A stretch of 64,000 bases of DNA from Anaerosoma tenue (GCF_023161965.1 NZ_JALNTY010000004.1:62001-126000); one strand, 5' to 3'. Positions 1-64,000 are shown, numbered from the stretch's first letter. The notes: generated by a model from the sequence alone, not told the origin. Translations and numbers: made by a program.

Positions 1-615
1 CACAACGGGACCCGGGGTCGTGTCCGCCCCGGAGGTCATGTGCCGCCACAACCGCGTCACCTCGGACGCAGGCGGCGCGTCCTCCCCGATCGATCTCAGA
101 GCGCCATCCGCGCCAGGTATCCAGAATGCCGCGGCGCGGGCATGCGCGATGTCGGTGAGCTCGCGACGCGCCGCCTCGGCCAGGCTCGCGGCGTTGGTCT
201 CGGAGACGAGCGACCTGCTCAGTCGGTTGAGCGCGGCGGTGTGCCGCTCTTCCCGTTGAGCCACAAGCTCGCGGTCGCGCAATCGACCGGTCTGCAGGCC
301 GATGGCGGTACCTACGACCAGGAAGGCTGCAAGGTGGATGACGTCACCCCGGCTTGCAACGAACAGCGTGTGATAAGGGGGGATGAAGAAGAAGTTCCAC
401 GCGAAGAACGCCAGCACGGCCGACAACACGCCGGGACCTACCCCTGCGGTGCCGGCCACGAAGCCCAGGACCAGAAGGTATGGCCAGCCCCAGCGCTCCC
501 CGCCAAGCAACTCACGGAACGGGATGAACAGTGCGGTGGCGCCCACTATCGCGAGCGCCGCGGCCGGATAGCCGTGGCGTCGCATCGTCTCGCGTATGCG
601 TGATGGGATATCCAC
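1..615 (-). CDS. KdpD-like membrane sensor (DUF4118), 5' part only
   Basis: The gene is read right to left and runs off the left edge, so only the first 205 codons are present. The GTG at 615 is chosen as the start because a GGAGG lies ten bases upstream. After a short basic N-terminus come hydrophobic segments, including a stretch rich in W, N and F followed by IPP (WNFFFIPP). This is the hallmark of the four-helix DUF4118 module of KdpD-type sensor kinases. A charged helix with RLRDRELVAQ then leads into what looks like the start of a GAF domain. In the family this module sits in the membrane and senses K+ or turgor for a C-terminal histidine kinase. The kinase part would lie outside the window, so a kinase activity is inferred only. 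The gene is divergent from the DUF362 gene. Confidence 0.75.
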   Translation of the reverse strand, partial: MDIPSRIRETMRRHGYPAAALAIVGATALFIPFRELLGGERWGWPYLLVLGFVAGTAGVGPGVLSAVLAFFAWNFFFIPPYHTLFVASRGDVIHLAAFLVVGTAIGLQTGRLRDRELVAQREERHTAALNRLSRSLVSETNAASLAEAARRELTDIAHARAAAFWIPGADGALRSIGEDAPPASEVTRLWRHMTSGADTTPGPVV

Positions 616-726
616 TGCGCGGTGACCTCCCTGTCCCTACAGCGAACACGATAGCACCGGGAGCATGCTCGCAGTGCCGCGTGCGCTATGCTTGCCACAG
701 CCGCAACCGCTGCGAGGAGACCGATG

Positions 727-1854
727 ATGTCAGCCCGGGTAGCCGTCGTCCGCTGTGAGACGTACGAACCCTCGGAGGTGTCCGGCGCCATTCGTCGCGC
801 GTTCGATCTCCTGGGTGGGGCCGATCGCTTCGTGGGTCCGGGCGAACGCATCGTGCTCAAGCCGAACCTCCTCGTGGCGAGCGCCGCGGACAAGGCGGTC
901 ACCACGCACCCGACAGTCTTCTCTGCGGTGGCGACGGCACTGGCCGAGGCGGGAGCCGAGCTCACGTGGGGCGACTCACCTGGCTTCGGCGGCGCGCTCG
1001 GCGTGGGCAAGCGTGCGGGTGTCGCCCAGGAGGCGGAGCGCCTCGGGATAGAGATGGCCGACTTCGAGCATGGCCGGACGATTCCGTTCACTGACGGCGG
1101 GCTCATCAAGCAGTTCACCATCGCCGAGAGCGTTGCCGCGGCCGACGGGCTGGTGTCGCTGCCTAAGCTCAAGACGCACGCGCTCACACGCATGACCGGT
1201 GCGGTCAAGAACCAGTTCGGATGCATCCCCGGCCTGCTCAAGGGCGAGTTCCACACCCGGATGCCCGATGTGGAGCGTTTCAGCCAGATGCTCGTGGACC
1301 TCAACCGCCTGCTCCGGCCGCGACTCTTCGTGATGGACGCGGTCGTCGCCATGGAGGGTAACGGCCCACGGGGCGGCGATCCCCGGCAGGTAGGGGTGCT
1401 GCTGGCGTCAGATGACCCTGTGGCCATCGATGCGCTCGGCTGCAGGATCATGTCGCTCGATCCGGCGCTCGTCGACACGGTCGTGTACGGCGAGAAGTGG
1501 GGGCTCGGCAGCGCGAGCGACATCGAGATCCTTGGCGACGAGTTGCCGGTGCTCCCCGACTACCGGGTGAACCGGGAGCCTGCCTCCACCACACGCGGGC
1601 TCGGGTCGTCGCTGGGCAAGCGGCTGTTGGCGCCACGCCCGTACATCATCGCCGAGCGATGCACCCGGTGCGGCACGTGCGTGCACGTGTGCCCTGTCGA
1701 CCCCAAGGCCGTCGACTGGGGTGCCGGTGACCACCGCATTCCGCCCGTGCACGACTATGATCGATGCATCCGATGCTACTGCTGCCAGGAGATGTGTCCG
1801 GAGCGCGCGATCGAGGTGAAGACGCCCCTGCTCGGCAGGTTGATCAGGCGGTGA
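727..1854 (+). CDS. DUF362 protein with C-terminal 2[4Fe-4S] ferredoxin domain
   Basis: This is a 375-residue cytoplasmic iron-sulfur protein. Residues about 1-265 match the DUF362 pattern, with the conserved KPNLL stretch, the PKLKTH motif and the GAVKN motif. From about residue 310 there are two four-cysteine clusters, CTRCGTCVHVCP and CIRCYCCQEMCP, each expected to hold one [4Fe-4S] cluster. The family is common in anaerobes and its reaction is not established; an electron-transfer role is inferred from the ferredoxin part. Two adjacent ATG codons (724 and 727) follow an AGGAG at 715-719. The second has the better seven-base spacing and is used here. A TATGCT at 687-692 could be its -10 element. 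It is divergent from the KdpD-like gene. Confidence 0.85.
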   Translation: MSARVAVVRCETYEPSEVSGAIRRAFDLLGGADRFVGPGERIVLKPNLLVASAADKAVTTHPTVFSAVATALAEAGAELTWGDSPGFGGALGVGKRAGVAQEAERLGIEMADFEHGRTIPFTDGGLIKQFTIAESVAAADGLVSLPKLKTHALTRMTGAVKNQFGCIPGLLKGEFHTRMPDVERFSQMLVDLNRLLRPRLFVMDAVVAMEGNGPRGGDPRQVGVLLASDDPVAIDALGCRIMSLDPALVDTVVYGEKWGLGSASDIEILGDELPVLPDYRVNREPASTTRGLGSSLGKRLLAPRPYIIAERCTRCGTCVHVCPVDPKAVDWGAGDHRIPPVHDYDRCIRCYCCQEMCPERAIEVKTPLLGRLIRR

Positions 1855-1908
1855 GGTGGTACGCTTGAGACCGGTCGTGCGCGGCGCCTGGACCCCCTGA
1901 GAACGGAG

Positions 1909-3483
1909 TCATCCATGGACGCGATCCTCGGCATGTACGGTTGGGCGGCCCTCGCGGTGTTCGCCTACATGACAACCGGCTTCGTGGTCGCCCTCATCCT
2001 CAGGCGCAACGACATCGTGGACACGATGTGGGGTCTGGGATTCGTGCTGATCACTATCACCGCGCTCATCGCGCAGCAGCCGATCAGCCCGCGTCTGTGG
2101 CTGGTGGCCGCGCTCGTGGGGTTGTGGGCGCTCCGTCTGGCGCTCCACATCGGTTTCCGCAACCGAGGCAAGACCGAGGACTTCCGGTACGCCGCGTGGA
2201 GGCGCGACTGGGGCAAGTGGTTCTACCTGCGCACCTTCTTCCAGATCTTCATGCTGCAGGGCTTCCTCATGCTCGTCGTCTCGGCATCGATCGTGGTGGT
2301 GGGCGCCGATGGCGGAGGCCCGCTCGGCTGGCTCGATGCACTCGGCGTGGCTGTCTGGCTTCTCGGCTTCGTGTTCGAGGCGGTGGGCGACTGGCAGCTC
2401 AAGCGGCACATCGCCGATCCGGCGAACAAGGGCGTTCTCATGACCTCGGGTCTGTGGCGCTACACGAGGCACCCCAACTACTTCGGTGAGGCGGTCCAGT
2501 GGTGGGGGCTCTGGGTGATCGCGCTTGCCGTGCCGCTCGGCTGGGTCGCGGTGATCAGCCCTGCCACGATCACGTACCTGCTCAGGTACGTCTCGGGCGT
2601 GCCGATGCTCGAGAAGAAGATGCAGAAGAACCCGGCATGGGCCGAGTACGCGCAGAGCACGAGCGTGTTCGTGCCGCTGCCGCCGGCCAAGCGCTGACGC
2701 CGTCTGCCAGAGCCGATACCAGCCGTCGCGCTCTTCCGTCTCGGCGGGAACGCCGTAGAGCGTGGAGAGCGCGGCACCGGTGAGCATCTCCCGCTTCGGG
2801 CCGTCGCGGAACACGCGGCCGTCCTTCAGCATCACCACGCGGTCGACCTCGGGCACGATGTCGCTCACGTGGTGGGTGACGATCACGAGCGCGGTGGTCT
2901 CGGCGATCCGCCTGAGAAGCCGCAGGAAGTGGTAGGCGCCCGCGGGGTCGAGGCCGTGCGTGGGCTCGTCCAGCACCAGGAGCGCGGGGTCGTGCACGAG
3001 CGCCCTGCCGATCAGCGCCCGCCGCGCCTCGCCGGTCGACAGCGTGTCCATCGTGCGGTCGGCGAGATCGGCGATGCCGAGGTGGTCGAGCAGCTCTCCG
3101 GCCCACGCCTCCATCTCAGACGTGACCTCGCCGGGCCGGTACAGCCCTATCGATCCGAAGAATCCCGACAGCACCACGTCGCGCACGGTCAACCGCCTGC
3201 GGTGCTCCTCCTGCAGGGCGTCCGAGACCACTCCGAAGATGCGTCGCGCCGCGAACAGGTCCCAGAGCGATGCGCCTCGCATGAGCACCGGGGGCTCGTC
3301 GCGCACGAGGGGACGGATGTCGCGGGTGAGCAGGCCGATGAGCGTGGACTTGCCCGCGCCGTTGGGGCCGAGCACCGCAACGTGTTCGCCTTCGCGGAAT
3401 GCGAGACGGTCGACATGGAGGATCGTGCGTCCGTCGCGTACGACCTCCGCGTCACGCAGATCGATGAGGACGTCCGATGTCAC
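1909..3483 (-). CDS. ABC transporter ATP-binding protein with antisense C-terminal extension
   Basis: The frame encodes 524 residues from a GTG start. Only about the first 262 look like protein: a Walker A motif GPNGAGKST near residue 39, an LSTGEARR signature loop, a Walker B motif LLVLDEPTHGLD, and an H-loop in VTHHVSD. This fits a stand-alone YlmA/ModF-like ATPase of normal length. The rest, beyond about position 2698, is the exact antisense of the DUF1295 gene and is rich in R, H, E and D with no recognisable fold. The true stop may therefore have been lost, or the reading may simply run on. The start lies one base after the stop of the zinc-ribbon gene, so the two are probably co-transcribed. 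No permease is adjacent. Confidence 0.75.
   Translation of the reverse strand: MTSDVLIDLRDAEVVRDGRTILHVDRLAFREGEHVAVLGPNGAGKSTLIGLLTRDIRPLVRDEPPVLMRGASLWDLFAARRIFGVVSDALQEEHRRRLTVRDVVLSGFFGSIGLYRPGEVTSEMEAWAGELLDHLGIADLADRTMDTLSTGEARRALIGRALVHDPALLVLDEPTHGLDPAGAYHFLRLLRRIAETTALVIVTHHVSDIVPEVDRVVMLKDGRVFRDGPKREMLTGAALSTLYGVPAETEERDGWYRLWQTASALGRRQRHEHARALRVLGPCRVLLHLLLEHRHARDVPEQVRDRGRADHRDPAERHGKRDHPEPPPLDRLTEVVGVPRVAPQTRGHENALVRRIGDVPLELPVAHRLEHEAEKPDSHAECIEPAERASAIGAHHHDRCRDDEHEEALQHEDLEEGAQVEPLAPVAPPRGVPEVLGLASVAETDVERQTERPQPHERGHQPQTRADRLLRDERGDSDQHESQTPHRVHDVVAPEDEGDHEAGCHVGEHREGRPTVHAEDRVHG
1915..2697 (+). CDS. DUF1295 membrane protein (steroid 5-alpha-reductase-like fold)
   Basis: This 260-residue protein has about seven hydrophobic segments and the family's signature: an N-terminal DxxWGLGF motif and a C-terminal GLWRYTRHPNYFGE motif. 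The latter is shared with isoprenylcysteine methyltransferase and 5-alpha-reductase C-termini, where it helps bind NADPH or a lipid-like substrate. The substrate of bacterial DUF1295 proteins is unknown, so no reaction is assigned. The last hydrophilic stretch (PMLEKKMQKNPAW) is also typical. The gene starts 60 bases after the DUF362 gene and could be co-transcribed with it. The whole gene lies antisense to the 3' half of the opposite-strand ABC ATPase reading frame. Confidence 0.85.
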   Translation: MDAILGMYGWAALAVFAYMTTGFVVALILRRNDIVDTMWGLGFVLITITALIAQQPISPRLWLVAALVGLWALRLALHIGFRNRGKTEDFRYAAWRRDWGKWFYLRTFFQIFMLQGFLMLVVSASIVVVGADGGGPLGWLDALGVAVWLLGFVFEAVGDWQLKRHIADPANKGVLMTSGLWRYTRHPNYFGEAVQWWGLWVIALAVPLGWVAVISPATITYLLRYVSGVPMLEKKMQKNPAWAEYAQSTSVFVPLPPAKR

Positions 3484-3484
3484 G

Positions 3485-4096
3485 CTACGCCAGGCCGGTC
3501 TCTTTGAGCGCCTTCTTCACGGAGCCGAGGCTGCCGCTCACGTTGAACTTCCACTTGCCCGTGGATGCCTTGATCGTGAGCACGTCGGGCGTGCTGGTGT
3601 TCTCGTCCGTGGCGCCCATCCGGAACTTGGCGCCCTGGTACTGGGAGCGTTCGACCGCCCAGTTGCCGGGCGTCTCGGCAAGAGCGGCGTCCGGCGACAT
3701 CCGCCAGTACGCTTCGGAGTAGCTGGTCGACGACTTCAACTGTGCGCCCCACTGGCCGAAGAAACCCTTGCCCTCGGCCTTGGCGCTGTCGCGGGCCGCG
3801 TTCACGGTGGCCGTTACCTTCTCCTTGGTGAGTTCGGCGAAGATCAGGCGGCGGTCGGTGATGACGAGCGTGTACGACTTCTGCTTGAGGCCCATGAAGC
3901 CCGCGACGAGGGTCAGTCCGCCGATGACGGCGAGGATCTCCTCGCCGCTTGCGGCGGGAGCACCGGCGGGCGCGGGCGTGGGCGCGGCGGGCTCGGGCGC
4001 CGCTGCCTGCAGGGGTGCGCCGCATGCGGTACAGAATGCGTCGCCGGCGCCTGCCTCGGCGCCGCAAGAGCTGCAGAAGCGGGAAGAGCTCGGCAT
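3485..4096 (-). CDS. Zinc-ribbon protein with PH-like domain
   Basis: This protein has 203 residues. Residues 8-26 form a CSSCG...CTACG zinc ribbon of the type found at the N-terminus of many small bacterial membrane-associated or regulatory proteins. An alanine/proline linker follows, then a segment (YTLVITDRRLIFAEL) typical of bacterial PH-like or short C-terminal domains that bind lipids or proteins. There is one moderately hydrophobic stretch after the linker but no clear signal peptide. The function is unknown. It is directly followed by the ABC ATPase gene, so it may act with that ATPase. Confidence 0.7.
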   Translation of the reverse strand: MPSSSRFCSSCGAEAGAGDAFCTACGAPLQAAAPEPAAPTPAPAGAPAASGEEILAVIGGLTLVAGFMGLKQKSYTLVITDRRLIFAELTKEKVTATVNAARDSAKAEGKGFFGQWGAQLKSSTSYSEAYWRMSPDAALAETPGNWAVERSQYQGAKFRMGATDENTSTPDVLTIKASTGKWKFNVSGSLGSVKKALKETGLA

Positions 4097-4172
4097 GGCT
4101 GTCCCTTCGGTCGGAGCCGTCAGGAAGAAGTGTACCGCCTTGCACTGTTAGACGCCGACGGGATGGGGTAAG

Positions 4173-4195
4173 ATTCATAACGTTCACAAATGAAT
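4173..4195. promoter_or_regulatory. Inverted repeat, likely operator of the exporter operon
   Basis: ATTCAT (4173-4178) and ATGAAT (4190-4195) form a perfect six-base inverted repeat with an 11-base spacer. It sits in an A+T-rich patch 38 bases upstream of the GbsR/MarR gene. A TAAGAT just to the left (4169-4174) could be a -10 element. Autoregulation by the adjacent winged-helix protein is inferred from position only. Confidence 0.4.
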
Positions 4196-4233
4196 GAAAC
4201 TTCTGATAGTCGTTCGCATCGAGAGGAGGCGCT

Positions 4234-4698
4234 GTGTCTGGAGACCGGGGTGCCGCCCCGTCGGATTCGCTGGAGAGGCTCTCGCGAATGCTGGAGGGTG
4301 TGGGGTTTCCGCACACGATCGCCCGCGTGTACGCGGCCCTCACGCTGGCCGAGGGGGAGGGGCTGTCCACCACCGAGCTGGTCGATGCGCTTGGCGTCTC
4401 CCGCGCCTCGATCAGCAACGCGGTGCAGTTCCTCGAAGGCACCGAGCTCGTGGAGCGCTACCGCGTGCGCGGCTCACGCGAATCGCACTACCGGATGCTC
4501 AAGGGCCGGTGGGGCGACGTGCTTGCCCGCAAGATCGCGGCGACCGGGTACATCAGGAAGATCGCCGAGGAGGTCCTCGCCACGACCACCTCGCCACACG
4601 CACGGGAGCGGCTTGAGGAGATGCACGACGTGTACGCGTTCTTCGAACAGGAGTTCAAGGGCGTGATCGAGCGGTTCAACGAAAGGAACGGATCATGA
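4234..4698 (+). CDS. GbsR/MarR-family transcriptional regulator
   Basis: This 154-residue protein has a winged helix-turn-helix at about residues 30-90; the stretch LSTTELVDALGVSRASIS is the recognition part. A helical C-terminus of the GbsR type follows, probably for dimerisation. Such proteins usually repress the operon they start. Here its stop codon overlaps the start of the ABC ATPase by four bases, so it is the first gene of the exporter operon and probably its local regulator. The GTG start at 4234 follows a GAGAGGAGG-like ribosome site. The effector cannot be read from the sequence. Confidence 0.8.
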   Translation: MSGDRGAAPSDSLERLSRMLEGVGFPHTIARVYAALTLAEGEGLSTTELVDALGVSRASISNAVQFLEGTELVERYRVRGSRESHYRMLKGRWGDVLARKIAATGYIRKIAEEVLATTTSPHARERLEEMHDVYAFFEQEFKGVIERFNERNGS

Positions 4699-5558
4699 CA
4701 GGCCCGGCCATCAGTGTGGAGAACCTACGCTTCAGCTACGGCGACCTCGAGGCCGTGAAGGACATCTCGTTCGAGGTGCAGCCGGGGGAGATCCTCGGCT
4801 TCCTCGGCCCCAACGGAGCGGGCAAGTCCACGACCATCAAGATGCTCACCGGCCAGCTCACACCCAGGAGCGGAGTGGCGCGGGTCCTCGGCATCGATGT
4901 GAGCACCGATGACCCGGAGCTGCAGGCCCGCATCGGCGTTTGCTTCGAGGAGAAGAACCTGTACCTCAACATGTCGGCGAAAGAGAACCTCGACTTCTAC
5001 GCGAGTCTGTTCGGCATCAAAGAGCCGGACTCGGTGGAGGTCCTGCGGCGCGTGGGCCTCGCCGACAGGGCGAAGGACCGTGTGAAGACGTTCTCCAAGG
5101 GCATGCGGCAACGCATGATGATCTCCCGCGCGTTCATCAACAAGCCCGACGTGCTCTTCCTCGACGAGCCTACCGACGGTCTCGATCCCGTCACCTCGGC
5201 GTCGATCCGCAAGACGATACGCGAGGAGGCGGAGCGTGGCGCGGCCGTGCTGCTCACCACGCACGACATGTTCGAGGCCGACGAACTCTCCGACCGGGTC
5301 GCGTTCATCAACGAGGGCCAGATCGTGGCGCTTGATACGGCGGAGAACCTGAAGCTCAAGTACGGCACACGCTCGGTGAAGGTGCGACTGCGCGACGGCG
5401 ACGGTGTGCGCGAGGAGGTCCTGCCGCTCGACGGCGACGGCTCTTCGGCAAAGCTCGCCGAGCTTGCCGCCAGTCCCGACCTGATGACCATCCACACCGA
5501 GGAGGCGACGCTGGACCAGATCTTCATCCAGCTGACCGGTAGGGGGCTCGAGGGATGA
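4695..5558 (+). CDS. ABC-2 type exporter ATP-binding protein
   Basis: This is a 287-residue ATPase of the CcmA/DrrA type. Walker A (GPNGAGKST) lies near residue 40, the signature loop is FSKGMRQR, Walker B is VLFLDEPTDGLDP, and the switch histidine is in LLTTHDMFEADEL. The C-terminal 75 residues form the small regulatory domain seen in drug and sodium exporter ATPases. It overlaps the regulator upstream and the first permease downstream by four bases each. With the two permeases it should form a complete ABC-2 exporter; the substrate is not evident. Confidence 0.9.
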   Translation: MTGPAISVENLRFSYGDLEAVKDISFEVQPGEILGFLGPNGAGKSTTIKMLTGQLTPRSGVARVLGIDVSTDDPELQARIGVCFEEKNLYLNMSAKENLDFYASLFGIKEPDSVEVLRRVGLADRAKDRVKTFSKGMRQRMMISRAFINKPDVLFLDEPTDGLDPVTSASIRKTIREEAERGAAVLLTTHDMFEADELSDRVAFINEGQIVALDTAENLKLKYGTRSVKVRLRDGDGVREEVLPLDGDGSSAKLAELAASPDLMTIHTEEATLDQIFIQLTGRGLEG

Positions 5559-6802
5559 GCCGTCCGACATCGCGCCCGGCGATCATCCGGGCGCTCCTCA
5601 AGAAGGAGCTCACAGCATACTCGCGGGACCTGGTGTTCCTCGGGCTCACGCTGGTCGTTCTGATCGCGGCCCCATTCCTGTTCCACGCGCTGCCCGACTC
5701 CGTGGACGAGTCGATCACACTCGGCGTGTATCCGGCGATCCCGGAGATGATCGGCGACGCGAGGGAAGCGCTTGCGGAGATGGGGGCGACCGAGGAGCAG
5801 CTTGCCGAGCTTGACGACATCGACCTTGCTGCCGGGGAGGAGGGCCTCGCGCTCATCGAGTTCGAGAGCGAAGAGCGGCTCCGCGGCGTGATCGAAGGCT
5901 CGCTGGAACTCTGGCGCACGGAGAGCGGGGAGATGGTCTACCGGGACAAGGAGGCGGGTGACAAGAAGCCGGAGGACGCCGAGCGTGTCGAGCCCGATAT
6001 CGGCGTGGCGTTCCCGAGCGACTTCATAGCCGGGGTCGCAGCCGGCAAGGACGACCTCACGGTCACGGTGTACTCGCAGGCAGGCATCGGCGAGGAGATC
6101 CAGACCGCCATGAAGAGCTTCGTGCGGGAGGCCGCGTATCAGATCGCGGGCCGCGAACTCCCTGTGGGCATGCCTGATGAGGACACCATCGTGCTCGGCG
6201 ACGACCGTATGGGCGACCAGGTGACCATGCAGGAGCGCATGCGTCCGCTGCTGCTCTTCATGGTGCTCCTCATGGAGACGTTCTCCATGGCCTCTCTCGT
6301 CTCCACCGAGGTGCTGCAGCGCACGGTGACGGCCGTCCTGGTGACGCCGGCCAAGGTGGGCGACTTCCTCGCCGCCAAGACGATCTTCGGCACGCTCATG
6401 TCGCTCTCGCAGGCGCTGATCATCCTTGTCTTCATCGGCGGCGTGACATCGGCGAACTGGTCCTTGATCCTCACCGTCCTGGTCATGGGCGCGATCATGT
6501 TCACGGGCATAGCGCTGTTCGTGGGGGCGGCGGGCAAGGACTTCATGGGTCAACTCTTCTACGCGATGCTGTTCACGATCCCGCTGCTCATACCGGCTAT
6601 CTCGGTGATGTTCCCCGGTTCCGCGGCGCCGTGGGTGAAGGCGCTGCCGTCGTATCCGATCATCAAGGTCCTCGTCGACACGACCGCCTACGGCGGCACC
6701 TGGGGCGATGCATGGGGTTCGCTGGCGTATGCGGCGCTCTGGCTGGTGGTCCTGTACTTCGCCGGACTGTTCGCTCTGAAGCGGAAGGTGGAGACGCTAT
6801 GA
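5555..6802 (+). CDS. ABC-2 type exporter permease (NatB-like), subunit 1
   Basis: This 415-residue membrane protein has one N-terminal helix (about 22-42), a large soluble domain of about 190 residues outside the membrane, and five to six helices in the C-terminal 200 residues. This is the NatB/ABC2_membrane_3 architecture of sodium and drug exporters. The external domain is rich in acidic residues. The start ATG overlaps the ATPase stop. It pairs with the next gene, which has the same architecture, so the exporter is probably a heterodimeric permease. Confidence 0.85.
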   Translation: MSRPTSRPAIIRALLKKELTAYSRDLVFLGLTLVVLIAAPFLFHALPDSVDESITLGVYPAIPEMIGDAREALAEMGATEEQLAELDDIDLAAGEEGLALIEFESEERLRGVIEGSLELWRTESGEMVYRDKEAGDKKPEDAERVEPDIGVAFPSDFIAGVAAGKDDLTVTVYSQAGIGEEIQTAMKSFVREAAYQIAGRELPVGMPDEDTIVLGDDRMGDQVTMQERMRPLLLFMVLLMETFSMASLVSTEVLQRTVTAVLVTPAKVGDFLAAKTIFGTLMSLSQALIILVFIGGVTSANWSLILTVLVMGAIMFTGIALFVGAAGKDFMGQLFYAMLFTIPLLIPAISVMFPGSAAPWVKALPSYPIIKVLVDTTAYGGTWGDAWGSLAYAALWLVVLYFAGLFALKRKVETL

Positions 6803-7863
6803 GCCTCTCGCGTATCTGGAAGGTCCTCCGCAAGGACCTCGCGCTCGGTCCGCGTTCCTCGATCTTCCTGTGGGCGATCGTGCTGCCGTTCGCGCTCACG
6901 CTCATCCTGCAGGTGGCGTTCGGGTCGCTCTTCGACCCCAAGCCGAGACTCGGCATCGTGGACGATGGCGACTCCTCGATCACGGCGGCCATCAGTGACA
7001 TGGACGGCATCGAGCTCACGCTCCTCGACGATGCCGGGGAGATGAAGGCACAGGTGGAGGCGAACGACCTGGACGCCGGGCTGATCCTGCCGCAGGGCTT
7101 CGACGAGGCCGTGCGCAACGGAGACCGACCCGCGCTGCAGTTCTTCGTCGGCGGCGAGAGCTACGCCTCCAACCGCATCATCCTCACGGTCACAGCGGTC
7201 GACCTCATCCGTGAGATCGAGGGCAGCGAGGCGCCCGTCACGGTGGACGTGGTGAGCTTCGGCGAGGCCGGGCTGCCGATGTCGAGGCGTCTCATCCCCG
7301 TCATCGTGTTCTACGCGCTCGTGATGGCGGGCCTGTTCGTGCCGGGATCCAACCTGGTGGAGGAGAAGGAGCAGGGCACGCTCATGTCGCTCTTGGTGAC
7401 ACCGGTGAAGGCGAGCGAGGTGCTGATCGCCAAGTGGCTGCTCGGGGTGGTCCTCTCGGTCGTGCTGGCCTCGGCGTCACTCGCACTCAACGGTGCGTTC
7501 GGCGCCAACTGGGCGCAGGTCCTGGTGGTCATCCTGGTGGCGGGGGCGCTCTCCTCGGTGCTCGGCATCCTTGCCGGCGTTTACGCCAAGGACTCGTCGA
7601 TCATGTTCGCGATCGTGAAGGGCAGCGGCATCTTCCTCTTCGCGCCCACGCTCTTCTACATCTTCCCGGAGTGGCCCCAGTGGATCGCCAAGATCTTCCC
7701 GCTGTACTGGATCATCGAACCGATCTGGCAGGTCTCGGTGATGGGTGAGGGTCTCGGCGCGGTATGGGTGGAGCTCGTCGTTGCGCTCGGCATCACCGCC
7801 GCGCTCGGCGCTGCCGCATGGTGGCTCGCCAAGCGCATGCAGGCCCAGATGGCCGGGCAGTGA
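6799..7863 (+). CDS. ABC-2 type exporter permease, subunit 2
   Basis: This 354-residue protein has an N-terminal helix (about 20-40), an external domain to about residue 165, then six helices. The motif EEKEQGTLMSLLVTPVKASE is the coupling region found in ABC-2 permeases, where it contacts the ATPase. A homologous stretch (VLQRTVTAVLVTPAKVGD) is present in the preceding permease. The ATG at 6799 overlaps the preceding stop codon by four bases and marks the start, because codons upstream of it only re-read the previous gene in another frame. Confidence 0.85.
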   Translation: MSLSRIWKVLRKDLALGPRSSIFLWAIVLPFALTLILQVAFGSLFDPKPRLGIVDDGDSSITAAISDMDGIELTLLDDAGEMKAQVEANDLDAGLILPQGFDEAVRNGDRPALQFFVGGESYASNRIILTVTAVDLIREIEGSEAPVTVDVVSFGEAGLPMSRRLIPVIVFYALVMAGLFVPGSNLVEEKEQGTLMSLLVTPVKASEVLIAKWLLGVVLSVVLASASLALNGAFGANWAQVLVVILVAGALSSVLGILAGVYAKDSSIMFAIVKGSGIFLFAPTLFYIFPEWPQWIAKIFPLYWIIEPIWQVSVMGEGLGAVWVELVVALGITAALGAAAWWLAKRMQAQMAGQ

Positions 7864-7891
7864 TCCCGCGGACGCCTAAGGAGGTCGTGTG

Positions 7892-8026
7892 ATGGAGTGG
7901 TACTGGTGGGCCCTGATCGCCGTGGGTGTGGTGGCTATCGGCTATCTCAAGCTCAAGGTGTGGGGCAAGATCATGGAGAACATGAAGGCGAAGAAGGCGG
8001 CGCAGGCCGAGCTCGACAACGAGTGA
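7892..8026 (+). CDS. Small single-helix membrane protein (44 aa)
   Basis: The reading frame starts MEWYWWALIAVGVVAIGY, one transmembrane helix, and continues with a lysine-rich amphipathic tail ending in LDNE. A very good AAGGAGG ribosome site sits at 7878-7884, eight bases before the ATG. It follows the second permease by 28 bases and looks like the last gene of the exporter operon, where it could be a small accessory subunit. This function is inferred from position. I recognise no family. Confidence 0.6.
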   Translation: MEWYWWALIAVGVVAIGYLKLKVWGKIMENMKAKKAAQAELDNE

Positions 8027-8079
8027 CGGCCCCGGCGACCGGTCCGGGCCGGGAGGCGTGTGCTCCTGAGCTCGGCCGG

Positions 8080-8853
8080 TCAGCCGAGGATGCGCGGCGG
8101 CAGGAACGGCCCGACGCACATCCACACGTAGTAGATGAGCAGCAGGATGCAGAGGCAGCCCGTGGGTATCGCGGCAACGAGTATCCACCACCGGCCCCTG
8201 CCGGCGCCGAGCGGTGCCGGCGACTGAGCGATATCGCGCTCCCGCACCACCACGCGATCGTCGTTGACGCGGATGCCCCGAAGACCCGTCATCCACATGC
8301 CGACGCTCGCGGAGTGGGAGCGGCGGAGCGCCATCCAGTAGAACACCGCCCACCCCACAAGGACCGTGGCGAGCGCCCACTGCCACGCAGACACAGCGGC
8401 GGGTGCGGGAAGGCCCTCGTAGCCGAGCGCCGTCAACCACCCGTGGGCGACGTGCTCGGACATCTGTATCCACACCGGCATCGTGGCGTCGGCGCCATGA
8501 AGGCCTCCCGCGAGCGTGGAGAAGGTCAGGGCGGTGGGAACGAGCAGCATCGGTCCGAGGCCGATGACAACGTCGGTGGCCCATGCGCTGTACCGGCGTC
8601 CGAGCGACGCCTGGGGTACGCACCGTCCCTCGTCCGGCCGCACGCGGCGCTCGACGATCTCGGAGGCCACCTCCACGGGATCGCCGAAGTCCCGCAGGAC
8701 GGCCGCGGCGTCACCGCGCTCGCCGACCTCCTCGTACAGGTGCGTGCGGATCTCCTCGATCGTGTCATTCACATCCCCGGGCGGCAGTCCCCTGAGGCCC
8801 CGGCGCACCTTTGCGAGGTATCGCGTGATGTCGGCGTGTTCCGCTTGCGTCAT
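8080..8853 (-). CDS. Membrane protein with HAAS-type domain and RDD-like helices
   Basis: This 257-residue protein has an N-terminal helical domain of about 70 residues (LPPGDVNDTIEEIRTHLYEE). It resembles the HAAS/DUF1700 domain found in genes next to PadR regulators. After it come about four transmembrane helices with an RDD-like stretch (RRYSAWATDVVIG, then VGMWMTGLRGIRV). The ATG at 8853 overlaps the stop of the PadR gene by four bases, so the two are translationally coupled. In such pairs PadR represses both genes. What the membrane protein does is not known. Confidence 0.75.
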   Translation of the reverse strand: MTQAEHADITRYLAKVRRGLRGLPPGDVNDTIEEIRTHLYEEVGERGDAAAVLRDFGDPVEVASEIVERRVRPDEGRCVPQASLGRRYSAWATDVVIGLGPMLLVPTALTFSTLAGGLHGADATMPVWIQMSEHVAHGWLTALGYEGLPAPAAVSAWQWALATVLVGWAVFYWMALRRSHSASVGMWMTGLRGIRVNDDRVVVRERDIAQSPAPLGAGRGRWWILVAAIPTGCLCILLLIYYVWMCVGPFLPPRILG

Positions 8854-9218
8854 CGGTCGCCCTTCCCCCCGAGCTCGTCCATGGCTCCCGCAACGGTCTC
8901 CCACTCGGCCCACGCGCGTTCGCGGAACGCACGCCCCTCGGCGGTGATGCGATAGTACTTCCGCGGTCCGGCCGGGCCTTCGTCAGACCATGCCGAGGAG
9001 ACGAGGCCGTCGGCCTCTAGACGCCGCAAGACCGGGTAGACGGTCCCCTCGCCTGCCACGAGCCCTCCGCGCTCCTTGAGCTCCCTCACGATGGCGTATC
9101 CGTACAGAGCCTCGTTCTGCACGAGGTTGAGGATCATCAGCTCGACGATCCCCTTGCGGAGCTGCGTCGACCATGATGAGAAGCCGTCATCCGGTGCGGT
9201 TCGTGTACGTCTGGCCAT
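8850..9218 (-). CDS. PadR-family transcriptional regulator
   Basis: This protein has 122 residues. The core ILNLVQNEALYGYAIVREL, followed by GTVYPVLRRLEADGLV and PRKYYRITAEGR, is the classical PadR winged helix. A C-terminal helix for dimerisation ends the protein. It is the first gene of a two-gene minus-strand operon with the HAAS/RDD-like membrane protein. A clear inverted repeat upstream (9236-9260) is a good candidate for its own operator. Confidence 0.9.
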   Translation of the reverse strand: MARRTRTAPDDGFSSWSTQLRKGIVELMILNLVQNEALYGYAIVRELKERGGLVAGEGTVYPVLRRLEADGLVSSAWSDEGPAGPRKYYRITAEGRAFRERAWAEWETVAGAMDELGGKGDR

Positions 9219-9235
9219 CGGACCCCGTCTGATAC

Positions 9236-9260
9236 GGATACTGTGTAATGAACAGTACCC
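9236..9260. promoter_or_regulatory. Inverted repeat upstream of padR, likely PadR operator
   Basis: TACTGT (9239-9244) and ACAGTA (9252-9257) are a perfect inverted repeat with a seven-base spacer. Skipping one mismatched pair, two more G-C pairs extend it to 9236-9260. It lies 21 bases upstream of the PadR start, the position and shape expected for an autoregulatory PadR site. It is 125 bases from the divergent amidohydrolase gene and could affect that too. Confidence 0.55.
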
Positions 9261-9384
9261 TCACACCGGCGTGTCTGCAAGCGGAGGCCGTACCCCCGGT
9301 ACCGCCGCGACCGTGGAGGGGCCATGGTGCGGTAGACTGCTGGTTCGGGCGGCGCCGACGTGTCCGCGGCGTGAAGGAGTATCC

Positions 9385-10173
9385 GTGCTGGTCATCGACT
9401 CACATACCCACGCGTTCCCCGACGGGCTCGCCGAGATGGCGGTCGGGCGTCTCGTGGGCCGTGAAGGCGTTCGCGCCTACTACGACGGAACGGTGAGCGG
9501 GCTCCTCGGCTCCATGGCGCTGCGGGGTGTCGACCGGTCCGTCCTCGCGCCGGTGGCCACCAAGCCGTCACAGGTGCGCACGATCAACGACTGGGTCATG
9601 GGGATCGGCAACGAGAGGATCGTCCCGCTCGGTGCGATGCATCCAGATCTGCCGGATCCGGAGGAGGAGATCTCGCGGCTCGCGGCCGCGGGGGTGCGCG
9701 GCATCAAGCTGCACTCACAGAACCAGGACTTCTCTCCTGAGGAGGAGCGTATGGCGCCGATCTACGAGGCGGTCATACGGCACGGCATGCTCATCCTGTT
9801 CCATGCAGGGGGCTTCGTGGTCGATGAGGGGACGGACGCCCACCCTGACGTGTTCGCGCAGATGCTTGATGACTGGCCCGGGATGGTGTGCATCCTCGCG
9901 CACATGGGCGGATTCCGCTACTGGGACGAGGTCCGCGAGCATCTGTGCGGGCGGCAGGTGTATCTCGACACGGCGTACGTGCCGGGCATCCTACCCGATG
10001 ACGAGCTGTTGTCGCTCATCCGCGAGCACGGCGCGCATCGCGTGCTGTTCGGCTCCGACGGCCCGTGGGCCGATGCCGGCGTCGAGATAGCGCAGCTGAA
10101 GGACATCGGCCTCACCGAGGACGAACTCGGGATGATCCTGTCCTCGAACGCGCGGGCGTTGTTCGGCATCTGA
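9385..10173 (+). CDS. Amidohydrolase-family protein (PF04909-like metal-dependent hydrolase)
   Basis: This 262-residue TIM-barrel hydrolase begins almost at once with the metal-binding strand IDSHTHAF. Further motifs follow: GIKLHSQ, an HAGG strand near residue 140, AHMGG, and FGSDGPW near the C-terminus, which supplies the catalytic aspartate. The order matches amidohydrolase-2 proteins, which include decarboxylases and lactonases; the substrate cannot be told. The GTG at 9385 is preceded by AAGGAG at 9373-9378 with normal spacing. Upstream codons in the same frame lack protein-like character and extend into the PadR gene. Confidence 0.8.
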   Translation: MLVIDSHTHAFPDGLAEMAVGRLVGREGVRAYYDGTVSGLLGSMALRGVDRSVLAPVATKPSQVRTINDWVMGIGNERIVPLGAMHPDLPDPEEEISRLAAAGVRGIKLHSQNQDFSPEEERMAPIYEAVIRHGMLILFHAGGFVVDEGTDAHPDVFAQMLDDWPGMVCILAHMGGFRYWDEVREHLCGRQVYLDTAYVPGILPDDELLSLIREHGAHRVLFGSDGPWADAGVEIAQLKDIGLTEDELGMILSSNARALFGI

Positions 10174-10235
10174 CGGGAGTCTCTCCGTACGCAGCGGGTA
10201 TACTTGTCGGGTATCGCCGCAACAGGAAGGACGAG

Positions 10236-10604
10236 ATGGGCTCGCACATCCTGGTCGTCGAAGACCATCCGCAGAACCGTTACCTGATGACCTACCTGCT
10301 GGAGAGCCGGGGGTACGAGGTCGAGGTCGCCCTCGATGGGGCCGAGGCGCTCGATGCGCTGGAGACGCGCATCCCGGATCTCATCCTCATGGACATGCAG
10401 CTTCCCAAGGTCGACGGTTACGAGGCCACGCGGCGCATCAAGGCTGACGAGCGGTTCAAGGGTATCCCGCTCGTGGCGGTGACCGCGCACTCGATGCGGG
10501 GCGATCAGGACAAGGCGATGGCCGCGGGATGCGACGTCTTCGTGACCAAGCCGATCAACGGCGAGGAGCTCCTTGCCCTCGTGGACCGCCTGCTCAAGCG
10601 CTGA
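10236..10604 (+). CDS. Single-domain response regulator (CheY/DivK-like)
   Basis: This is a 122-residue receiver domain with no output domain. Acidic residues are in VVEDHPQN, the phosphoacceptor is Asp53 in LILMDMQLPK, a threonine or serine switch is in AVTAHS, and the conserved lysine is in VFVTKPI near residue 103. The ATG at 10236 follows an AGGAAGGA site. No kinase is adjacent, so the partner is unknown. The KVDGYEATRRIK stretch is typical of DivK or hybrid-kinase receivers. Confidence 0.9.
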   Translation: MGSHILVVEDHPQNRYLMTYLLESRGYEVEVALDGAEALDALETRIPDLILMDMQLPKVDGYEATRRIKADERFKGIPLVAVTAHSMRGDQDKAMAAGCDVFVTKPINGEELLALVDRLLKR

Positions 10605-10682
10605 AGTCCGGCGTCCTGTGGGCGCCACGACCCTCACATTCGCCCCGGCGATGCGCCACTCGCGCGCGGTCGGGCGACCCCC

Positions 10683-10688
10683 TATACT
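10683..10688 (+). promoter_or_regulatory. -10 element of the SRP RNA gene
   Basis: TATACT lies about ten bases before the predicted 5' end of the SRP RNA. No convincing -35 hexamer is visible in the G+C-rich sequence upstream. Confidence 0.5.
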
Positions 10689-10697
10689 GAAAGACCG

Positions 10698-10820
10698 CGC
10701 TCCGGCATTCGGGTCCGGGTCTCGGGTGGCGGTATGTCGTGAACCTGGTCAGGTCCGGAAGGAAGCAGCCATAAGCGGCCTCTGCCGGGTGCCCGGGACC
10801 TGGTCCCGAACGCCGGAGCG
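10698..10820 (+). ncRNA. ffs: Small bacterial signal recognition particle RNA (4.5S type)
   Basis: The segment carries the near-invariant SRP RNA core: a loop reading GTCAGGTCCGGAAGGAAGCA followed by GCC, then the 3' side of the asymmetric loop. The ends pair as one long hairpin, CGCTCCGGC at the 5' end with GCCGGAGCG at the 3' end (10812-10820). The length of about 123 nt fits the short form without an Alu domain. It lies directly upstream of dnaX, a common bacterial arrangement. The exact ends are set by the terminal pairing, not by data. Confidence 0.93.
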
Positions 10821-10886
10821 TACGATGTCACGGCCGAGCCTGCATGCGGCGAACACCGACCGGAGCACCCCGAGGAGCCGAACTCC

Positions 10887-12650
10887 ATGACTCACCTGTC
10901 CTGGTACCGCAAGTACCGCCCCCAGACCTTCGACGACGTGGTCGGGCAGCCGCACATCCAGCAGACGCTCCGCAACGCGGTGGCGGACGGGGCGGTGGCG
11001 CACGCGTACCTGTTCACCGGGCCGCGCGGGACGGGCAAGACCACCACGGCGAGGATCCTCGCCAAGGCCCTCAACTGCGAACAGGGCCCCACCGCCGATC
11101 CCGATGACACCTGCGACCAGTGCCGGGCGATCGCCGACGGCACGCACCCCGACGTCCAGGAGCTCGACGCGGCTTCGCGGACGGGCGTCGAGGACGTCCG
11201 GGAGCAGATCATCGGGCGGCTCAACTACGCGCCCGCCCGGGGCCGGTGGAAGGTCTACATCATCGACGAGGTGCACATGCTGTCCACCTCGGCGTTCAAT
11301 GCCCTCCTCAAGTCGCTTGAGGAGCCTCCCGAGCGCACCGTGTTCATCCTGTGCACCACGCATCCCCACAAGGTCCCCGAGACGATCCACTCCCGCTGCC
11401 AGAGGTTCGACTTCCGGCGACTCTCGGTAGAGGACATCGTCGGCCGGCTGCGAACCATCAGCGAGGCCGAGGGCGTGGATGTTCCGGACGGGGCGCTCAC
11501 GCTGATCGCCAAGCACGCGCTCGGCGGGATGCGGGACGCCATCACGACGCTCGAGCAACTCGCCTCCTTCGGCGGCGGGACGATCCGTCTCGAGGATGTC
11601 GAAGGGCTGCTTGGCGAGGTCGACGCCGACGTGCTGTTCGAGGCCGCCTCCCTGGTGCTTGAGCGCGATGTGGCGGGCGCCTTCAGGTTCGTGGCGCGAA
11701 TGGCGGAGGCTGGTATCGACATGGCCGAGTTCGTGAAGGGCCTCGTGCGCCACTTCCGCGACCTGTTCGTGCTCGCGGCGGTGGGCGGCGACGTGGCGGT
11801 CGACACGACCTCCGAGGATCTCGGCCGCCTGCAGAGCCAGGCGACCCGGTTCGGTGCCGACCGCATCGGGCGGGTGCTGGAGATCCTGGAGCGGCTGACC
11901 ACCGAGTTGCGGTATGCGGCCGATCAGCGTCTTGCGGTGGAGGTCGCGATGACGCGGATGGCGCGTCCGCAGGGCGACCTCACGCTGGCCTCGCTCGCCG
12001 AGCGTGTGGACGCGCTTGAGGCCGGAGCCCCGCTCACCGACTTCTCCGCGGCGCCCTCGCCGGTCGCCTCCGAGTCCCGCCCCGCGAAGGCGGATCCCGT
12101 CGCGCGGTCACAGCGGCCGCGGGCCGACGGGGCCGCCGCTTCTCCGGCATCCGGGCGCTCCGGCACGGACTCGGCGGCCGAGCCGTCGTCCGCACCCGCC
12201 AAGGCGGACGCGGCGTCTCCGGGAGCGCAGAGCCTCGATGTCGCGACGGTGAAGCGGGCGTGGCCTGCTGTCTTGGCGGAGATCAAGAAGATCCGCGCAC
12301 CGCGCGCGCACATATTCAACGGCACCGAGGCCGAAGTGGTCTCGGGGACCCTGGTGGTCGAGTTCCCCGCGGATCAGCGCTTCGCCATGGATCTCGCCCG
12401 TGAGACGGAGACCCTCGGCGTCCTTCGCCGTGCGGTCCGCTCGGTGCTCGGACAGGAACCGCCTGTCGAGTACCGGCTCGGCAGATCAGGGGCGTCCTCG
12501 TCGGCGGAGGCTGTGGCCGCGCAGGCGCCCCGACGGGACGAGGCGGCCGACACGGCCACGGAGCCGGCCGTGGACCTTGAAGCATCGGTGCTCGCAGAGC
12601 TGGGTGGCGAGATCATCGAAGATGTCACAGACGGACAGGAAGATGGATAG
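10887..12650 (+). CDS. dnaX: DNA polymerase III gamma/tau subunit
   Basis: This 587-residue clamp-loader ATPase has Walker A GPRGTGKTTT near residue 46. A zinc module with cysteines in LNCEQG and DTCDQCRA follows, then a DEVHML Walker B and the SRC sensor (IHSRCQRF). Domain III is helical to about residue 370. After an alanine/proline-rich linker there is a C-terminal domain of about 130 residues that resembles the tau domain binding the polymerase. No A-rich slippery sequence is visible, so a programmed frameshift to a short gamma form is not supported. It is followed by ybaB and recR with 2-15 base gaps, the usual recombination-repair cluster. Confidence 0.95.
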   Translation: MTHLSWYRKYRPQTFDDVVGQPHIQQTLRNAVADGAVAHAYLFTGPRGTGKTTTARILAKALNCEQGPTADPDDTCDQCRAIADGTHPDVQELDAASRTGVEDVREQIIGRLNYAPARGRWKVYIIDEVHMLSTSAFNALLKSLEEPPERTVFILCTTHPHKVPETIHSRCQRFDFRRLSVEDIVGRLRTISEAEGVDVPDGALTLIAKHALGGMRDAITTLEQLASFGGGTIRLEDVEGLLGEVDADVLFEAASLVLERDVAGAFRFVARMAEAGIDMAEFVKGLVRHFRDLFVLAAVGGDVAVDTTSEDLGRLQSQATRFGADRIGRVLEILERLTTELRYAADQRLAVEVAMTRMARPQGDLTLASLAERVDALEAGAPLTDFSAAPSPVASESRPAKADPVARSQRPRADGAAASPASGRSGTDSAAEPSSAPAKADAASPGAQSLDVATVKRAWPAVLAEIKKIRAPRAHIFNGTEAEVVSGTLVVEFPADQRFAMDLARETETLGVLRRAVRSVLGQEPPVEYRLGRSGASSSAEAVAAQAPRRDEAADTATEPAVDLEASVLAELGGEIIEDVTDGQEDG

Positions 12651-12665
12651 AGGATGGGAGGGCGC

Positions 12666-12983
12666 ATGAAGCCCAACATGCAGAACGTGATGAAGCAGGC
12701 TCAGAAGATGCAGGCCGATATGGCCCGTGTGCAGGAGGAGCTCAAGGACGAGCGTGTCGAGGCGTCGGTCGGCGGTGGCGCGGTCAAGGTGGTGATGACG
12801 GGCGACCTCAGTATGGAGTCGGTCTCGATCGATCCATCGGCCGTGGATCCGGATGACGTAGCGATGCTCGAGGACATGGTCGTGGCCGCGGTCAACGAGG
12901 CCATGCGCCAGGCGCAGGACCTCGCGTCGCGGAAGATGGCCGCAGTCACCGGCGGACTCGGGCTGCCGGGCGGGATGTTCTAG
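12666..12983 (+). CDS. ybaB: Nucleoid-associated protein, YbaB/EbfC family
   Basis: This 105-residue protein has the family's helical arm ([16 protein letters not shown]), the central beta segment with a [12 protein letters not shown] motif, and a C-terminal helix ending in a glycine-rich LGLPGGMF. Family members form dimers that bind DNA. The ATG at 12666 fits the family N-terminus and follows GGAGG at 12657-12661. An in-frame ATG at 12654 would add four residues. It lies between dnaX and recR, its usual place. Confidence 0.93.
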
Positions 12984-12985
12984 GA

Positions 12986-13588
12986 ATGGCCTTCTACGCC
13001 CCTCCGATCGCCCGGTTGCTCGAGGAGCTCGAGCGGCTGCCCGGCATCGGACCCAAGTCGGCGCAGCGGCTCGCCTATCACATCCTGCGGGGCGATGACG
13101 ATGCGGCCGGACGTCTCGCTGACGCGATCGTCGACGTGAAGCGGACCATCCGCTTCTGTGAGCGGTGCTTCAACTTCGCTGAGGGCGACCTGTGCGACAT
13201 ATGCGGTGATCCCGGGCGTGACACGGCCACCATCTGCGTGGTCGAGGAGCCACGCGACGTCGTAGCCGTCGAGCGCACGGGAGAGTTCAGGGGCACGTAT
13301 CACGTCCTGCAAGGGGCCATCTCGCCCATCGACGGCATCGGCCCGGAGCAGTTGCGGGTGCGAGAGCTGGTCGACCGCCTCCGTGCGGGCGACGTCACCG
13401 AGGTGATCCTCGCCACCGATCCGGACATCGAGGGCGAGACGACCGCGCTGTACCTGTCACGTCTCATCCGTCCGCTGGGGGTCCGCGTCACGCGCATCGC
13501 GTCCGGTCTTCCGGTCGGCGGTGACCTGGAATACGCCGACGAGGTGACGCTCGGTCGCGCCCTCGAAGCACGCCGTGAGATGGATTGA
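12986..13588 (+). CDS. recR: Recombination mediator protein RecR
   Basis: This 200-residue protein of standard length has a helix-hairpin-helix [15 protein letters not shown] at the N-terminus. A four-cysteine zinc finger ([10 protein letters not shown]...CDICGD) follows, then a TOPRIM domain with VVEEPRDV and the acidic ATDPDIEGE motif. A Walker-B-like end completes it. It acts with RecF/RecO in loading RecA at gaps. It starts two bases after ybaB, so it is translationally coupled. Confidence 0.96.
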
Positions 13589-13754
13589 TGGAAGATTCTT
13601 GCTACCGTTCACCGATTGGCGTCCGCCGCTGACCTTTGCGGGCCGGTCGGGCTGACGGGGTACCCGCGTATCCTGATACGGCTATCGAACATCACCCGGC
13701 CTCACCTCTCGTCCCGCCCGAACCTGGCCGACTCATCCCAGAAAGGGGGAGCCC

Positions 13755-14330
13755 ATGCCACAGCTGACGGAGATTCGCTGGCACGCCCGTGCCGGCCAGG
13801 GTGCCGTCACAGCCGCAAAGGTGGTCGCCGAGACCGCGCTCGCGGCCGATCAGTACCTGCAGGCGATGCCCGAATACGGTCCGGAGCGCATGGGAGCGCC
13901 GATCAAGGCGTTCACCCGCATCTCGTCAGACCCGATCGAGATCCACTGCAACATCGAGAACCCCGACATCGTGATCGTGCTGGACGACTCGCTCATCGAC
14001 ATCGTCGATGTGGCCGAGGGCGTGCACGACGATGGCGTCATCCTCATCAACACCTGCACGCCTCCCGCTGAGGTCCGCGCCAAGCTCGGGGTGTCCGACA
14101 GCGTCCGCGTTGCATGCGTCGACGCGTCGGGTATCGCCCTCGACACCATCAAGCGGGACATCCCCAACACCCCGATGGTCGGCGCCCTGATCAAGGCGAC
14201 CTCCGTCGTGGACCTGGAGGCGTTCAAGGGCCTCCTGGCCAAGAACCTCTCGAAGAAGTTCGGCCAGGAGATGATCGACGCCAACTGGGCGTCCGTGGAC
14301 CGCGCGTTCGAGGAGGTGACCGTGGCATGA
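13755..14330 (+). CDS. porG: 2-oxoacid:ferredoxin oxidoreductase, gamma subunit
   Basis: This 191-residue subunit has the WHARAGQGAVTAAKVVAE start that marks gamma subunits of pyruvate/2-ketoisovalerate/2-oxoglutarate ferredoxin oxidoreductases. The EYGPERMGAP motif follows. It is the first gene of a gamma-delta-alpha-beta operon, the order of the four-subunit archaeal-type enzyme. An AAAGGGGGAG ribosome site precedes the ATG. The enzyme makes acyl-CoA, CO2 and reduced ferredoxin from a 2-oxoacid and CoA. Pyruvate is the likeliest substrate by operon type, but the substrate was not proven here. Confidence 0.9.
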   Translation: MPQLTEIRWHARAGQGAVTAAKVVAETALAADQYLQAMPEYGPERMGAPIKAFTRISSDPIEIHCNIENPDIVIVLDDSLIDIVDVAEGVHDDGVILINTCTPPAEVRAKLGVSDSVRVACVDASGIALDTIKRDIPNTPMVGALIKATSVVDLEAFKGLLAKNLSKKFGQEMIDANWASVDRAFEEVTVA

Positions 14331-14647
14331 AGTGGGATATCTCCGAGATGGGATCGTGGACCTACGGACAGTTCCCCCCCGGCGCGATCATCCCCGAGGC
14401 CGGCAACAGCAACGACTACATCACGGGTGGGTGGCGGAGCGAGCGTCCGTGGCGCGATGACGCCACGTGCACGCAGTGCCTCCTGTGCTGGATCGTCTGC
14501 CCTGACAGCTCGATCAACGTGGCCGACGAGAAGGTCACGAGCTTCGATCTCGACCACTGCAAGGGCTGCGGCATCTGCGCGCAGGTCTGCCCTGTGGACG
14601 CGATCGAGATGGTCCCAGAAGGCTGCGAACTCCCGGGGGTGAAGTAG
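14327..14647 (+). CDS. porD: 2-oxoacid:ferredoxin oxidoreductase, delta (ferredoxin) subunit
   Basis: This 106-residue protein has two [4Fe-4S] motifs, CTQCLLCWIVCP and CKGCGICAQVCP, in the spacing of PorD/VorD subunits. The ATG overlaps the gamma stop by four bases. It should carry electrons from the thiamine-diphosphate site to external ferredoxin. Confidence 0.92.
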   Translation: MKWDISEMGSWTYGQFPPGAIIPEAGNSNDYITGGWRSERPWRDDATCTQCLLCWIVCPDSSINVADEKVTSFDLDHCKGCGICAQVCPVDAIEMVPEGCELPGVK

Positions 14648-14649
14648 AG

Positions 14650-15846
14650 ATGCCCGAGCAGAAGACACTCGCCACCACCGGCAACCTGGTCGTTGCGGAA
14701 GCCATGCGCCAGTGCAAGCCCGATGTCGTGGCCGCATATCCCATCACCCCGCAGACCACGATCGTCGAGGAGTTCGCCGGCTTCGTGGCCAAAGGCAAGA
14801 CCGACTGCGAGTACGTGACCGTGGAGAGCGAGCACTCGGCGATGAGCGCTTGCATCGGTGCGTCGGCCGCAGGCGCCCGCGTGATGACGGCGACCTCGTC
14901 GCAGGGCCTCGCGCTCATGTGGGAGGAGCTGCACATCGCCTCCGGCATGCGACTCCCGATCGTGATGGCCAACGCCAACCGCGCGCTGTCGGCGCCGATC
15001 AACATCCACTGCGACCACGGTGACATCATGGGCGCCCGTGACACGGGCTGGGTCACCTACTTCGCCGAGACGGCGCAGGAGGCCTACGACAACACGATCA
15101 TGGCGTTGCGCGTGGCCGAGCACCCCGACGTGCTCCTTCCCGCGATCAGCGCGCTCGACGGGTTCATCACCACGCATTCGATCGACCGCGTGTGCGTGAT
15201 GGACGATGCAACGGTGGCCGATTTCGTCGGCGACTATGAGTCTGCGAGCGCCCTCCTCGATACCGATGACCCGGTCCTGCACGGAAGCTTCTCCGGCCTG
15301 GGCGGCCCGTTCTTCGAGTTCAAGCGCCAGCAGCGCGAGGCGATGGAGAACGCTCGTGCGGTCATCAAGGAGGTCGGCGCCGAGTACTCGGAGCTGTCCG
15401 GCCGCCCGTTCGACGTCATCGAGACCTGGGGGATGGAAGACGCCGAGACGGCCGTGGTCGTCATCGGCTCGACGGCCGGCAACGTCCGCCACGTCGCGCG
15501 TGAGCTGCGCGCGAACGGCCGCAAGGTCGGCGTGGTGAAGGTCCGCGTGTGGCGTCCGTTCCCGTACGCCGAGTTGGCGGCGGCACTCAAGGGCCTCAAG
15601 GCCGTTGCGGTGCTTGACCGTGCCGAGTCGTTCGGCGCCGAAGGCGGTCCGCTGTTCACCGAGGTACGGGGAGCGCTCTACGACCTCGAGACCCGCGTGC
15701 CCGTCGTGGGCTACATCTACGGCCTGGGTGGCGCTGACGTGAGGCTCGAGCTCATCGAACGCGTCTACGACGACCTGTCCGATATAGCCGCCGGTTCTGC
15801 GGCTCCCGCCGGGCTTGTGTACCTCGGCGCGAGAGAGGAGGCCTAG
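14650..15846 (+). CDS. porA: 2-oxoacid:ferredoxin oxidoreductase, alpha subunit
   Basis: This 398-residue subunit has the YPITPQTTIVEE motif near residue 31 and ESEHSAMSACIGAS, the pyrimidine-binding domain of alpha subunits. Later come DTGWVTYFAE and a transketolase-C-like domain with KVRVWRPFPY. Length and motif order match PorA. It lies two bases after the delta gene and three before the beta gene. The DRAESFGAEGGPL stretch near residue 320 is typical for this family. Confidence 0.93.
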   Translation: MPEQKTLATTGNLVVAEAMRQCKPDVVAAYPITPQTTIVEEFAGFVAKGKTDCEYVTVESEHSAMSACIGASAAGARVMTATSSQGLALMWEELHIASGMRLPIVMANANRALSAPINIHCDHGDIMGARDTGWVTYFAETAQEAYDNTIMALRVAEHPDVLLPAISALDGFITTHSIDRVCVMDDATVADFVGDYESASALLDTDDPVLHGSFSGLGGPFFEFKRQQREAMENARAVIKEVGAEYSELSGRPFDVIETWGMEDAETAVVVIGSTAGNVRHVARELRANGRKVGVVKVRVWRPFPYAELAAALKGLKAVAVLDRAESFGAEGGPLFTEVRGALYDLETRVPVVGYIYGLGGADVRLELIERVYDDLSDIAAGSAAPAGLVYLGAREEA

Positions 15847-15849
15847 GAC

Positions 15850-16782
15850 ATGGCGAATCTCAAGGAACTCACCCATCGCGAGGACCGTCTCGCCGGTGGG
15901 CACCGGTTGTGTGCCGGCTGCGGCGCCTCTATCGCCGTGCGCCAGGTGCTGCTCGGCGCCGGCGAGGATCCCGTCGTGGTCGGCTGCGCCACCGGGTGCC
16001 TCGAGGTCTCCACGACCATCTACCCGTACTCGTCGTGGAAGACGCCGTTCATCCACAACGCGTTCGAGAACTCGGCTGCGACGATCTCCGGCGTCGAGGC
16101 CGCGTTCAACGGCCTTCGTCGGGCAGGGAAGATCGACCCTGACAAGAAGGTGCGCTTCGTCGCATTCGGCGGTGACGGCGGCACCTACGACATCGGCCTG
16201 CAGTCGCTCTCGGGCGCCATGGAACGCGGTCATGACATGGTGTACGTCTGCTACGACAACGGCGCGTATATGAACACCGGCATCCAGCGCTCCTCGGCAA
16301 CACCGAAGGGCGCCTGGGCCACCACTTCGGAAGTGGGTTCGGCGCAGGCTGGCAAGCAGCAGCGCAGGAAGGACCTGACGGCGATCATCGCGGCGCACGG
16401 CGTCCCGTACGTCGCGCAAGCCTCGATCTCGCACTGGAAGGACCTCACCACCAAGGCCGAGAAGGCGTTCAACACTCCAGGCCCGGCGTTCCTTAACGTG
16501 TTCGCGCCGTGCCCGCGCGGCTGGCGCACGCCGTCGAGCAAGACGGTCGAGATCGCCAAGCTCGCCGTGCAGACCGGCTTCTGGCCCGTGTACGAGGTGG
16601 AGGACGGCGTGTGGCGGCAGACCGTCAAGGTCGCCAACCGCAAGCCTATCGAGGAGTTCCTGAAGCCGCAGGGCCGCTTCAAGCATCTGTTCGCCCCCGG
16701 CAACGAGGAGTTGCTCGCCGAGATCCAGTCGGACGTCGATCGCGCGTGGGATGCATTGATGGTCCGCTGTTCGGCCGAGTGA
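15850..16782 (+). CDS. porB: 2-oxoacid:ferredoxin oxidoreductase, beta subunit
   Basis: This 310-residue subunit carries the thiamine diphosphate site. The GHRLCAGCGASIA cysteines near residue 20 bind the proximal cluster. The metal/diphosphate motif is GGDGGTYDIGLQ followed by YDNGAYMNTG. Another cysteine lies in FAPCPRGW, as expected for the fourth cluster ligand. It is the last gene of the operon and is followed by a strong palindromic terminator. Confidence 0.94.
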   Translation: MANLKELTHREDRLAGGHRLCAGCGASIAVRQVLLGAGEDPVVVGCATGCLEVSTTIYPYSSWKTPFIHNAFENSAATISGVEAAFNGLRRAGKIDPDKKVRFVAFGGDGGTYDIGLQSLSGAMERGHDMVYVCYDNGAYMNTGIQRSSATPKGAWATTSEVGSAQAGKQQRRKDLTAIIAAHGVPYVAQASISHWKDLTTKAEKAFNTPGPAFLNVFAPCPRGWRTPSSKTVEIAKLAVQTGFWPVYEVEDGVWRQTVKVANRKPIEEFLKPQGRFKHLFAPGNEELLAEIQSDVDRAWDALMVRCSAE

Positions 16783-16798
16783 CGGCTGTCCGTTCGCG

Positions 16799-16836
16799 AT
16801 CGAGGGCCCCGGTGACGCGTCACCGGGGCCCTCGAT
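16799..16836 (+). terminator. Perfect 38-base palindrome, terminator of the por operon
   Basis: ATCGAGGGCCCCGGTGACG and its exact complement make a 19-bp uninterrupted inverted repeat starting 16 bases after the porB stop. There is no T-run after it, which is common for terminators in high-G+C bacteria. Because the palindrome has essentially no loop, it could act from either strand. Confidence 0.75.
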
Positions 16837-16928
16837 GCTAGAATGCGCGTGAAGCGCCACGCAGGCGCGAGCAGTCGCTTGCGTGGCGGCGTGTGCATGG
16901 TCCCTCCCGACACCGGGGGTCGCGCTGC

Positions 16929-19472
16929 ATGAGTAGGAACCCGTTCGGCAGGCACCTCAGCAGCCAGATCATCTGGCCGCTCGTGCTCGTGTCGGTACTC
17001 ATCGGCATCGTGGCCACCGTCGTCTCCGCCCGTGTTCTGGGCGACTTCACCCGCTCGCTCGGCGAGGAGACCGCCAGGGCGACGGCCGACTACGTGATCG
17101 CTGACCTCGCGCACCACACGGGCAGCGCCACCCGGGCGCTCCAGGTCCTCGCGGCGCGTCCCGGGTTCGTGAACATCGTCGGGCGGGGGGATCCGGCGGA
17201 GATCGAGGAGCATCTGCGCTTCTCCAACGAGGCGATCGACCTCGATATGATCGTGGTGACCGACGGGGACGGGCTTCCGATAGCTGCGGTGTCGAGGGGT
17301 GTCGCTGCCGGGGACATCGCAGTACCCGCGCGGGCTGAGCTCGAAGCGGTCGATGATGGCAGCCCGATGGTCATCCCGTTCGGCGACGGGTACGCGCTGT
17401 GGTCGCAGGTGGACATCCCCGGCGATGGGCACGATAGCTGGGCGCTCGCGAGCGTCCTCGAGATAGACGACGAGCTGCTGGGGAGCCTCGCGCTGGGGGG
17501 ACGATCGGGGATACTGATCACCGACATGCACGGGCGCACCGTTGCGATCCGGCGCCCGCAGGGAGAAACGGCGCCTGAACCCGATCCGTACTCCGATGAG
17601 GAGTTCAGCGCGGCGGTCGAGTCGCTCGTCCAGGGCGCCGACACCAGCGTCCTGTACGACTCCCCCACACACCACTACCGTCTGGCGGCTGACACCATCC
17701 CCGTGGCGACGTCACAGGGAGAGCATCTCGTGATCGTGTGCGGCGTCGATGCCTCGCCCGCGCGCGATGCCACTATGGCCGCCACACGCTTCGTGGTCCT
17801 GTGGTCGTCCGTGATCGTCCTGCTGCTCGCCGGCCTGAGCTGGTGGGTAGTGCGCTCGGTCACGACGCCATTGCACGCACTGACCACGAGCACGAGACGA
17901 CTCGCGGAGGGCGACTTCAGCGCCAAGGTGGAGATCACCGGCTCGAACGAGGTCTCCGGGCTTGCCGAGAACTTCAACCGCATGACCGACTCGCTGCGCG
18001 AACGGAGCGACTCGCTCACTAAGAAGGTGCTCGAGCTCGCCACGCTGTACGAGATGAGCCGCTCTCTCGGTCTCACGCTCGATCTCGAGAGCCTGCTCGA
18101 CTCGGTCCTTGAGTCCGCGCTCCGCATCTTCGACTCCGAACTGGGATACATCGTGATCGCCGACAAGGAGACAGGCGAGCTGCGACTGGGGGCCTCACGG
18201 GGCGTGGATCCCGTCGGGCGCGATGCGACGATCGTGAGCAACTCGATGTCCGAATGGGTCATCCGTGAAGGTCGTCCGCTCATCTTCAATCCCGCGGGTC
18301 CGGATGCCGATGATGGTTCGGGGGCAGACCCGTCGAGCGCGATCGCCGTGCTGTGTGTCCCGCTCCAGACGGCGGAGGGGACGATCGGCTCCATAACGGT
18401 GGGCACCCGCGACCCCGAGCGGCGGTTCACCAGTGACGATGTTCGACTGCTGTCGACGATCGCGAACCATGTCACCATCGCGGTCGGCAACATCGGCCTG
18501 TTCTCCAGCGTCCAGGAGGCCTATCTGGCAACGGTCCGCGCTCTTGCCGCCGCTGTCGATGCGAAGGACCCGTACACCCGCGGTCACTCCGAGGGCGTGG
18601 CGGAATACGCGCTCATGATCGGCGAGCAGATGGAGCTCTCGACCGAGCAGATGACCGCCCTGGAGATGGCCGCCTACCTCCACGACATCGGGAAGATCGG
18701 CATCAGCGAGGACATCCTGCTCAAGCCGGGCAAGCTGACCGACGCAGAGATGAGCCAGATGCGGCATCATCCCCTGATCGGCGCGAACATCCTCAAGCCG
18801 GTGGCGTTCCCATGGCCGATCGCGCCGGTGGTGCGTCACCATCACGAACACTACGACGGTCATGGCTATCCCGCCGGGCTCAAGACCGACGAGATCCCAT
18901 TGCTCGCGCGCGTGCTGACGGTGGCCGACGCCTTCGAGGCCATGGTGGCGGATCGCCCATACCGCCGCGGACGCTCGCAGCAGGAGGCGGTCCTGGAGCT
19001 GCAGCGCTGTTCCGGGGGCCAGTTCGACCCACGCGTCGTTGATGCGTTCGTCGAGGTCCTCGAGTCGCGCGAAGGACGCGCCCAGGGGCCGGGCGACAAG
19101 GAGGCGCTCATCGGCACCGATGAGGCGCAAGCGGTGTTCATCGCCATCTGTGACGGCATGTTCGCCAACTTCCGACGGCTCGGCGGCCCACGCCTGGCCA
19201 ACAACCTGGAGCGCGCGGTGAACGACGATCTGCGGGACGCAGGGGCGCCGCTCATGCTCGAGGCGGGGCGGCTCGTCATGCGCGCCGACTCGGATCTCGA
19301 CGACGACGAATACGTGGCCCATCTGAGGACCGCGTTGACCACGATCCGGAGTCGCATGGAGGAGGCGTCCGGCGCCGGTTTGGCGGACCACTTCCTGAGC
19401 GAGGCGATCGAGGCCCTGCCGGAGCGCATGCGGGCACACGCCGACCGCATGGGGTTCTCGCCGACGATCTGA
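16929..19472 (+). CDS. Membrane HD-GYP phosphodiesterase with Cache-like sensor, HAMP and GAF domains
   Basis: This 847-residue receptor has a transmembrane helix at about 15-35, an extracellular Cache-like domain to about 280, a second helix near 285-305 and a HAMP linker. A GAF domain (about 385-530) and an HD-GYP domain (about 535-715) follow. The metal site looks complete: HD at about 585 in YLHDIGKIG, HHPLIGA, then HHEHYDGHGYPAG and DAFEAM. It should hydrolyse cyclic-di-GMP when triggered by an external or GAF ligand. The last 130 residues are a helical acidic domain I do not recognise. The ATG at 16929 gives a normal basic N-terminus before the first helix. A hairpin lies just upstream (16856-16887). 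Confidence 0.9.
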   Translation: MSRNPFGRHLSSQIIWPLVLVSVLIGIVATVVSARVLGDFTRSLGEETARATADYVIADLAHHTGSATRALQVLAARPGFVNIVGRGDPAEIEEHLRFSNEAIDLDMIVVTDGDGLPIAAVSRGVAAGDIAVPARAELEAVDDGSPMVIPFGDGYALWSQVDIPGDGHDSWALASVLEIDDELLGSLALGGRSGILITDMHGRTVAIRRPQGETAPEPDPYSDEEFSAAVESLVQGADTSVLYDSPTHHYRLAADTIPVATSQGEHLVIVCGVDASPARDATMAATRFVVLWSSVIVLLLAGLSWWVVRSVTTPLHALTTSTRRLAEGDFSAKVEITGSNEVSGLAENFNRMTDSLRERSDSLTKKVLELATLYEMSRSLGLTLDLESLLDSVLESALRIFDSELGYIVIADKETGELRLGASRGVDPVGRDATIVSNSMSEWVIREGRPLIFNPAGPDADDGSGADPSSAIAVLCVPLQTAEGTIGSITVGTRDPERRFTSDDVRLLSTIANHVTIAVGNIGLFSSVQEAYLATVRALAAAVDAKDPYTRGHSEGVAEYALMIGEQMELSTEQMTALEMAAYLHDIGKIGISEDILLKPGKLTDAEMSQMRHHPLIGANILKPVAFPWPIAPVVRHHHEHYDGHGYPAGLKTDEIPLLARVLTVADAFEAMVADRPYRRGRSQQEAVLELQRCSGGQFDPRVVDAFVEVLESREGRAQGPGDKEALIGTDEAQAVFIAICDGMFANFRRLGGPRLANNLERAVNDDLRDAGAPLMLEAGRLVMRADSDLDDDEYVAHLRTALTTIRSRMEEASGAGLADHFLSEAIEALPERMRAHADRMGFSPTI

Positions 19473-19501
19473 TGACGTACTCGGTGCGACCGCGCGGTTG
19501 T

Positions 19502-19510
19502 TGGTACACT
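19502..19510 (+). promoter_or_regulatory. Extended -10 promoter of lysC-asd
   Basis: TGG followed by TACACT forms an extended -10 element 55 bases before the lysC start. No good -35 is visible. The 90-base gap is too short for a lysine riboswitch, and none was seen. Confidence 0.45.
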
Positions 19511-19564
19511 GACTCCCTGTCGTGACCGCTCTCGACGTCGCGTCGATGCGCACGGAAGGTTCGT

Positions 19565-20827
19565 ATGGCCGTCATCGTCCAGAAATACGGAGGCACCTCG
19601 GTCGGTACGCCCGAGCGCATGCGTGCGGTGGCCCAGCGTGTCGTGTCCACCGCCGATGCGGGTAACCGGGTCGTTGCCGTCGTCTCGGCGATGGGCGATC
19701 TCACTGACGAGCTCGTGGACCTCGCCGTCCAGGTCGACCCCGAACCGCCTGAGCGCGAGATGGACATGCTGCTCGCCACCGGCGAGCAGGTGTCGATCGC
19801 GCTCCTCGCGATGGCTATCCATGCCGCCGGTCGCCGTGCCATCTCCTTCACCGGGCCGCAGGTGGGCATCGTGACCGATCATGGTCACACCAAGGCCAAG
19901 ATCCTCGAGGTGCGGGCGGACCGTGTGCGTACGGCTCTCGAAGACGGCCAGATCGTGATAGTGGCCGGCTTCCAGGGCGTGACGCCCGACGGGCAGATCA
20001 CCACCCTCGGCCGCGGGGGCTCGGATACCACGGCGGTGGCCATCGCGGCGGGCATCGACGCCGACATGTGCGAGATCTACACCGACGTCGATGGTGTGTA
20101 CACGGCGGATCCGCGGATCGTGCCGGGGGCGCGCAAGATCACAGAGATCGCATACGAACCTATGCTCGAGCTTGCGGCGAGCGGTGCGGGCGTCCTGAAC
20201 CTGCGTGCGGTGGAGTTCGCGCGCAACCACGGCGTCGTCATCCACTGCCGGTCGAGCTTCACCGGTGAGCCGGGGACCATCGTGAGGGAGGCGGACGAGA
20301 CCATGGAGCAGGCGATCATCTCTGGTGTCACGTGTGACGCTTCGGAGGCCAAGATAACCATCCGCGACGTGCCGGACCGGCCCGGCGTGGCCGCAGCGGT
20401 CTTCACCCGGATGGCCGAGAGCAACGTCAATGTGGACATGATCATCCAGAACGTCTCCGAGGCGGGGAGCACCGACATCTCGTTCACCGTCCCCGGCACG
20501 GATCTCGTGCGCGCGCGCCGAACGGCAGAGGCCGTCGTGGCCGAGCTCGGGGCCCGTGAATGGGTCGTTGACGAGTCCATCGCCAAGGTATCGCTGGTGG
20601 GCGCGGGGATGAAGACCCACCCCGGCATCGCCGCGCAGATGTTCCGCGCACTGTCTGAGGCGGGCGTGAACATCGATCTCATCTCCACCTCGACCATCAG
20701 GGTCACGTGCGTGGTGGCCGGCGACGAGGCTGATGTGGCGGTCCGGGCGCTTCACGACAGCTTCGGACTCGCCGATGGCGACATCGTCGTGGAGTCGATC
20801 CCGGGCTGCGGAGAAGGTGATCTGTGA
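19565..20827 (+). CDS. lysC: Aspartate kinase
   Basis: This 420-residue protein begins VIVQKYGGTSVG, the kinase signature. FTGPQVGI and the LGRGGSDTTAVA nucleotide site follow. The C-terminal 150 residues hold two ACT domains (KITIRDVPDRPGVAAAVF and VSLVGAGMKTHPGIAAQMF), which bind the feedback inhibitor, lysine and/or threonine. It catalyses the first step of lysine, threonine and methionine synthesis. It is followed by asd with overlapping codons, as in many actinobacteria. Confidence 0.96.
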   Translation: MAVIVQKYGGTSVGTPERMRAVAQRVVSTADAGNRVVAVVSAMGDLTDELVDLAVQVDPEPPEREMDMLLATGEQVSIALLAMAIHAAGRRAISFTGPQVGIVTDHGHTKAKILEVRADRVRTALEDGQIVIVAGFQGVTPDGQITTLGRGGSDTTAVAIAAGIDADMCEIYTDVDGVYTADPRIVPGARKITEIAYEPMLELAASGAGVLNLRAVEFARNHGVVIHCRSSFTGEPGTIVREADETMEQAIISGVTCDASEAKITIRDVPDRPGVAAAVFTRMAESNVNVDMIIQNVSEAGSTDISFTVPGTDLVRARRTAEAVVAELGAREWVVDESIAKVSLVGAGMKTHPGIAAQMFRALSEAGVNIDLISTSTIRVTCVVAGDEADVAVRALHDSFGLADGDIVVESIPGCGEGDL

Positions 20828-21852
20828 TGGGATGGGACAGACCGATCGCCGCGCATCCGGTGGTCGCCGTGGCGGGCGCCACCGGGGCCGTGGGGCGCGA
20901 GATGCTCGAGGTCCTGGGCCAGCGCGACTTCCCCGCGTCCAGGGTGGTCCCCCTGGCGTCGTCTCGCTCCGCCGGCCGACGCGTGCCGTTCGCCGGCGGC
21001 GAGCTCGTCGTGGAAGAGATGACCCGGCGGAGTTTCGAGGGCGTGGACATCGCCCTGTTCTCGGCCGGTGCCTCGGTGTCGCGGGAGATGCGAGAGGCGG
21101 TCACCTCGGCCGGATGCGTGATGATCGACAACTCGTCGGCGTTCCGGATGGAAGACGGCGTGCCGCTGGTCGTGCCCGAGGTCAACGCCCACGACCTGGC
21201 GTGGCACAGCGGCGTGATCGCGAATCCCAACTGCTCCACCATACAGATGGTCGTCGTGCTCGATGTTCTCCGCTCCCTCGCGCCCATCAGGCGCGTCGTC
21301 GTCTCCACGTATCAGGCGGCATCCGGCGCCGGCCAGGCGGCTATGGACGAGCTCTACGAGCAGACCGGCGATCTCCTGGCCGGGCGTGAGATCCAGCCGT
21401 CGGCCTTCGCGCACCGCATCGCCTTCAACTGCATCCCGCAGATCGACGTCTTCCTCGAGGACGGCTCCACCAAAGAGGAATGGAAGATGGTGGCCGAGAC
21501 CAAGAAGATCCTTGGCGATCCGGATATCGGCGTCGCGGCGACCTGCGTGCGCGTGCCGGTGCTCCGTTGTCACGCAGAGGCCGTCGCCGTGGAGTTCGAC
21601 GCCGCGGTCGAGCCCGCGGCGGCACGGGAGGCGCTCGATGGTGCATCGGGTGTGACCGTGCTCGACGACCCCGCCCAACGCATCTACCCGATGCCCGGGA
21701 TGCTCGAAGGCACGGACGACTGCTACGTGGGCAGGATACGGCGGGATGACAGCGTGCGGCACGGTCTGCAGCTCTGGATCGTCGCCGACCAGCTGCGCAA
21801 GGGTGCAGCTCTGAACACGGTGCAGATAGCCGAAGCGCTGCTCGCGGGTTAA
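20827..21852 (+). CDS. asd: Aspartate-semialdehyde dehydrogenase
   Basis: This 341-residue enzyme has the NADP-binding start VAVAGATGAVGREMLEVL and the catalytic cysteine at about 136 in NPNCSTIQ. Substrate residues lie in QAASGAGQAAMDEL, and a histidine region reads RVPVLRCHAEAV. It makes aspartate semialdehyde from the lysC product. The ATG at 20827 overlaps the last base of the lysC stop. A GTG directly before it (20824) is an equally possible start. Confidence 0.95.
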   Translation: MGWDRPIAAHPVVAVAGATGAVGREMLEVLGQRDFPASRVVPLASSRSAGRRVPFAGGELVVEEMTRRSFEGVDIALFSAGASVSREMREAVTSAGCVMIDNSSAFRMEDGVPLVVPEVNAHDLAWHSGVIANPNCSTIQMVVVLDVLRSLAPIRRVVVSTYQAASGAGQAAMDELYEQTGDLLAGREIQPSAFAHRIAFNCIPQIDVFLEDGSTKEEWKMVAETKKILGDPDIGVAATCVRVPVLRCHAEAVAVEFDAAVEPAAAREALDGASGVTVLDDPAQRIYPMPGMLEGTDDCYVGRIRRDDSVRHGLQLWIVADQLRKGAALNTVQIAEALLAG

Positions 21853-21921
21853 CATGGCCACAGGTGCGTGTGCGCAGACGGGAGCACGCGCTCGAAGTCA
21901 CAGACCCATGGGGGCGTTGCC

Positions 21922-22602
21922 ATGTCCGAGCAGACCATCCTTATCGTCGAGGACGACGCGACGATCGCTCGCTTCGTCGAACTCGAGTTGCGGCATGCGG
22001 GATATCATGTCCTCAAGGCCGGTGACGGCCCCACAGCCATCGATCTTCTCTTCGACAACGATGTCGACCTCGTGGTCCTCGACCTGATGCTTCCCGGCAT
22101 CGACGGCATCGATGTGGCCCGCCACATCCGGAAGCGCGGGTCGGAGGTACCGATCCTCATGCTCACCGCGCGGGCGGAAACGCACGACGTCGTCGCCGGG
22201 TTCGAGGCTGGCGCCGACGACTACCTCCGTAAGCCGTTCGAGATCCCCGAGCTGATGTCGCGCGTCCGCGCGCTCCTCAAGCGCACCTCGTCGCCGGCGA
22301 CTCCGGCCCAGGTCGAGGCGTCCGGCGTCTCGATCGACACCGAGCGCCGGGTGGCTACGCGTGACGGCGCCGAACTCGACCTCACCGCGAAGGAGTTCGA
22401 CCTGCTCGCGTATCTCGTGGCCAACGCAGGGCGAGTCATCTCGCGTGATGAGATCATGGAGGCGGTCTGGGGCGCCAAGCGTGCCACCGACTCGAATGTG
22501 ATCGAGGTCTTCGTGTGTCACATCCGCAACAAGATCGGGGACCACGACAACCGCATCATCCAGACCATCAGGGGAGTCGGCTACTTCTTCGCAAGGGGTT
22601 AG
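21922..22602 (+). CDS. OmpR/PhoB-family response regulator
   Basis: The protein has 226 residues. The receiver domain has IVEDDATIA, phosphoacceptor Asp54 in VVLDLMLPGIDG, MLTARAET and the YLRKPF lysine. A winged-helix output domain follows (LTAKEFDLLAYLV to IIQTIRGVGYFF). It starts 69 bases after asd and is followed six bases later by its likely sensor kinase. The start at 21922 gives the canonical N-terminus; upstream in-frame codons look non-coding. Confidence 0.94.
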   Translation: MSEQTILIVEDDATIARFVELELRHAGYHVLKAGDGPTAIDLLFDNDVDLVVLDLMLPGIDGIDVARHIRKRGSEVPILMLTARAETHDVVAGFEAGADDYLRKPFEIPELMSRVRALLKRTSSPATPAQVEASGVSIDTERRVATRDGAELDLTAKEFDLLAYLVANAGRVISRDEIMEAVWGAKRATDSNVIEVFVCHIRNKIGDHDNRIIQTIRGVGYFFARG

Positions 22603-22608
22603 CACCCG

Positions 22609-24108
22609 GTGCGCTTCAAGACGATCCGCTCGCGCGTTGCCATCGTTGTCACCCTGTTCGCCGTCGTGCTGGTGGGCACCATCGCCGTCGGCACCTACGC
22701 GCTGGTGGCGCGCGGGATGCAGGCTGCCGCTATCGAGACGGCCGGGCGTCTTGCCGACGCCGCCGCTCGTGTCACGAGGACCACCCTCGATACCGCGCGC
22801 GAGCGTGCGGAGTCGGCGGGCATGGGCCCTGACGCGGTCCAGGAGGCGATGCTGGCCGCCATGGTGGAGGAGCCGCCGGCCCCCTTTGCCGAGGGCCTCG
22901 CGTACGAAGGCTCTTTCTCGCTGCATGTGATCCAACAGCAGGGCGATGAGCCCGTCATGGTATGGGGCGTCGGCGAGAGCCATGAGGCGGGTGACGAGAC
23001 GCTGCGTGCTCAGGCGTTCACCAGCGACGGGCCCGTGACGGACTTCCCTGGCGCGCAGCCGCTCATCCGGGGGATGTTCGTGCGTGCCGACCTCGGCGTG
23101 TACTCATACTACGTTCCGCTCGAACTCCCGGGTGTGCACGCGGCTGTGCTGGACGTCTCGTACATGCCACGGGACCAGGAAGCCATCCTCGACGCGACGC
23201 GCCTTCCGATGATGGTCCTCGGCCTGGTCGCCCTCGCCGGGTCCCTCCTTGCGGCGATGGGGACCACGCGCTGGGCGATCTCCCTGATCGACGACCTGCG
23301 GCGCACCGCCGATTCCGTCGACGTCGGGGTCCTGGACGTGCGACTGCCGGAAGAGGGCGGTACCGAGGTCGCGGACCTTGCGCGATCGCTCAACCGGTTG
23401 ATCGACGGTCTTCAACGGCGTAACGAGGTGCAGGCGCGTTTCATCGCGGACGCGTCGCACGAACTCGCCACACCGGTGGCGGGCATCCGCGGCTACGTGA
23501 ACATCCTCCGTGCGTGGGGGGCCGAGGATCCCGCGCTCCAGGAGGAGGCGGTGAGCGCGATCGATCGAGAGTCGCGCAGGATGGCGCGGCTGTGCAGCGA
23601 CCTCCTGTCGCTCATCAGGAGCGAAGAGCAGGTCGAGTACCGGCAGATCCGGTACGACATCAACGCCGTCTGCCGGGAGGTGCTCGCCAACGCGGCCACT
23701 CGCTATCTCTCCAAGGAGCTGCGATTCACGGGACCGCGCGAGGGGCCGCTGTGGCTGCATGGTGATCCGGACCGCATCGAGGAAGCGCTGGGCATCCTTG
23801 TCGACAACGCGTGCAAGTACACGCCCGACGGGGGGAGCGTGTCGGTGACCACGCGCAGATCTCGAGACCGCGTCGTCGTCGACGTGACGGACACCGGCGT
23901 AGGTATCCCGGAGGAGGACCTGCCCAATGTGTTCGAGCGCTTCTATCGCAGCGACATCTCACGCTCGCAGGAGACCGGAGGCTTCGGGCTCGGCCTGGCC
24001 ATCGCCAAACACATCGTCGACGTGAGCGGCGGCACCATATCGGTGAGAAGCACGGTGGGCTCGGGTACCACGTTCGAGATCTCCCTTCCGAGGCAGAGGG
24101 TCAGATGA
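22609..24108 (+). CDS. Sensor histidine kinase (HAMP, HisKA, HATPase)
   Basis: This 499-residue membrane kinase has helices at about 9-31 and 195-217 enclosing an extracellular domain of about 160 residues, then a HAMP linker. A HisKA dimerisation helix holds the phospho-histidine near residue 284 in DASHELATPVAGI. The ATPase domain has an N-box VDNACKYTPDG, DTGVGIPEEDLPNVF and GGFGLGLAIAK. It should phosphorylate the regulator encoded just upstream. The GTG start at 22609 leaves a normal N-terminal membrane anchor. Confidence 0.94.
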   Translation: MRFKTIRSRVAIVVTLFAVVLVGTIAVGTYALVARGMQAAAIETAGRLADAAARVTRTTLDTARERAESAGMGPDAVQEAMLAAMVEEPPAPFAEGLAYEGSFSLHVIQQQGDEPVMVWGVGESHEAGDETLRAQAFTSDGPVTDFPGAQPLIRGMFVRADLGVYSYYVPLELPGVHAAVLDVSYMPRDQEAILDATRLPMMVLGLVALAGSLLAAMGTTRWAISLIDDLRRTADSVDVGVLDVRLPEEGGTEVADLARSLNRLIDGLQRRNEVQARFIADASHELATPVAGIRGYVNILRAWGAEDPALQEEAVSAIDRESRRMARLCSDLLSLIRSEEQVEYRQIRYDINAVCREVLANAATRYLSKELRFTGPREGPLWLHGDPDRIEEALGILVDNACKYTPDGGSVSVTTRRSRDRVVVDVTDTGVGIPEEDLPNVFERFYRSDISRSQETGGFGLGLAIAKHIVDVSGGTISVRSTVGSGTTFEISLPRQRVR

Positions 24109-24707
24109 GCGGAGGCAAGATGCGTCAGACCCGCTTCATAGCGCAGGCTGGAGTGATCGCCGCGGTGTATGCCGCCACCAGCCTCGTGATGATCCAGAGC
24201 CCGCTCGGCTACGGCCCTGTGCAGGTGCGCCTGTCAGAGGCGCTCACCGTGATCGCGTGTCTCACGCCCGCTGCGATACCGGGCCTGTGGGCGGGGACGT
24301 TCATCGCGAACGCGTTCATGCTCACGCATGTCGGCGTCCTGGGTCTCCTCGATGTGGTGCTCGGCTCCCTGGCTACGCTCCTCGGTGCGCTCTGGACCTG
24401 GAGGTACCGGCATCGTACCGCGCTGGCGCTTGCGGGACCGGTCGTGACCAACGCGCTCATCGTCCCCGCCTACCTTCCGTTGATGCTGGCGGGTGTCGCG
24501 GGCATCGACTTCTACCGCATCGAGCAGCTCGGCCTGGACGCGTCAGGGACATGGCTTACGATGTACCTGTTCGGTGTCGCCGCGGTCGGCCTTGGCCAGG
24601 CCGTGGCAGTGTACGGGCTCGGCCTCCCGCTGCTGGCGGCGCTCAGGCGTCTCGGCCTTGCGGAGCGGCTCGTCACGAACGGGCGGGGGGATATGCGTGG
24701 ACAGTGA
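24105..24707 (+). CDS. queT: QueT-family transporter (queuosine precursor ECF S-component)
   Basis: This 200-residue hydrophobic protein has about five to six helices. The VQVRLSEALTVIACLTP stretch and the GTFIANAF region are characteristic of QueT. Family members are predicted substrate-binding subunits of ECF transporters for queuosine precursors. The ATG at 24105 overlaps the kinase stop by four bases; a second ATG at 24120 follows GGAGG and is also possible. No PreQ1 riboswitch and no ECF ATPase are nearby, so it must share an energising module encoded elsewhere. Confidence 0.8.
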   Translation: MSGGKMRQTRFIAQAGVIAAVYAATSLVMIQSPLGYGPVQVRLSEALTVIACLTPAAIPGLWAGTFIANAFMLTHVGVLGLLDVVLGSLATLLGALWTWRYRHRTALALAGPVVTNALIVPAYLPLMLAGVAGIDFYRIEQLGLDASGTWLTMYLFGVAAVGLGQAVAVYGLGLPLLAALRRLGLAERLVTNGRGDMRGQ

Positions 24708-26484
24708 GGCGGACGGGCGCCGAGGGGCGCTGATCGCCCACGGGGCCGAGGGATGCACCGGCTGCTGGACCTGTGTCAGGTGCTGTCCGGTGAGCGCTAT
24801 CCGGGTGAGCGGTGAGTGCGCCGATATCGTCCAGGAGAAGTGCATAGCGTGCGGACAGTGCGTGAACGAGTGCGCACGGGGCGGCATCACCGTGCGCGAC
24901 GACACGCCACGGGTCCGCGAACTGCTGCGCACTCACCGGCACGTGGTGGCTCTGCTTGCGAGCGAGTTCATCGCGGCTCTGTATCCGATGACCGTCGTCC
25001 AGACCGAGCGCTCGCTTGAGGTCATGGGCTTCGATTCGGTCGAGACCACGCTCCTCGGGGAGGAGCTCGTCGCCCAAGCGTACGAGCAGCTTCATGCGCG
25101 GGAGGGCAGCGTGCCAAGCCTGAGGTCCACCTGTCCCGTGGCGATCGACTTCGTGCGCAAGTACCACCCGGCGTTCGTCCAGGCGCTCGCGCCGATCGTG
25201 CCGCCCTACGTGGCGCAGGCGAGACTCATCCGGGCGGTCTACCCTCACGAGGTCGCGATCGTCTACGTCTCCCCGTGCTATGCGCGCAAAGATGAGGCGC
25301 TCGACCCGTCGTTCGATGGCGCCATAGATGTCGCGATCGACTTCACGGAGCTCAAGCGGTTGATCCTCGAGGAACGTCCGCTGGTTCCGGGAGGCTCGGT
25401 GACCGCGCCGGCGCCGAGCAGGCCTGGCGCGCTGAAGGAGATCTCGCTTACCGACGGGTTCCCTCGGCAGACCCTGGTCTCACGGGATCTGACCGATGCG
25501 TCGGTGCACGTCGTACGCGGTGTTCGAGAGATAGACCGCTTGCTCACGGCCATCGGCGCAGGCGAAGCGGGTCCGCTGGTCATCGACATGCTCAACTGCG
25601 AGGGGTGCATCGACGGCCCCGCTGTGAACCCCGGTCTGTCGCTGTTCGCCAAGCGTAACGTCGAGGCGGCAGCACGAAGGAGCCCCGGCACCACGCAGGT
25701 CAGCACCCGGGCGATGCTGACCATGCTTCCCGCGGTGGATCTCATCCGTTCCTTCGTGGCCGAGCCGGTCTCCGTGCCGGTGCCGGATGATGCCGCGATC
25801 GATGCGGTGCTCGCCGAGGGTGGTTTCACACGGGAGACAGCGCTCGACTGCGGTGCATGCGGGTGGCCCACGTGCCGTGCGCACGCGGCCGCGATATACA
25901 ATGCCGAGTCGAGCTGGGATCTCTGCCTGCCTCTCCAGCGGCGCCTCCTCCGCGAGCATGCGGCCTCTCTCGCCGAGACCCAGACACTCGATCCGGCGAC
26001 GGGCCTGTGGAACACGCGCTCCTTCGGCGATCGTCTGGCCGTCGAGATCGCTCGCCTGAACCGTTACGGGTCGCCGGTATGCGTGGCGTTGATAGACGTC
26101 GACGGGCTCGATGCCATCCGTGGCGCGAACGATGGATCCGAGGCTGACGAGGCGCTGCGTGCGATCGGGGGACGCTTCAACGCATGCCTTCGCGCCACGG
26201 ATGTTCTGGCGCGGTGGACCGGTGACCGATTCGCCGTTGCGCTGTCGGGCGTGAACAAGACCGAGGCGTTCGCCGCGGCCGAGAAGCTGCGCGAGGGCGT
26301 GTCTGCGTTCGCACCGGCGGGCGACGGCTCCGGGTATACACAGGGCGTGAAGGCCACGATATCGATCGGTGTGGCCTCCGCCCCGCGGGGGGCGGAGGCG
26401 CGTGATGTGCTGGAGTCGGCCGACGCCGCCCTTCTCGAGGCGATACGCGCCGGAGGAGATCAGGTGCGCCTGGCCCCCGGCTAG
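24697..26484 (+). CDS. [FeFe]-hydrogenase-like protein fused to a degenerate GGDEF domain
   Basis: The protein has 595 residues from GTG 24697, whose ribosome site lies in the G-run at 24685-24690. Residues about 20-70 hold two ferredoxin motifs (CTGCWTCVRCCP, CIACGQCVNECA). Residues about 80-370 match the [FeFe]-hydrogenase large-subunit C-terminal domain. Single cysteines remain in the three H-cluster motifs: Cys146 in STCPVA, Cys194 in SPCYARK, and Cys301/Cys304 in NCEGCIDGP. The cysteine that relays protons in catalytic enzymes is a threonine here. A four-cysteine iron-sulfur motif follows (CGACGWPTC...C, about 384-410). The last 170 residues are a GGDEF fold reading TGDRF at 508-512, with an intact RATD inhibitory site five residues upstream. 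A redox or H2 sensor role is inferred. The start overlaps queT by 11 bases. Confidence 0.88.
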   Translation: MDSEADGRRGALIAHGAEGCTGCWTCVRCCPVSAIRVSGECADIVQEKCIACGQCVNECARGGITVRDDTPRVRELLRTHRHVVALLASEFIAALYPMTVVQTERSLEVMGFDSVETTLLGEELVAQAYEQLHAREGSVPSLRSTCPVAIDFVRKYHPAFVQALAPIVPPYVAQARLIRAVYPHEVAIVYVSPCYARKDEALDPSFDGAIDVAIDFTELKRLILEERPLVPGGSVTAPAPSRPGALKEISLTDGFPRQTLVSRDLTDASVHVVRGVREIDRLLTAIGAGEAGPLVIDMLNCEGCIDGPAVNPGLSLFAKRNVEAAARRSPGTTQVSTRAMLTMLPAVDLIRSFVAEPVSVPVPDDAAIDAVLAEGGFTRETALDCGACGWPTCRAHAAAIYNAESSWDLCLPLQRRLLREHAASLAETQTLDPATGLWNTRSFGDRLAVEIARLNRYGSPVCVALIDVDGLDAIRGANDGSEADEALRAIGGRFNACLRATDVLARWTGDRFAVALSGVNKTEAFAAAEKLREGVSAFAPAGDGSGYTQGVKATISIGVASAPRGAEARDVLESADAALLEAIRAGGDQVRLAPG

Positions 26485-26492
26485 GAGGCATC

Positions 26493-27548
26493 ATGGAGCA
26501 CGAAGCGCTTCTGTGGGAGCCGGATGGCTCGCGGATCCACTGCCTTCTATGCCCCAACGACTGCCGCATAGCAGTAGGAGCGCGTGGTACTTGCGGTGTG
26601 CGTGAGAACCGCGCCGGGCGGCTCATCGCGCTGACGTACGGGCTGGTCTCGTCGGTCGCGGTCGATCCGATCGAGAAGAAGCCGGTCTTCCACTACCGGC
26701 CTGGCACCACGGCGCTCTCGCTCGGCAGCGTCGGCTGTTCCATGCGATGCGCGCACTGTCAGAACTGGCAGATCAGCCGTGCCGCGGTGGGCGAAGACCC
26801 GCACCTCGAGTTCCTGGAGCCGTCGGCAGTGCCGGATCTGGCCCGTCGACACGGTTGCGCAGGGGTGGCGTTCACCTACAACGAGCCGGTCATCTGGGCC
26901 GAGTACGTGCTCGACGTCGCACGGTACTCCCACGAGAACGGCCTCTACACGGTGATGGTGACCAACGGGTATGTCACCGAGGCGGGTCTTGACCTGCTCG
27001 GGCCGCTTATCGACGTGTGGCGGGTCGATGTCAAGGGATTCGACGACGCGACCTACAGGAGACTCTGCAAGGTGCGTTCGGTGAAGCCGGTGCTGGAGAT
27101 GGCGGAGCGTGCTAAGTCGAGGTGGGGCATGCACGTGGAGGTCGTCACCAACGTCATCCCCACTGTGAACGATGACGACCGTACTCTGCGGGGTATCGCG
27201 GGGTGGATCCGCAGCGGTCTCGGCGAGGACACGCCGTGGCACATCACCCGTTTCTTCCCGTACCTCGACCTGTCGCATCTCGAACGCACGCCGCTCGAGA
27301 CGCTCGAGCGTGCACGGCGGATCGGACATGAGGAGCGGCTGCACCACGTCTTCCTCGGCAATGTGGACGTGCCCGGCGGAGAGGACACCGTGTGTCCGGC
27401 GTGCGGCTCGGTCGCGGTGCGCCGGCGAGGCTACACGATCGTCGATCGACACGTGAGCGATGGAGCCTGTGCGCGCTGCGGCGCGCCGCTGGGCATCATC
27501 GGCGGAGATGAACCGCTATCATGGAAGCCGACCTCGCACGGTGGATGA
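26493..27548 (+). CDS. amrS: AmmeMemoRadiSam-system radical SAM enzyme
   Basis: This 351-residue protein has the radical-SAM cluster motif CSMRCAHCQNW near residue 81. It is preceded by a cysteine pair (CLLCPNDC) and the DPIEKKPVFHY stretch that marks the AmrS/PflA-like family. Near the C-terminus are two CxxC pairs (CPACG, CARCG) that probably bind zinc. The family acts with AmmeMemo proteins in an uncharacterised radical modification; those partners are not next to it here. It starts eight bases after the hydrogenase-like gene and is clearly co-transcribed with it. Confidence 0.92.
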   Translation: MEHEALLWEPDGSRIHCLLCPNDCRIAVGARGTCGVRENRAGRLIALTYGLVSSVAVDPIEKKPVFHYRPGTTALSLGSVGCSMRCAHCQNWQISRAAVGEDPHLEFLEPSAVPDLARRHGCAGVAFTYNEPVIWAEYVLDVARYSHENGLYTVMVTNGYVTEAGLDLLGPLIDVWRVDVKGFDDATYRRLCKVRSVKPVLEMAERAKSRWGMHVEVVTNVIPTVNDDDRTLRGIAGWIRSGLGEDTPWHITRFFPYLDLSHLERTPLETLERARRIGHEERLHHVFLGNVDVPGGEDTVCPACGSVAVRRRGYTIVDRHVSDGACARCGAPLGIIGGDEPLSWKPTSHGG

Positions 27549-27570
27549 GTGGAACCGCGAAAGGACCGGA

Positions 27571-28815
27571 GTGCAGCCTACTGTCATCATCCCGACGTTC
27601 TGGACGAAGCGGCGCACACGCGGCGGATCGTCGAAGACCCGCACGCCGTTCGACCACCCGACGGTGGTGGGGCAGACCGGCCAGCTGCAGGAGTGTCTGC
27701 GGTCGCTTGAGGGCGTCACCGGTCTCGGGCGGATCATCGTGGCGGTCGCCGCCGCCGACGAGGCCACTGCAAATGCCGCCGAAGACGGCGTTCGCGACGT
27801 GCTTGCGGACATGCCGGATCTCGACACTTTCGTGTTCGGCCAAGCCGAGTTGGGCTCGCTTCACCGGCGGCTCGAGCAGATGGAGTTCGCGGACGTCATC
27901 GACGGCGTGGGGCTCTCATCCTACGGTGGTGCCCGCAATGCAGGGTTGGCGATGGCCGCGGTGCTTGGCAGCGAGGCGGTCGTCTTCGTGGACGACGACG
28001 AAGTGGTGGACTCGGCGGACTTCCTCGACAGAGCGCTTGAGGAGCTCGGCGGACGGCATCCGGACGGGGGCATGGTCTACGCGAAGACGGGACTCTATCG
28101 TGACGATTCTGGGGCGCTGGCACGTGCCGGTGCGGATCCCTGGTCGGACACGTTCTGGCGGCAGGGGGAGTTCTTCGATCGTGCCGTCACGGCGGTGGCC
28201 CGCCCGCCGCGGATCAAGCCTACGTCGCTAGCGTTCGGCGGGTGCCTCGCACTCCATCGCGACATGTACTGCAACGTGCCGTTCGACCCCTGGACGGTGC
28301 GAGGGGAAGACATCGACTATGTCGTCAACGCCCGGATGCATGGCGCCGACATGTTCCTCGACAACGAATGGTCGGTGGTGCATCGGCCTCCGGCGCCCGC
28401 GAGCAGGGCGATGCTTTTCGGCAACGACGTCTTCAGGTTCATCTACGCGCACAGGAAGCTTGAGTTCTCCAAGTCGCAGGTCGATCTTCGGCAGGTGACC
28501 GCCGAGTCCCTGGCGCCGTATCCCGGACGCCTTGTGGACGGGTCCATCGGCTGGCGCAGCCGGGTCACCGCTCTGCTCCGGGCCGTTGCCGGCAAGGAGC
28601 GCGCCGTGTACATCGATATCGCCCGGCGACAGGTGCCCGAGGCGCAGCGATACGCGCGCGACAACTGCGAGCGGTACTTCGTCTTCCAGCGTCGGTGGCC
28701 GATGCTCATGGACCGGCTCTGGACGGATTTGCCCCTGCAGTCGCTGTTCACCGGCGAGCGGCGTGTGGACCGCGGGGCGCTCACCGGCCGGTTCCCCGGG
28801 ATCAGGATCGACTGA
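27571..28815 (+). CDS. Family 2-type glycosyltransferase
   Basis: The protein has 414 residues. The N-terminal VIIPTFW strand, the VVFVDDDEVVDS acidic metal site near residue 145, the AFGGCLALHR segment and the GEDIDYVVNARM acceptor motif follow the order of GT-A fold transferases. No membrane helix is present. The donor and acceptor are unknown. The GTG at 27571 has an AAAGGACCGG site; an in-frame ATG at 27508 overlapping amrS is an alternative. Confidence 0.75.
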   Translation: MQPTVIIPTFWTKRRTRGGSSKTRTPFDHPTVVGQTGQLQECLRSLEGVTGLGRIIVAVAAADEATANAAEDGVRDVLADMPDLDTFVFGQAELGSLHRRLEQMEFADVIDGVGLSSYGGARNAGLAMAAVLGSEAVVFVDDDEVVDSADFLDRALEELGGRHPDGGMVYAKTGLYRDDSGALARAGADPWSDTFWRQGEFFDRAVTAVARPPRIKPTSLAFGGCLALHRDMYCNVPFDPWTVRGEDIDYVVNARMHGADMFLDNEWSVVHRPPAPASRAMLFGNDVFRFIYAHRKLEFSKSQVDLRQVTAESLAPYPGRLVDGSIGWRSRVTALLRAVAGKERAVYIDIARRQVPEAQRYARDNCERYFVFQRRWPMLMDRLWTDLPLQSLFTGERRVDRGALTGRFPGIRID

Positions 28816-28819
28816 GCTC

Positions 28820-29605
28820 GTGTCGGAGACGTGGCTTGCAGCGGCGGGCGTCGGGTTCGTCGCGGGATACCTCTCCGGTCAGTTCGGGATCGGTGGCGGG
28901 ATGATCACCACCCCCGCGATACGCCTGATCCTTGGCGGTTCGGAACTCGTTGCGGTGGGGACGCCGCTCCCTGTGATCATCCCTACGGCGATCACCGGGG
29001 TGATCGAGTACCGTCGACGGGGGTTGCTCGACACGCGCGTGGGTCTCACGCTCGGCGCGGTGGGCGCCGCCTTCTCAGTCCTGGGTGCGTGGCTCACCTC
29101 GCTCGTGGGCGGTGACGTGGTGCTGTATCTCACCGCTGCCCTTATCGCCTGGATGTCGTTCGACATGGCGCAGCTCGCACTGCGTCCGGAGCAGGCAGCG
29201 CATGTGAAGGCCGCGATGGCCGGGCGCAGGGACTCCTGGCTCTGGCTCGCCGCCATCGGTGCGATCACCGGCGTGTACTCGGGATTCCTGGGGCTTGGCG
29301 GCGGGTTCGTCGTCGTTCCAGCGCTCGTGCGCTTCCTCGGCTTCGATGCCAAGCGCGCGGTCGGCACGAGCCTCATCGCCGTGCTGATACTCGCGGTCCC
29401 CGGCACCATCACCCACTACCTCCTGGGTCACATCGACATCGCCATCGCGCTCGGCATGTCTCTTGGTGTCGTTCCCGGCGCCATGTTGGGCGCCAGGGTC
29501 ACGGCGGCGTCGCAGGAGAAGACGGTCCGAGTGGCCTTCGCGGCGATGCTGCTGGTGGTGGGACTGCTACTAGCGGCCAACGAACTGGGCTGGCTGTCCT
29601 CATGA
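28820..29605 (+). CDS. TauE/SafE-family anion permease
   Basis: This 261-residue protein has eight hydrophobic segments with the two half-repeats typical of the family: GQFGIGGGMITTP at the N-terminus and GFLGLGGGFVVVPAL in the middle. Members export sulfite or organosulfur anions, or move related compounds. The actual substrate cannot be read. The GTG lies four bases after the glycosyltransferase stop and the 3' end overlaps the acetyltransferase start. Confidence 0.88.
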   Translation: MSETWLAAAGVGFVAGYLSGQFGIGGGMITTPAIRLILGGSELVAVGTPLPVIIPTAITGVIEYRRRGLLDTRVGLTLGAVGAAFSVLGAWLTSLVGGDVVLYLTAALIAWMSFDMAQLALRPEQAAHVKAAMAGRRDSWLWLAAIGAITGVYSGFLGLGGGFVVVPALVRFLGFDAKRAVGTSLIAVLILAVPGTITHYLLGHIDIAIALGMSLGVVPGAMLGARVTAASQEKTVRVAFAAMLLVVGLLLAANELGWLSS

Positions 29606-30468
29606 CGGGGCGCGTCTTCACGGACGCCACGGCGGCCCAGGTAGACAAGCTTGCGCGGGCGCTGGTCGCTGCCCGTGTGTTTCCCGACGAGCAGACGCTC
29701 CGTGCGCACCATCGCGACCGTCCCTGGACGATCCAGGTGAGCGGGCGGGGCGATGTGGCCGTGCTGGACCGGTGGCGCGACCACCTCGACCTGCTTGGCA
29801 TCGACGCCCTGTGGTGTCCGGTACGCCATATCGGCGACGCGGTCACCCACCTCTCGGTCTGTGCGGCCGAGCACGGATTCTCCGGTCTGGTGAGCCCGCC
29901 GGTCATGTCCGGCGATGTACCCGTGTATGAGGCCGCAGGCATGCGCGTCCGCGAGACGCTCGCCGTGCTCGAGCTCACCCCGGTGAGCCCCGCGGCCGTT
30001 CCCGGGCGCCCCGATGTCTCGATGCGACCCGCCCTGACGGCCGACGCCGAGGAGATCATCGCCATCGACGGCGAGTGTTTCGAGCCGTTCTGGCGCTACG
30101 ATCTCCGCTTGATGCGGAGGTTCCTCGATGCCGGCGGGGTCACCTTGGCCGAGCGTGACGGGCGTTGCGTCGGCTATACTCTGAGCACGGTCGACCGTGG
30201 GTCGGCGGTGCTGGGTCGGCTCTGCGTGCGCGCGTCCGACCGCCGTGTCGGCATCGGATCGCTTCTGCTGGAGGCGGCCGTTTCGCGAGCACGGGACGGC
30301 AGGGCGCGGCACATGACGCTCTCGGCGCGGACGGGGAACGCCGCCGCGCTGGCGCTGTATCGCTCGGCAGGCTTTGCCGATACGGGTCGGCGCTACGCGT
30401 TCCTCACGGCCGGCGACGAGACGGGAAGGGGTCTGGGCCATCGCATCGGTTCGCTCATGGGTCGTTGA
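29602..30468 (+). CDS. GNAT-family N-acetyltransferase
   Basis: The protein has 288 residues. The C-terminal half (about 135-275) is a GNAT domain with LGRLCVRASDRRVGIGSLLL, the acetyl-CoA-binding R/Q-x-x-G-x-G/A site. It continues with NAAALALYRSAGFADTGRR. The N-terminal half (about 1-130) resembles a second, decayed GNAT-like lobe with GDVPVYEAAGM. The target is unknown. The ATG overlaps the preceding stop. Confidence 0.85.
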   Translation: MTGRVFTDATAAQVDKLARALVAARVFPDEQTLRAHHRDRPWTIQVSGRGDVAVLDRWRDHLDLLGIDALWCPVRHIGDAVTHLSVCAAEHGFSGLVSPPVMSGDVPVYEAAGMRVRETLAVLELTPVSPAAVPGRPDVSMRPALTADAEEIIAIDGECFEPFWRYDLRLMRRFLDAGGVTLAERDGRCVGYTLSTVDRGSAVLGRLCVRASDRRVGIGSLLLEAAVSRARDGRARHMTLSARTGNAAALALYRSAGFADTGRRYAFLTAGDETGRGLGHRIGSLMGR

Positions 30469-31729
30469 CGCGACCCTGCTCCTGGCAACGGCGATCATCG
30501 CCATCGTCGTGGGAGCGGGTCTGTTCGGGATGGTGCCCGAGCCGGTGTTCATCGCTGCCACGATCGCCCTCGCCACCACGGCGGTGGGGACCGTGGCGAT
30601 GCGGCTCATCAGCCGCCCCGATCACATCAAGGCGCTTCAGTCACACCAGATCGTGGTGATCGCCGACCGGTCGCTGGCGTACCTGCGCCGTGGTCTCTAC
30701 GCCGAGACCGCGCAGGAGGTCTGCAGGCTGGCGCTCGCCGAGAGCGAGGCGGCTGCGGTGGCGATCACCGACACCGAGACCGTTCTCGGTTTCGCGGGCA
30801 TCGGGGAGGACCACCACGAGGTGGGCGGGCCGATCCTCACGAAGGCCACGCGCGAGGCGCTTGAGACCAACGAGCATCGCATCCTTGGCACGAAGGACGA
30901 GATCGGCTGTCCACGGCGCGACTGCCTGTTGCGCGCGGCGATCGTGGTTCCGCTGGAAGTCCGCGAGAAGCCCGTAGGTACGCTGAAGTTCTACTACACC
31001 ACGGCCAGGCTGTTGAACGAGACCCAGATCGCCATGGTGAGCGGTCTCGCCCGCCTCCTGTCGACACAACTCGAGCTCTCGGAGCTCGAGCACCAGACCG
31101 AGCTGGCGTGCAGGATGGAGCTCAAGGCGCTGCAGGCGCAGATCAACCCGCATTTCCTGTTCAACACGATCAACACCATCGCGATGATGATCCGCACCGA
31201 TCCGGGAGGCGCGCGCGACCTCCTTCGCGAATTCGCGGCCTTCTACCGGCGGATGCTTGAGGACAACGAGGGGCTCGTCCCGCTCGAGCGCGAGGTCGAG
31301 TACGCCCTCACCTATCTGCGGTTCGAGCAGGCACGGTTCGGCGACCGCTTGCGCGTGGTCTCCGACCTCGACCCCGAGGTGCTGGCGACCCACGTGCCCG
31401 CGTTCATCCTGCAGCCGATCGTGGAGAACTGCGTGCAGCACGGTGTCCGCGAGGAGGGTCCTCTCACCGTGTCGATCACGGCCGGCAGGGTCGATGGAGA
31501 CATCAGCGTGGCGATCTCCGACGATGGCGTGGGAATATCCGAGGAGGACCTGCCGCGCGTGCTCGAGGTGGGATTCGGGACCGGCCTCGGTATCGCTTTG
31601 GGCAACGTCCACGATAGACTGAAGGGGCACTTCGGCCCCGGAAGCGGCCTGAGCGTGGAAAGCGAGGGCGGAGAGGGGACCGTGGTGACGGTGACGATCG
31701 CGTCCTCGCCGGAGAGAGTGGACCGATGA
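30374..31729 (+). CDS. LytS-type sensor histidine kinase with GAF domain
   Basis: The frame is up to 451 residues. Two transmembrane helices (about 34-55 and 58-80) are followed by a GAF domain (about 90-225). Next is the His_kinase/LytS phospho-acceptor region LQAQINPHFLFNTINTIAM, then an ATPase with IVENCVQHG and DDGVGISEEDLPRVL. The start is uncertain. The earliest codon, a TTG at 30374, would overlap the acetyltransferase by 95 bases. The next standard start, GTG 30509, would remove the first helix. It is followed, with a four-base overlap, by its LytTR partner. Confidence 0.85.
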   Translation: MPIRVGATRSSRPATRREGVWAIASVRSWVVDATLLLATAIIAIVVGAGLFGMVPEPVFIAATIALATTAVGTVAMRLISRPDHIKALQSHQIVVIADRSLAYLRRGLYAETAQEVCRLALAESEAAAVAITDTETVLGFAGIGEDHHEVGGPILTKATREALETNEHRILGTKDEIGCPRRDCLLRAAIVVPLEVREKPVGTLKFYYTTARLLNETQIAMVSGLARLLSTQLELSELEHQTELACRMELKALQAQINPHFLFNTINTIAMMIRTDPGGARDLLREFAAFYRRMLEDNEGLVPLEREVEYALTYLRFEQARFGDRLRVVSDLDPEVLATHVPAFILQPIVENCVQHGVREEGPLTVSITAGRVDGDISVAISDDGVGISEEDLPRVLEVGFGTGLGIALGNVHDRLKGHFGPGSGLSVESEGGEGTVVTVTIASSPERVDR

Positions 31730-32442
31730 CCACGATGCTCAAAGCGTTGCTGGTGGACGACGAGGTCCCCGCGCGCTCCGAACTCCGCTACCTGCTGGGC
31801 GAGGCCGGCGGCGTTGAGGTCGTGGGCGAGGCCGGCAGCGCGAGCGAGGCGCTTCAACTCATCCGCGCCATTCCGTACGATGTCGTCTTCCTCGATGTCA
31901 GCATGCCGGGACTCAGCGGGATAGAGTTGGCCGAGGCGCTTTCCGGGCTCGACCATCCTCCCGCGCTCGTGTTCGTCACCGCGCACAGCGAACATGCGGT
32001 GAAGGCCTTCGAGGTGGCCGCCACCGACTATCTCGTGAAGCCCGTCGAGGCCGCGCGGCTCAAGATGGCGATCGAGCGCATCGCCCCGGCCGCCGAGACA
32101 CCGGTGCGCGTGGAGCGGATCCCCGTGGAGAAGGGCGGTCGCAAGCTCCTGCTCCAGGTGGCCGATATCACTCACGTCATGGCCAAGGACGACTACAGCT
32201 ACATGTTCACTGATGGCGAACGATACCTCTCTACGTTCTCGCTGGCCGATCTTGAGAGCCGCCTGGAGTCGCAGGGGTACTTCCGGGTCCACCGCCGCTT
32301 CCTTGTGAACCTCTCCCACGTGGCCGAGGTCGCTCCCATGTACGGCGGCACGATGGAGCTGACGCTGAAGGACCGGGCGCATACGCGCATACCCGTCTCA
32401 AGACGACGCGCACCTGCGCTGAAGCGCGTCCTGGGAATCTAG
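31726..32442 (+). CDS. LytTR-family response regulator
   Basis: The 238-residue protein has a receiver domain with VDDEVPAR, phospho-Asp57 in VVFLDVSMPG, FVTAHSEHAVKAFE and YLVKPVE. A LytTR DNA-binding domain fills the last 110 residues (ITHVMAKDDYSYMFT, GYFRVHRRFLVNL, IPVSRRRAPALK). It pairs with the LytS-type kinase upstream, a two-component class that often controls cell-wall, carbon-overflow or peptide transport genes. Confidence 0.93.
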   Translation: MTTMLKALLVDDEVPARSELRYLLGEAGGVEVVGEAGSASEALQLIRAIPYDVVFLDVSMPGLSGIELAEALSGLDHPPALVFVTAHSEHAVKAFEVAATDYLVKPVEAARLKMAIERIAPAAETPVRVERIPVEKGGRKLLLQVADITHVMAKDDYSYMFTDGERYLSTFSLADLESRLESQGYFRVHRRFLVNLSHVAEVAPMYGGTMELTLKDRAHTRIPVSRRRAPALKRVLGI

Positions 32443-32444
32443 CC

Positions 32445-32900
32445 GTGCTGATCGGCGTGCTTTCAGACACCCATGGAACGCTCCCGCCGGGGGTCGACGA
32501 GGCGTTCCGGGATGTCGACCGGATCATACACGCCGGGGACATCGGCCCCGCATGGATCCTCGACCACCTCGAGGCGATCGCCCCGGTGATCGCGGTACGG
32601 GGGAACATGGACTCGGGCGAGCTTGAGTGGCGGTTGCAGGACCGCGCCGTCATCCAGGCCGACGGACAGCGGGTCATGGTCGTCCACCAGGCCGCGCCCC
32701 TGCTGCGTGCGGGAGTGCCCGAGGGGGTCACCGTGCTGGTGAGCGGTCACACGCACCGGGCCCGCGTGGAGCATGTCGGCGGACTCCTTCACGTGAACCC
32801 CGGAAGCGCCGGCGGCCGTTCGCGGGATGGCCGGGGTCCCACCGTTGCCCTGCTCGACTGTGCCGCTGACCCGCCCACGGCCAGCATCATCGAGCTCTAG
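32445..32900 (+). CDS. YfcE/MJ0936-type metallophosphoesterase
   Basis: This 151-residue enzyme has the calcineurin-like motifs in order: IGVLSDTHG, HAGDIGP, AVRGNMD, VVHQ (usually GH) and VSGHTHRA with NPGSA. Two metal ions are expected. The family hydrolyses phosphodiesters; the natural substrate is unknown. The GTG start lies two bases after the regulator stop, so it ends the long operon. Confidence 0.92.
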   Translation: MLIGVLSDTHGTLPPGVDEAFRDVDRIIHAGDIGPAWILDHLEAIAPVIAVRGNMDSGELEWRLQDRAVIQADGQRVMVVHQAAPLLRAGVPEGVTVLVSGHTHRARVEHVGGLLHVNPGSAGGRSRDGRGPTVALLDCAADPPTASIIEL

Positions 32901-32948
32901 CGGCTTCCACCGCGCGTCCATTCGCCGACGAGCGGCCCTCTCACACCG

Positions 32949-32981
32949 GTGAACGGCGGACGGCGCGCTCCGTGAACGGCG
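32949..32981. promoter_or_regulatory. Direct repeat upstream of the stress-protein/symporter operon
   Basis: GTGAACGGCG occurs twice (32949-32958 and 32972-32981), 23 bases apart, about two helical turns. The repeats lie 150-180 bases before the universal stress protein gene and may be a binding site. No clear promoter hexamers were found between the repeat and the gene. Confidence 0.3.
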
Positions 32982-33130
32982 CGTGAGCCGCTTACCGCTT
33001 CTGCCGCACCCTCCGCCGACCCGCTGCCGCCGCACGCGACAGCTTCGTTCCATCCCTCAGGCCCTCGCGTCTAGTGTGGTCTTGCGGGCGTGCGACCGCC
33101 GCCCGTTGGACAGCTGGGGAGGTGGGACGT

Positions 33131-33625
33131 ATGGACGTTTGCATCAAGGGTTCTGCCGAGGACGTCAGGCTCGGTGACATCGATGAGATCTGTCACGAGA
33201 TCGGGCGCATCCTTCTGCCGACCGACGGTTCCGCACCGTCTGTTGCGGCGACCGAGTATGCGGTGATGCTCGCGAAGACGTTCGGCGCATCGGTCAAGGC
33301 CATCTACGTGGATACCGGCCTCGAGGCTCTTGAGTATCCCGAGGAGGTCATGGACGAGGACGTCTACGAAGGCGTCCATGCATCGGTCAAGGGGCTCGTG
33401 CTCGCCAAGACCATGTGCGAGCGCAACGGCGTGTCGTGCGAGGTCGAGGTGGTGCAAGGCGGCGTAGCCAAGCGGATCGTGCACGTCGCCGAGGAGTGGA
33501 AGGCCGACATGATCGTGGTCGGCGACACGGGGCGCACAGGCCTCAAGCGTATAGCCCTGGGCAGCGTGGCCGAGACGGTCGTCAAAGGCGCGCCGGTCCC
33601 CGTTCTTGTCGTGAAAGCCGAGTGA
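33131..33625 (+). CDS. Universal stress protein (UspA family)
   Basis: This 164-residue protein starts its Usp domain with ILLPTDGSAPSVAATEYAV and ends with the nucleotide-binding GDTGRTGLKRIALGSVAETVV and PVLVV, the ATP-binding subclass. The ATG follows a GGGGAGGTGGG ribosome site. It is followed by the DUF485 and symporter genes. Stress proteins often sit next to transporters; a direct regulatory role is unproven. Confidence 0.92.
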   Translation: MDVCIKGSAEDVRLGDIDEICHEIGRILLPTDGSAPSVAATEYAVMLAKTFGASVKAIYVDTGLEALEYPEEVMDEDVYEGVHASVKGLVLAKTMCERNGVSCEVEVVQGGVAKRIVHVAEEWKADMIVVGDTGRTGLKRIALGSVAETVVKGAPVPVLVVKAE

Positions 33626-33669
33626 TCGCCGGTCGCTCACAGCCGTCTTCGGACGAAGGAGGTGCACAG

Positions 33670-34050
33670 ATGGGAGAGACGACAGCACATGGCTCGGCAG
33701 CCCTCTCTGCCGACGGTCGTCAAATACAGCACGGCGATCACATCGACACGATCGAAAGCGTCGACGCCGTGTTCCGGGGCCAGCGGAAGCTGAGCTTCAC
33801 GTACGGCGCGATCTTCTTCGCGGTGACCCTCGGGGTCCCCGCGTCATCGGTGTGGTGGAAGACGTGGTATTCGGTAGAGGTCTGGGGCGGGTTCACCGCC
33901 AACTACCTCTTCGTAGGGTTCTTCTACTTCGTCTTCCTCTGGGCCATGGCCTGGACCTACTCCAAGCAGGCCGACAGGCTCGACGAGCGTCTGCTCGCGA
34001 TGGCCGATGAGATCGCCGCCCGCACCGCCCACGAGGAGGTGCAGTCGTGA
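33670..34050 (+). CDS. DUF485-family small membrane protein
   Basis: This 126-residue protein has two transmembrane helices (about 47-66 and 77-98) and an RKLSFTYGAIFFAVTL segment that fits DUF485/YjcH. In many bacteria this protein is encoded next to acetate symporters and is thought to be an accessory subunit. Here it overlaps the symporter gene by four bases. The ATG follows AAGGAGG with ideal spacing. Confidence 0.82.
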   Translation: MGETTAHGSAALSADGRQIQHGDHIDTIESVDAVFRGQRKLSFTYGAIFFAVTLGVPASSVWWKTWYSVEVWGGFTANYLFVGFFYFVFLWAMAWTYSKQADRLDERLLAMADEIAARTAHEEVQS

Positions 34051-35876
34051 ACACGATCGCCATCATCCTCGTCATCGGGCTGACGCTCTTCACGATCGGC
34101 CTCTCGATCTTCTCGCGCCGCTTCACGCGCACTACGGCCGACTTCTATCTCGCCGGCCGCAAAGTCGGTTCGTTCGCCAACGCCTCGGCGATCTCAGGCG
34201 ACTACCTGTCGGCCGCCTCCTTCCTGGGCGTGGCCGGTGCGATCTACGCGTCCGGCCTCGACGGCATCTGGTATGCGGCCGGTTTCGCCGGCGGCTTCAT
34301 GGTCGTCGTGCTGTTCATCGCGTCACCGCTCCGCCGCTTCGGCGAGTACACGGTGGCCGACTTCGCCTTCGGCCGGTTCGGCAGCAACCGCATCCGGCTG
34401 ATCACGGTGCTCGGCGTGCTGCTCACGTCGCTCTTCTACATGGCGCCGCAGATGTACGGTGCGGGCACCACGTGGCAGGTGCTCGTGGGCGGCGGGTTCC
34501 TCGGCATGGACGGGTATACGTCCGGTGTCGTCGTCGTGGCCGCCATCATCGCGTTCTACGTGTCCGTGGGTGGCATGAAGGGCACGACGATGAACCAGAT
34601 CTTCCAGTTCTGGTGGCTGGCGTTCGCGATGATCCTGATGGTCGTCTTCGCGTTCGGCAACGGGTTCAACTATCCGGAGGCCCTTGAGGCCGAATCGCAG
34701 CAGCCGATCGTGAACACGAAGGCGTACACGGCCGAGCAGCTCACAGCACCCGATGACGCGGGTGTCACGCCGTACGACAAGGCGGCCGAGGTCATGACCG
34801 CCGAGGAGATGACCGAAGTCGACGAATTCATCGAGTCGGGAGCCGACGGCACCATCCGCATCGCGTTCTACGCCTCCAACAAGCTCCACACCGATCGTGA
34901 GATGGCGTTCAACGAGCCCGGTCACCGCTACAACGGCTTCGACCAGTTCTCGATGGTGCTCGCGCTCGTGTTGGGCACCGCGGGCCTCCCGCACATCCTC
35001 AACCGCTACTACACGAACCCCTCGGGCAAGGCGGCACGCCGCTCGACCTTCTGGGTGCTCGTCTTCATCAGCGTGTTCTACATCGGCTCGACGATCGTCG
35101 GTCTCGCCGGTCTGGGTATCATCCGTGAGTTCCTCGCCGACGGCGGGACCGTCAACGCGGCTACCGTTCACGGTCTGCTCACCAAGCCCGACCAGTTGAT
35201 GCCGGCGCTCGGCGAGATCCTGGGCGGCCAGTGGATGATGGGCATCGTGTCGGCCGGCGCGTTCGCGGCCATGTTCTCCACCGTCGGCGGCCTGCTGATC
35301 GCAGCGGCGTCGGCCCTGGGCCACGACGTCTACGAGAAGTACATCAACAAGGACGCCAGCGAAGCCAAGCGCGTGGCCTTCGGCAAGACCGCCGTCCTCG
35401 CCTTCGCCGGTGTGGCACTGCTGATCGGCCTGGCCATACCGCACTTCGGTCTCGATCAGGCGTACCCGGCGCTCATCGCGATGATGGTGACCTGGGCATT
35501 CTCCGTAGGCGCCTCGGCGTTCGTGCCGATGCTCCTCACCGGGATCTGGTGGAAGGGTACGACCGAGAAGGGCGCTACCGCAGGCATGCTCGTGGGCCTG
35601 ATCGGCGCGATCTCGATCATCTTCCTGAACATCATGCAGCAGTTGGGGACGATCGGGCACGAGGGTCTTCTCGGATTCGTGGGTTCGCTGACCTATCCGG
35701 TGCTGTTCACCTTCCCGCTCAGCCTGTTCACGATCATCATCGTCAGCAAGCTCGACGGGCAGCTTCCCAAGAACGTGGACCACATCTGGATGAGGATCCA
35801 CGGCACCGCGAGCGAGCGGCATGAGAAGCAGCACGGCCTCGACAAGGTCGGCTCGATGTTCGCGAAGAGCAAGTAG
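34047..35876 (+). CDS. Sodium:solute symporter, ActP-like (acetate/monocarboxylate)
   Basis: This 609-residue protein of the SSS family has about 13 helices. The DFYLAGRKVG segment near residue 30, ISGDYLSAASFLG, QMYGAGTTW, and GTAGLPHILNRYYT in the middle are the ActP hallmarks. An acidic loop of about 85 residues (about 212-296) lies between helices, longer than usual. The GTG start overlaps the DUF485 stop. It is expected to bring in acetate or a related acid with sodium. Confidence 0.88.
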   Translation: MNTIAIILVIGLTLFTIGLSIFSRRFTRTTADFYLAGRKVGSFANASAISGDYLSAASFLGVAGAIYASGLDGIWYAAGFAGGFMVVVLFIASPLRRFGEYTVADFAFGRFGSNRIRLITVLGVLLTSLFYMAPQMYGAGTTWQVLVGGGFLGMDGYTSGVVVVAAIIAFYVSVGGMKGTTMNQIFQFWWLAFAMILMVVFAFGNGFNYPEALEAESQQPIVNTKAYTAEQLTAPDDAGVTPYDKAAEVMTAEEMTEVDEFIESGADGTIRIAFYASNKLHTDREMAFNEPGHRYNGFDQFSMVLALVLGTAGLPHILNRYYTNPSGKAARRSTFWVLVFISVFYIGSTIVGLAGLGIIREFLADGGTVNAATVHGLLTKPDQLMPALGEILGGQWMMGIVSAGAFAAMFSTVGGLLIAAASALGHDVYEKYINKDASEAKRVAFGKTAVLAFAGVALLIGLAIPHFGLDQAYPALIAMMVTWAFSVGASAFVPMLLTGIWWKGTTEKGATAGMLVGLIGAISIIFLNIMQQLGTIGHEGLLGFVGSLTYPVLFTFPLSLFTIIIVSKLDGQLPKNVDHIWMRIHGTASERHEKQHGLDKVGSMFAKSK

Positions 35877-35918
35877 CTCTCACGCTCCACGCCCCACCCC
35901 CAGGGGGCATGCGAGCGG

Positions 35919-35948
35919 CGCCGGTCCCGCCATTCGGCGGGGCCGGCG
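35919..35948. terminator. Strong hairpin between converging actP-like and pgi genes
   Basis: CGCCGGTCCCGCC and GGCGGGGCCGGCG pair over 13 bases (one G-T) around a four-base ATTC loop. It lies midway between the symporter stop and the pgi stop on the other strand, so it can serve both as a bidirectional terminator. Confidence 0.7.
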
Positions 35949-36002
35949 TTCGCGTGCGCGATCCTATGCGCGGTGCGGACGTACTACGGGAGACCGGTCC
36001 CG

Positions 36003-37652
36003 TCAGGTGCGAGCGGCAGCCTCGAGGTCGCGGGCGAGGTTGGCGAGCACCTCGGCGTCCGTGGACGGCAGGTCGAGCCGCAGGACGCGCCGGCCATGGG
36101 CGGCGAGCGTCACGAGGTCGCCTTCGGCCTGCGCACGGTGGAGCGCGGCGAGCGTGAACGGTTGTCCGGGGACCTCGATGTCGGCCCTGTCGCGTGCCGT
36201 CACGAGCACGAACACGCCGGTGTTCGGTCCGCCCTTGTGCAGTTGGCCGGTGGAGTGCAGGTAACGCGGCCCCAGCTCGAAGCAGACGGCGTGTCCGCTG
36301 GCGTGGCTGACCGCGGCACAGGCGTCCCGGAGCGGAGCGAGCCGCTCATCGTCCTCAGGCGCGTAGACCAGCAGCGCCAGGTAATCGCCGCCGCGGAGCG
36401 AGCCCACCGCGTGTGCGAGCGCGTCCGTGCGCGTCGCGGGCGCCTCACCCTCCAGCGCACCCGCGTACGTGATCCACGTGCCGCCGACATCCGCGCTGGC
36501 TGCGGGCACCTCTGCCGCACCGCCGTCGAGTATCGCCGAGGTCGCGCGCTTGGCTTCCGTGACGGACGGCTCATCGAACGGGTTCACGCCGAGAAGCACG
36601 CCCGCGAGCGCCACGGCGTGCTCCCAGCGGACGAACTCGGCGCCGATGTCGAAGACGTCGGCGACCGTCAGCTCGAACACAGGGTGTCGCTCGGAGATCC
36701 GTCGCGACCAGTCGGCGAGGGTCGTGTCATCGCCGAAGCGCAGCACCACGAACGCTCGGTCGCTTCCGTAGGCGTCAGCTCCGGCGGGGTCGGCCTCTAT
36801 CACCGGCACGACCCCGGTGCCGTTCTTGCCGAGCGACTCGGCCACAAGCTGCTCGACCCACAGGCCGAACGGCGCGAACGGGCCGGACGTGACCAGCGTG
36901 AGCTTGTCCTTGCCGGCCTCGCATGAGTCGGCGATCCAGGCCGCGAGCAGGGCGCCGGGGTTCTCGTCGATGGGCGCTGCGCACGCGTCTTCCATCGCCT
37001 CGGCGCGGGCGATCACGGAAGGCAGGTGGATGCCGGTGAGCGCGGCCGGCGCAAGCCCGAACATGCTGAGCGCCGAGTACCGGCCGCCCACGGTCGCCGG
37101 CGCGGTCAGAGCGATGCGGAGCATGTCGCGCTGGCGACGCTTCTCCAACGGCGAGCCGGGGTCGGTGATCACCACGATGTGCCGGCCCGCTTCGGCCTTG
37201 ACCATTCCCGCGGCCGTGAACCATTCGCGCACGATCGCGTAGAGCGAGAGGGGCTCGATGGTGGTGCCCGACTTGCTTGCCACGATCACGAAGGTGGAAT
37301 GGGGCTCCAGCCGATCGAGGGCCGTAGCCACCTGCACCGGTGACGTGGTGTCCAGCACGTGCAGGCGTGGGAACCCGGCGGCGCCCTCGATCATCCTGGA
37401 CATCACGAGCGGCGCGAGCGACGAGCCACCCATGCCGAGGAGCAGCAGGTCGGTGGCACCTTCGTTCACGATGGCGTCGGCGAGGTTGGCGAGCAGGGGC
37501 AGACGGCCCGTCGCCTTCTTGGCGAGGTCGGTCCAGCCCAGTCGCTGCATGATGGGGATACGCGCGTCCAGGTCGTCGCTGAACAGGCTCACGTCGCGGG
37601 CTCGCAGCCGGGCGATCGCGTCCATCTCGATCAGTCTCTCGCGTGCAGACAT
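36003..37652 (-). CDS. pgi: Glucose-6-phosphate isomerase
   Basis: This 549-residue protein has LLLGMGGSSLAP near residue 70, VASKSGTTIEPLSLY near 125 and the sugar-phosphate isomerase (SIS) fold. The C-terminal part contains YLHSTGQLHKGGPNTGVF. It resembles the long PGI half found fused to transaldolase in some bacteria, but the transaldolase half is absent. It interconverts glucose-6-P and fructose-6-P. It lies 12 bases downstream of the EamA transporter on the same strand. Confidence 0.9.
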   Translation of the reverse strand: MSARERLIEMDAIARLRARDVSLFSDDLDARIPIMQRLGWTDLAKKATGRLPLLANLADAIVNEGATDLLLLGMGGSSLAPLVMSRMIEGAAGFPRLHVLDTTSPVQVATALDRLEPHSTFVIVASKSGTTIEPLSLYAIVREWFTAAGMVKAEAGRHIVVITDPGSPLEKRRQRDMLRIALTAPATVGGRYSALSMFGLAPAALTGIHLPSVIARAEAMEDACAAPIDENPGALLAAWIADSCEAGKDKLTLVTSGPFAPFGLWVEQLVAESLGKNGTGVVPVIEADPAGADAYGSDRAFVVLRFGDDTTLADWSRRISERHPVFELTVADVFDIGAEFVRWEHAVALAGVLLGVNPFDEPSVTEAKRATSAILDGGAAEVPAASADVGGTWITYAGALEGEAPATRTDALAHAVGSLRGGDYLALLVYAPEDDERLAPLRDACAAVSHASGHAVCFELGPRYLHSTGQLHKGGPNTGVFVLVTARDRADIEVPGQPFTLAALHRAQAEGDLVTLAAHGRRVLRLDLPSTDAEVLANLARDLEAAART

Positions 37653-37664
37653 CGCGGGGCCTCC

Positions 37665-38591
37665 TCAGACGTCATGGGCTTCCATCACCGGGACCGGAGC
37701 CTCGATGCCGGGGGTCGGTTCCATTCTAGCCACCAGTATGCCGCCAAGCACGACCATCGCCCCGCCGGCCACGGTGGGGAGGGTGAGCGGCTCGGCGAGG
37801 AATGCGGCGGCGAAGAGCACCGCAGCCACCGGTTCGGCGTAGGTGAGTATCGCCGCGTGGTCGGCGCGCACGGCGCGGAGGCCCGTGAGGAAGAGGAGGC
37901 CGGTGCCGGCCGTATGGACCACGCCGAGCGTTGCCAGCGACCCCCACTCCACGGCGGTGGATGGCCCTGGGAGCAGGAGCATCGCGGGCAGGAGCACGAC
38001 CGAGGCCGCCAGCGTCTCGCCCGCCATGTACACGGGCACAGGGATGCCTTCGAGCAGCCGCTTCGCGACCACCACGCCGATGGAGTACGTGAACGCCGAG
38101 GCGAACGCGAGCGCCGCGCCGAGCAGATGCGTGCCGCCAGAGAGCGCGAGGCCCGCCGGCCCCACGATGACCACCGTACCCGCAAGCGCGAACCCGAGAG
38201 GAGCGAGCGCACGAGCATCGAACGGCTCGCGGGTGACGAGAGGGGAGAGCGCGGTCACGAGGACCGGACCCGTGTAGGTCAGCAGCACGGCGACAGCAAC
38301 GCTCGTGAGCTGCAGCGCGCTGAAGAACAGGACCCAGTTGAGGGCGAGTACCACTCCCATGGCGGACAGGCCGAGCAGCCGACGCGGGGTGAGGCGCCTC
38401 ACGTCGCTCAGCCGTCGGCGGAGCAGGAGGATGATCGTGGCCGCGGCGAATGCGAAGGCCACACGCCAGAAGACGATCACCAAAGCGCTGGTGTCGACCT
38501 GCCTGGAGAGCAGGGGGATCGAGCCCCACACGACGCCGGCGACGGCGATCCGGGCGAGTCCGCTCCGATACGAGACAGCGTGTCCCATCAT
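37665..38591 (-). CDS. EamA-family (drug/metabolite) transporter
   Basis: This 308-residue protein has ten hydrophobic helices in two EamA halves of five each, with the internal repeat features VWGSIPLLSR, LTYTGPVLVTALSPLV and ILTYAEPVAAVLFA. The substrate is unknown; family members export amino acids, nucleosides or other metabolites. The gene lies between hypE and pgi on the same strand, apparently without a functional link to either. Confidence 0.88.
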   Translation of the reverse strand: MMGHAVSYRSGLARIAVAGVVWGSIPLLSRQVDTSALVIVFWRVAFAFAAATIILLLRRRLSDVRRLTPRRLLGLSAMGVVLALNWVLFFSALQLTSVAVAVLLTYTGPVLVTALSPLVTREPFDARALAPLGFALAGTVVIVGPAGLALSGGTHLLGAALAFASAFTYSIGVVVAKRLLEGIPVPVYMAGETLAASVVLLPAMLLLPGPSTAVEWGSLATLGVVHTAGTGLLFLTGLRAVRADHAAILTYAEPVAAVLFAAAFLAEPLTLPTVAGGAMVVLGGILVARMEPTPGIEAPVPVMEAHDV

Positions 38592-38631
38592 CGCCCCTCG
38601 AGACGCATGCGGTGGTTGGCCGCCTCGCCGC

Positions 38632-39642
38632 TCAGCAGATGCGGGGAAGCTGCTCGCCCACGAGCATGTCCATGATGCGCGTGGCGCCGAACGACGTCCG
38701 CACGTACACCTTGCCCGCTGGACCCTCGGCCACCGCGCCGATGACCGCGGCCTCGGCTCCGTATGGGGCGGCCTTCATCGCCGCGAGCGCCGCCTCGGCC
38801 TGTTCGGCAGGCACTACCGCCACCATTTTGCCTTCGTTGGCTACCTGGTAGACGTCGTAGCCGAGCATCTCGCATGCGCCGCGGACCTGCTCGTTCACCG
38901 GCACATCGGGTTCCTCCACGGTGATCGAGACGCCCGAGGCCTCCGCCAGTTCGTTCAATGTGCTCGCCAGCCCGCCCCTGGTGGGGTCCCGGAAGCACCG
39001 TACGTCAGGGGCAGCCTCGAGCACGGCCGCCACGAGGTGGTTGAGCGGTGCGGCGTCGGTGCGGATGTCGGTGGAGAAGGACAGCCCCTCGCGCGTGGAG
39101 ATCACAGCCACCCCGTGGTCGCCGAGCGTGCCCGAGAGCAGCACCACGTCGCCGGGGCGGCAGTGGGAGCCGGAGAGGTCGATCCCGTCGCCGAGCGCGC
39201 CCACTCCCGCGGTGTTCACGTACACGCCGTCGCCGTGCCCACGCTCCACCACTTTCGTGTCGCCGGTGACGATGCGCACGCCGGCCTCGGCTGCCGCATC
39301 CCGCATCGAGACGAGGATCCGCTTGAGGTCGGCGACGGCGAGCCCCTCCTCGAGGACGAAGCCCACCGAGAGGTAGAGCGGTTGCGCGCCCGATGTGGCC
39401 ACGTCGTTCACGGTGCCGCAGACGGCGAGGCGTCCGATGTCGCCGCCCGGGAAGAAGAGCGGGCTCACGGTGTAGGTGTCGGTCGAGAATGCCAGCCTGC
39501 TCGTGGGCATATCGAGGGCCGCCGCGTCATCCATACGGAGCAGGATCTCATCACCGAACTCGGCAACGAAGATCTCCTCGATGAGCTCCTTCATCATGGT
39601 GCCGCCGCTGCCATGAGCCAGCAGGATCCGATCAGAGCGCAT
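38632..39642 (-). CDS. hypE: Hydrogenase maturation protein HypE
   Basis: This 336-residue protein has LAHGSGGTMMKELIEE at the N-terminus, DDAAALD and GDTKVVERG, the PurM-like ATP-binding fold. It ends in PRIC, with the essential C-terminal cysteine that carries the thiocyanate precursor of the [NiFe] cyanide ligands. The ATG at 39642 follows GGAGG at proper spacing. It receives the carbamoyl group from HypF. It forms a hypC-hypD-hypE run on the minus strand. Confidence 0.96.
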   Translation of the reverse strand: MRSDRILLAHGSGGTMMKELIEEIFVAEFGDEILLRMDDAAALDMPTSRLAFSTDTYTVSPLFFPGGDIGRLAVCGTVNDVATSGAQPLYLSVGFVLEEGLAVADLKRILVSMRDAAAEAGVRIVTGDTKVVERGHGDGVYVNTAGVGALGDGIDLSGSHCRPGDVVLLSGTLGDHGVAVISTREGLSFSTDIRTDAAPLNHLVAAVLEAAPDVRCFRDPTRGGLASTLNELAEASGVSITVEEPDVPVNEQVRGACEMLGYDVYQVANEGKMVAVVPAEQAEAALAAMKAAPYGAEAAVIGAVAEGPAGKVYVRTSFGATRIMDMLVGEQLPRIC

Positions 39643-39694
39643 GTGGACCTCCATATCGCAGGGGGGTCCCCGTCCGGCGGTGGCGCCGGCAGGG

Positions 39695-40798
39695 TCAGTC
39701 CTGCCCCTTGCCGTAGTCGGTATACCGGTAGTACGCGGCGCACGAGCCTTCGCTCGAGACCATGCAGGGGCCCACCGGGTGCTCCGGCGTGCAGGCGCGG
39801 CCGAACAGCTTGCAGTCGAACGGCAGCACCACGCCGCGCAGCACGTCGCCGCACTGGCAGCCCTTGATCTCGCGTGGCTCGGGCGGTGTGACAGGGACAC
39901 GCACGCGGGCGTCGTACCGGGAGAACTCCGGCCGCAGCGCGAGGCCGGTGCCGGGGATCACGCCGATCCCGCGCCATTCGGAGTCGCACGGCTCGAACGC
40001 GGCTTCCATCGCCGCGATCGCCGCGCGGTTGCCCGAGGCGTCAACGCCGCGTCCGTACGCGATCTCTATCTCGGCACGGCCCTCGGCGAGTTGGCGCGCG
40101 AGCATCCACACGCCCTGCAGCACGTCCACCGGCTCGAAGCCGGTGATCACGCCCGGCACGCCGTACTCGGCGGCCAGGAACTCGTACGGGCCGGTGCCGA
40201 TGATGGTGGAGACGTGGCCGGGAAGGATGAAGCCCGTCACGCGCACCTCGGGATCGTTCACGAGCGCCTGCAACGCACCTGGGACCGTCTTGTGGAGCGA
40301 GAGCGCCGACCAGTTGGAGAGCCCGCGGCGTGCGGCCTCCTTGATCGTGAGCGCCACGGTGGGGGCGGTCGTCTCGAAGCCCACGCCGAGGAAGACCACG
40401 TGCTTGTCGGGCTCGCGTTCGGCGAGGGCGAGGGAGTCGAGCGGGGAGTACACCACGCGCACATCGCGCCCCTCGGCCTTCTCCGCCGAGAGCGACGAGT
40501 ACGATCCCGGCACTTTCATCATGTCGCCGAAGGTGGTGAGGATCACACCCGGCTGCCGCGCCATCTCGATGGCGAGGTCGATATCCGGGTTCGCGGTCAC
40601 GCAGACCGGGCAGCCGGGGCCCGACAGGAGCTTGATGGTCTCCGGCATCAGGCCACGCAGGCCGTGCTTGGCGATGGCCATGGTGTGGGTGCCGCAGACC
40701 TCCATCAGCGTGCAGGGCTCCTGCGCGGTGCTGTGGATGGCCTCGACCAGGGTGCGCGCGACCTCCGGGTCGCGGAAGCCGTCGAGGATGTCGTTCAC
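39695..40798 (-). CDS. hypD: Hydrogenase maturation protein HypD
   Basis: This 367-residue iron-sulfur protein has the conserved CGTHTMAIAKHG and GPGCPVC motifs, FGDMMKVPG, GFETTAP and the cysteine-rich C-terminus (CQCGDVLRG, CKLFGRACTP, CAAYYRY). HypD with HypC builds the Fe(CN)2CO unit. The GTG start overlaps the hypC stop by four bases. Confidence 0.96.
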   Translation of the reverse strand: MNDILDGFRDPEVARTLVEAIHSTAQEPCTLMEVCGTHTMAIAKHGLRGLMPETIKLLSGPGCPVCVTANPDIDLAIEMARQPGVILTTFGDMMKVPGSYSSLSAEKAEGRDVRVVYSPLDSLALAEREPDKHVVFLGVGFETTAPTVALTIKEAARRGLSNWSALSLHKTVPGALQALVNDPEVRVTGFILPGHVSTIIGTGPYEFLAAEYGVPGVITGFEPVDVLQGVWMLARQLAEGRAEIEIAYGRGVDASGNRAAIAAMEAAFEPCDSEWRGIGVIPGTGLALRPEFSRYDARVRVPVTPPEPREIKGCQCGDVLRGVVLPFDCKLFGRACTPEHPVGPCMVSSEGSCAAYYRYTDYGKGQD

Positions 40799-41103
40799 GA
40801 TGCCGGGACCTCGGCGGTCTCGCCAGGAGCCTCATCGGCCGATGCCTCGCCGGCCTCCATCTCCGCAGCGAGCTCGTCGGCGTGCTTGATGCCCATGCTC
40901 CGCAGCATCTCGAGGGTCTCGGCGGCGAACTCCTCGTCGATCTTCTGGATGGCGAACCCGGCGTGTACGAGCACGTGGTCACCCACGACCGCGTCCGGGG
41001 TCATCATGAGGCTTACGTGACGCTTCACGCCGAGGATGTCCACCTCGGCCATCTCGATCTCGTTGGGCTCGGAGACGATCCGCGCTGGGATTGCGAGGCA
41101 CAT
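40795..41103 (-). CDS. hypC: Hydrogenase maturation chaperone HypC
   Basis: This 102-residue protein starts MCLAIPARIV, with the essential Cys2, and has the GDHVLVHAGFAIQKIDEE motif. The acidic, alanine-rich tail of about 25 residues is longer than in most HypC proteins. It is the first gene of hypCDE and has an upstream TATAGT -10 element (41154-41159). Confidence 0.95.
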   Translation of the reverse strand: MCLAIPARIVSEPNEIEMAEVDILGVKRHVSLMMTPDAVVGDHVLVHAGFAIQKIDEEFAAETLEMLRSMGIKHADELAAEMEAGEASADEAPGETAEVPAS

Positions 41104-41153
41104 ACAGACCCTCCTGCTTCGTGCGTACGGTCGGCCATTGACGGCACCCGTCC

Positions 41154-41182
41154 ACTATAGCGGGAGGCGGCCTCATTGCCGA
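41154..41182 (-). promoter_or_regulatory. Promoter of hypCDE
   Basis: On the minus strand TATAGT (41159-41154) is a good -10. A weaker TCGGCA (41182-41177) lies 17 bases upstream as a possible -35. This places the start of transcription about 45 bases before hypC. Confidence 0.5.
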
Positions 41183-41259
41183 GTGTGGCGGCCGTATCGC
41201 GGTAAGGACTCATCAGCCGATCCAGTCGGGGCGCTCAGGCGCAAGAGCAGCAGACAATG

Positions 41260-41292
41260 ATTTCGTTGTAAGAACATCGAAATAGATGTAAT
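41260..41292 (+). promoter_or_regulatory. Promoter/operator of the MNT-HEPN toxin-antitoxin operon
   Basis: ATTTCG (41260-41265) and CGAAAT (41278-41283) make an inverted repeat with a 12-base spacer in an A+T-rich patch. TGTAAT (41287-41292) is a likely -10. Transcription would then start at or next to the ATG at 41301, and no ribosome site precedes that ATG, so the mRNA may be leaderless. The repeat is the probable binding site of the fused HTH domain. Confidence 0.5.
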
Positions 41293-41300
41293 CTGTCTGC

Positions 41301-41864
41301 ATGGCACCGCTATCGGACATCGGCTCGCAGCTCATCACCGCCCGCATCGCCCAGGGGCTCTCACAGCGTGAGTTGGCCGAACTGGTGGGTGTACACCAGC
41401 AGCAGATCGCGCGCTGGGAGAAGGAGCGGTACGGGTGCGTCTCTCTCAAGCGGCTCTCGCTCGTTGCCGACGCTCTTGGCATAGGGGAGGCGCCGCTTCT
41501 GGCTGCCGAGGCACCCGCAGCCTACGGCACCGCTGTGCTTCATCGGCACGCAGGGGCGACTCCGGTGCGCGATCTCGGTGAGGTGATCGCGCGAATCCGC
41601 GCGCATGCGCACGAGCTCCATGAACGTTTCGGCGTGACGAGGATCGATGTCTTCGGCTCGTTCGCGCGTGGTGAGCAGACGCCGGAGAGCGATGTGGACC
41701 TCATCGTGGAGGTGGCCGAGCCGACTCTTGAGACGGTGTTCGGGTCGGAGCGGTTCTTGATCGACCTGCTGGGTCGCACGGCGCAGTGTGGCTCACTGGC
41801 GTCCATCAATCCCCGGGTCCGTAGGAATGTGATCGAGGACCTGGTGCATGTGTGGCAGGCGTAG
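41301..41864 (+). CDS. mntA: HTH-MNT nucleotidyltransferase antitoxin (MntA-like)
   Basis: The protein has 187 residues. Residues about 8-62 form an XRE-type helix-turn-helix (ITARIAQGLSQRELAELVGVH). The second half is a minimal nucleotidyltransferase with the GS-x10-DxD motif complete (GSFARGEQTPESDVDLIV). In the MntA/HepT system the nucleotidyltransferase AMPylates the HEPN toxin to inactivate it. Here the antitoxin carries its own DNA-binding domain, which suggests direct autoregulation. It overlaps the HEPN gene by 17 bases. Confidence 0.9.
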   Translation: MAPLSDIGSQLITARIAQGLSQRELAELVGVHQQQIARWEKERYGCVSLKRLSLVADALGIGEAPLLAAEAPAAYGTAVLHRHAGATPVRDLGEVIARIRAHAHELHERFGVTRIDVFGSFARGEQTPESDVDLIVEVAEPTLETVFGSERFLIDLLGRTAQCGSLASINPRVRRNVIEDLVHVWQA

Positions 41865-42219
41865 CGAGGCGGCGTACGTTGCCGACATGGTGGCCGCCTG
41901 CGAGCGGATGTTGGTCTTTGCCTCAGGGAGGCCTACGCAGGACATATTGGACGAGTGCCTGCCTTACCGTGGGGCGATCCTGCATCAACTCATAGTCCTC
42001 GGTGAGGCTGCACGCTACATCACAATCGAACGCCGACAGCAGTGGATCGACATTCCCTGGCAGGACATAGTCGGCATGCGTGACAAGCTGGTGCACTACT
42101 ACCACGGTATCGATGACGCGCTCGTGCTCCATGCCCTCCGCGCGGCGGTTCCCCGTGTGCTACCGCAGCTGCGCGAGATGCTGGTCATCCTGGACCGCGA
42201 GGAGCGCGCGGGCGAGTAG
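41848..42219 (+). CDS. hepT: HEPN-domain RNase toxin (HepT-like)
   Basis: This 123-residue helical protein has the RDKLVHYY motif near residue 77, the RX4HXY form of the HEPN RNase active site. The tyrosine is the residue AMPylated in HepT. The pairing with an MNT gene is diagnostic. It ends three bases before the convergent hypF stop with no terminator visible. Confidence 0.9.
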   Translation: MCGRRSEAAYVADMVAACERMLVFASGRPTQDILDECLPYRGAILHQLIVLGEAARYITIERRQQWIDIPWQDIVGMRDKLVHYYHGIDDALVLHALRAAVPRVLPQLREMLVILDREERAGE

Positions 42220-42222
42220 AGA

Positions 42223-44679
42223 TCACGCTTCCGCGCGCCTCGCCCACGCCACGACGGCCTGGCCGAAGGAGACGCCGCCGTCGTTGGCGGGCAGTTCGCG
42301 GTGCACGAGGGGTTCGAGTCCGGCTTCGCGTAGGCCGAGCACACAGCCGCGCACCACCAGGCGGTTCATGAAGACCCCGCCCGCAAGCGCGACGTGGCGC
42401 ACCCCGAGGTCCGGCGCGAGGCGGGTGCACACGCCCAGGACCGCCGACACCACCGCCCGGTGGAACCGCATCGAGATCGCCGGCGCTCCCACGCCCGCGG
42501 CGACGTCATCGAGCACGGCGGCCAGAACGGGCGCGCTGTCCACCTGGAGCGAGCCGCCCAGCTCCTCGAGCAGACCGAACGCGTACGCGCCGCGCGCGGC
42601 AGGGTCGGCGAGCGCCTCGAGCTCGATGGCCGCCTGCCCCTCGTAGAGCGCGTCGTCGCGCACGCCCGCAAGAGCAGCTACGGCATCGAAGAGCCGACCC
42701 ATCGAGCTCGTCATCGGCGTGTTGAGGCCGTGCGAGATCATCGCGAGGATGGTCTGCTCCTCGCCCTCGGCCAGACGTTCGCGAAGCGGCGCTGCACCCG
42801 GGTGGCCGAGCAGGCCGCATTCGGAGAGAGCGCCGAGCGCCATACGGGCGGGGCGCCGGATCGCGGCGGCCCCGCCGGGGAGCGGCAGCGTGCGCAGGTG
42901 CGCCACGCGGTCGAACCCGGCCCAGTCGGCGGCCAGCCATTCACCGCCCCAGATGGTGCCATCCGCGCCATAGCCGGTACCGTCGAGCGCTACGCCGAGC
43001 ACCCTCTCGGAGACGCCGTGCTCGGCCGTCACGCTGGCGATGTGCGCGTGATGGTGCTGCACCCCGATCGCGGGCAGTCCGAGGGAGAGCGCGTGCTTCG
43101 TGGAGAGGTACTCGGGGTGGAGATCGTAGGCCACCACCTCCGGGCGCACCCGGAACAACCGCTCGTAGAGAGCGATCGTGCGCTCGTAGCTCGCAAGCGT
43201 CTCGGCGTTCTCCATGTCGCCGATGTGCTGCGATACGAACGCGTGCGCTCCGGTGAGCAGACAGAACGTGTTCTTCTGCTCGGGCCCTGCGGCGAGGATG
43301 TCCACATCGCTGGTGAACGGCGCCCGCAGCGGGAAGGGGGCGCGACCGCGGGCGCGTCTGATGTGCTCCACGCCAACGTCGGGGGTGTGCCGCTCCACGG
43401 AGTCGTCGTACCGCGAGTAGATGTCGCGATCATGCATCAGGAAGGCGTCGGCGATGGAGCCGAGCCGCTCGAGCGCCTCGGCGTTCCCGGTGGCGATCGG
43501 TTCGTCGCTCAGGTTGCCCGAGGTCATCACGAGCGGCCCGCCGAACGCGTCGAGGAGCAGGTGGTGCAGCGGCGTGTACGGCAACATCACGCCGAGTTCG
43601 CGCAGACCGGGGGCGAGGGAGGGCGCCAGGGTGGGGGTCAGCGGCGCAGTTCCGCAGGCGGGGGAGGTGCCGAGGACGCTTGAGGCGTCCGCAGGCGCCG
43701 AGGGCCCCCGCCGAGGACTGTCTGAGCACGCGACCCCCACCCTGGCGCCGTCACTCAAGCGCAGCAGCACGATGGGCGCCGACGGAGCGGTGAGCAGCGC
43801 CTCCTCCTCGGCAGAGATCACGCAGTGCTCGCGCACCGCCTCCAGCGAGGGCGCCATCACGGCGAGCGCCTTGCCCCAGCGACGCTTGCGCTCGCGCAGC
43901 CGCAGAACCGCGTCCTCGTTGGCGGCGTCGCACGCTAGCTGGAAGCCGCCCAGGCCCTTGACGGCCACGATCGCGCCCTTACGGAGCAACCGTACGGCGT
44001 CGTCGATGATCGCGGCTGCGCGCTCGCGCTCCACGCTCACCTCGCGGTGTGGTCGGGGGACGGCCTCCACCGCCGGGTCCCACTCGGCATCAGCGATGTC
44101 GACGTCGCCGCCGTTGAGGTAGAGGCGCGGCCCGCACCGGAAGCATGCGTTGGGCTGCGCGTGGAAGCGCCGGTCGCCGGGGTCGGTGTACTCGGCTGCG
44201 CATTCGTCGCACAGCGGGAAGTCGCGCATCGTGGTCATCGGACGGTCATACGGCACATCCTCGATGATCGTGAAGCGAGGACCGCAGTTGGTGCAGTTCG
44301 TGAACGGGTAGCCGTAACGCCTGTCCGCCGGGTCGCGGAGCTCGGCGGCGCAGTCCGCACAGGTCGCGATGTCGGGCGAGACCAGGGTCATCGTGCCTTC
44401 GATGCTCTCGGACTCCACGATGGCGAAACCCTGGTGCCCTTCGGCCGCGATATCGGTGACATGTACCGCGTCGATCACCGCCATCGGCGGCGCCTCTTCG
44501 CGGATGGCCGCCACGAAGGCGCCGATGGCGTCCGGTCCGCCCTCGGCGTGGGCGAACACACCCTCGGAGGTGTTCTTCACCCAGCCGGAGATCCCGTGGC
44601 GCATCGCAAGGTTGTACACGAACGGCCTGAAGCCGACGCCCTGCACCACGCCGGTGACGTGCAGCGAGACGGCGGGCAT
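42223..44679 (-). CDS. hypF: Carbamoyltransferase HypF
   Basis: This 818-residue protein has the standard order. First is an acylphosphatase-like domain (VTGVVQGVGFRPFVYN). Four zinc-binding CxxC pairs follow (CADC, CTNC, CDEC, CFRC; about 107-185), then a YrdC-like domain with KGLGGFQLACDA and MTSGNLSDEP, and a Kae1-like domain with HHHAHIASV. It makes the carbamoyl-adenylate used by HypE for the cyanide ligands. About 43 residues at 311-353 inside the YrdC domain (between VLLRLS and LAPGLRELG) are absent in typical HypF. They are encoded by a palindromic element. hypF is 1.1 kb from hypCDE and on the same strand. Confidence 0.95.
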   Translation of the reverse strand: MPAVSLHVTGVVQGVGFRPFVYNLAMRHGISGWVKNTSEGVFAHAEGGPDAIGAFVAAIREEAPPMAVIDAVHVTDIAAEGHQGFAIVESESIEGTMTLVSPDIATCADCAAELRDPADRRYGYPFTNCTNCGPRFTIIEDVPYDRPMTTMRDFPLCDECAAEYTDPGDRRFHAQPNACFRCGPRLYLNGGDVDIADAEWDPAVEAVPRPHREVSVERERAAAIIDDAVRLLRKGAIVAVKGLGGFQLACDAANEDAVLRLRERKRRWGKALAVMAPSLEAVREHCVISAEEEALLTAPSAPIVLLRLSDGARVGVACSDSPRRGPSAPADASSVLGTSPACGTAPLTPTLAPSLAPGLRELGVMLPYTPLHHLLLDAFGGPLVMTSGNLSDEPIATGNAEALERLGSIADAFLMHDRDIYSRYDDSVERHTPDVGVEHIRRARGRAPFPLRAPFTSDVDILAAGPEQKNTFCLLTGAHAFVSQHIGDMENAETLASYERTIALYERLFRVRPEVVAYDLHPEYLSTKHALSLGLPAIGVQHHHAHIASVTAEHGVSERVLGVALDGTGYGADGTIWGGEWLAADWAGFDRVAHLRTLPLPGGAAAIRRPARMALGALSECGLLGHPGAAPLRERLAEGEEQTILAMISHGLNTPMTSSMGRLFDAVAALAGVRDDALYEGQAAIELEALADPAARGAYAFGLLEELGGSLQVDSAPVLAAVLDDVAAGVGAPAISMRFHRAVVSAVLGVCTRLAPDLGVRHVALAGGVFMNRLVVRGCVLGLREAGLEPLVHRELPANDGGVSFGQAVVAWARRAEA
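43622..43749. repeat. 128-nt palindromic element inside hypF
   Basis: The ends GGCGCCAGGGTGGGGGTC (43622-43639) and its exact complement (43732-43749) form an 18-bp perfect inverted repeat. Inside, GCGGGGG (43658) pairs with CCCCCGC (43705). GGTGCC pairs with GGCGCC, and GGACGC with GCGTCC around a five-base loop. The whole element could fold into one long branched hairpin. It lies in the hypF coding region and adds about 43 residues without breaking the frame. No second copy was seen in the window. Confidence 0.7.
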
Positions 44680-44683
44680 GCGA

Positions 44684-45334
44684 TCAGTCCCCGCTGAGTC
44701 CGTCGGCCACGAACCGGTTGTTCAGGAGCACGAACAGCTTGTACGACTGGTCCAGAAGATCCATGGCGTCGTGGCCCATGCTCGGCTGGAGCGTCTCCTT
44801 GGCGCCGTTGAACGGTGAGTCGTGGATGAACGCGTTACGCGCTTCGCGCAGCTGTCGCCAACGATAGGGGAAGTCGCGATAGCCGAGCTCGGCAGCCGCC
44901 TCTTCGAACTCCTCGCCCGCGAGCGCGGGGAAGAGCTTGCCGATGCGGACACCGATCGCTCGCTGGGTGTCCATCACCATCCGCCGGAGCGGCAGGTCGG
45001 CGCCGTGGGCGTCCATGATGCGGTCGAGGATGTCCTCCAGCACCGCCTCGAGGAGCGCCATCACCAGGATCACCACGATCTCATGTTCGCCGTCGCGGTT
45101 GTACTGCCGGATGCGGGCGTCGAGGCGCCTGATGCGTTCGGTGGGGTAGACACGGCGGTCGCCGTCGGTGGCGCCGCACACGGAGCAGGGGTGGTGCCCG
45201 TCCATGAACGACGGGTCGCCGCTGATGTAGCCGCAGACGGGGCACTCCCAGTACAGCGGCGCTTCGCCCGTGTCAGGAGCGAAGACCGTGCTATGCGATG
45301 GGCGGGTCTGCTTGAAGCGGCGCTTCTTGCTCAT
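44684..45334 (-). CDS. Zinc-ribbon protein with HEPN-like helical domain
   Basis: This 216-residue protein has a rubredoxin-like CPVCG...CSVCG zinc site near residues 31-55. A helical domain follows, ending with REARNAFIHDSPF, an RNxxxH arrangement seen in HEPN RNases and HEPN-like proteins. The second half is all helical. It is encoded four bases upstream of hypF on the same strand. I do not recognise the family; RNase activity is a guess from the motif. Confidence 0.55.
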   Translation of the reverse strand: MSKKRRFKQTRPSHSTVFAPDTGEAPLYWECPVCGYISGDPSFMDGHHPCSVCGATDGDRRVYPTERIRRLDARIRQYNRDGEHEIVVILVMALLEAVLEDILDRIMDAHGADLPLRRMVMDTQRAIGVRIGKLFPALAGEEFEEAAAELGYRDFPYRWRQLREARNAFIHDSPFNGAKETLQPSMGHDAMDLLDQSYKLFVLLNNRFVADGLSGD

Positions 45335-45343
45335 CCCTGTGCG

Positions 45344-45589
45344 TCAGAGCCGCTCTACGGTGACGTCGTCATCGGTCACCGCGAGGTTGGCAACGGCGCT
45401 CTCCAGCTTCTCGCGCGCCTCGCCGAGCATCACGGTGACCTGCGCCAGATCGGCGCTCGTTGCTGTGCGCCGTCCCTGGTCGGCAAGGTGGTGCAGCTGC
45501 TCGAGATGCTGCTGGGAGAGGGCGAGCGAGTCGTTGATCATGGCCACGGCCAGCTTCATCTGACCGGTGTTGATGCCGCCTTCGCACAT
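45344..45589 (-). CDS. Small helical protein of unknown function (81 aa)
   Basis: The protein starts MCEGGINTGQMKLAVAMIND and is predicted as two amphipathic helices (to about 35 and 45-68) with an acidic tail. It has no membrane segment. Its MCEGG start resembles the MCEA start of the neighbouring CooT, but the rest differs. It lies between CooT and the zinc/HEPN-like gene, so a role in nickel or hydrogenase handling is possible. Confidence 0.55.
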   Translation of the reverse strand: MCEGGINTGQMKLAVAMINDSLALSQQHLEQLHHLADQGRRTATSADLAQVTVMLGEAREKLESAVANLAVTDDDVTVERL

Positions 45590-45645
45590 GGGCGTCCCTG
45601 CCTTTCATCGTTAGCGGCCGCTCGGGCCGCATGTCTCGATCGGGT

Positions 45646-45837
45646 CTATCGGGCGCTCAGCACCACGACATGGTCGAGCAGCCGCACCTCTTTGAGCGTC
45701 GCCTCTACCGAGCGATGTCCGCCGTAGAGGTCGTACAGCTTGAGCGTTCCATCCTCGGGGACGATCGTCGTCACATCGTCGATCGCCTCAACCTCGGAGC
45801 CGTCGGGTCCCTCGATGACCACGCGGGCCTCACACAT
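45646..45837 (-). CDS. cooT: CooT-family nickel-binding protein
   Basis: This 63-residue protein begins MCEARVVI and has the family's small beta-barrel pattern (DGSEVEAIDDVTTIVPEDGTLK) and the final VRLLDHVVVL. In CooT the N-terminal Cys2 of the dimer binds Ni(II). Its presence near hypF supports nickel-enzyme maturation. It starts three bases after the DUF3842 stop. Confidence 0.85.
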   Translation of the reverse strand: MCEARVVIEGPDGSEVEAIDDVTTIVPEDGTLKLYDLYGGHRSVEATLKEVRLLDHVVVLSAR

Positions 45838-45840
45838 CTC

Positions 45841-46266
45841 CTACACCTCCTCTTTCAGTGCCGAGGTCACCACGCTGATGACCTCCTCGAGCAAGTGGGG
45901 CAGTGGGTCCTTCGTGGTCCCGACCAGGTCGATCCTGGGATTCGTCAACGGTAGCATGACCTTACGGGCGCCTGAGAGCGCGAGCGCCTCGGCCATGCCC
46001 GGTGTCACCTCGCCCATCATGGAGTCGGGGATGAGCGCCGAGAGCGGGCCTATGAGGATATCGGCTTCGCGGGCGGTGACGCGAACCGCGTTCTCGCCGG
46101 TAGCGCCCCTGTTGGCGCCCGCCTTGAGCATGGCGGTGGTGGCGGTGGAGTTGGTCCCCACCGCAAGGATCTCGATGTGTTCGCCAAAGGCGGCCCGCAG
46201 GCGCTGGACGACCTCCTGGCCGATCCGGCCGCCCATCCCGTCGACCACCATCACACGTCGGCTCAT
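45841..46266 (-). CDS. DUF3842-family protein
   Basis: This 141-residue protein has VMVVDGMGGRIGQEVVQRL at the N-terminus, a nucleotide-binding-like glycine-rich loop, and the GANRGATGENAV motif of DUF3842. The family is common in anaerobes and often sits near hydrogenase or CooT genes; its function is unknown. The ATG at 46266 fits the family start. Confidence 0.85.
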   Translation of the reverse strand: MSRRVMVVDGMGGRIGQEVVQRLRAAFGEHIEILAVGTNSTATTAMLKAGANRGATGENAVRVTAREADILIGPLSALIPDSMMGEVTPGMAEALALSGARKVMLPLTNPRIDLVGTTKDPLPHLLEEVISVVTSALKEEV

Positions 46267-46279
46267 CCGACGCTCCGAT

Positions 46280-46606
46280 CTAGCCGAGCCAGGCCGAGAG
46301 TTCGTCGGCAAGGCGCTTCTTCGGCATCGCCCCAACCAGCTTCTTGACGACTTCGCCGCCGGAGAACACCAACAGCGTGGGGATCGAGAGGACGTCGTAC
46401 TTGGTGGCGGTCACGGGGTTCTCGTCCACATTGAGTTTGGCGACCGTGATCCCCGGCTGCTCCGTGGCGATCTCCTCGAGCACCGGCTCCATCATCCGGC
46501 AGGGACCGCACCACGGCGCCCAGAAGTCGAGTACCACGGGCTTGTCGCTGTCGAGCACGTCGGTCTGGAAGCTGTCATCGGTCACATGCTTGAGGGTCTC
46601 GCTCAT
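46280..46606 (-). CDS. trxA: Thioredoxin
   Basis: This 108-residue protein has the active site FWAPWCGPCRMMEP near residue 31, the conserved VDENP and the cis-proline segment IPTLLVF. It is a full-length cytoplasmic thioredoxin. Its reductase is encoded 28 bases upstream in the same transcript. Confidence 0.96.
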   Translation of the reverse strand: MSETLKHVTDDSFQTDVLDSDKPVVLDFWAPWCGPCRMMEPVLEEIATEQPGITVAKLNVDENPVTATKYDVLSIPTLLVFSGGEVVKKLVGAMPKKRLADELSAWLG

Positions 46607-46634
46607 GTGGTCCTCCGTTCGCGTCTGCCGACGC

Positions 46635-47576
46635 TTAGCCGATCGAACACAGACGGTCGTCGATATAGCGGACCGCTTCGAACGCTGCCGCCGCGCCTCC
46701 GGCGGCGGCGGTGACTACCTGCTTCAACTCGCCCACGGTCACATCGCCGGCCGCGTACAGCCCAGGGTACGACGTGCGGCCGTCGGGGTCTATCCTCACG
46801 TACCCGCCGTCATCGAGGTCGCACAGGCTGTCCACGAGCGCGCTCTTGGGCTCCACGCCGACGAAGATGAAGACACCGTCGAGAGGCAGGAACTCGTCCG
46901 GTTCGTCGTTGGTGGCGATGAGGTCGAGGCCGACGACCTTGCCGTCTTCGCCCTTGATCCCGCCGACCACGCGGCTCCACTTCATCTCGACCTTCTCGTT
47001 CTCGAAGCACCGCTCCTGTATGCACTTGGTGGCACGAAGCTCGTTGCGCCGGTGGATGACGTAGACCTTCTCGGCGAACTTGGTGAGGAACAGCGCCTCC
47101 TCCACGGCGGCGTCACCCCCGCCGACCACGGCGACGGTCTTGCCCCTGAAGAGGGCGCCGTCGCAGGTGGCGCACCATGACACGCCTCGGCCGGTGAACT
47201 CGGCCTCTCCTGGTACGTTCAGCCGCTTGGGGACGGCTCCTGTGGCCAGGATGACGGCGTGCGCCAGGACCTGTTCGCCCTCCGAGTTCGTGATGATGAA
47301 GTCCAGGTCCTGGGGGACGATAGACTCGATGCTGGCGAAGGTGCGGAACTCAGCGCCGAAATGCTCCGCCTGTCGGTACATGAGGTCGCTGAGCTCGGCT
47401 CCCGAGACCCCTTCCGGGAACGCGGGGTAGTTCTCCACCCAGTCGGTGGTGACGATCTGTCCGCCCGGGAGGGCGGTCTCGAAGACGACGGTCTTCGCGC
47501 GTGCGCGCGACGCGTACAGTGCGGCGGTAAGACCCGCCGGGCCCCCGCCGATCACAGCGATATCGATGGTCTCCAT
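46635..47576 (-). CDS. trxB: Thioredoxin reductase
   Basis: This 313-residue flavoprotein has FAD motif GGGPAGLTAALYAS, the redox-active CATCDG pair near residue 137, an NADPH motif VVGGGDAAVEEA and the final GLYAAGDVT. It reduces thioredoxin with NADPH. The ATG overlaps the PIN-TPR stop by one base (TGATG). Confidence 0.95.
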   Translation of the reverse strand: METIDIAVIGGGPAGLTAALYASRARAKTVVFETALPGGQIVTTDWVENYPAFPEGVSGAELSDLMYRQAEHFGAEFRTFASIESIVPQDLDFIITNSEGEQVLAHAVILATGAVPKRLNVPGEAEFTGRGVSWCATCDGALFRGKTVAVVGGGDAAVEEALFLTKFAEKVYVIHRRNELRATKCIQERCFENEKVEMKWSRVVGGIKGEDGKVVGLDLIATNDEPDEFLPLDGVFIFVGVEPKSALVDSLCDLDDGGYVRIDPDGRTSYPGLYAAGDVTVGELKQVVTAAAGGAAAAFEAVRYIDDRLCSIG

Positions 47577-48709
47577 CAGATGGTGCCTCCAGACAGGTAC
47601 TTCTCGTCGATCGATACATCCACGCCGGCCGCCGCCGCCTCCGTGCGGATCTGCTGGAGGTTCGACATGGCGTCCTCGGCGATCACCGCGGCATGCGCAT
47701 CCGTGGACTGCCTGCTCACATCGATCACCGTCGCGAACTGCTGGACGGCGGCCTGGTAGTCGCCCCGGCCTTTCCAGTAGAAGATCCCCAGGTTGAAGTT
47801 GGCCTGCAGGTGCGTCGGATCGCTCTTCAGCACGGTCGAGAGGCCCTGGATCGCGGCATCGGTCTGGCCGATGTAGAAGTACAGCACCGACATGTCGGTG
47901 CGGACCTCGTTGCTGTCGGGGTCCGACTCCAGGTACTTCTGATAGTAGGAGATGCCCTTCTGGGCGTATGCGGCGTTCCCGGTCTCACTGTGCAGGCCGT
48001 AGTAGGCGTTGCCCACCTGCATGATCGCGTCGAGGTCATCCGGTCTGGACTGCAGGACCACCAGCCCGTCGAGCAGGTCCCGCTGGTTCTGAGAGAGCTG
48101 GTCGCGGAACTCGGTGGGGATCCCCGCCGCCTCGTTGCCGCCGTTCGCCAGTTGGGACGTGTACAGCGAAAGGGCGAGGACGCCGGCGAACACCGCTATC
48201 GCGATCGCGAGGATCGTGAGCGGTGTCTTGTATCGCTGGAACCACCTCGCCGCACGCTTCGGCCAGCTCGGTCTGCCCTCCTCGCGGCGCTCGACCTTCA
48301 AGCCGTAGGTCTGCGCCTTGAGCAGCATGTTGAGGTCGTTCGTGACAAGCGTGAGATCCTCGCAGCCGCTCGAACACGCCTGGTACGCGGCGGCGAGTAT
48401 GCGGTCGTCGGCGTTGCGGAGGGACAAGCCGTCGGGCAGGTCCACATCGGAGTCGAGCGGCAGCACGCGGAGGCGGCCGCCATCAGGCAGCTCCACGCCG
48501 TCCACGAGACTCCCGGTCTCCGAGAAGTCGAAGAGTATCCTGCTCACCTCGCGACCACGGAAGCGGAGGTCGGGGTCCACCCGCGAAGTCTTGAGCTTGT
48601 CGATCTCGCCCAGGACGGTCTCCGGGACGATGAGCTCGGCGTCGGGGTACGCGAAGAGTATCTCCGGGTTGGAGAGCAGCACGTTCGTGTCGAGGACTAC
48701 GGTTCGCAT
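47576..48709 (-). CDS. PIN-domain RNase with one membrane helix and external TPR repeats
   Basis: This 377-residue protein opens with VVLDTNVLLSNPE, a PIN domain of the PhoH/VapC type, with acidic residues in NADDRILAAA and VTNDLNML. A single helix follows (about 173-193, TILAIAIAVFAGVLALSLYT), then about 180 residues of TPR-like helices (AYYGLHSETGNAAYAQ, LKSDPTHLQANFNLGIFYWKG). PIN would be cytoplasmic and TPR outside, by topology. The family combination is unusual and the function is unknown. The ATG at 48709 fits the PIN start. Confidence 0.8.
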   Translation of the reverse strand: MRTVVLDTNVLLSNPEILFAYPDAELIVPETVLGEIDKLKTSRVDPDLRFRGREVSRILFDFSETGSLVDGVELPDGGRLRVLPLDSDVDLPDGLSLRNADDRILAAAYQACSSGCEDLTLVTNDLNMLLKAQTYGLKVERREEGRPSWPKRAARWFQRYKTPLTILAIAIAVFAGVLALSLYTSQLANGGNEAAGIPTEFRDQLSQNQRDLLDGLVVLQSRPDDLDAIMQVGNAYYGLHSETGNAAYAQKGISYYQKYLESDPDSNEVRTDMSVLYFYIGQTDAAIQGLSTVLKSDPTHLQANFNLGIFYWKGRGDYQAAVQQFATVIDVSRQSTDAHAAVIAEDAMSNLQQIRTEAAAAGVDVSIDEKYLSGGTI

Positions 48710-48719
48710 CGGTTCACAC

Positions 48720-50699
48720 TCACTGTCTTTCGTCTGACGAGGGCCCCTCGGACGCTCTATCGCCGATAGTACCAGCATCTGCCGGTACCATATGGCGACG
48801 TATGACCACGAGGAGCACGATGAGCACGAGCACGACCATCCCCACGGTCGCGAGTCTGTCGATGTAGGACGTCCTCACATCGAGGGTCGTCTCGGCAACG
48901 GTCACGCCACCCGAGACCGCCGAGATGCGCAGACGTGATGCAATCGCGTTGCGGAGATCCACCGGGACGGTGATGAAGTTCTGTGTCGGCTCGAGCGCGA
49001 CGGAGGTGGTGGTGCGTTCACCGCGAGCGTCGAGCGGCTCCACCACGATTGTCAGTTCCAGGTGCTTTCCGGTGGAGTTCACCACGGTGAACGGGACCTC
49101 GCCGGTACTGCCCGACAGCGTGACGTCCTTCACATCAAGGACCACCCTGGCGAACTCGCTCGACACGAACTCCTGAACGCGGGTCACCATATCGCGAGGA
49201 CGCACGACGCGCGGCCACGTCCCGTGAGGGCCGCTCCAGAGCTCGCTCTCGGCGACCAGCAACATGCGGGAGGCTGACATCACGTCGGCGTCGTCCTCGC
49301 CCGCCGCGTCCGAATAGGCGCGCACCAACGAGCGTGCCGTAGCGAGTCCGTCCCAGTACCCGTTCGGGGCGCTCGTGGCGCCCTCGGCGATCGATACCAC
49401 TGCGGCATCCTCGGGTGCGACGACCCCGTCCACCGGCTGCCAACGCAGCCAGTCGGCGCGCTCCACCCACCCGGCCGCGTCCCGGACGGCATCGACGCCG
49501 CCCTGGGCATCGGGCCCCACGTCGATCATGAGCGTGACGGGGCCGGACCCCAGCCGATCGAACAGCACGTCGTAGAACTCGTCCGATCCGGCGTCGATGG
49601 CCGCGGTGACCTCGTCGTCAGGGACGATGACCGTGAGGTGGTCGTTCGACAGTGTATAGATACCGGGCGCGGGCTCTCCACCATCGATCCGCAGCGCCCG
49701 TCCAGGCGCCACCAGCGCTTGCGTCGCGCGGGCGTCCAGCGACGTGATGCCTGCACGGGTGAGGGACGAGCCGAGATACGCCGTTCCCGATGCCGTCACG
49801 GAGCGAACCGCCGCAAGGTCCACCGAGTCGGCGAGGGCCCAGTGCGCCGCCAGATCGGATTCGGCTCCTGCCTCCGCGAGGCCGGCGAGATCGGGAAGCG
49901 CATACGGGACGTCCAGCAGTGTGAGCGCTCCGGACGCATTGGCATCGACGAGAGCGTCGAGTGCGTCTCCCGCTTCTGTCACCGTATCGGCGTCCGGGGC
50001 GACCTCGGCACCTTCCGGGGCGACCCCGTCGCCGTTGGGCGCCTGGTAGCCGCCGGCGGTGCGCGCGACCTCCTCGATGAGGACGGGTGGCAGCGCGAGC
50101 GAGATCGGCACCCCGGCGTTCACGGCAAGGTCCGCGATTGCGATCAGATCCGACCGTAGCGCCACGCCGGTGGCCGGGTCGGCATCGGCGCTGCTCTGAT
50201 GGTCCACCGACGCGGTACCCCAGACCCTGGCCACCAGCACGACCGGCTGTGGCGCGGTGTCAGGGTCGAGCACGAGCAGCCTGCCGGAGGCGGTGGTGGG
50301 GTCGGATCCGGAAGCGAGGACGCGGATCTCTATCGGGTACCGCCCTTGCGTGAGCATGGTGGCACCGGCGCTGCGCTCGAACCCGATGGCGTGCGCCCCG
50401 GCATCCATGTTCCACCGCACCTCGGTCTTCTGGTAGACCAGACGCCCTTCAGGCGAGTGGAGCCGGAACCTCACCTCCAGATATTCGGCGGGCTCCGAAA
50501 GGGACACTGTCACGGTCGCGGGTACGCTCTCCCCGGTCCGCACAACGGTCTCGGGCTGTGAGATGTCCACTCCCACGACCTGGGTCCCCGGCTCCGCCGA
50601 TGCGTTGACCGGTCCCCACACCGGGCCGAGCACGAGCGCCATCGTGACGAGCGCTACAGCGGTGAACGCGCGCATGGCTCTGTGTTGTTCCTGGGGCAT
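48720..50699 (-). CDS. Large exported protein with C-terminal membrane anchor (DUF6049-like)
   Basis: This 659-residue protein has a signal peptide (FTAVALVTMALVLGPVWG), an Ig-like N-terminal domain of about 120 residues, and a central barrel-like domain with ALPPVLIEEV. A C-terminal beta domain (FVSSEFARVVLDV) follows, and a helix near 615-635 (VGMVVLVLIVLLVVI) with a short cytoplasmic tail. The layout resembles actinobacterial DUF6049 proteins encoded near cell-envelope genes. No catalytic motif was identified. It ends ten bases before the PIN-TPR start. Confidence 0.65.
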   Translation of the reverse strand: MPQEQHRAMRAFTAVALVTMALVLGPVWGPVNASAEPGTQVVGVDISQPETVVRTGESVPATVTVSLSEPAEYLEVRFRLHSPEGRLVYQKTEVRWNMDAGAHAIGFERSAGATMLTQGRYPIEIRVLASGSDPTTASGRLLVLDPDTAPQPVVLVARVWGTASVDHQSSADADPATGVALRSDLIAIADLAVNAGVPISLALPPVLIEEVARTAGGYQAPNGDGVAPEGAEVAPDADTVTEAGDALDALVDANASGALTLLDVPYALPDLAGLAEAGAESDLAAHWALADSVDLAAVRSVTASGTAYLGSSLTRAGITSLDARATQALVAPGRALRIDGGEPAPGIYTLSNDHLTVIVPDDEVTAAIDAGSDEFYDVLFDRLGSGPVTLMIDVGPDAQGGVDAVRDAAGWVERADWLRWQPVDGVVAPEDAAVVSIAEGATSAPNGYWDGLATARSLVRAYSDAAGEDDADVMSASRMLLVAESELWSGPHGTWPRVVRPRDMVTRVQEFVSSEFARVVLDVKDVTLSGSTGEVPFTVVNSTGKHLELTIVVEPLDARGERTTTSVALEPTQNFITVPVDLRNAIASRLRISAVSGGVTVAETTLDVRTSYIDRLATVGMVVLVLIVLLVVIRRHMVPADAGTIGDRASEGPSSDERQ

Positions 50700-50823
50700 C
50701 CGGTCGTCCGATCCGCGGTCCCGGATGACCGGGAGCGGCAGGGGGTTCGTGTACGATGGAGAAGTACGTGGCGAGATTATCACACGGTAGGTACTCCTTT
50801 GCGACGCGAGAGGGCCACAACCG

Positions 50824-53151
50824 ATGTCCACGAAAGATGACAAGACGCAGGTCCCTGACGTATTGCCGCTCATACCCCTGCGAGACCTCATCATCTTCCC
50901 CAATCTCGTGGTGCCGCTGTTCGTCGGCCGGGAGCGCTCCATCAGCGCGCTCGAACAGTGCATGAGGACCGATCATCTGGTCGCGCTCGTGACGCAACGT
51001 GAAGCCGCCACGCAGGACCCCGGACCCTCGGACATCTACGACGTGGGCTGTGTGGTGACCGTCCTGCAGGAGCTTAAGCTCCCCGATGGGACCGCCAAGG
51101 CGCTCGTGGAAGGCGTGCAGCGCATACGCATCCTCGAGTACCTGGAGTCGGATCCGTACTTCAAGGTGCGTGTGGAGATCATCGAGGAACCGCAGGAAGC
51201 CGATGTGGAGACCAAGGCGCTGATGCGGAACCTCGTCACCGACTTCGAGAGCGCCTCGCAACTCGGCAAGCCGATCCCTCAGGAGGTCCTTGCCGCGGCT
51301 TCGGCGATCGAGGAGCCGGGCCGCCTGGCCGACTTCGTGACGTTCCACCTCTCGCTCAAGATCGAGGAGAAGCAGGAGATCCTTGAGGCTCTGGACCCGA
51401 AAGAGCGTCTGCAGAAGACATCGACGTTCCTGCGCAAGGAGCTCGAGATCCTCGAGCTCGGCTCCAGGATCCAGAACCGTGTCAAGGAGTCGATGTCCAA
51501 GAGTCAGCGCGAGTACTTCCTCAGAGAGCAGCTCAAGGCGATCCAGCAGGAGCTCGGGCAGTACGACGAAGCCCAGGCGGAGATCGACGAGTATCGCGAG
51601 AAGGTCGCAGCTTCCGGTATGCCGGAGGATGTGGAGGCCAAGGCGCTCAAGGAGCTCGGCAGGCTGGAGAAGATGCCTCAGGCGGCCGCCGAGACGGGCG
51701 TGATCCGCACGTATCTCGATTGGCTGACCGGGCTGCCGTGGGATACCTCCGACGAGGAGAAGCTCGACCTGGTGGAGGCGCAGGCGATCCTGGACGAGGA
51801 TCACTACGGCCTCGAGAAGGTCAAGGAGCGTGTGCTCGAGTACCTTGCCGTACACAAGCTCACGGACCACATGCGTGGGCCGATCCTCTGCTTCGTGGGA
51901 CCTCCCGGCGTGGGCAAGACGTCCATCGGCAAGTCGATCGCCAGGGCGCTCAACCGCAAGTTCATCCGCATGTCCCTCGGCGGGGTGCGCGACGAGGCCG
52001 AGATCCGCGGGCATCGTCGTACGTACGTCGGGGCGTTGCCGGGTCGTATCATCCAATCGATCAACCAGGTGGGGACCGACAACCCCGTCTTCATGATGGA
52101 CGAGGTCGACAAGGTGGGTATGGATTTTCGTGGCGACCCCACGTCGGCGCTGCTCGAGGTCCTGGACCCTGAGCAGAACAACTCCTTCCAGGACCACTAT
52201 CTCGAGGTGCCGTTCGATCTGTCGGACGTCATGTTCATCACCACGGCCAACGTCCTCGATCCTATCCCGCCGGCGCTGCGGGACCGCATGGAGGTCATCC
52301 ACTTCCCCGGCTATACCGAGGACGAGAAGCTCCACATCGCACGGAGGTATCTCGTTCCCAAGCAGCTCAAGGAGCACGGACTCACCACGAAGATGATCTC
52401 GATCACGGACGCTGCGCTTCGCGAGATCATCCGCCGTTACACGCGTGAGGCGGGCGTGCGCAACCTGGAGCGTCAGATCGCCACGATCTGCCGTCAGGTT
52501 GCACGTAAGGTCGTGGAGGGAGAGACCGGCAAGACGAGCGTCACCGGCAAGGCGATCCACTCGTATCTTGGCCCGGAGAAGTTCACCTTCGGTCTGGCCG
52601 AGAAGAAGGACGAGGTGGGGGTGGCCACCGGGCTCGTGTGGACCGAGGTGGGCGGCGACGTGATCTTCATCGAGGCGACGACGATGAAGGGCAAGGGCAA
52701 CCTCGTGCTGACCGGCCAGCTGGGCGATGTCATGCGCGAGTCCGCTCAGGCCGCGGTGAGTTGGATCCGCGCCAACGCGGCGGACCTCGAGGTCGACCCG
52801 GACTTCGTCGAGGCGCTCGACCTGCATATCCATGTCCCGGCGGCCGCCATCCCGAAGGACGGCCCGTCGGCAGGCATCACGATGGCAACCGCGCTGCTGT
52901 CCGCGCTCAGGGGCGCACGCGTCAAGCGCAAGGTGGCGATGACCGGCGAGATCACGCTGCGGGGGAGGGTGCTCCCCGTGGGCGGCCTCAAGGAGAAGCT
53001 CCTTGCGGCGCATCGCGCAGGCATCAAGACGGTGCTCATACCCAGCGAGAACACGCGGGACCTCGAGCTCGTTCCCGAGCATGTGAGGACCGAGATGGAG
53101 ATCGTCCCCGTGGCGACCATGGATGACGTGCTCGCGCTCGCTTTCGCCTAG
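50824..53151 (+). CDS. lon: ATP-dependent protease Lon
   Basis: This 775-residue protein has a Lon substrate-binding domain ([20 protein letters not shown]) and a long helical linker. The AAA+ domain has GPPGVGKT near residue 359. The protease domain holds Ser682 in PKDGPSAG and Lys725 in [14 protein letters not shown]. It degrades misfolded and regulatory proteins in the cytoplasm. A weak GATTAT (50775-50780) may be its -10. No heat-shock inverted repeat (HAIR) was seen. Confidence 0.96.
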
Positions 53152-53255
53152 AGCCGTTCGACCTCCGCACTGCGCCACTCGGCCGGGTCGCTGCCCTGTC
53201 GAGCGGACCACCAATGCCGTTCAGCATCATTAATGCACCGTCCGTCAACACATAG

Positions 53256-53271
53256 TGTGACGTAGATTACA
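53256..53271 (+). promoter_or_regulatory. CRP-type site upstream of the adhesin leader
   Basis: TGTGA-CGTAGA-TTACA matches the CRP consensus TGTGA-N6-TCACA with one mismatch. A larger, slightly bulged inverted repeat, GTCAACACATAGTGTGAC (53244-53261), overlaps it. The site lies about 235 bases before the adhesin start. Confidence 0.5.
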
Positions 53272-53277
53272 GTCGCT

Positions 53278-53430
53278 CCACTGCGGGTACAAAGTCTTAC
53301 TCCAAGACGGAGTGATTGAAAACCGAAAGCACGACCTGAGTGGGAGACGCGGATACGTCGGACATATCCCCGGTCACCGTGGTCCGGCGTGGAGTCAGTG
53401 GTGAGACCGACCCGATCAAGGGTCGGTCTC
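53278..53430 (+). promoter_or_regulatory. Structured leader of the adhesin gene, candidate riboswitch or attenuator
   Basis: This fills most of the 343-base gap between lon and the adhesin gene. CCACTG (53278-53283) pairs with CAGTGG (53396-53401), closing a domain of about 124 nt. It is followed at once by a strong terminator hairpin. Inside, GTCTT/AAGAC and ACTCC/GGAGT are overlapping alternatives. I could not match it to a known riboswitch class. It may equally be lon's 3' region. Confidence 0.35.
53403..53430 (+). terminator. Rho-independent terminator before the adhesin gene
   Basis: GAGACCGACCC and GGGTCGGTCTC pair perfectly over 11 bases around GATCAA, followed by GTTCATTTTC. It lies 252 bases after the lon stop and 65 bases before the adhesin start, so it either ends the lon transcript or attenuates the adhesin. 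Confidence 0.8.
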
Positions 53431-53494
53431 GTTCATTTTCTGGAGACGTGTTCTACGCGCCTTCGTGGACGGGGGAAGCAGGGAGGTGTCTACG

Positions 53495-56065
53495 ATGACG
53501 GCACAAGTGATGAAGGGAATGCATAGGCGAGGCGCATTGTGGCGCGTCTTCGCCGCGTACGTGGCCTTCATACTCGCTCTGGCGGTAGCCGGACCGGGCA
53601 TGACGGTCCTCGCGGCGGAAGGCGAAGCAGTGCCACAGCCGCTTGCCGAGAAGGCGACGGAGGAGGTCCTGCCGGAAGTCCCGGCTGAGGATCCTCTGGA
53701 GGCCCCGGCAGAGGAGCCGCTCGAGCCAGCCACCGAGCCACCGGCGGACGAGCCGGAGCCGGTAGAGGATGCAGCTCCGGCCGATGAGCCTGAGGGCGAT
53801 GAAATCGCACTGCAGGCTTCGGTCGAGGCGCCCGTCGCGACGGTAGCTGCGCTTGTGGCTCCCGCCAAGGCGGAGAAGGACGAGGGTGACAACTCTTGGA
53901 TCTGCGCCGGCGGCGTGAAGCTTGATGGTTCGCCCCGCACCGGCACGTACACGTGGGATACGTCAGGCACCGAGGAGACTCCCACCACGCCGTCAGACTA
54001 CGAGCTCTCGATAGTCACCGCTATGACGGATGACGGCATGGTGATGAGCTTCACGTCCAACTACCCGGTCACCAAGGTCCGGGTGAAGGGCGGAGACGGC
54101 TACATTGACTATGATTACTCGCCTGGTGTGTTGTCAGGGTCTGGTCTGCATGCTCCGGTCAACGATTCCGGGAAGTATGCGGACATCAGCCACATCGTGT
54201 TCTGCTTCGACCTGAGCGAGCCTCACGACTCGCACATCATCGTGATGAAGTTCCGCGATGACGTTGTGACGAACGGCGAGCACGACGGCGGCGAGGGTTG
54301 GCTCGAAGGATTCGCCTTCGATCTCTATGAGGGCGCATCTGAGACCGGTCCGTGGACCAAGGTGGCCACCGAGACCACCACTGGCGCAAGCGGCCAGGCC
54401 GATTTCGGCATGTGGCCCACGGGTTGGTACAAGATCGTCGAGGTGTTGAGCCCCGCGCAGATTGCGGCAGGCGAGACCCCCACGTCGGGTGATCCGCTCG
54501 GCGAGATGGTCTTCTACCACACCGGGCAGGTCAACTCCGAGAAGCGTTTCGGCAACATCATCGAAGAGCTTCCCCCCGAGGAAGGCGACCTCGTGATCTA
54601 CAAGTTCCACGACCTCGATGAGGACGGGGAATACGACGAGGGCGAGCCGATGCTCGAGGGCTGGGAGTTCGAGATCTTCGTGGGCCAGAGCTTGACTGCA
54701 ACGGGTACCACCGGGGCCGATGGCTCGCTGTCGTTCCCGGGTCTGGACCCCGGCGAGTACAGCGCTACGGAGACGCTCGTGAGTGGCTGGGTCAACACCA
54801 CACCGCTCACTCAGAGCACCACGGTCGTTGATGGCGAGACGGCCGAGCTGTGGTTCGGCAACGTCGAGGAAGAGCTTCCTCCTGAGGAAGGCGACCTCGT
54901 GATCTACAAGTTCCACGACCTCGATGAGGACGGGGAATACGACGAGGGCGAGCCGATGCTCGAGGACTGGGAGTTCACGGTCACCGTCGAGACACCACCG
55001 CTTCAGATCGAGCAGGTCACCCCTTCGGCGATCATGCTGATCGGCACCGGTCTCACCGACGGTGACGGCATGCTCGAGTTCCTTGGCTTGGATCCCGCTG
55101 AGTACACCGTGACTGAGACGCTGCAGGACGGCTGGGTCAACACCACGCCGCTCACGCAGAAGGGGACCGTGGTCGATGGCGAGACCACCGAGGTATGGTT
55201 CGGCAACATCGAGGAAGAGCTTCCTCCTGAGGAAGGCGACCTCGTGATCTACAAGTTCCACGACCTCGATGAGGACGGGGAATACGACGAGGGCGAGCCG
55301 ATGCTCGAGGACTGGGAGTTCACGGTCACCGTGGAGTCCGAGCCCATCCTCAACGACCAGATCAACCCTTCGGCGATCATGCTGATCGGGACCGGTCTCA
55401 CCGACGGTGACGGCATGCTCGAGTTCCTTGGCTTGGATCCCGCTGAGTACACCGTGACCGAGACGCTGCAGGACGGCTGGGTCAACACCACGCCGCTCAC
55501 GCAGGTCGCGACGGTCGTCGATGGCGAGACCACCGAGGTATGGTTCGGCAACGTCGAGTTGTTCCTCCCGTTCACCGAACTGGACCTCGCAATCACCAAG
55601 GTGGCCGATCGTGACAGTGCCGCTCCTGGTGCTCTCGTGACATACACTTTGACCTACTGGAACAATGGCGAACTTGCTGCCGAGAACTACACGATCGTCG
55701 ATGATTTCGACGAGCGGTACGTCACCGTTGTCGATGCCAACGGCGGCGTCGTGTCGGGTGGGAAGATCACCTGGACGATGGCCGGTCCGCTTGCGCTCGA
55801 AGACGGTAAGCAGACGCTGACCTACACGGTGCGGATCGACGAGGACATGCCGGATGGCCGGACCAACGTCGACAACGTCGTTGTGATCGATCATCCGCAG
55901 GATGCCGATCCCACCAACAACTCCGACGATGAGCGCGTCGTGGTGCGGGTAGGCGAACCGTTCCTGCCGTTCACCGGTACGGAGGCGTGGCTGCTGCTTG
56001 CGGCAGCGTTGGCAGCCGGCACGGCCGGTCTGGCGCTCAGGCTTGCACCCCGCAAGACGTCGTAG
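53495..56065 (+). CDS. LPXTG-anchored surface adhesin with SdrD-B-like repeats
   Basis: This 856-residue protein has a signal peptide (FAAYVAFILALAVAGPG) and an acidic, proline-rich spacer. An N-terminal domain of about 200 residues follows. After it comes a B-type repeat variant (MKFRDDVVTNGEHDGGEG), then three SdrD-B-like repeats starting near residues 357, 459 and 574. Each carries the calcium-loop pattern DLDEDGEYDEGEP. A DUF11-like beta domain follows (about 697-815). The end has LPFTG at 824-828, a hydrophobic helix and a basic tail, the sortase signal. The ATG at 53495 follows GGAGG with eight-base spacing. Repeats 2 and 3 are almost identical at base level. Confidence 0.92.
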   Translation: MTAQVMKGMHRRGALWRVFAAYVAFILALAVAGPGMTVLAAEGEAVPQPLAEKATEEVLPEVPAEDPLEAPAEEPLEPATEPPADEPEPVEDAAPADEPEGDEIALQASVEAPVATVAALVAPAKAEKDEGDNSWICAGGVKLDGSPRTGTYTWDTSGTEETPTTPSDYELSIVTAMTDDGMVMSFTSNYPVTKVRVKGGDGYIDYDYSPGVLSGSGLHAPVNDSGKYADISHIVFCFDLSEPHDSHIIVMKFRDDVVTNGEHDGGEGWLEGFAFDLYEGASETGPWTKVATETTTGASGQADFGMWPTGWYKIVEVLSPAQIAAGETPTSGDPLGEMVFYHTGQVNSEKRFGNIIEELPPEEGDLVIYKFHDLDEDGEYDEGEPMLEGWEFEIFVGQSLTATGTTGADGSLSFPGLDPGEYSATETLVSGWVNTTPLTQSTTVVDGETAELWFGNVEEELPPEEGDLVIYKFHDLDEDGEYDEGEPMLEDWEFTVTVETPPLQIEQVTPSAIMLIGTGLTDGDGMLEFLGLDPAEYTVTETLQDGWVNTTPLTQKGTVVDGETTEVWFGNIEEELPPEEGDLVIYKFHDLDEDGEYDEGEPMLEDWEFTVTVESEPILNDQINPSAIMLIGTGLTDGDGMLEFLGLDPAEYTVTETLQDGWVNTTPLTQVATVVDGETTEVWFGNVELFLPFTELDLAITKVADRDSAAPGALVTYTLTYWNNGELAAENYTIVDDFDERYVTVVDANGGVVSGGKITWTMAGPLALEDGKQTLTYTVRIDEDMPDGRTNVDNVVVIDHPQDADPTNNSDDERVVVRVGEPFLPFTGTEAWLLLAAALAAGTAGLALRLAPRKTS
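54563..55558 (+). repeat. Three tandem near-identical repeats in the adhesin gene
   Basis: Units start at 54563, 54869 and 55214, that is 306 and 345 bases apart. Each opens with the same stretch of about 95 bases, differing by only a few bases. Units 2 and 3 are nearly identical along almost their whole length. The pattern allows change of repeat number by recombination. Confidence 0.9.
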
Positions 56066-56110
56066 CGCACACCGGTTGTGAGGGGCCCGGCACTGTCCGA
56101 CTGCCGGGGC

Positions 56111-56140
56111 GAGGGGCGCACTCGAGAGGGTGCGCCCCTC
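56111..56140 (+). terminator. Terminator of the adhesin gene
   Basis: GAGGGGCGCAC pairs perfectly with GTGCGCCCCTC around an eight-base loop, followed by TTTGTG. It lies 45 bases after the adhesin stop. Confidence 0.85.
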
Positions 56141-56156
56141 TTTGTGCGCATACAAC

Positions 56157-56186
56157 GAGACCCCGGGGAGGGAGGTCCGGGGTCTC
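56157..56186 (-). terminator. Terminator of the secreted HExxH gene
   Basis: GAGACCCCGG and CCGGGGTCTC pair perfectly around a ten-base loop, 27 bases downstream of the HExxH stop on the minus strand. It is followed by a short GTTGTA. Confidence 0.65.
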
Positions 56187-56213
56187 GTGTCGCTCCTATG
56201 GGGGTGCCGCGTC

Positions 56214-56810
56214 TTACAGCGCCGGGATGTTCTCGCCCCAGTCGATGACACCGTTGTCACGCCAGTCGAGGATGTGTCCCACCTCGTGGGCGATGATGCG
56301 CTCCAGGCTGCTGGTGTGCGTGGGGCTGATCACGATGCGGCCCGACTGGTAGTAGCAGATCGCCTGGTATCCCTTGGCGTCGCCGAAGGTGACGGTCGAG
56401 CCGGCGAGGATCGGGTACTTGGAGATGTAGCGGGCCAGGATCGACCGCGCGGTTGCCGTCTCGTCAACGGGAGCGGAGGTGGTGCTGCGGGCGCTTGAGC
56501 TCGTGGTGGATGCCGACGAAGTCCGGGTGCTGCTGGTGCGGGCCGCGCTTGTGGCGGCTGGCGCGGGCGCCTCGATCTTCGTGGCCGTGCGTGCGGCGGT
56601 GCGAACGCTCTTCGCGAGCGGCTCGACCGAGTCCGCGACGAGTGCCGCTGTGTGCGTTTCGGCACTGAGCCTGTTGCGGAAGACGCCGCCGATGTTGGCT
56701 GCGGCGACCGCGTCATCGACCGGTGCGAAGCCTGCGACGAGAACGAGTGCGAGGGCAACGAGCGTGGTCGCCGCTGCGAACCTCATCGTCCGGGTGGTGA
56801 TGCTGGTCAT
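56214..56810 (-). CDS. Secreted putative metalloprotease (HExxH)
   Basis: This 198-residue protein has a signal peptide (FAAATTLVALALVLVAGF) and a long Ser/Thr/Ala-rich spacer (about 60-110). A C-terminal domain has HEVGHILDWRD near residue 174. HExxH supplies two zinc ligands. The Asp six residues after it sits where the third ligand lies in snapalysin-type metzincins (HExxHxxGxxD), although the glycine is Asp here. The domain ends only 24 residues after the start of HExxH, so activity needs proof. Its leader holds a c-di-GMP riboswitch. The ATG at 56810 fits the signal peptide; an upstream start is less likely. Confidence 0.8.
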   Translation of the reverse strand: MTSITTRTMRFAAATTLVALALVLVAGFAPVDDAVAAANIGGVFRNRLSAETHTAALVADSVEPLAKSVRTAARTATKIEAPAPAATSAARTSSTRTSSASTTSSSARSTTSAPVDETATARSILARYISKYPILAGSTVTFGDAKGYQAICYYQSGRIVISPTHTSSLERIIAHEVGHILDWRDNGVIDWGENIPAL

Positions 56811-56845
56811 GGTGGATCGCCCCTTGTTCGAGTTCCTCGCGCACA

Positions 56846-56886
56846 TCGGCCCGACTTCTCCTCAAGGCGCAGAGGTGTCGGGCCGA
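56846..56886 (-). promoter_or_regulatory. Ten-base-pair hairpin, expression platform of the riboswitch
   Basis: TCGGCCCGAC and GTCGGGCCGA pair perfectly; the loop itself holds CCTC/GAGG. On the minus strand it lies between the riboswitch and the start codon of the HExxH gene. It is a candidate terminator or switch hairpin, though no T-run follows. Confidence 0.55.
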
Positions 56887-56899
56887 CAACGCGTGGCTC

Positions 56900-56995
56900 G
56901 TACCTTCGGCAATCCGGCTGTCGTGGGAAGCGAGGCTTCCGGTAGACCCGTGATTTTGCGAAGCCGACCTTTCGGCCGACCGTGCCTTTTCGGGA
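56900..56995 (-). ncRNA. Cyclic-di-GMP-I (GEMM) riboswitch
   Basis: Read on the minus strand, the leader shows the class I pattern in order. First a GGCA that pairs with a later TGCC, then a stem closed by a GAAA tetraloop (GGCCGAAAGGTC). The conserved CGCAAAATCACGGGTCTA follows, a second hairpin (GGAAGC...GCTTCC), and the closing ACAGCCGGATTGCCG. The order and spacing match GEMM RNAs known from Geobacter and other bacteria. The 5' end is about 90 bases from the protease start. Whether c-di-GMP turns the gene on or off is unknown. Confidence 0.82.
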
Positions 56996-57060
56996 GCGAT
57001 CCGATGTTCGCTTTTCAATCCTGCCGTACACTTCTCATATCGGCAGCGGTACGGCTGGTC

Positions 57061-57088
57061 TTTATAGCATATTGTGTCGTTCGTCACA
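57061..57088 (-). promoter_or_regulatory. Promoter of the HExxH gene
   Basis: On the minus strand TATAAA (57066-57061) is a good -10; a weak TGTGAC (57088-57083) lies 16 bases upstream. Transcription would begin about 60 bases before the riboswitch. The -35 overlaps the first CRP-like site. Confidence 0.45.
57073..57088. promoter_or_regulatory. CRP-type site 1 in the protease/sortase intergenic region
   Basis: TGTGT-CGTTCG-TCACA is one mismatch from TGTGA-N6-TCACA. Its centre is 23 bases from the next site. Confidence 0.5.
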
Positions 57089-57095
57089 GGATTCT

Positions 57096-57111
57096 TGTGA
57101 GGAACGTCACA
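57096..57111. promoter_or_regulatory. CRP-type site 2, perfect consensus half-sites
   Basis: TGTGA-GGAACG-TCACA is a perfect match to the CRP palindrome. It lies 26 bases before the sortase start and about 50 bases upstream of the predicted protease transcription start. Confidence 0.62.
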
Positions 57112-57136
57112 CCGCTCGAGCGGAGGTCTGCAGAAC

Positions 57137-57808
57137 GTGCGCCTACGGGATCGCTGGATACGCGCAACAGGGAACCTCCTGCTCGGCGTCGCCCTAGGCC
57201 TTGGGTCGTACTACGGGCTCACGACCCTCGTCGGCTCCCATGCCCAGGAGGTCCTGCGCGACGAGGCGGCTGCGGTGGCTCCCTACCGGGCCGAGGCGCC
57301 CGACAAGGTCCTCGAGGCGCCCGATGGCCCCGCCCTGGACTTCTCTGGGTGGCATGAGGAGGACGAGGCGCACTGGCGGTCGCTCGATGCGGGTGCGGTG
57401 TTCGGGAGGATCGTGATCCCGGCGATCGGGTTGGATACCCTCGTGGTGAACGGCGTGAGTACCGCTGACCTGCGAAAAGGTCCCGGATGGATCGACTGGA
57501 CCGATCTCCCGGGGCCGGAGGGCACCTGCGGCATATCGGGACACCGCACGACCTACGGCGCGCCGTTCGCACGCGTGGATGAGCTCGTGCAGGGTGATAC
57601 CATCGACCTGTACTCACCGTACCGGCGCTATCGCTATTCTGTGACCGGTACGGTGATAGTGCGTCCGGACCAGATCGAGGTCGTAGCGCCAACGGAGCAC
57701 CCCTCATTGACGCTCACGGCCTGTCATCCGCCGTACAGCGCACGGTATCGCATAGCGGTACAGGCGGAACTCGTCGAAGTGCGGCGCGTCTCCGGAGATG
57801 CGCCATAG
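57137..57808 (+). CDS. Sortase (class D/E type)
   Basis: This 223-residue protein has an N-terminal membrane helix (about 10-32), an external spacer, then the sortase barrel. The catalytic His136 is in ISGHRTTYG, Cys196 is in LTLTACHPPYS, and an arginine follows in SARYRIAV. It should link LPxTG-type proteins such as the neighbouring LPFTG adhesin to the cell wall. The GTG start is ten bases after GGAGG. It lies divergent to the HExxH gene. Confidence 0.93.
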   Translation: MRLRDRWIRATGNLLLGVALGLGSYYGLTTLVGSHAQEVLRDEAAAVAPYRAEAPDKVLEAPDGPALDFSGWHEEDEAHWRSLDAGAVFGRIVIPAIGLDTLVVNGVSTADLRKGPGWIDWTDLPGPEGTCGISGHRTTYGAPFARVDELVQGDTIDLYSPYRRYRYSVTGTVIVRPDQIEVVAPTEHPSLTLTACHPPYSARYRIAVQAELVEVRRVSGDAP

Positions 57809-57817
57809 GGAGGCAGC

Positions 57818-58759
57818 ATGAGGGTGGTCGTAACGGGAGGCGCCGGATTCATCGGCGGTAATCTGGTCCACGCGCTGCTGGGTGGCGGGGCCGAGGTGAC
57901 GATCATCGACGACCTCTCAACAGGGTCGATGGACAACGTGCACCCGGCAGCCGCCTTCCGATGCCTGGACGTGCTGTCTCCGGAGGCGGCACAAGCCATC
58001 AGCGATGCGCATCCGGACGTGGTGGTCCACCTCGCCGCACAGGTGAGCGTTGCCGCTTCGCTGGCGGATCCGGCGTTCGACCGGGCGGTGAACGTAGATG
58101 GGACGCGCGCTGTGGCTGAGGCCGCGGTCGCTGCGGGTGCAAGGCGGGTCCTGTCGGCGTCCTCTGCCGCCGTGTACGGAGAACCGCAGGAGCTGCCGCT
58201 CACCGAGACGTCGCCCACTGCGCCTGCTGTGCCGTACGGCGCATCCAAGCTGGAGGCTGAGGGCGTCATCGCGGAGGTGCTGCGACCGGCGGGCGTGGAC
58301 TTCGCTTCTCTGCGGTTCGCGAACGTCTACGGACCCCGTCAGCGAGCCGAGGGTGAGGGAGGCGTGGTGGCGGAGTTCGCCTCTCGTATGGCGCGCGGTG
58401 AGACGCCGGTGATATTCGGCTCGGGCAGCCAGACCAGGGACTTCATCTACGTGGCCGACGTGGTCAACGCGTGTGTCCTGGCTGCGACCCACGAGGGGGT
58501 ACTCGCCCATCCCGGCGTGAGCGGCCCCGCGTACAACATCTCCACGGGGACGGCGACGTCCGTGAACATGCTGGCCGAGGGGCTGCGGGTGGCCATGCGG
58601 TACCCCGGGGCGATCGAGCGGGCGGATGCCCGCGAGGGGGACGTCGAAGAAAGCGTCCTCTCTCCCGCAAAAGCGGCGGATGCCTTCGGCTGGAGCGCAG
58701 CGGTGGAACTGCAGGCCGGACTCGCCGCGACCGGGACCTGGTTCATGCAGCAGTCGTGA
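57818..58759 (+). CDS. NAD-dependent sugar epimerase/dehydratase (GalE-like)
   Basis: This 313-residue short-chain dehydrogenase has the NAD-binding VVVTGGAGFIGGNLVHALL and the VVHLAAQVSV segment. Ser and Tyr-x-x-x-Lys lie in SASSAAVYG and PYGASKLEAE, and NVYGPRQ and GSGSQTRDFIYVADV follow. This is the UDP-glucose 4-epimerase group. It starts nine bases after the sortase stop and may supply sugars for surface glycans, by context. Confidence 0.9.
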   Translation: MRVVVTGGAGFIGGNLVHALLGGGAEVTIIDDLSTGSMDNVHPAAAFRCLDVLSPEAAQAISDAHPDVVVHLAAQVSVAASLADPAFDRAVNVDGTRAVAEAAVAAGARRVLSASSAAVYGEPQELPLTETSPTAPAVPYGASKLEAEGVIAEVLRPAGVDFASLRFANVYGPRQRAEGEGGVVAEFASRMARGETPVIFGSGSQTRDFIYVADVVNACVLAATHEGVLAHPGVSGPAYNISTGTATSVNMLAEGLRVAMRYPGAIERADAREGDVEESVLSPAKAADAFGWSAAVELQAGLAATGTWFMQQS

Positions 58760-59316
58760 AGGATCCCGCGGACATCACCGGCGAGGCGAAGCGGCTCGAT
58801 GCTCTCTTCCGGGCGAAGGCGCAGGCGGAGATAGCTGCTGCCGAGGCCGTTGCAGGCGACAACGGCTCTGTGAGAGGGCAGGGCGACGAACTCGCAGACG
58901 TGCTGCTCGTCAAGGGTGAGCCCGGGCCCGGTGACCTCGACGCGGGCCGTGCTCTCGCGGGCGCTGATGGAGAAGCAGCAGGTAAGGCGCTTGACGCGCT
59001 CGGAGTGGCATCGGAGCGGTTCGCTTTCTGTACGCGGTCAGCGGACCTGCCGGAGGCCACCCGGCTCGAGCGGACGCGCCTCATGGTGGAGGCGGTCGAC
59101 CCGCGGATCGTGGTCGCGCTCGATCCCCTGGCCGCCGAGGACATCCTGGACGCCTACGGTTGCGAAGCCGTGCCGCCGGGGACGCTCACCTACGTGCAAG
59201 GCCGCGCCTTCGTCGCCCTCGAAGGACTTGAGGCGTCGCTCTCCGACGAGGCCCTGAAGAGGCGCGTGTGGCGACAGCTCAAGGCTCTAGGTCCGCTCGG
59301 GCAGGCCGGACAGTAA
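58756..59316 (+). CDS. Protein resembling a degenerate uracil-DNA glycosylase
   Basis: This 186-residue protein has a central part ADVLLVKGEPGPGDLDAGRA followed by GADGEAAGKALDALGV and FAFCTR. This follows the order of family 4-type uracil-DNA glycosylases (GEAPG...GR.F.G.AG..LD..L), but key residues are changed. The GTG start overlaps the epimerase stop. If it is a UDG relative it has probably lost activity; the resemblance is by eye and weak. Confidence 0.5.
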   Translation: MKDPADITGEAKRLDALFRAKAQAEIAAAEAVAGDNGSVRGQGDELADVLLVKGEPGPGDLDAGRALAGADGEAAGKALDALGVASERFAFCTRSADLPEATRLERTRLMVEAVDPRIVVALDPLAAEDILDAYGCEAVPPGTLTYVQGRAFVALEGLEASLSDEALKRRVWRQLKALGPLGQAGQ

Positions 59317-59342
59317 GACAGGCGCCCCGGGGGACGCCTGTC
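59317..59342 (+). terminator. Terminator of the sortase-epimerase operon
   Basis: GACAGGCG pairs with CGCCTGTC; the loop also holds CCCC/GGGG. It starts right after the last stop codon. Confidence 0.7.
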
Positions 59343-59365
59343 GAGACCTTGCGCGCGGGCTGTGA

Positions 59366-59554
59366 TCAGTCTTCCTCGATCTCCGTGATCGCGCCCATCG
59401 GGCACTCCTCCATGCACGTGCCGCATGCCGTGCAGTCCTCTTCGTTCACCGGCTGAGCGACATCGTTCACGAGGTCGAGCACGCCCTCAGGGCACACGTC
59501 CACGCAGATGCCGCAGCCGGAGCATTCATCCACATCGATGATCGGTCGGGGCAT
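59366..59554 (-). CDS. Small 2[4Fe-4S] ferredoxin
   Basis: This 62-residue protein has two clusters CSGCGICVDVCP and CTACGTCMEECP, in the spacing of clostridial-type ferredoxins, with an acidic end. The ATG at 59554 has an AAGGAG site. It is transcribed alone from a recognisable promoter. It could carry electrons for the 2-oxoacid oxidoreductase; this is inference. Confidence 0.93.
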   Translation of the reverse strand: MPRPIIDVDECSGCGICVDVCPEGVLDLVNDVAQPVNEEDCTACGTCMEECPMGAITEIEED

Positions 59555-59574
59555 AGAGACTCCTTCGTTTCGAA

Positions 59575-59592
59575 CGCCGCATCCGTGCGGCG
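59575..59592 (-). promoter_or_regulatory. Hairpin in the ferredoxin 5' leader
   Basis: CGCCGCA and TGCGGCG pair over seven bases around a four-base loop, about 20 bases before the ferredoxin ATG and just upstream of its ribosome site. It may stabilise the mRNA or tune translation. Confidence 0.35.
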
Positions 59593-59610
59593 GTGGGCAC
59601 ATCGCGGCGG

Positions 59611-59640
59611 ATGATACAGAAGGCCCGGCAAGCGTGTAAA
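59611..59640 (-). promoter_or_regulatory. Promoter of the ferredoxin gene
   Basis: On the minus strand TTTACA (59640-59635) and TATCAT (59616-59611) are separated by 18 bases, close to sigma-70 consensus. Confidence 0.6.
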
Positions 59641-59777
59641 GGAGCGTAGGCCGCTGCAGGTCGAGCGGTCCGGAACCGCTGCTGAGCGGCGGTAGGTCAT
59701 TCGCGTACGCGCGCATGCAGGAGATATGCTGCGCACCGGCCCACAGCCTCGCGTATTGCATGGCTGTTACAGATAAC

Positions 59778-59806
59778 TTGACAATGGAACACTTAGATTT
59801 CATACT
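59778..59806 (+). promoter_or_regulatory. Promoter of the dnaK operon
   Basis: TTGACA (59778-59783) and CATACT (59801-59806) are separated by exactly 17 bases, nearly perfect sigma-70 consensus. The rest of the 346-base gap (59555-59900) holds the ferredoxin promoter and a leader of about 90 bases. No CIRCE or CTTGAGT-N7-ACTCAAG (HAIR) repeat was found. Confidence 0.75.
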
Positions 59807-59900
59807 GCGAAAGGCGCCGGCTCAGTGTCGGCGCACTGCGCTGCACTCTGTGAACAAGCCGCTCCGGTGCGACCGGGGGGATTCGAAAGGAGCACTACCC

Positions 59901-61787
59901 ATGGGCAAGATCATCGGCATCGACCTCGGTACGACGAACTCGGCTGTCGCGGTCCTCGAGGGCGGCGAGCCCACGATCATCGTGAACGCCGAGGGCGATC
60001 GCACCACGCCGTCGGTCGTCGCGTTCCGCAAGGATGGCGAGCGTATCGTCGGCAAGGCGGCCAAGAACCAGGCCGTGACGAACCCGGAACACACCATCAC
60101 CTCGATCAAGCGCTTCATCGGCCGCAAGTACGAGGAGACCTCCTCCGAGCGCGGCACCATCGCGTACAACGTGGAGAAGGGCAAGGACGGCCGTTCGGTC
60201 GTGATGGTCGAGGACAAGCGCTACACGCCCGAGGAGATCTCGGCCATGGTGCTGCAGAAGCTCAAGGCCGACGCCGAGGCGTACCTCGGCCATCCGGTCA
60301 CCGAGGCGGTCATCACCGTTCCGGCCTACTTCAACGACATGCAGCGTCAGGCCACCAAGGACGCGGGTAAGATCGCGGGCCTCGAGGTCAAGCGCATCAT
60401 CAACGAGCCCACGGCGGCGGCGCTGGCGTACGGCCTCGACAAGGGCGCTCACGACCAGACCATCCTGGTGTTCGACCTTGGCGGCGGCACGTTCGACGTG
60501 TCCGTCCTCGAGATCGGCGAGGGCGTCTTCGAGGTGAAGTCCACCTCGGGTGACAACCACCTCGGCGGCGATGACTGGGACCAGCGCATCATCGATTGGC
60601 TTGCCGACAAGTTCAAGGCCGATCACGGCATCGACCTGCGCAACGACAAGATGGCGCTGCAGCGCCTGCGCGCGGAGGCGGAGAAGGCGAAGATGGAACT
60701 CTCCACCACGCAGACCGCGCAGATCAACCTGCCGTTCATCACGGCGGATGCGAGCGGCCCGAAGCACCTCGACTACACGCTCACGCGCGCCGAGTTCCAG
60801 AAGATCACTTCTGACCTGCTCGAGCGGTGCCGTAAGCCGGTCCAGGCCGCGCTCAAGGACGCCGGGGTCAAGTCCGGCGACCTCGACCACGCGATCCTGG
60901 TCGGCGGTTCCACGCGCATGCCGGCGGTCCAGGAGCTGGTGAAGCAACTCACCGGCAAGGACCCGCACAAGGGCGTCAATCCGGACGAGGTCGTGGCCAT
61001 CGGCGCGGCTATCCAGGGCGGCGTGCTTGGCGGCGACGTGAAAGATATCCTCCTGCTCGACGTGACGCCGCTCGCACTCGGCGTTGAGACGCTTGGCGGC
61101 GTGATGACCAAGCTGATCGAGCGCAACACGACCATCCCCACGCGCAAGAGCGAGACCTTCACCACGGCGGCGGACGGTCAGACGAGCGTGGAGATCCACG
61201 TGCTGCAGGGCGAGCGGGAGATGGCCGCGTACAACAAGACGCTCGGGAAGTTCCATCTCATGAACATCCCGCCCGCGCCCCGCGGCGTGCCGCAGATCGA
61301 AGTGGCCTTCGACATCGACGCCAACGGCATCGTGAACGTCTCGGCCAAGGATCTGGGCACGGGGCAGGAGCAGAAGATCACCATCACGGGCACGACCGCT
61401 CTCTCGGACGAGGAAGTCGACCGTATGGTCAACGACGCCGAGGCGCACGCGGACGAGGATCTCAAGAAGAAGGAAGAGGCGGAGGTGCGCAACAACGCCG
61501 ACACACTGGTGTACGGCACCGAGAAGACGCTCTCAGACCTGGGCGACAAAGTACCCGAGGATACGAAGAGCGAGATCCAGTCGGCCATCGCGGACGTGAA
61601 GACGGCGCTCGAGGGTGACGACACCGAGGCCATCAAGACCGCCACGACCGGCCTGCAGGAGAAGAGCTACAAGCTTGCGGAGATCGTGTACCAGCAGGTA
61701 CAGGAGGAGCAGGCTGCCGAGGGTGAGACCACGCCCGAAGCGGACGAGGAAGTGGCCGACTACGAGGTCGTCGACGAGGACGAGTAG
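59901..61787 (+). CDS. dnaK: Chaperone DnaK (Hsp70)
   Basis: This 628-residue protein has [14 protein letters not shown], the connecting [13 protein letters not shown] and [14 protein letters not shown] of the ATPase domain, a linker [14 protein letters not shown] and a helical lid. The acidic C-terminal tail ends EVVDEDE. The ATG at 59901 follows AAAGGAG. It is the first gene of dnaK-grpE-dnaJ-hspR. Confidence 0.98.
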
Positions 61788-61789
61788 AT

Positions 61790-62482
61790 ATGAACCGGAA
61801 GCACACGACCCCCCGCGGCGGAGACCCCTCCGGTCTCGGTCCTCGGGAAGACCACCCGGCGGAGGTTCCATTCGGGGCCTCCTCCGCGGGGAGGCGCTTC
61901 ACAGGCCGCAAGCCTGCGGAGACGGCCTCGGAGATCCCCCCGGCCGCGTCCGCGCATACCGATCCTGTGCTCGAGCAGGACCTGGGAGCGGAGTTCGAGT
62001 TCCGGGGCGACCAGCTCGAGGCCGAGCTGGAGGCGGCACGCGAGGAGGCGGGCCGTCACTTTGAGACCGCGCAACGGCTTCAGGCGGAGTTCGACAACTA
62101 CCGCAAGCGTATGGCCCGCGAACAGGAAGACGCGGTCAAGCGGGCAGGGCAGCGCATCATCACCGAGGTGCTCCCGGCTCTCGACAACCTTGAGCGTGCG
62201 GTGGCCCATGCCGAGGAGGCCGGTGGATCGAGCGACCTGACCGACGGTGTGCGGATGGTGCTCCAGCAGGTGCTCGACGTCTTCGCCAAGGAGGGCGTGG
62301 AGCGCATCGCGCCGGAGGGTGAGCCGTTCGACCCCAACGAGCACCAGGCGGTGGGGCAGGCCGAACGCGACGACGTGCCGGAGGGCACGTGCGTCGACAT
62401 GTACCAGTGCGGGTACCGGATGCACGGGCGCGTGTTGCGTCCGGCGGCGGTCGTGGTGAGCACCGGAGGCCCGAGGCCCTAA
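61790..62482 (+). CDS. grpE: Nucleotide exchange factor GrpE
   Basis: This 230-residue protein has a long, poorly conserved N-terminus (about 60 residues) and a coiled coil with FDNYRKRMAREQED. The C-terminal beta domain has EPFDPNEHQAVGQ and VLRPAAVVVS. It starts two bases after dnaK. Confidence 0.95.
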   Translation: MNRKHTTPRGGDPSGLGPREDHPAEVPFGASSAGRRFTGRKPAETASEIPPAASAHTDPVLEQDLGAEFEFRGDQLEAELEAAREEAGRHFETAQRLQAEFDNYRKRMAREQEDAVKRAGQRIITEVLPALDNLERAVAHAEEAGGSSDLTDGVRMVLQQVLDVFAKEGVERIAPEGEPFDPNEHQAVGQAERDDVPEGTCVDMYQCGYRMHGRVLRPAAVVVSTGGPRP

Positions 62483-62494
62483 AGGAGCCCAGCG

Positions 62495-63625
62495 ATGGCC
62501 GAGAAAGACTACTACGACATACTCGGCGTCCCTAAGACGGCGACAGCCGACGAGATAAAGAAGGCGTTCCGCAAGCAGGCGCGCAAGCATCACCCTGACG
62601 CGGGCGGCTCCGAGGCCAAGTTCAAGGAGATCAACGAGGCGTACGAGATCCTCTCGGACGAGGAGAAGCGGAAGCAGTACGACACGTACGGCCGCTACTT
62701 CGGCGGCAACGTCCCGCCGGGTGGTCCCGGAGGTGCGGGAGCGGGTTGGCCCGGAGGCGGTGTCCCGGGCGGCGGCTTCCCCGGCGGCGCGTCGTATCAG
62801 ACCGTGGATATGGGTGATCTGGGCGACCTCTTCGGCAACCTCTTCGGAGGAGGCGCAGGCGCATCGAGGCGAAAGAGCGCGCACAGGGGCGCGGACATGC
62901 AGTACGACCTCACGCTCTCCTTCGAGGAGGCGCTGAAGGGCACCTCCACCAAGGTCGACGTCAAGCGTACCGAGACATGCGCCACCTGCAAGGGCACCGG
63001 CGCGAAACCCGGCACCAGCGTGAGCACGTGTCCCACATGCTCGGGAGCCGGCCACGTCACGCAGGGCCAGGGTGTGTTCGGCTTCTCCCGCCCATGTCAG
63101 CGCTGTGGCGGCACAGGCACGGTGGTGGAGCAGCCGTGCACCACCTGTAGAGGTAAGGGGCAGGTGGTGAGGGCCAAGCCGCTGACGGTGAACATCCCGC
63201 CGGGCGTGACCGATGGCGGCAAGCTGAGGTTCGCGGGCAAGGGCGAGCCCGGGACCGGTGGCGCACCGGCGGGCGACCTGTACGTGATCACGCACATCCG
63301 CCCGCATGCGTTCTTCACCCGTGACGGGGCGGATGTGGTCCTCGACCTTCCGGTGACGATCACGGAGGCGGCGCTTGGCGCCCAGGTGATGGTGCCCACG
63401 CCCGATGGCGGCAAGGTGAAGGTGAAGATCCCGGCTGGCACCGCCGACGGCAAGGTGTTGCGGGTGCCGGGCAAGGGCGCACCCAAGCTGAAGGGCCGCG
63501 GCACAGGTGACTTGAAGGTCCGCGTGCGGATCGACGTGCCCAAGAAGCTCACCTCGGAGCAGAAGGAACTGCTGAAGAAGTTCGAGTCGCTGCGTGCGGA
63601 CGACGTCCGGGCGCACATCGCGTAG
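62495..63625 (+). CDS. dnaJ: Chaperone DnaJ
   Basis: The protein has 376 residues. The J domain has HPD in KHHPDAGG. A Gly-rich region follows (about 70-105). Four CxxCxGxG zinc motifs ([32 protein letters not shown]) lie at about 155-220, then the C-terminal substrate domains. It stimulates DnaK. It is 12 bases downstream of grpE. Confidence 0.97.
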
Positions 63626-63641
63626 GGAAGGTGATCCGGTC

Positions 63642-64000
63642 GTGGTGAGACGGCAGCACGGAAGCGGCGGCAAAGACCGGCCGGTCTACATGATCAGCGT
63701 GGCGGCCGAGCTTGCCGGCGTGCACCCGCAAACGCTCCGGATCTACGAACGCAAGCGGCTCATCCAGCCGAGCAGGTCTCCTGGCGGCACGCGGATGTAC
63801 TCGGAGTCGGATATCGAGCGGCTCCGTCTCATCCAGCGGCTCACGCAGGAGGAAGGCATCAACCTCGCGGGCGTGATGCGGATCATCGAACTCGAGGTCG
63901 AGAAAGAGAAGCTCGAGGCCCGACTCGCCGAGGCGCAGGCTGCCGCCACCCGCGCCGAACGCGATCTGGCGCAGGAGATCAACGAGTTCCGCAAGTCGCT
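63642..64000 (+). CDS. hspR: Heat-shock repressor HspR, 5' part
   Basis: A MerR-type winged helix (VYMISVAAELAGVHPQTLRIYER, shown here only in part) with GGTRMYSESDIERL is followed by a coiled-coil helix. The gene runs off the right edge after 119 codons. It starts GTG GTG; either 63642 or 63645 is possible. HspR represses dnaK operons together with DnaK in actinobacteria. Its position at the end of dnaK-grpE-dnaJ is standard. Confidence 0.9.
   Translation, partial: MVRRQHGSGGKDRPVYMISVAAELAGVHPQTLRIYERKRLIQPSRSPGGTRMYSESDIERLRLIQRLTQEEGINLAGVMRIIELEVEKEKLEARLAEAQAAATRAERDLAQEINEFRKS

Follow-up and report, generated by a model that had tools for sequence, protein, structure and literature searches.

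Does this locus encode a c-di-GMP-controlled switch between attachment and release, and by what means could such a switch be set? Between lon (50824-53151) and an epimerase gene (57818-), ORF calling in the window, that is the whole 64,000-nucleotide stretch of DNA analysed, places three genes. A sortase-anchored adhesin of 856 residues lies on the plus strand (53495..56065, ATG at 53495), a secreted 198-residue HExxH protein, predicted to be a minimal zinc metalloprotease, on the minus strand (56214..56810), and a sortase with a TLTAC active site again on the plus strand (57137..57808; Pfam Sortase, PF04203, E=1.9e-28). The adhesin and protease genes are convergent, and the sortase gene is divergent from that of the protease. 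A preliminary description had recognized these three genes, all of which are present, and had drawn a parallel with the adhesin/protease circuit of Clostridioides difficile. That parallel holds and is in fact much closer than was thought, because a c-di-GMP-II-GAG riboswitch, overlooked in that description, sits directly 5' of the adhesin. Two different c-di-GMP aptamer classes on one convergent pair, together with the conservation, terminator, promoter, covariation and GGDEF results given below, speak for our proposal, to which we assign a probability of roughly 0.45, that the locus is a c-di-GMP-controlled attach/release module.

The sign of the adhesin switch follows from its anatomy. The GAG aptamer (RF03169; 53334..53421, plus strand) scores 64.5 bits by cmscan, over the gathering cut-off of 40 bits, and is followed by an intrinsic terminator (53403..53440, plus strand; fold energy -24.6 kcal/mol, z -7.3) whose 5' arm (53403-53413) is itself the 3' core of the aptamer. 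The same overlap of aptamer core and terminator is present in 32 of the 35 GAG aptamers examined. Because aptamer and terminator are mutually exclusive, ligand should turn the adhesin on, in agreement with the class II switches of C. difficile (PMC6200980). We propose that at high c-di-GMP the ligand would bind the GAG aptamer and block the overlapping terminator, and that the adhesin, whose ATG is preceded by the ribosome-binding site GGGAGGTG, would then be made. On the function of the c-di-GMP-II-GAG class itself, the one open paper found gives the name only.

The class I c-di-GMP riboswitch previously noted before the HExxH gene is confirmed by cmscan (RF01051; 56905..56996, minus strand; 55 bits against a gathering cut-off of 35), and this aptamer is the only one of its class in the genome. 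Class I leaders that were inspected carry AAGGCA at the aptamer start, and so a G at what is taken to be position 20, which indicates the c-di-GMP rather than the cGAMP type. The change G20A alters class I ligand preference (PMC6274999).

Three helices covary in 42 class I leaders. In S1, the 5' flank of the aptamer, GGAUCGCUCC, pairs with the ribosome-binding site GGGGCGAUCC (56814..56823, minus strand) of the protease gene; in S0, the flank just upstream of the S1 strand, GCGAACAUCGG, pairs with CCGAUGUGCGC (56839..56849, minus strand), a segment beyond the inner hairpin; and an outer stem surrounds that hairpin. The 5' strands of S0 (57011-57001) and S1 (57002-56993) together occupy the flank at 56993..57011 on the minus strand. 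Pairing is stronger between native than between permuted partners: z is -8.1 for S1, -7.5 for S0 and -7.6 for the outer stem (0 of 20000 permutations), and the covariation persists with one genome per family (z -4.3, -4.0 and -3.1, taken in the same order). S0 cannot coexist with S1 or with the outer stem, since it crosses them both, and the leader therefore has two global states. The ribosome-binding region is mostly paired in the minimum-energy fold of all 42 leaders; when S0 forms instead, the ribosome-binding site is exposed. Two other designs can be set aside: local P1 as the switching helix, which shows no covariation across the 42 leaders, and a plain intrinsic terminator, which the absence of a U-tract rules out for most genomes, a U-tract being present in the leaders of one group (g9). 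A class I leader that hides the ribosome-binding site by long-range helices would constitute a new expression platform for class I c-di-GMP riboswitches.

For this second switch the sequence is compatible with either direction. Most likely the protease is off at high c-di-GMP, if ligand stabilizes S1, both because the class I switches of C. difficile are uniformly off (PMC6200980) and because ligand usually stabilizes the closing helix. The opposite arrangement, which we consider unlikely, is that class I is an on switch: high c-di-GMP would then promote expression of adhesin and protease alike, and the protease would serve in adhesin maturation or turnover instead of opposing the adhesin. The hidden ribosome-binding site of the minimum-energy state would suit that arrangement, as ligand stabilizing S0 or local P1 would free the site, and S0 would in addition disrupt the U-tailed hairpin of the g9 genomes. 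Against it stand the C. difficile precedent of class I off and class II on, the lack of covariation in local P1, and a promoter that suggests a programme other than adhesin expression.

That promoter is of the FliA/WhiG (sigma-28) type, TAAAG-N15-GCCGATA at 57038..57064 on the minus strand. The pattern TAAA-N15/16-GCCGATA, at a score of at least 9/11, precedes 45 of 46 class I leaders at a fixed distance (2.6% in shuffles). A reversed form of the pattern gave 4 matches against about 90. In 66 of 71 genomes FliA/WhiG exceeds its cut-off. Flagellin was found in none of the same 71, positive controls being included, which rules out flagellar motility as the meaning of the promoter. Other strict sites of this type, including the sole other one in the present genome, precede type IV pilin genes. 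Cultured Anaerosomatales, the order in which this genome probably belongs, have pili but are not motile, and one strain forms its pili on ferrihydrite only (PMC9686372). The state alternative to adhesion may therefore be pilus or mineral contact and not swimming. CRP-like palindromes lie 5' of the adhesin leader (TGTGACGTAGATTACA, 53256..53271, plus strand) and on the protease side (TGTGACGAACGACACA, 57073..57088, minus strand); such sites precede 35 of 46 class I aptamers (shuffles 0.8%) and 14 of 35 GAG aptamers (shuffles 0.3%).

We thus propose for the attach/release module that the predicted protease is transcribed from a FliA/WhiG-type promoter held in common with type IV pilin genes, and that its transcript passes through a class I leader able to hide the ribosome-binding site in S1. 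By analogy with C. difficile this leader would be off at high c-di-GMP. Once c-di-GMP drops while the pilus programme is active, protease would be produced and would trim the adhesin, which the neighbouring sortase presumably anchors. The sortase matches the NCBIfam class E model (NF033747) best, at 107 bits, under the cut-off of 160; the sortase domain itself is found, and membership in class E is not assigned.

What kind of enzyme the HExxH protein may be was approached by homology and by modelling. Translation most likely starts at 56810, which is M13 of the longest ORF (from 56846) and is kept in 45 of 47 cases, and is followed by a signal peptide. In the numbering from 56846, H187, E188, H191, D194 and E205 are kept in 51 of 51 aligned homologues, so that the histidines and glutamate of the zinc motif HEVGH are invariant; E205 is predicted to supply the third zinc ligand. 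The chain ends 19 residues beyond HExxH. AlphaFold2 (AF2) models residues 118-195 well, leaves a long N-terminal part at low confidence, and shows nothing structured past the helix at 169-186. No Pfam, NCBIfam or PDB sequence family fits the protein: the window protease has no Pfam match, no member of its family matches a peptidase family, and a 49-sequence profile found no relevant PDB match. The best Foldseek matches are the minigluzincins selecase, projannalysin and proabylysin, at a Foldseek probability of 1.00 but with weak E values (0.02-0.17), the best match having a TM-score of 0.48 by target length. With so weak a fold match (best E 0.02) and so short a chain after HExxH, catalytic activity is assumed.

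Neither of the two families raised in the preliminary description fits. The caution expressed there that the protein is not clearly a PPEP proved justified: it has the HExxH motif, but PPEPs carry a C-terminal domain after the active-site helix (PMC12828418) for which this chain is too short, no PPEP is among the 50 best Foldseek matches listed, no sequence relation was seen, and conserved Pro-Pro substrate sites are missing. A snapalysin-type HExxHxxGxxD motif is likewise ruled out, D194 standing in place of the glycine at motif position 8 in 51 of 51 homologues.

The adhesin consists of a signal peptide, three SpaA/SdrD_B repeats each led by EELPPEEGD, a DUF11 domain and a C-terminal EPFLPFTG anchor (ORF and Pfam). 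EELPPEEGD does stand at the head of each repeat, as had been reported; the Pro-Pro linker is not conserved, being absent from most orthologous adhesins. Pro-Pro cleavage as the common logic, to which the earlier mention of such sites pointed, does not survive this comparison. The complete adhesins of G006, G011, G016 and G021 have no PP beyond residue 150, and each is encoded beside an intact protease. The anchor [E/D]PFLPFTG, by contrast with the linker, is nearly invariant among orthologues. We suggest that the cut, if there is one, falls most likely near the wall anchor, for which [E/D]PFLPFT is the best candidate. In 25 of 43 adhesins, most of them related by descent within one family, an LP[FY]T motif also forms an internal hinge; as a universal second cut site this motif is no more than a lead.

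The conservation of the arrangement was followed in 200 relatives, many of which are metagenome assemblies with cut contigs and which are akin to one another, so that the counts are not independent. The protease occurs in 50 of the 200, all of the same order, with a class I aptamer 5' of 44 of the 50 loci and a divergent sortase detected at 37. At 38 of 49 evaluable loci an LPFTG protein is encoded convergently, 79-235 bp from the stop of the protease gene, this being 39 matches less one in G047 (LPGTG) that was judged spurious, and a GAG aptamer is present at 24 of the 28 uncut loci with such a protein. A failure of the trio to be conserved among relatives, which the preliminary description had named as evidence against its idea, was looked for and not found: the module is kept across the order.

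Six genomes keep the protease without the adhesin and count against the module. Four of them (G032, G042, G045 and G058) are the only genomes in which an uncut protease locus lacks class I, so that switch and adhesin are missing together, which favours the module; G051 retains both protease and class I aptamer; and in G031 the protease is on a cut contig. These genomes bear on another explanation, somewhat less probable than the both-on arrangement, by which the protease acts mainly on a different surface protein, such as type IV pili or other sortase substrates, and the proximity of the adhesin reflects common signalling only. Co-regulation with type IV pilin, indicated by the common promoter motif, speaks for this explanation, as do the six genomes. 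It accords less well with an adjacency to the adhesin that holds for the majority of the order's families and is seen again in other classes, and the six genomes lose weight in its favour, class I being missing in four and the locus cut in G031.

The neighbourhood from lon to dnaK is stable in any case. That stability would be in keeping with a third possibility, namely that the locus is a loose cluster of cell-surface genes in which riboswitches act gene by gene and the protease feeds on outside proteins. We regard this as improbable, considering that opposed switch classes are found on exactly the adhesin/protease pair. Moreover, the adhesin of G030 has been relocated to a different contig together with its own switch, a GAG aptamer upstream on the same strand, and the adhesin anchor module had no match in 10 of 11 protease-less genomes searched, G056 giving only partial DUF11 matches.

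The attach/release module would be convergent in logic with CD2831/PPEP-1 (Zmp1) of C. difficile and, more distantly, with LapA/LapG, and its genes and leaders suggest that the circuit was built here independently. As in C. difficile, a sortase-anchored adhesin stands behind a class II c-di-GMP riboswitch (PMC6447587, PMC6200980) and a neighbouring secreted zinc metalloprotease, here predicted, behind a class I riboswitch. Here, however, the protease has no relation to PPEP and the aptamer belongs to the II-GAG variant; conserved Pro-Pro sites are missing and the genes are convergent; the sigma-28 promoter is held in common with type IV pilin; long-range helices in the class I leader hide the ribosome-binding site; and the hosts are free-living members of the Coriobacteriia and of other classes. 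PPEP-2 of Paenibacillus alvei (PMC12828418) is also a secreted HExxH endopeptidase encoded beside a surface-substrate gene, the substrate here being putative, but neither family nor Pro-Pro motif is in common. In LapA/LapG/LapD (PMC3032545) c-di-GMP decides the release of an adhesin by a protease, as we suppose here; that system is Gram-negative and uses protein-based inside-out signalling and another protease type, whereas riboswitches control the present one. Minigluzincins offer the nearest solved folds for the catalytic domain, yet the present protein has no detectable sequence relation to them, is secreted, and has a long low-confidence N-terminal part and a very short tail past HExxH.

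Outside the order, ten genomes from other classes of the phylum also encode the protease. Its gene is accompanied by a class I or class I-GGC aptamer in six of them, and in four it adjoins that of an LP[FY]TG protein. A bolder claim, which we hold to be as unlikely as the both-on arrangement, is that these proteins form a minimal, secreted zinc metalloprotease family not described before, which class I c-di-GMP riboswitches control in several classes of one phylum, and that they free sortase-anchored adhesins at an [E/D]PFLP[FY]T wall-anchor or hinge motif. They would then be the effectors of a riboswitch-opposed adhesion circuit that evolved independently and is tied to the sigma factor of type IV pili. 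The C. difficile circuit has been treated as a pathogen's colonisation device. Were the attach/release module borne out, free-living actinobacteria of the subsurface would follow the same logic with a protease of a different family, a different aptamer subclass and a different sigma factor, riboswitch-opposed control of adhesin and protease would be a general solution, repeatedly evolved or very old, and an unannotated protease family would gain a function and a testable substrate. Elsewhere in this genome, two further GAG-family matches lie ahead of CxxCH-containing genes, and there are 11 GGDEF matches.

Besides that of the adhesin, the A. tenue genome holds two class II-type c-di-GMP aptamers, on its contigs C3 (119115-119198) and C1 (1001117-1001208), which lie 5′ of the genes for two CxxCH proteins, one with multiple copies of the motif and the other secreted and 1337 residues long. 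Because these aptamers precede CxxCH protein genes, they suggest that extracellular electron-transfer proteins are also under c-di-GMP control in this genome.

A FliA/WhiG-type promoter, the type that precedes the protease gene, lies upstream of the major type IV pilin gene of flagellin-less Coriobacteriia; in A. tenue it occupies C1:533090-533115 on the minus strand. The flagellar sigma factor has probably been repurposed in these bacteria.

Some related loci carry duplicated parts. Two genomes (G044, locus L132; G052, locus L138) have a tandem pair of GAG aptamers on the adhesin strand, with the terminator overlap missing from the nearer aptamer, and another (G048, locus L136) carries the protease gene as a tandem pair, with a separate class I aptamer for each copy. 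In other classes of the phylum, a single class I aptamer in G365 (locus L208) lies ahead of a same-strand protease and sortase, with a type IV pilin gene ~3 kb away, and adhesin tails (loci L205, L206, L207 and L210) contain additional LPFT/LPYT motifs immediately upstream of the true anchor motif, as in LPYTPDPTRGVLPYTSDSGLPPVLPYTG. A Coriobacteriia-type locus is also present in a record titled Aeromicrobium sp. (L066), which is probably a mislabelled assembly. Elsewhere in the window, positions 10713-10808 match the bacterial small SRP RNA (RF00169; 74.8 bits).
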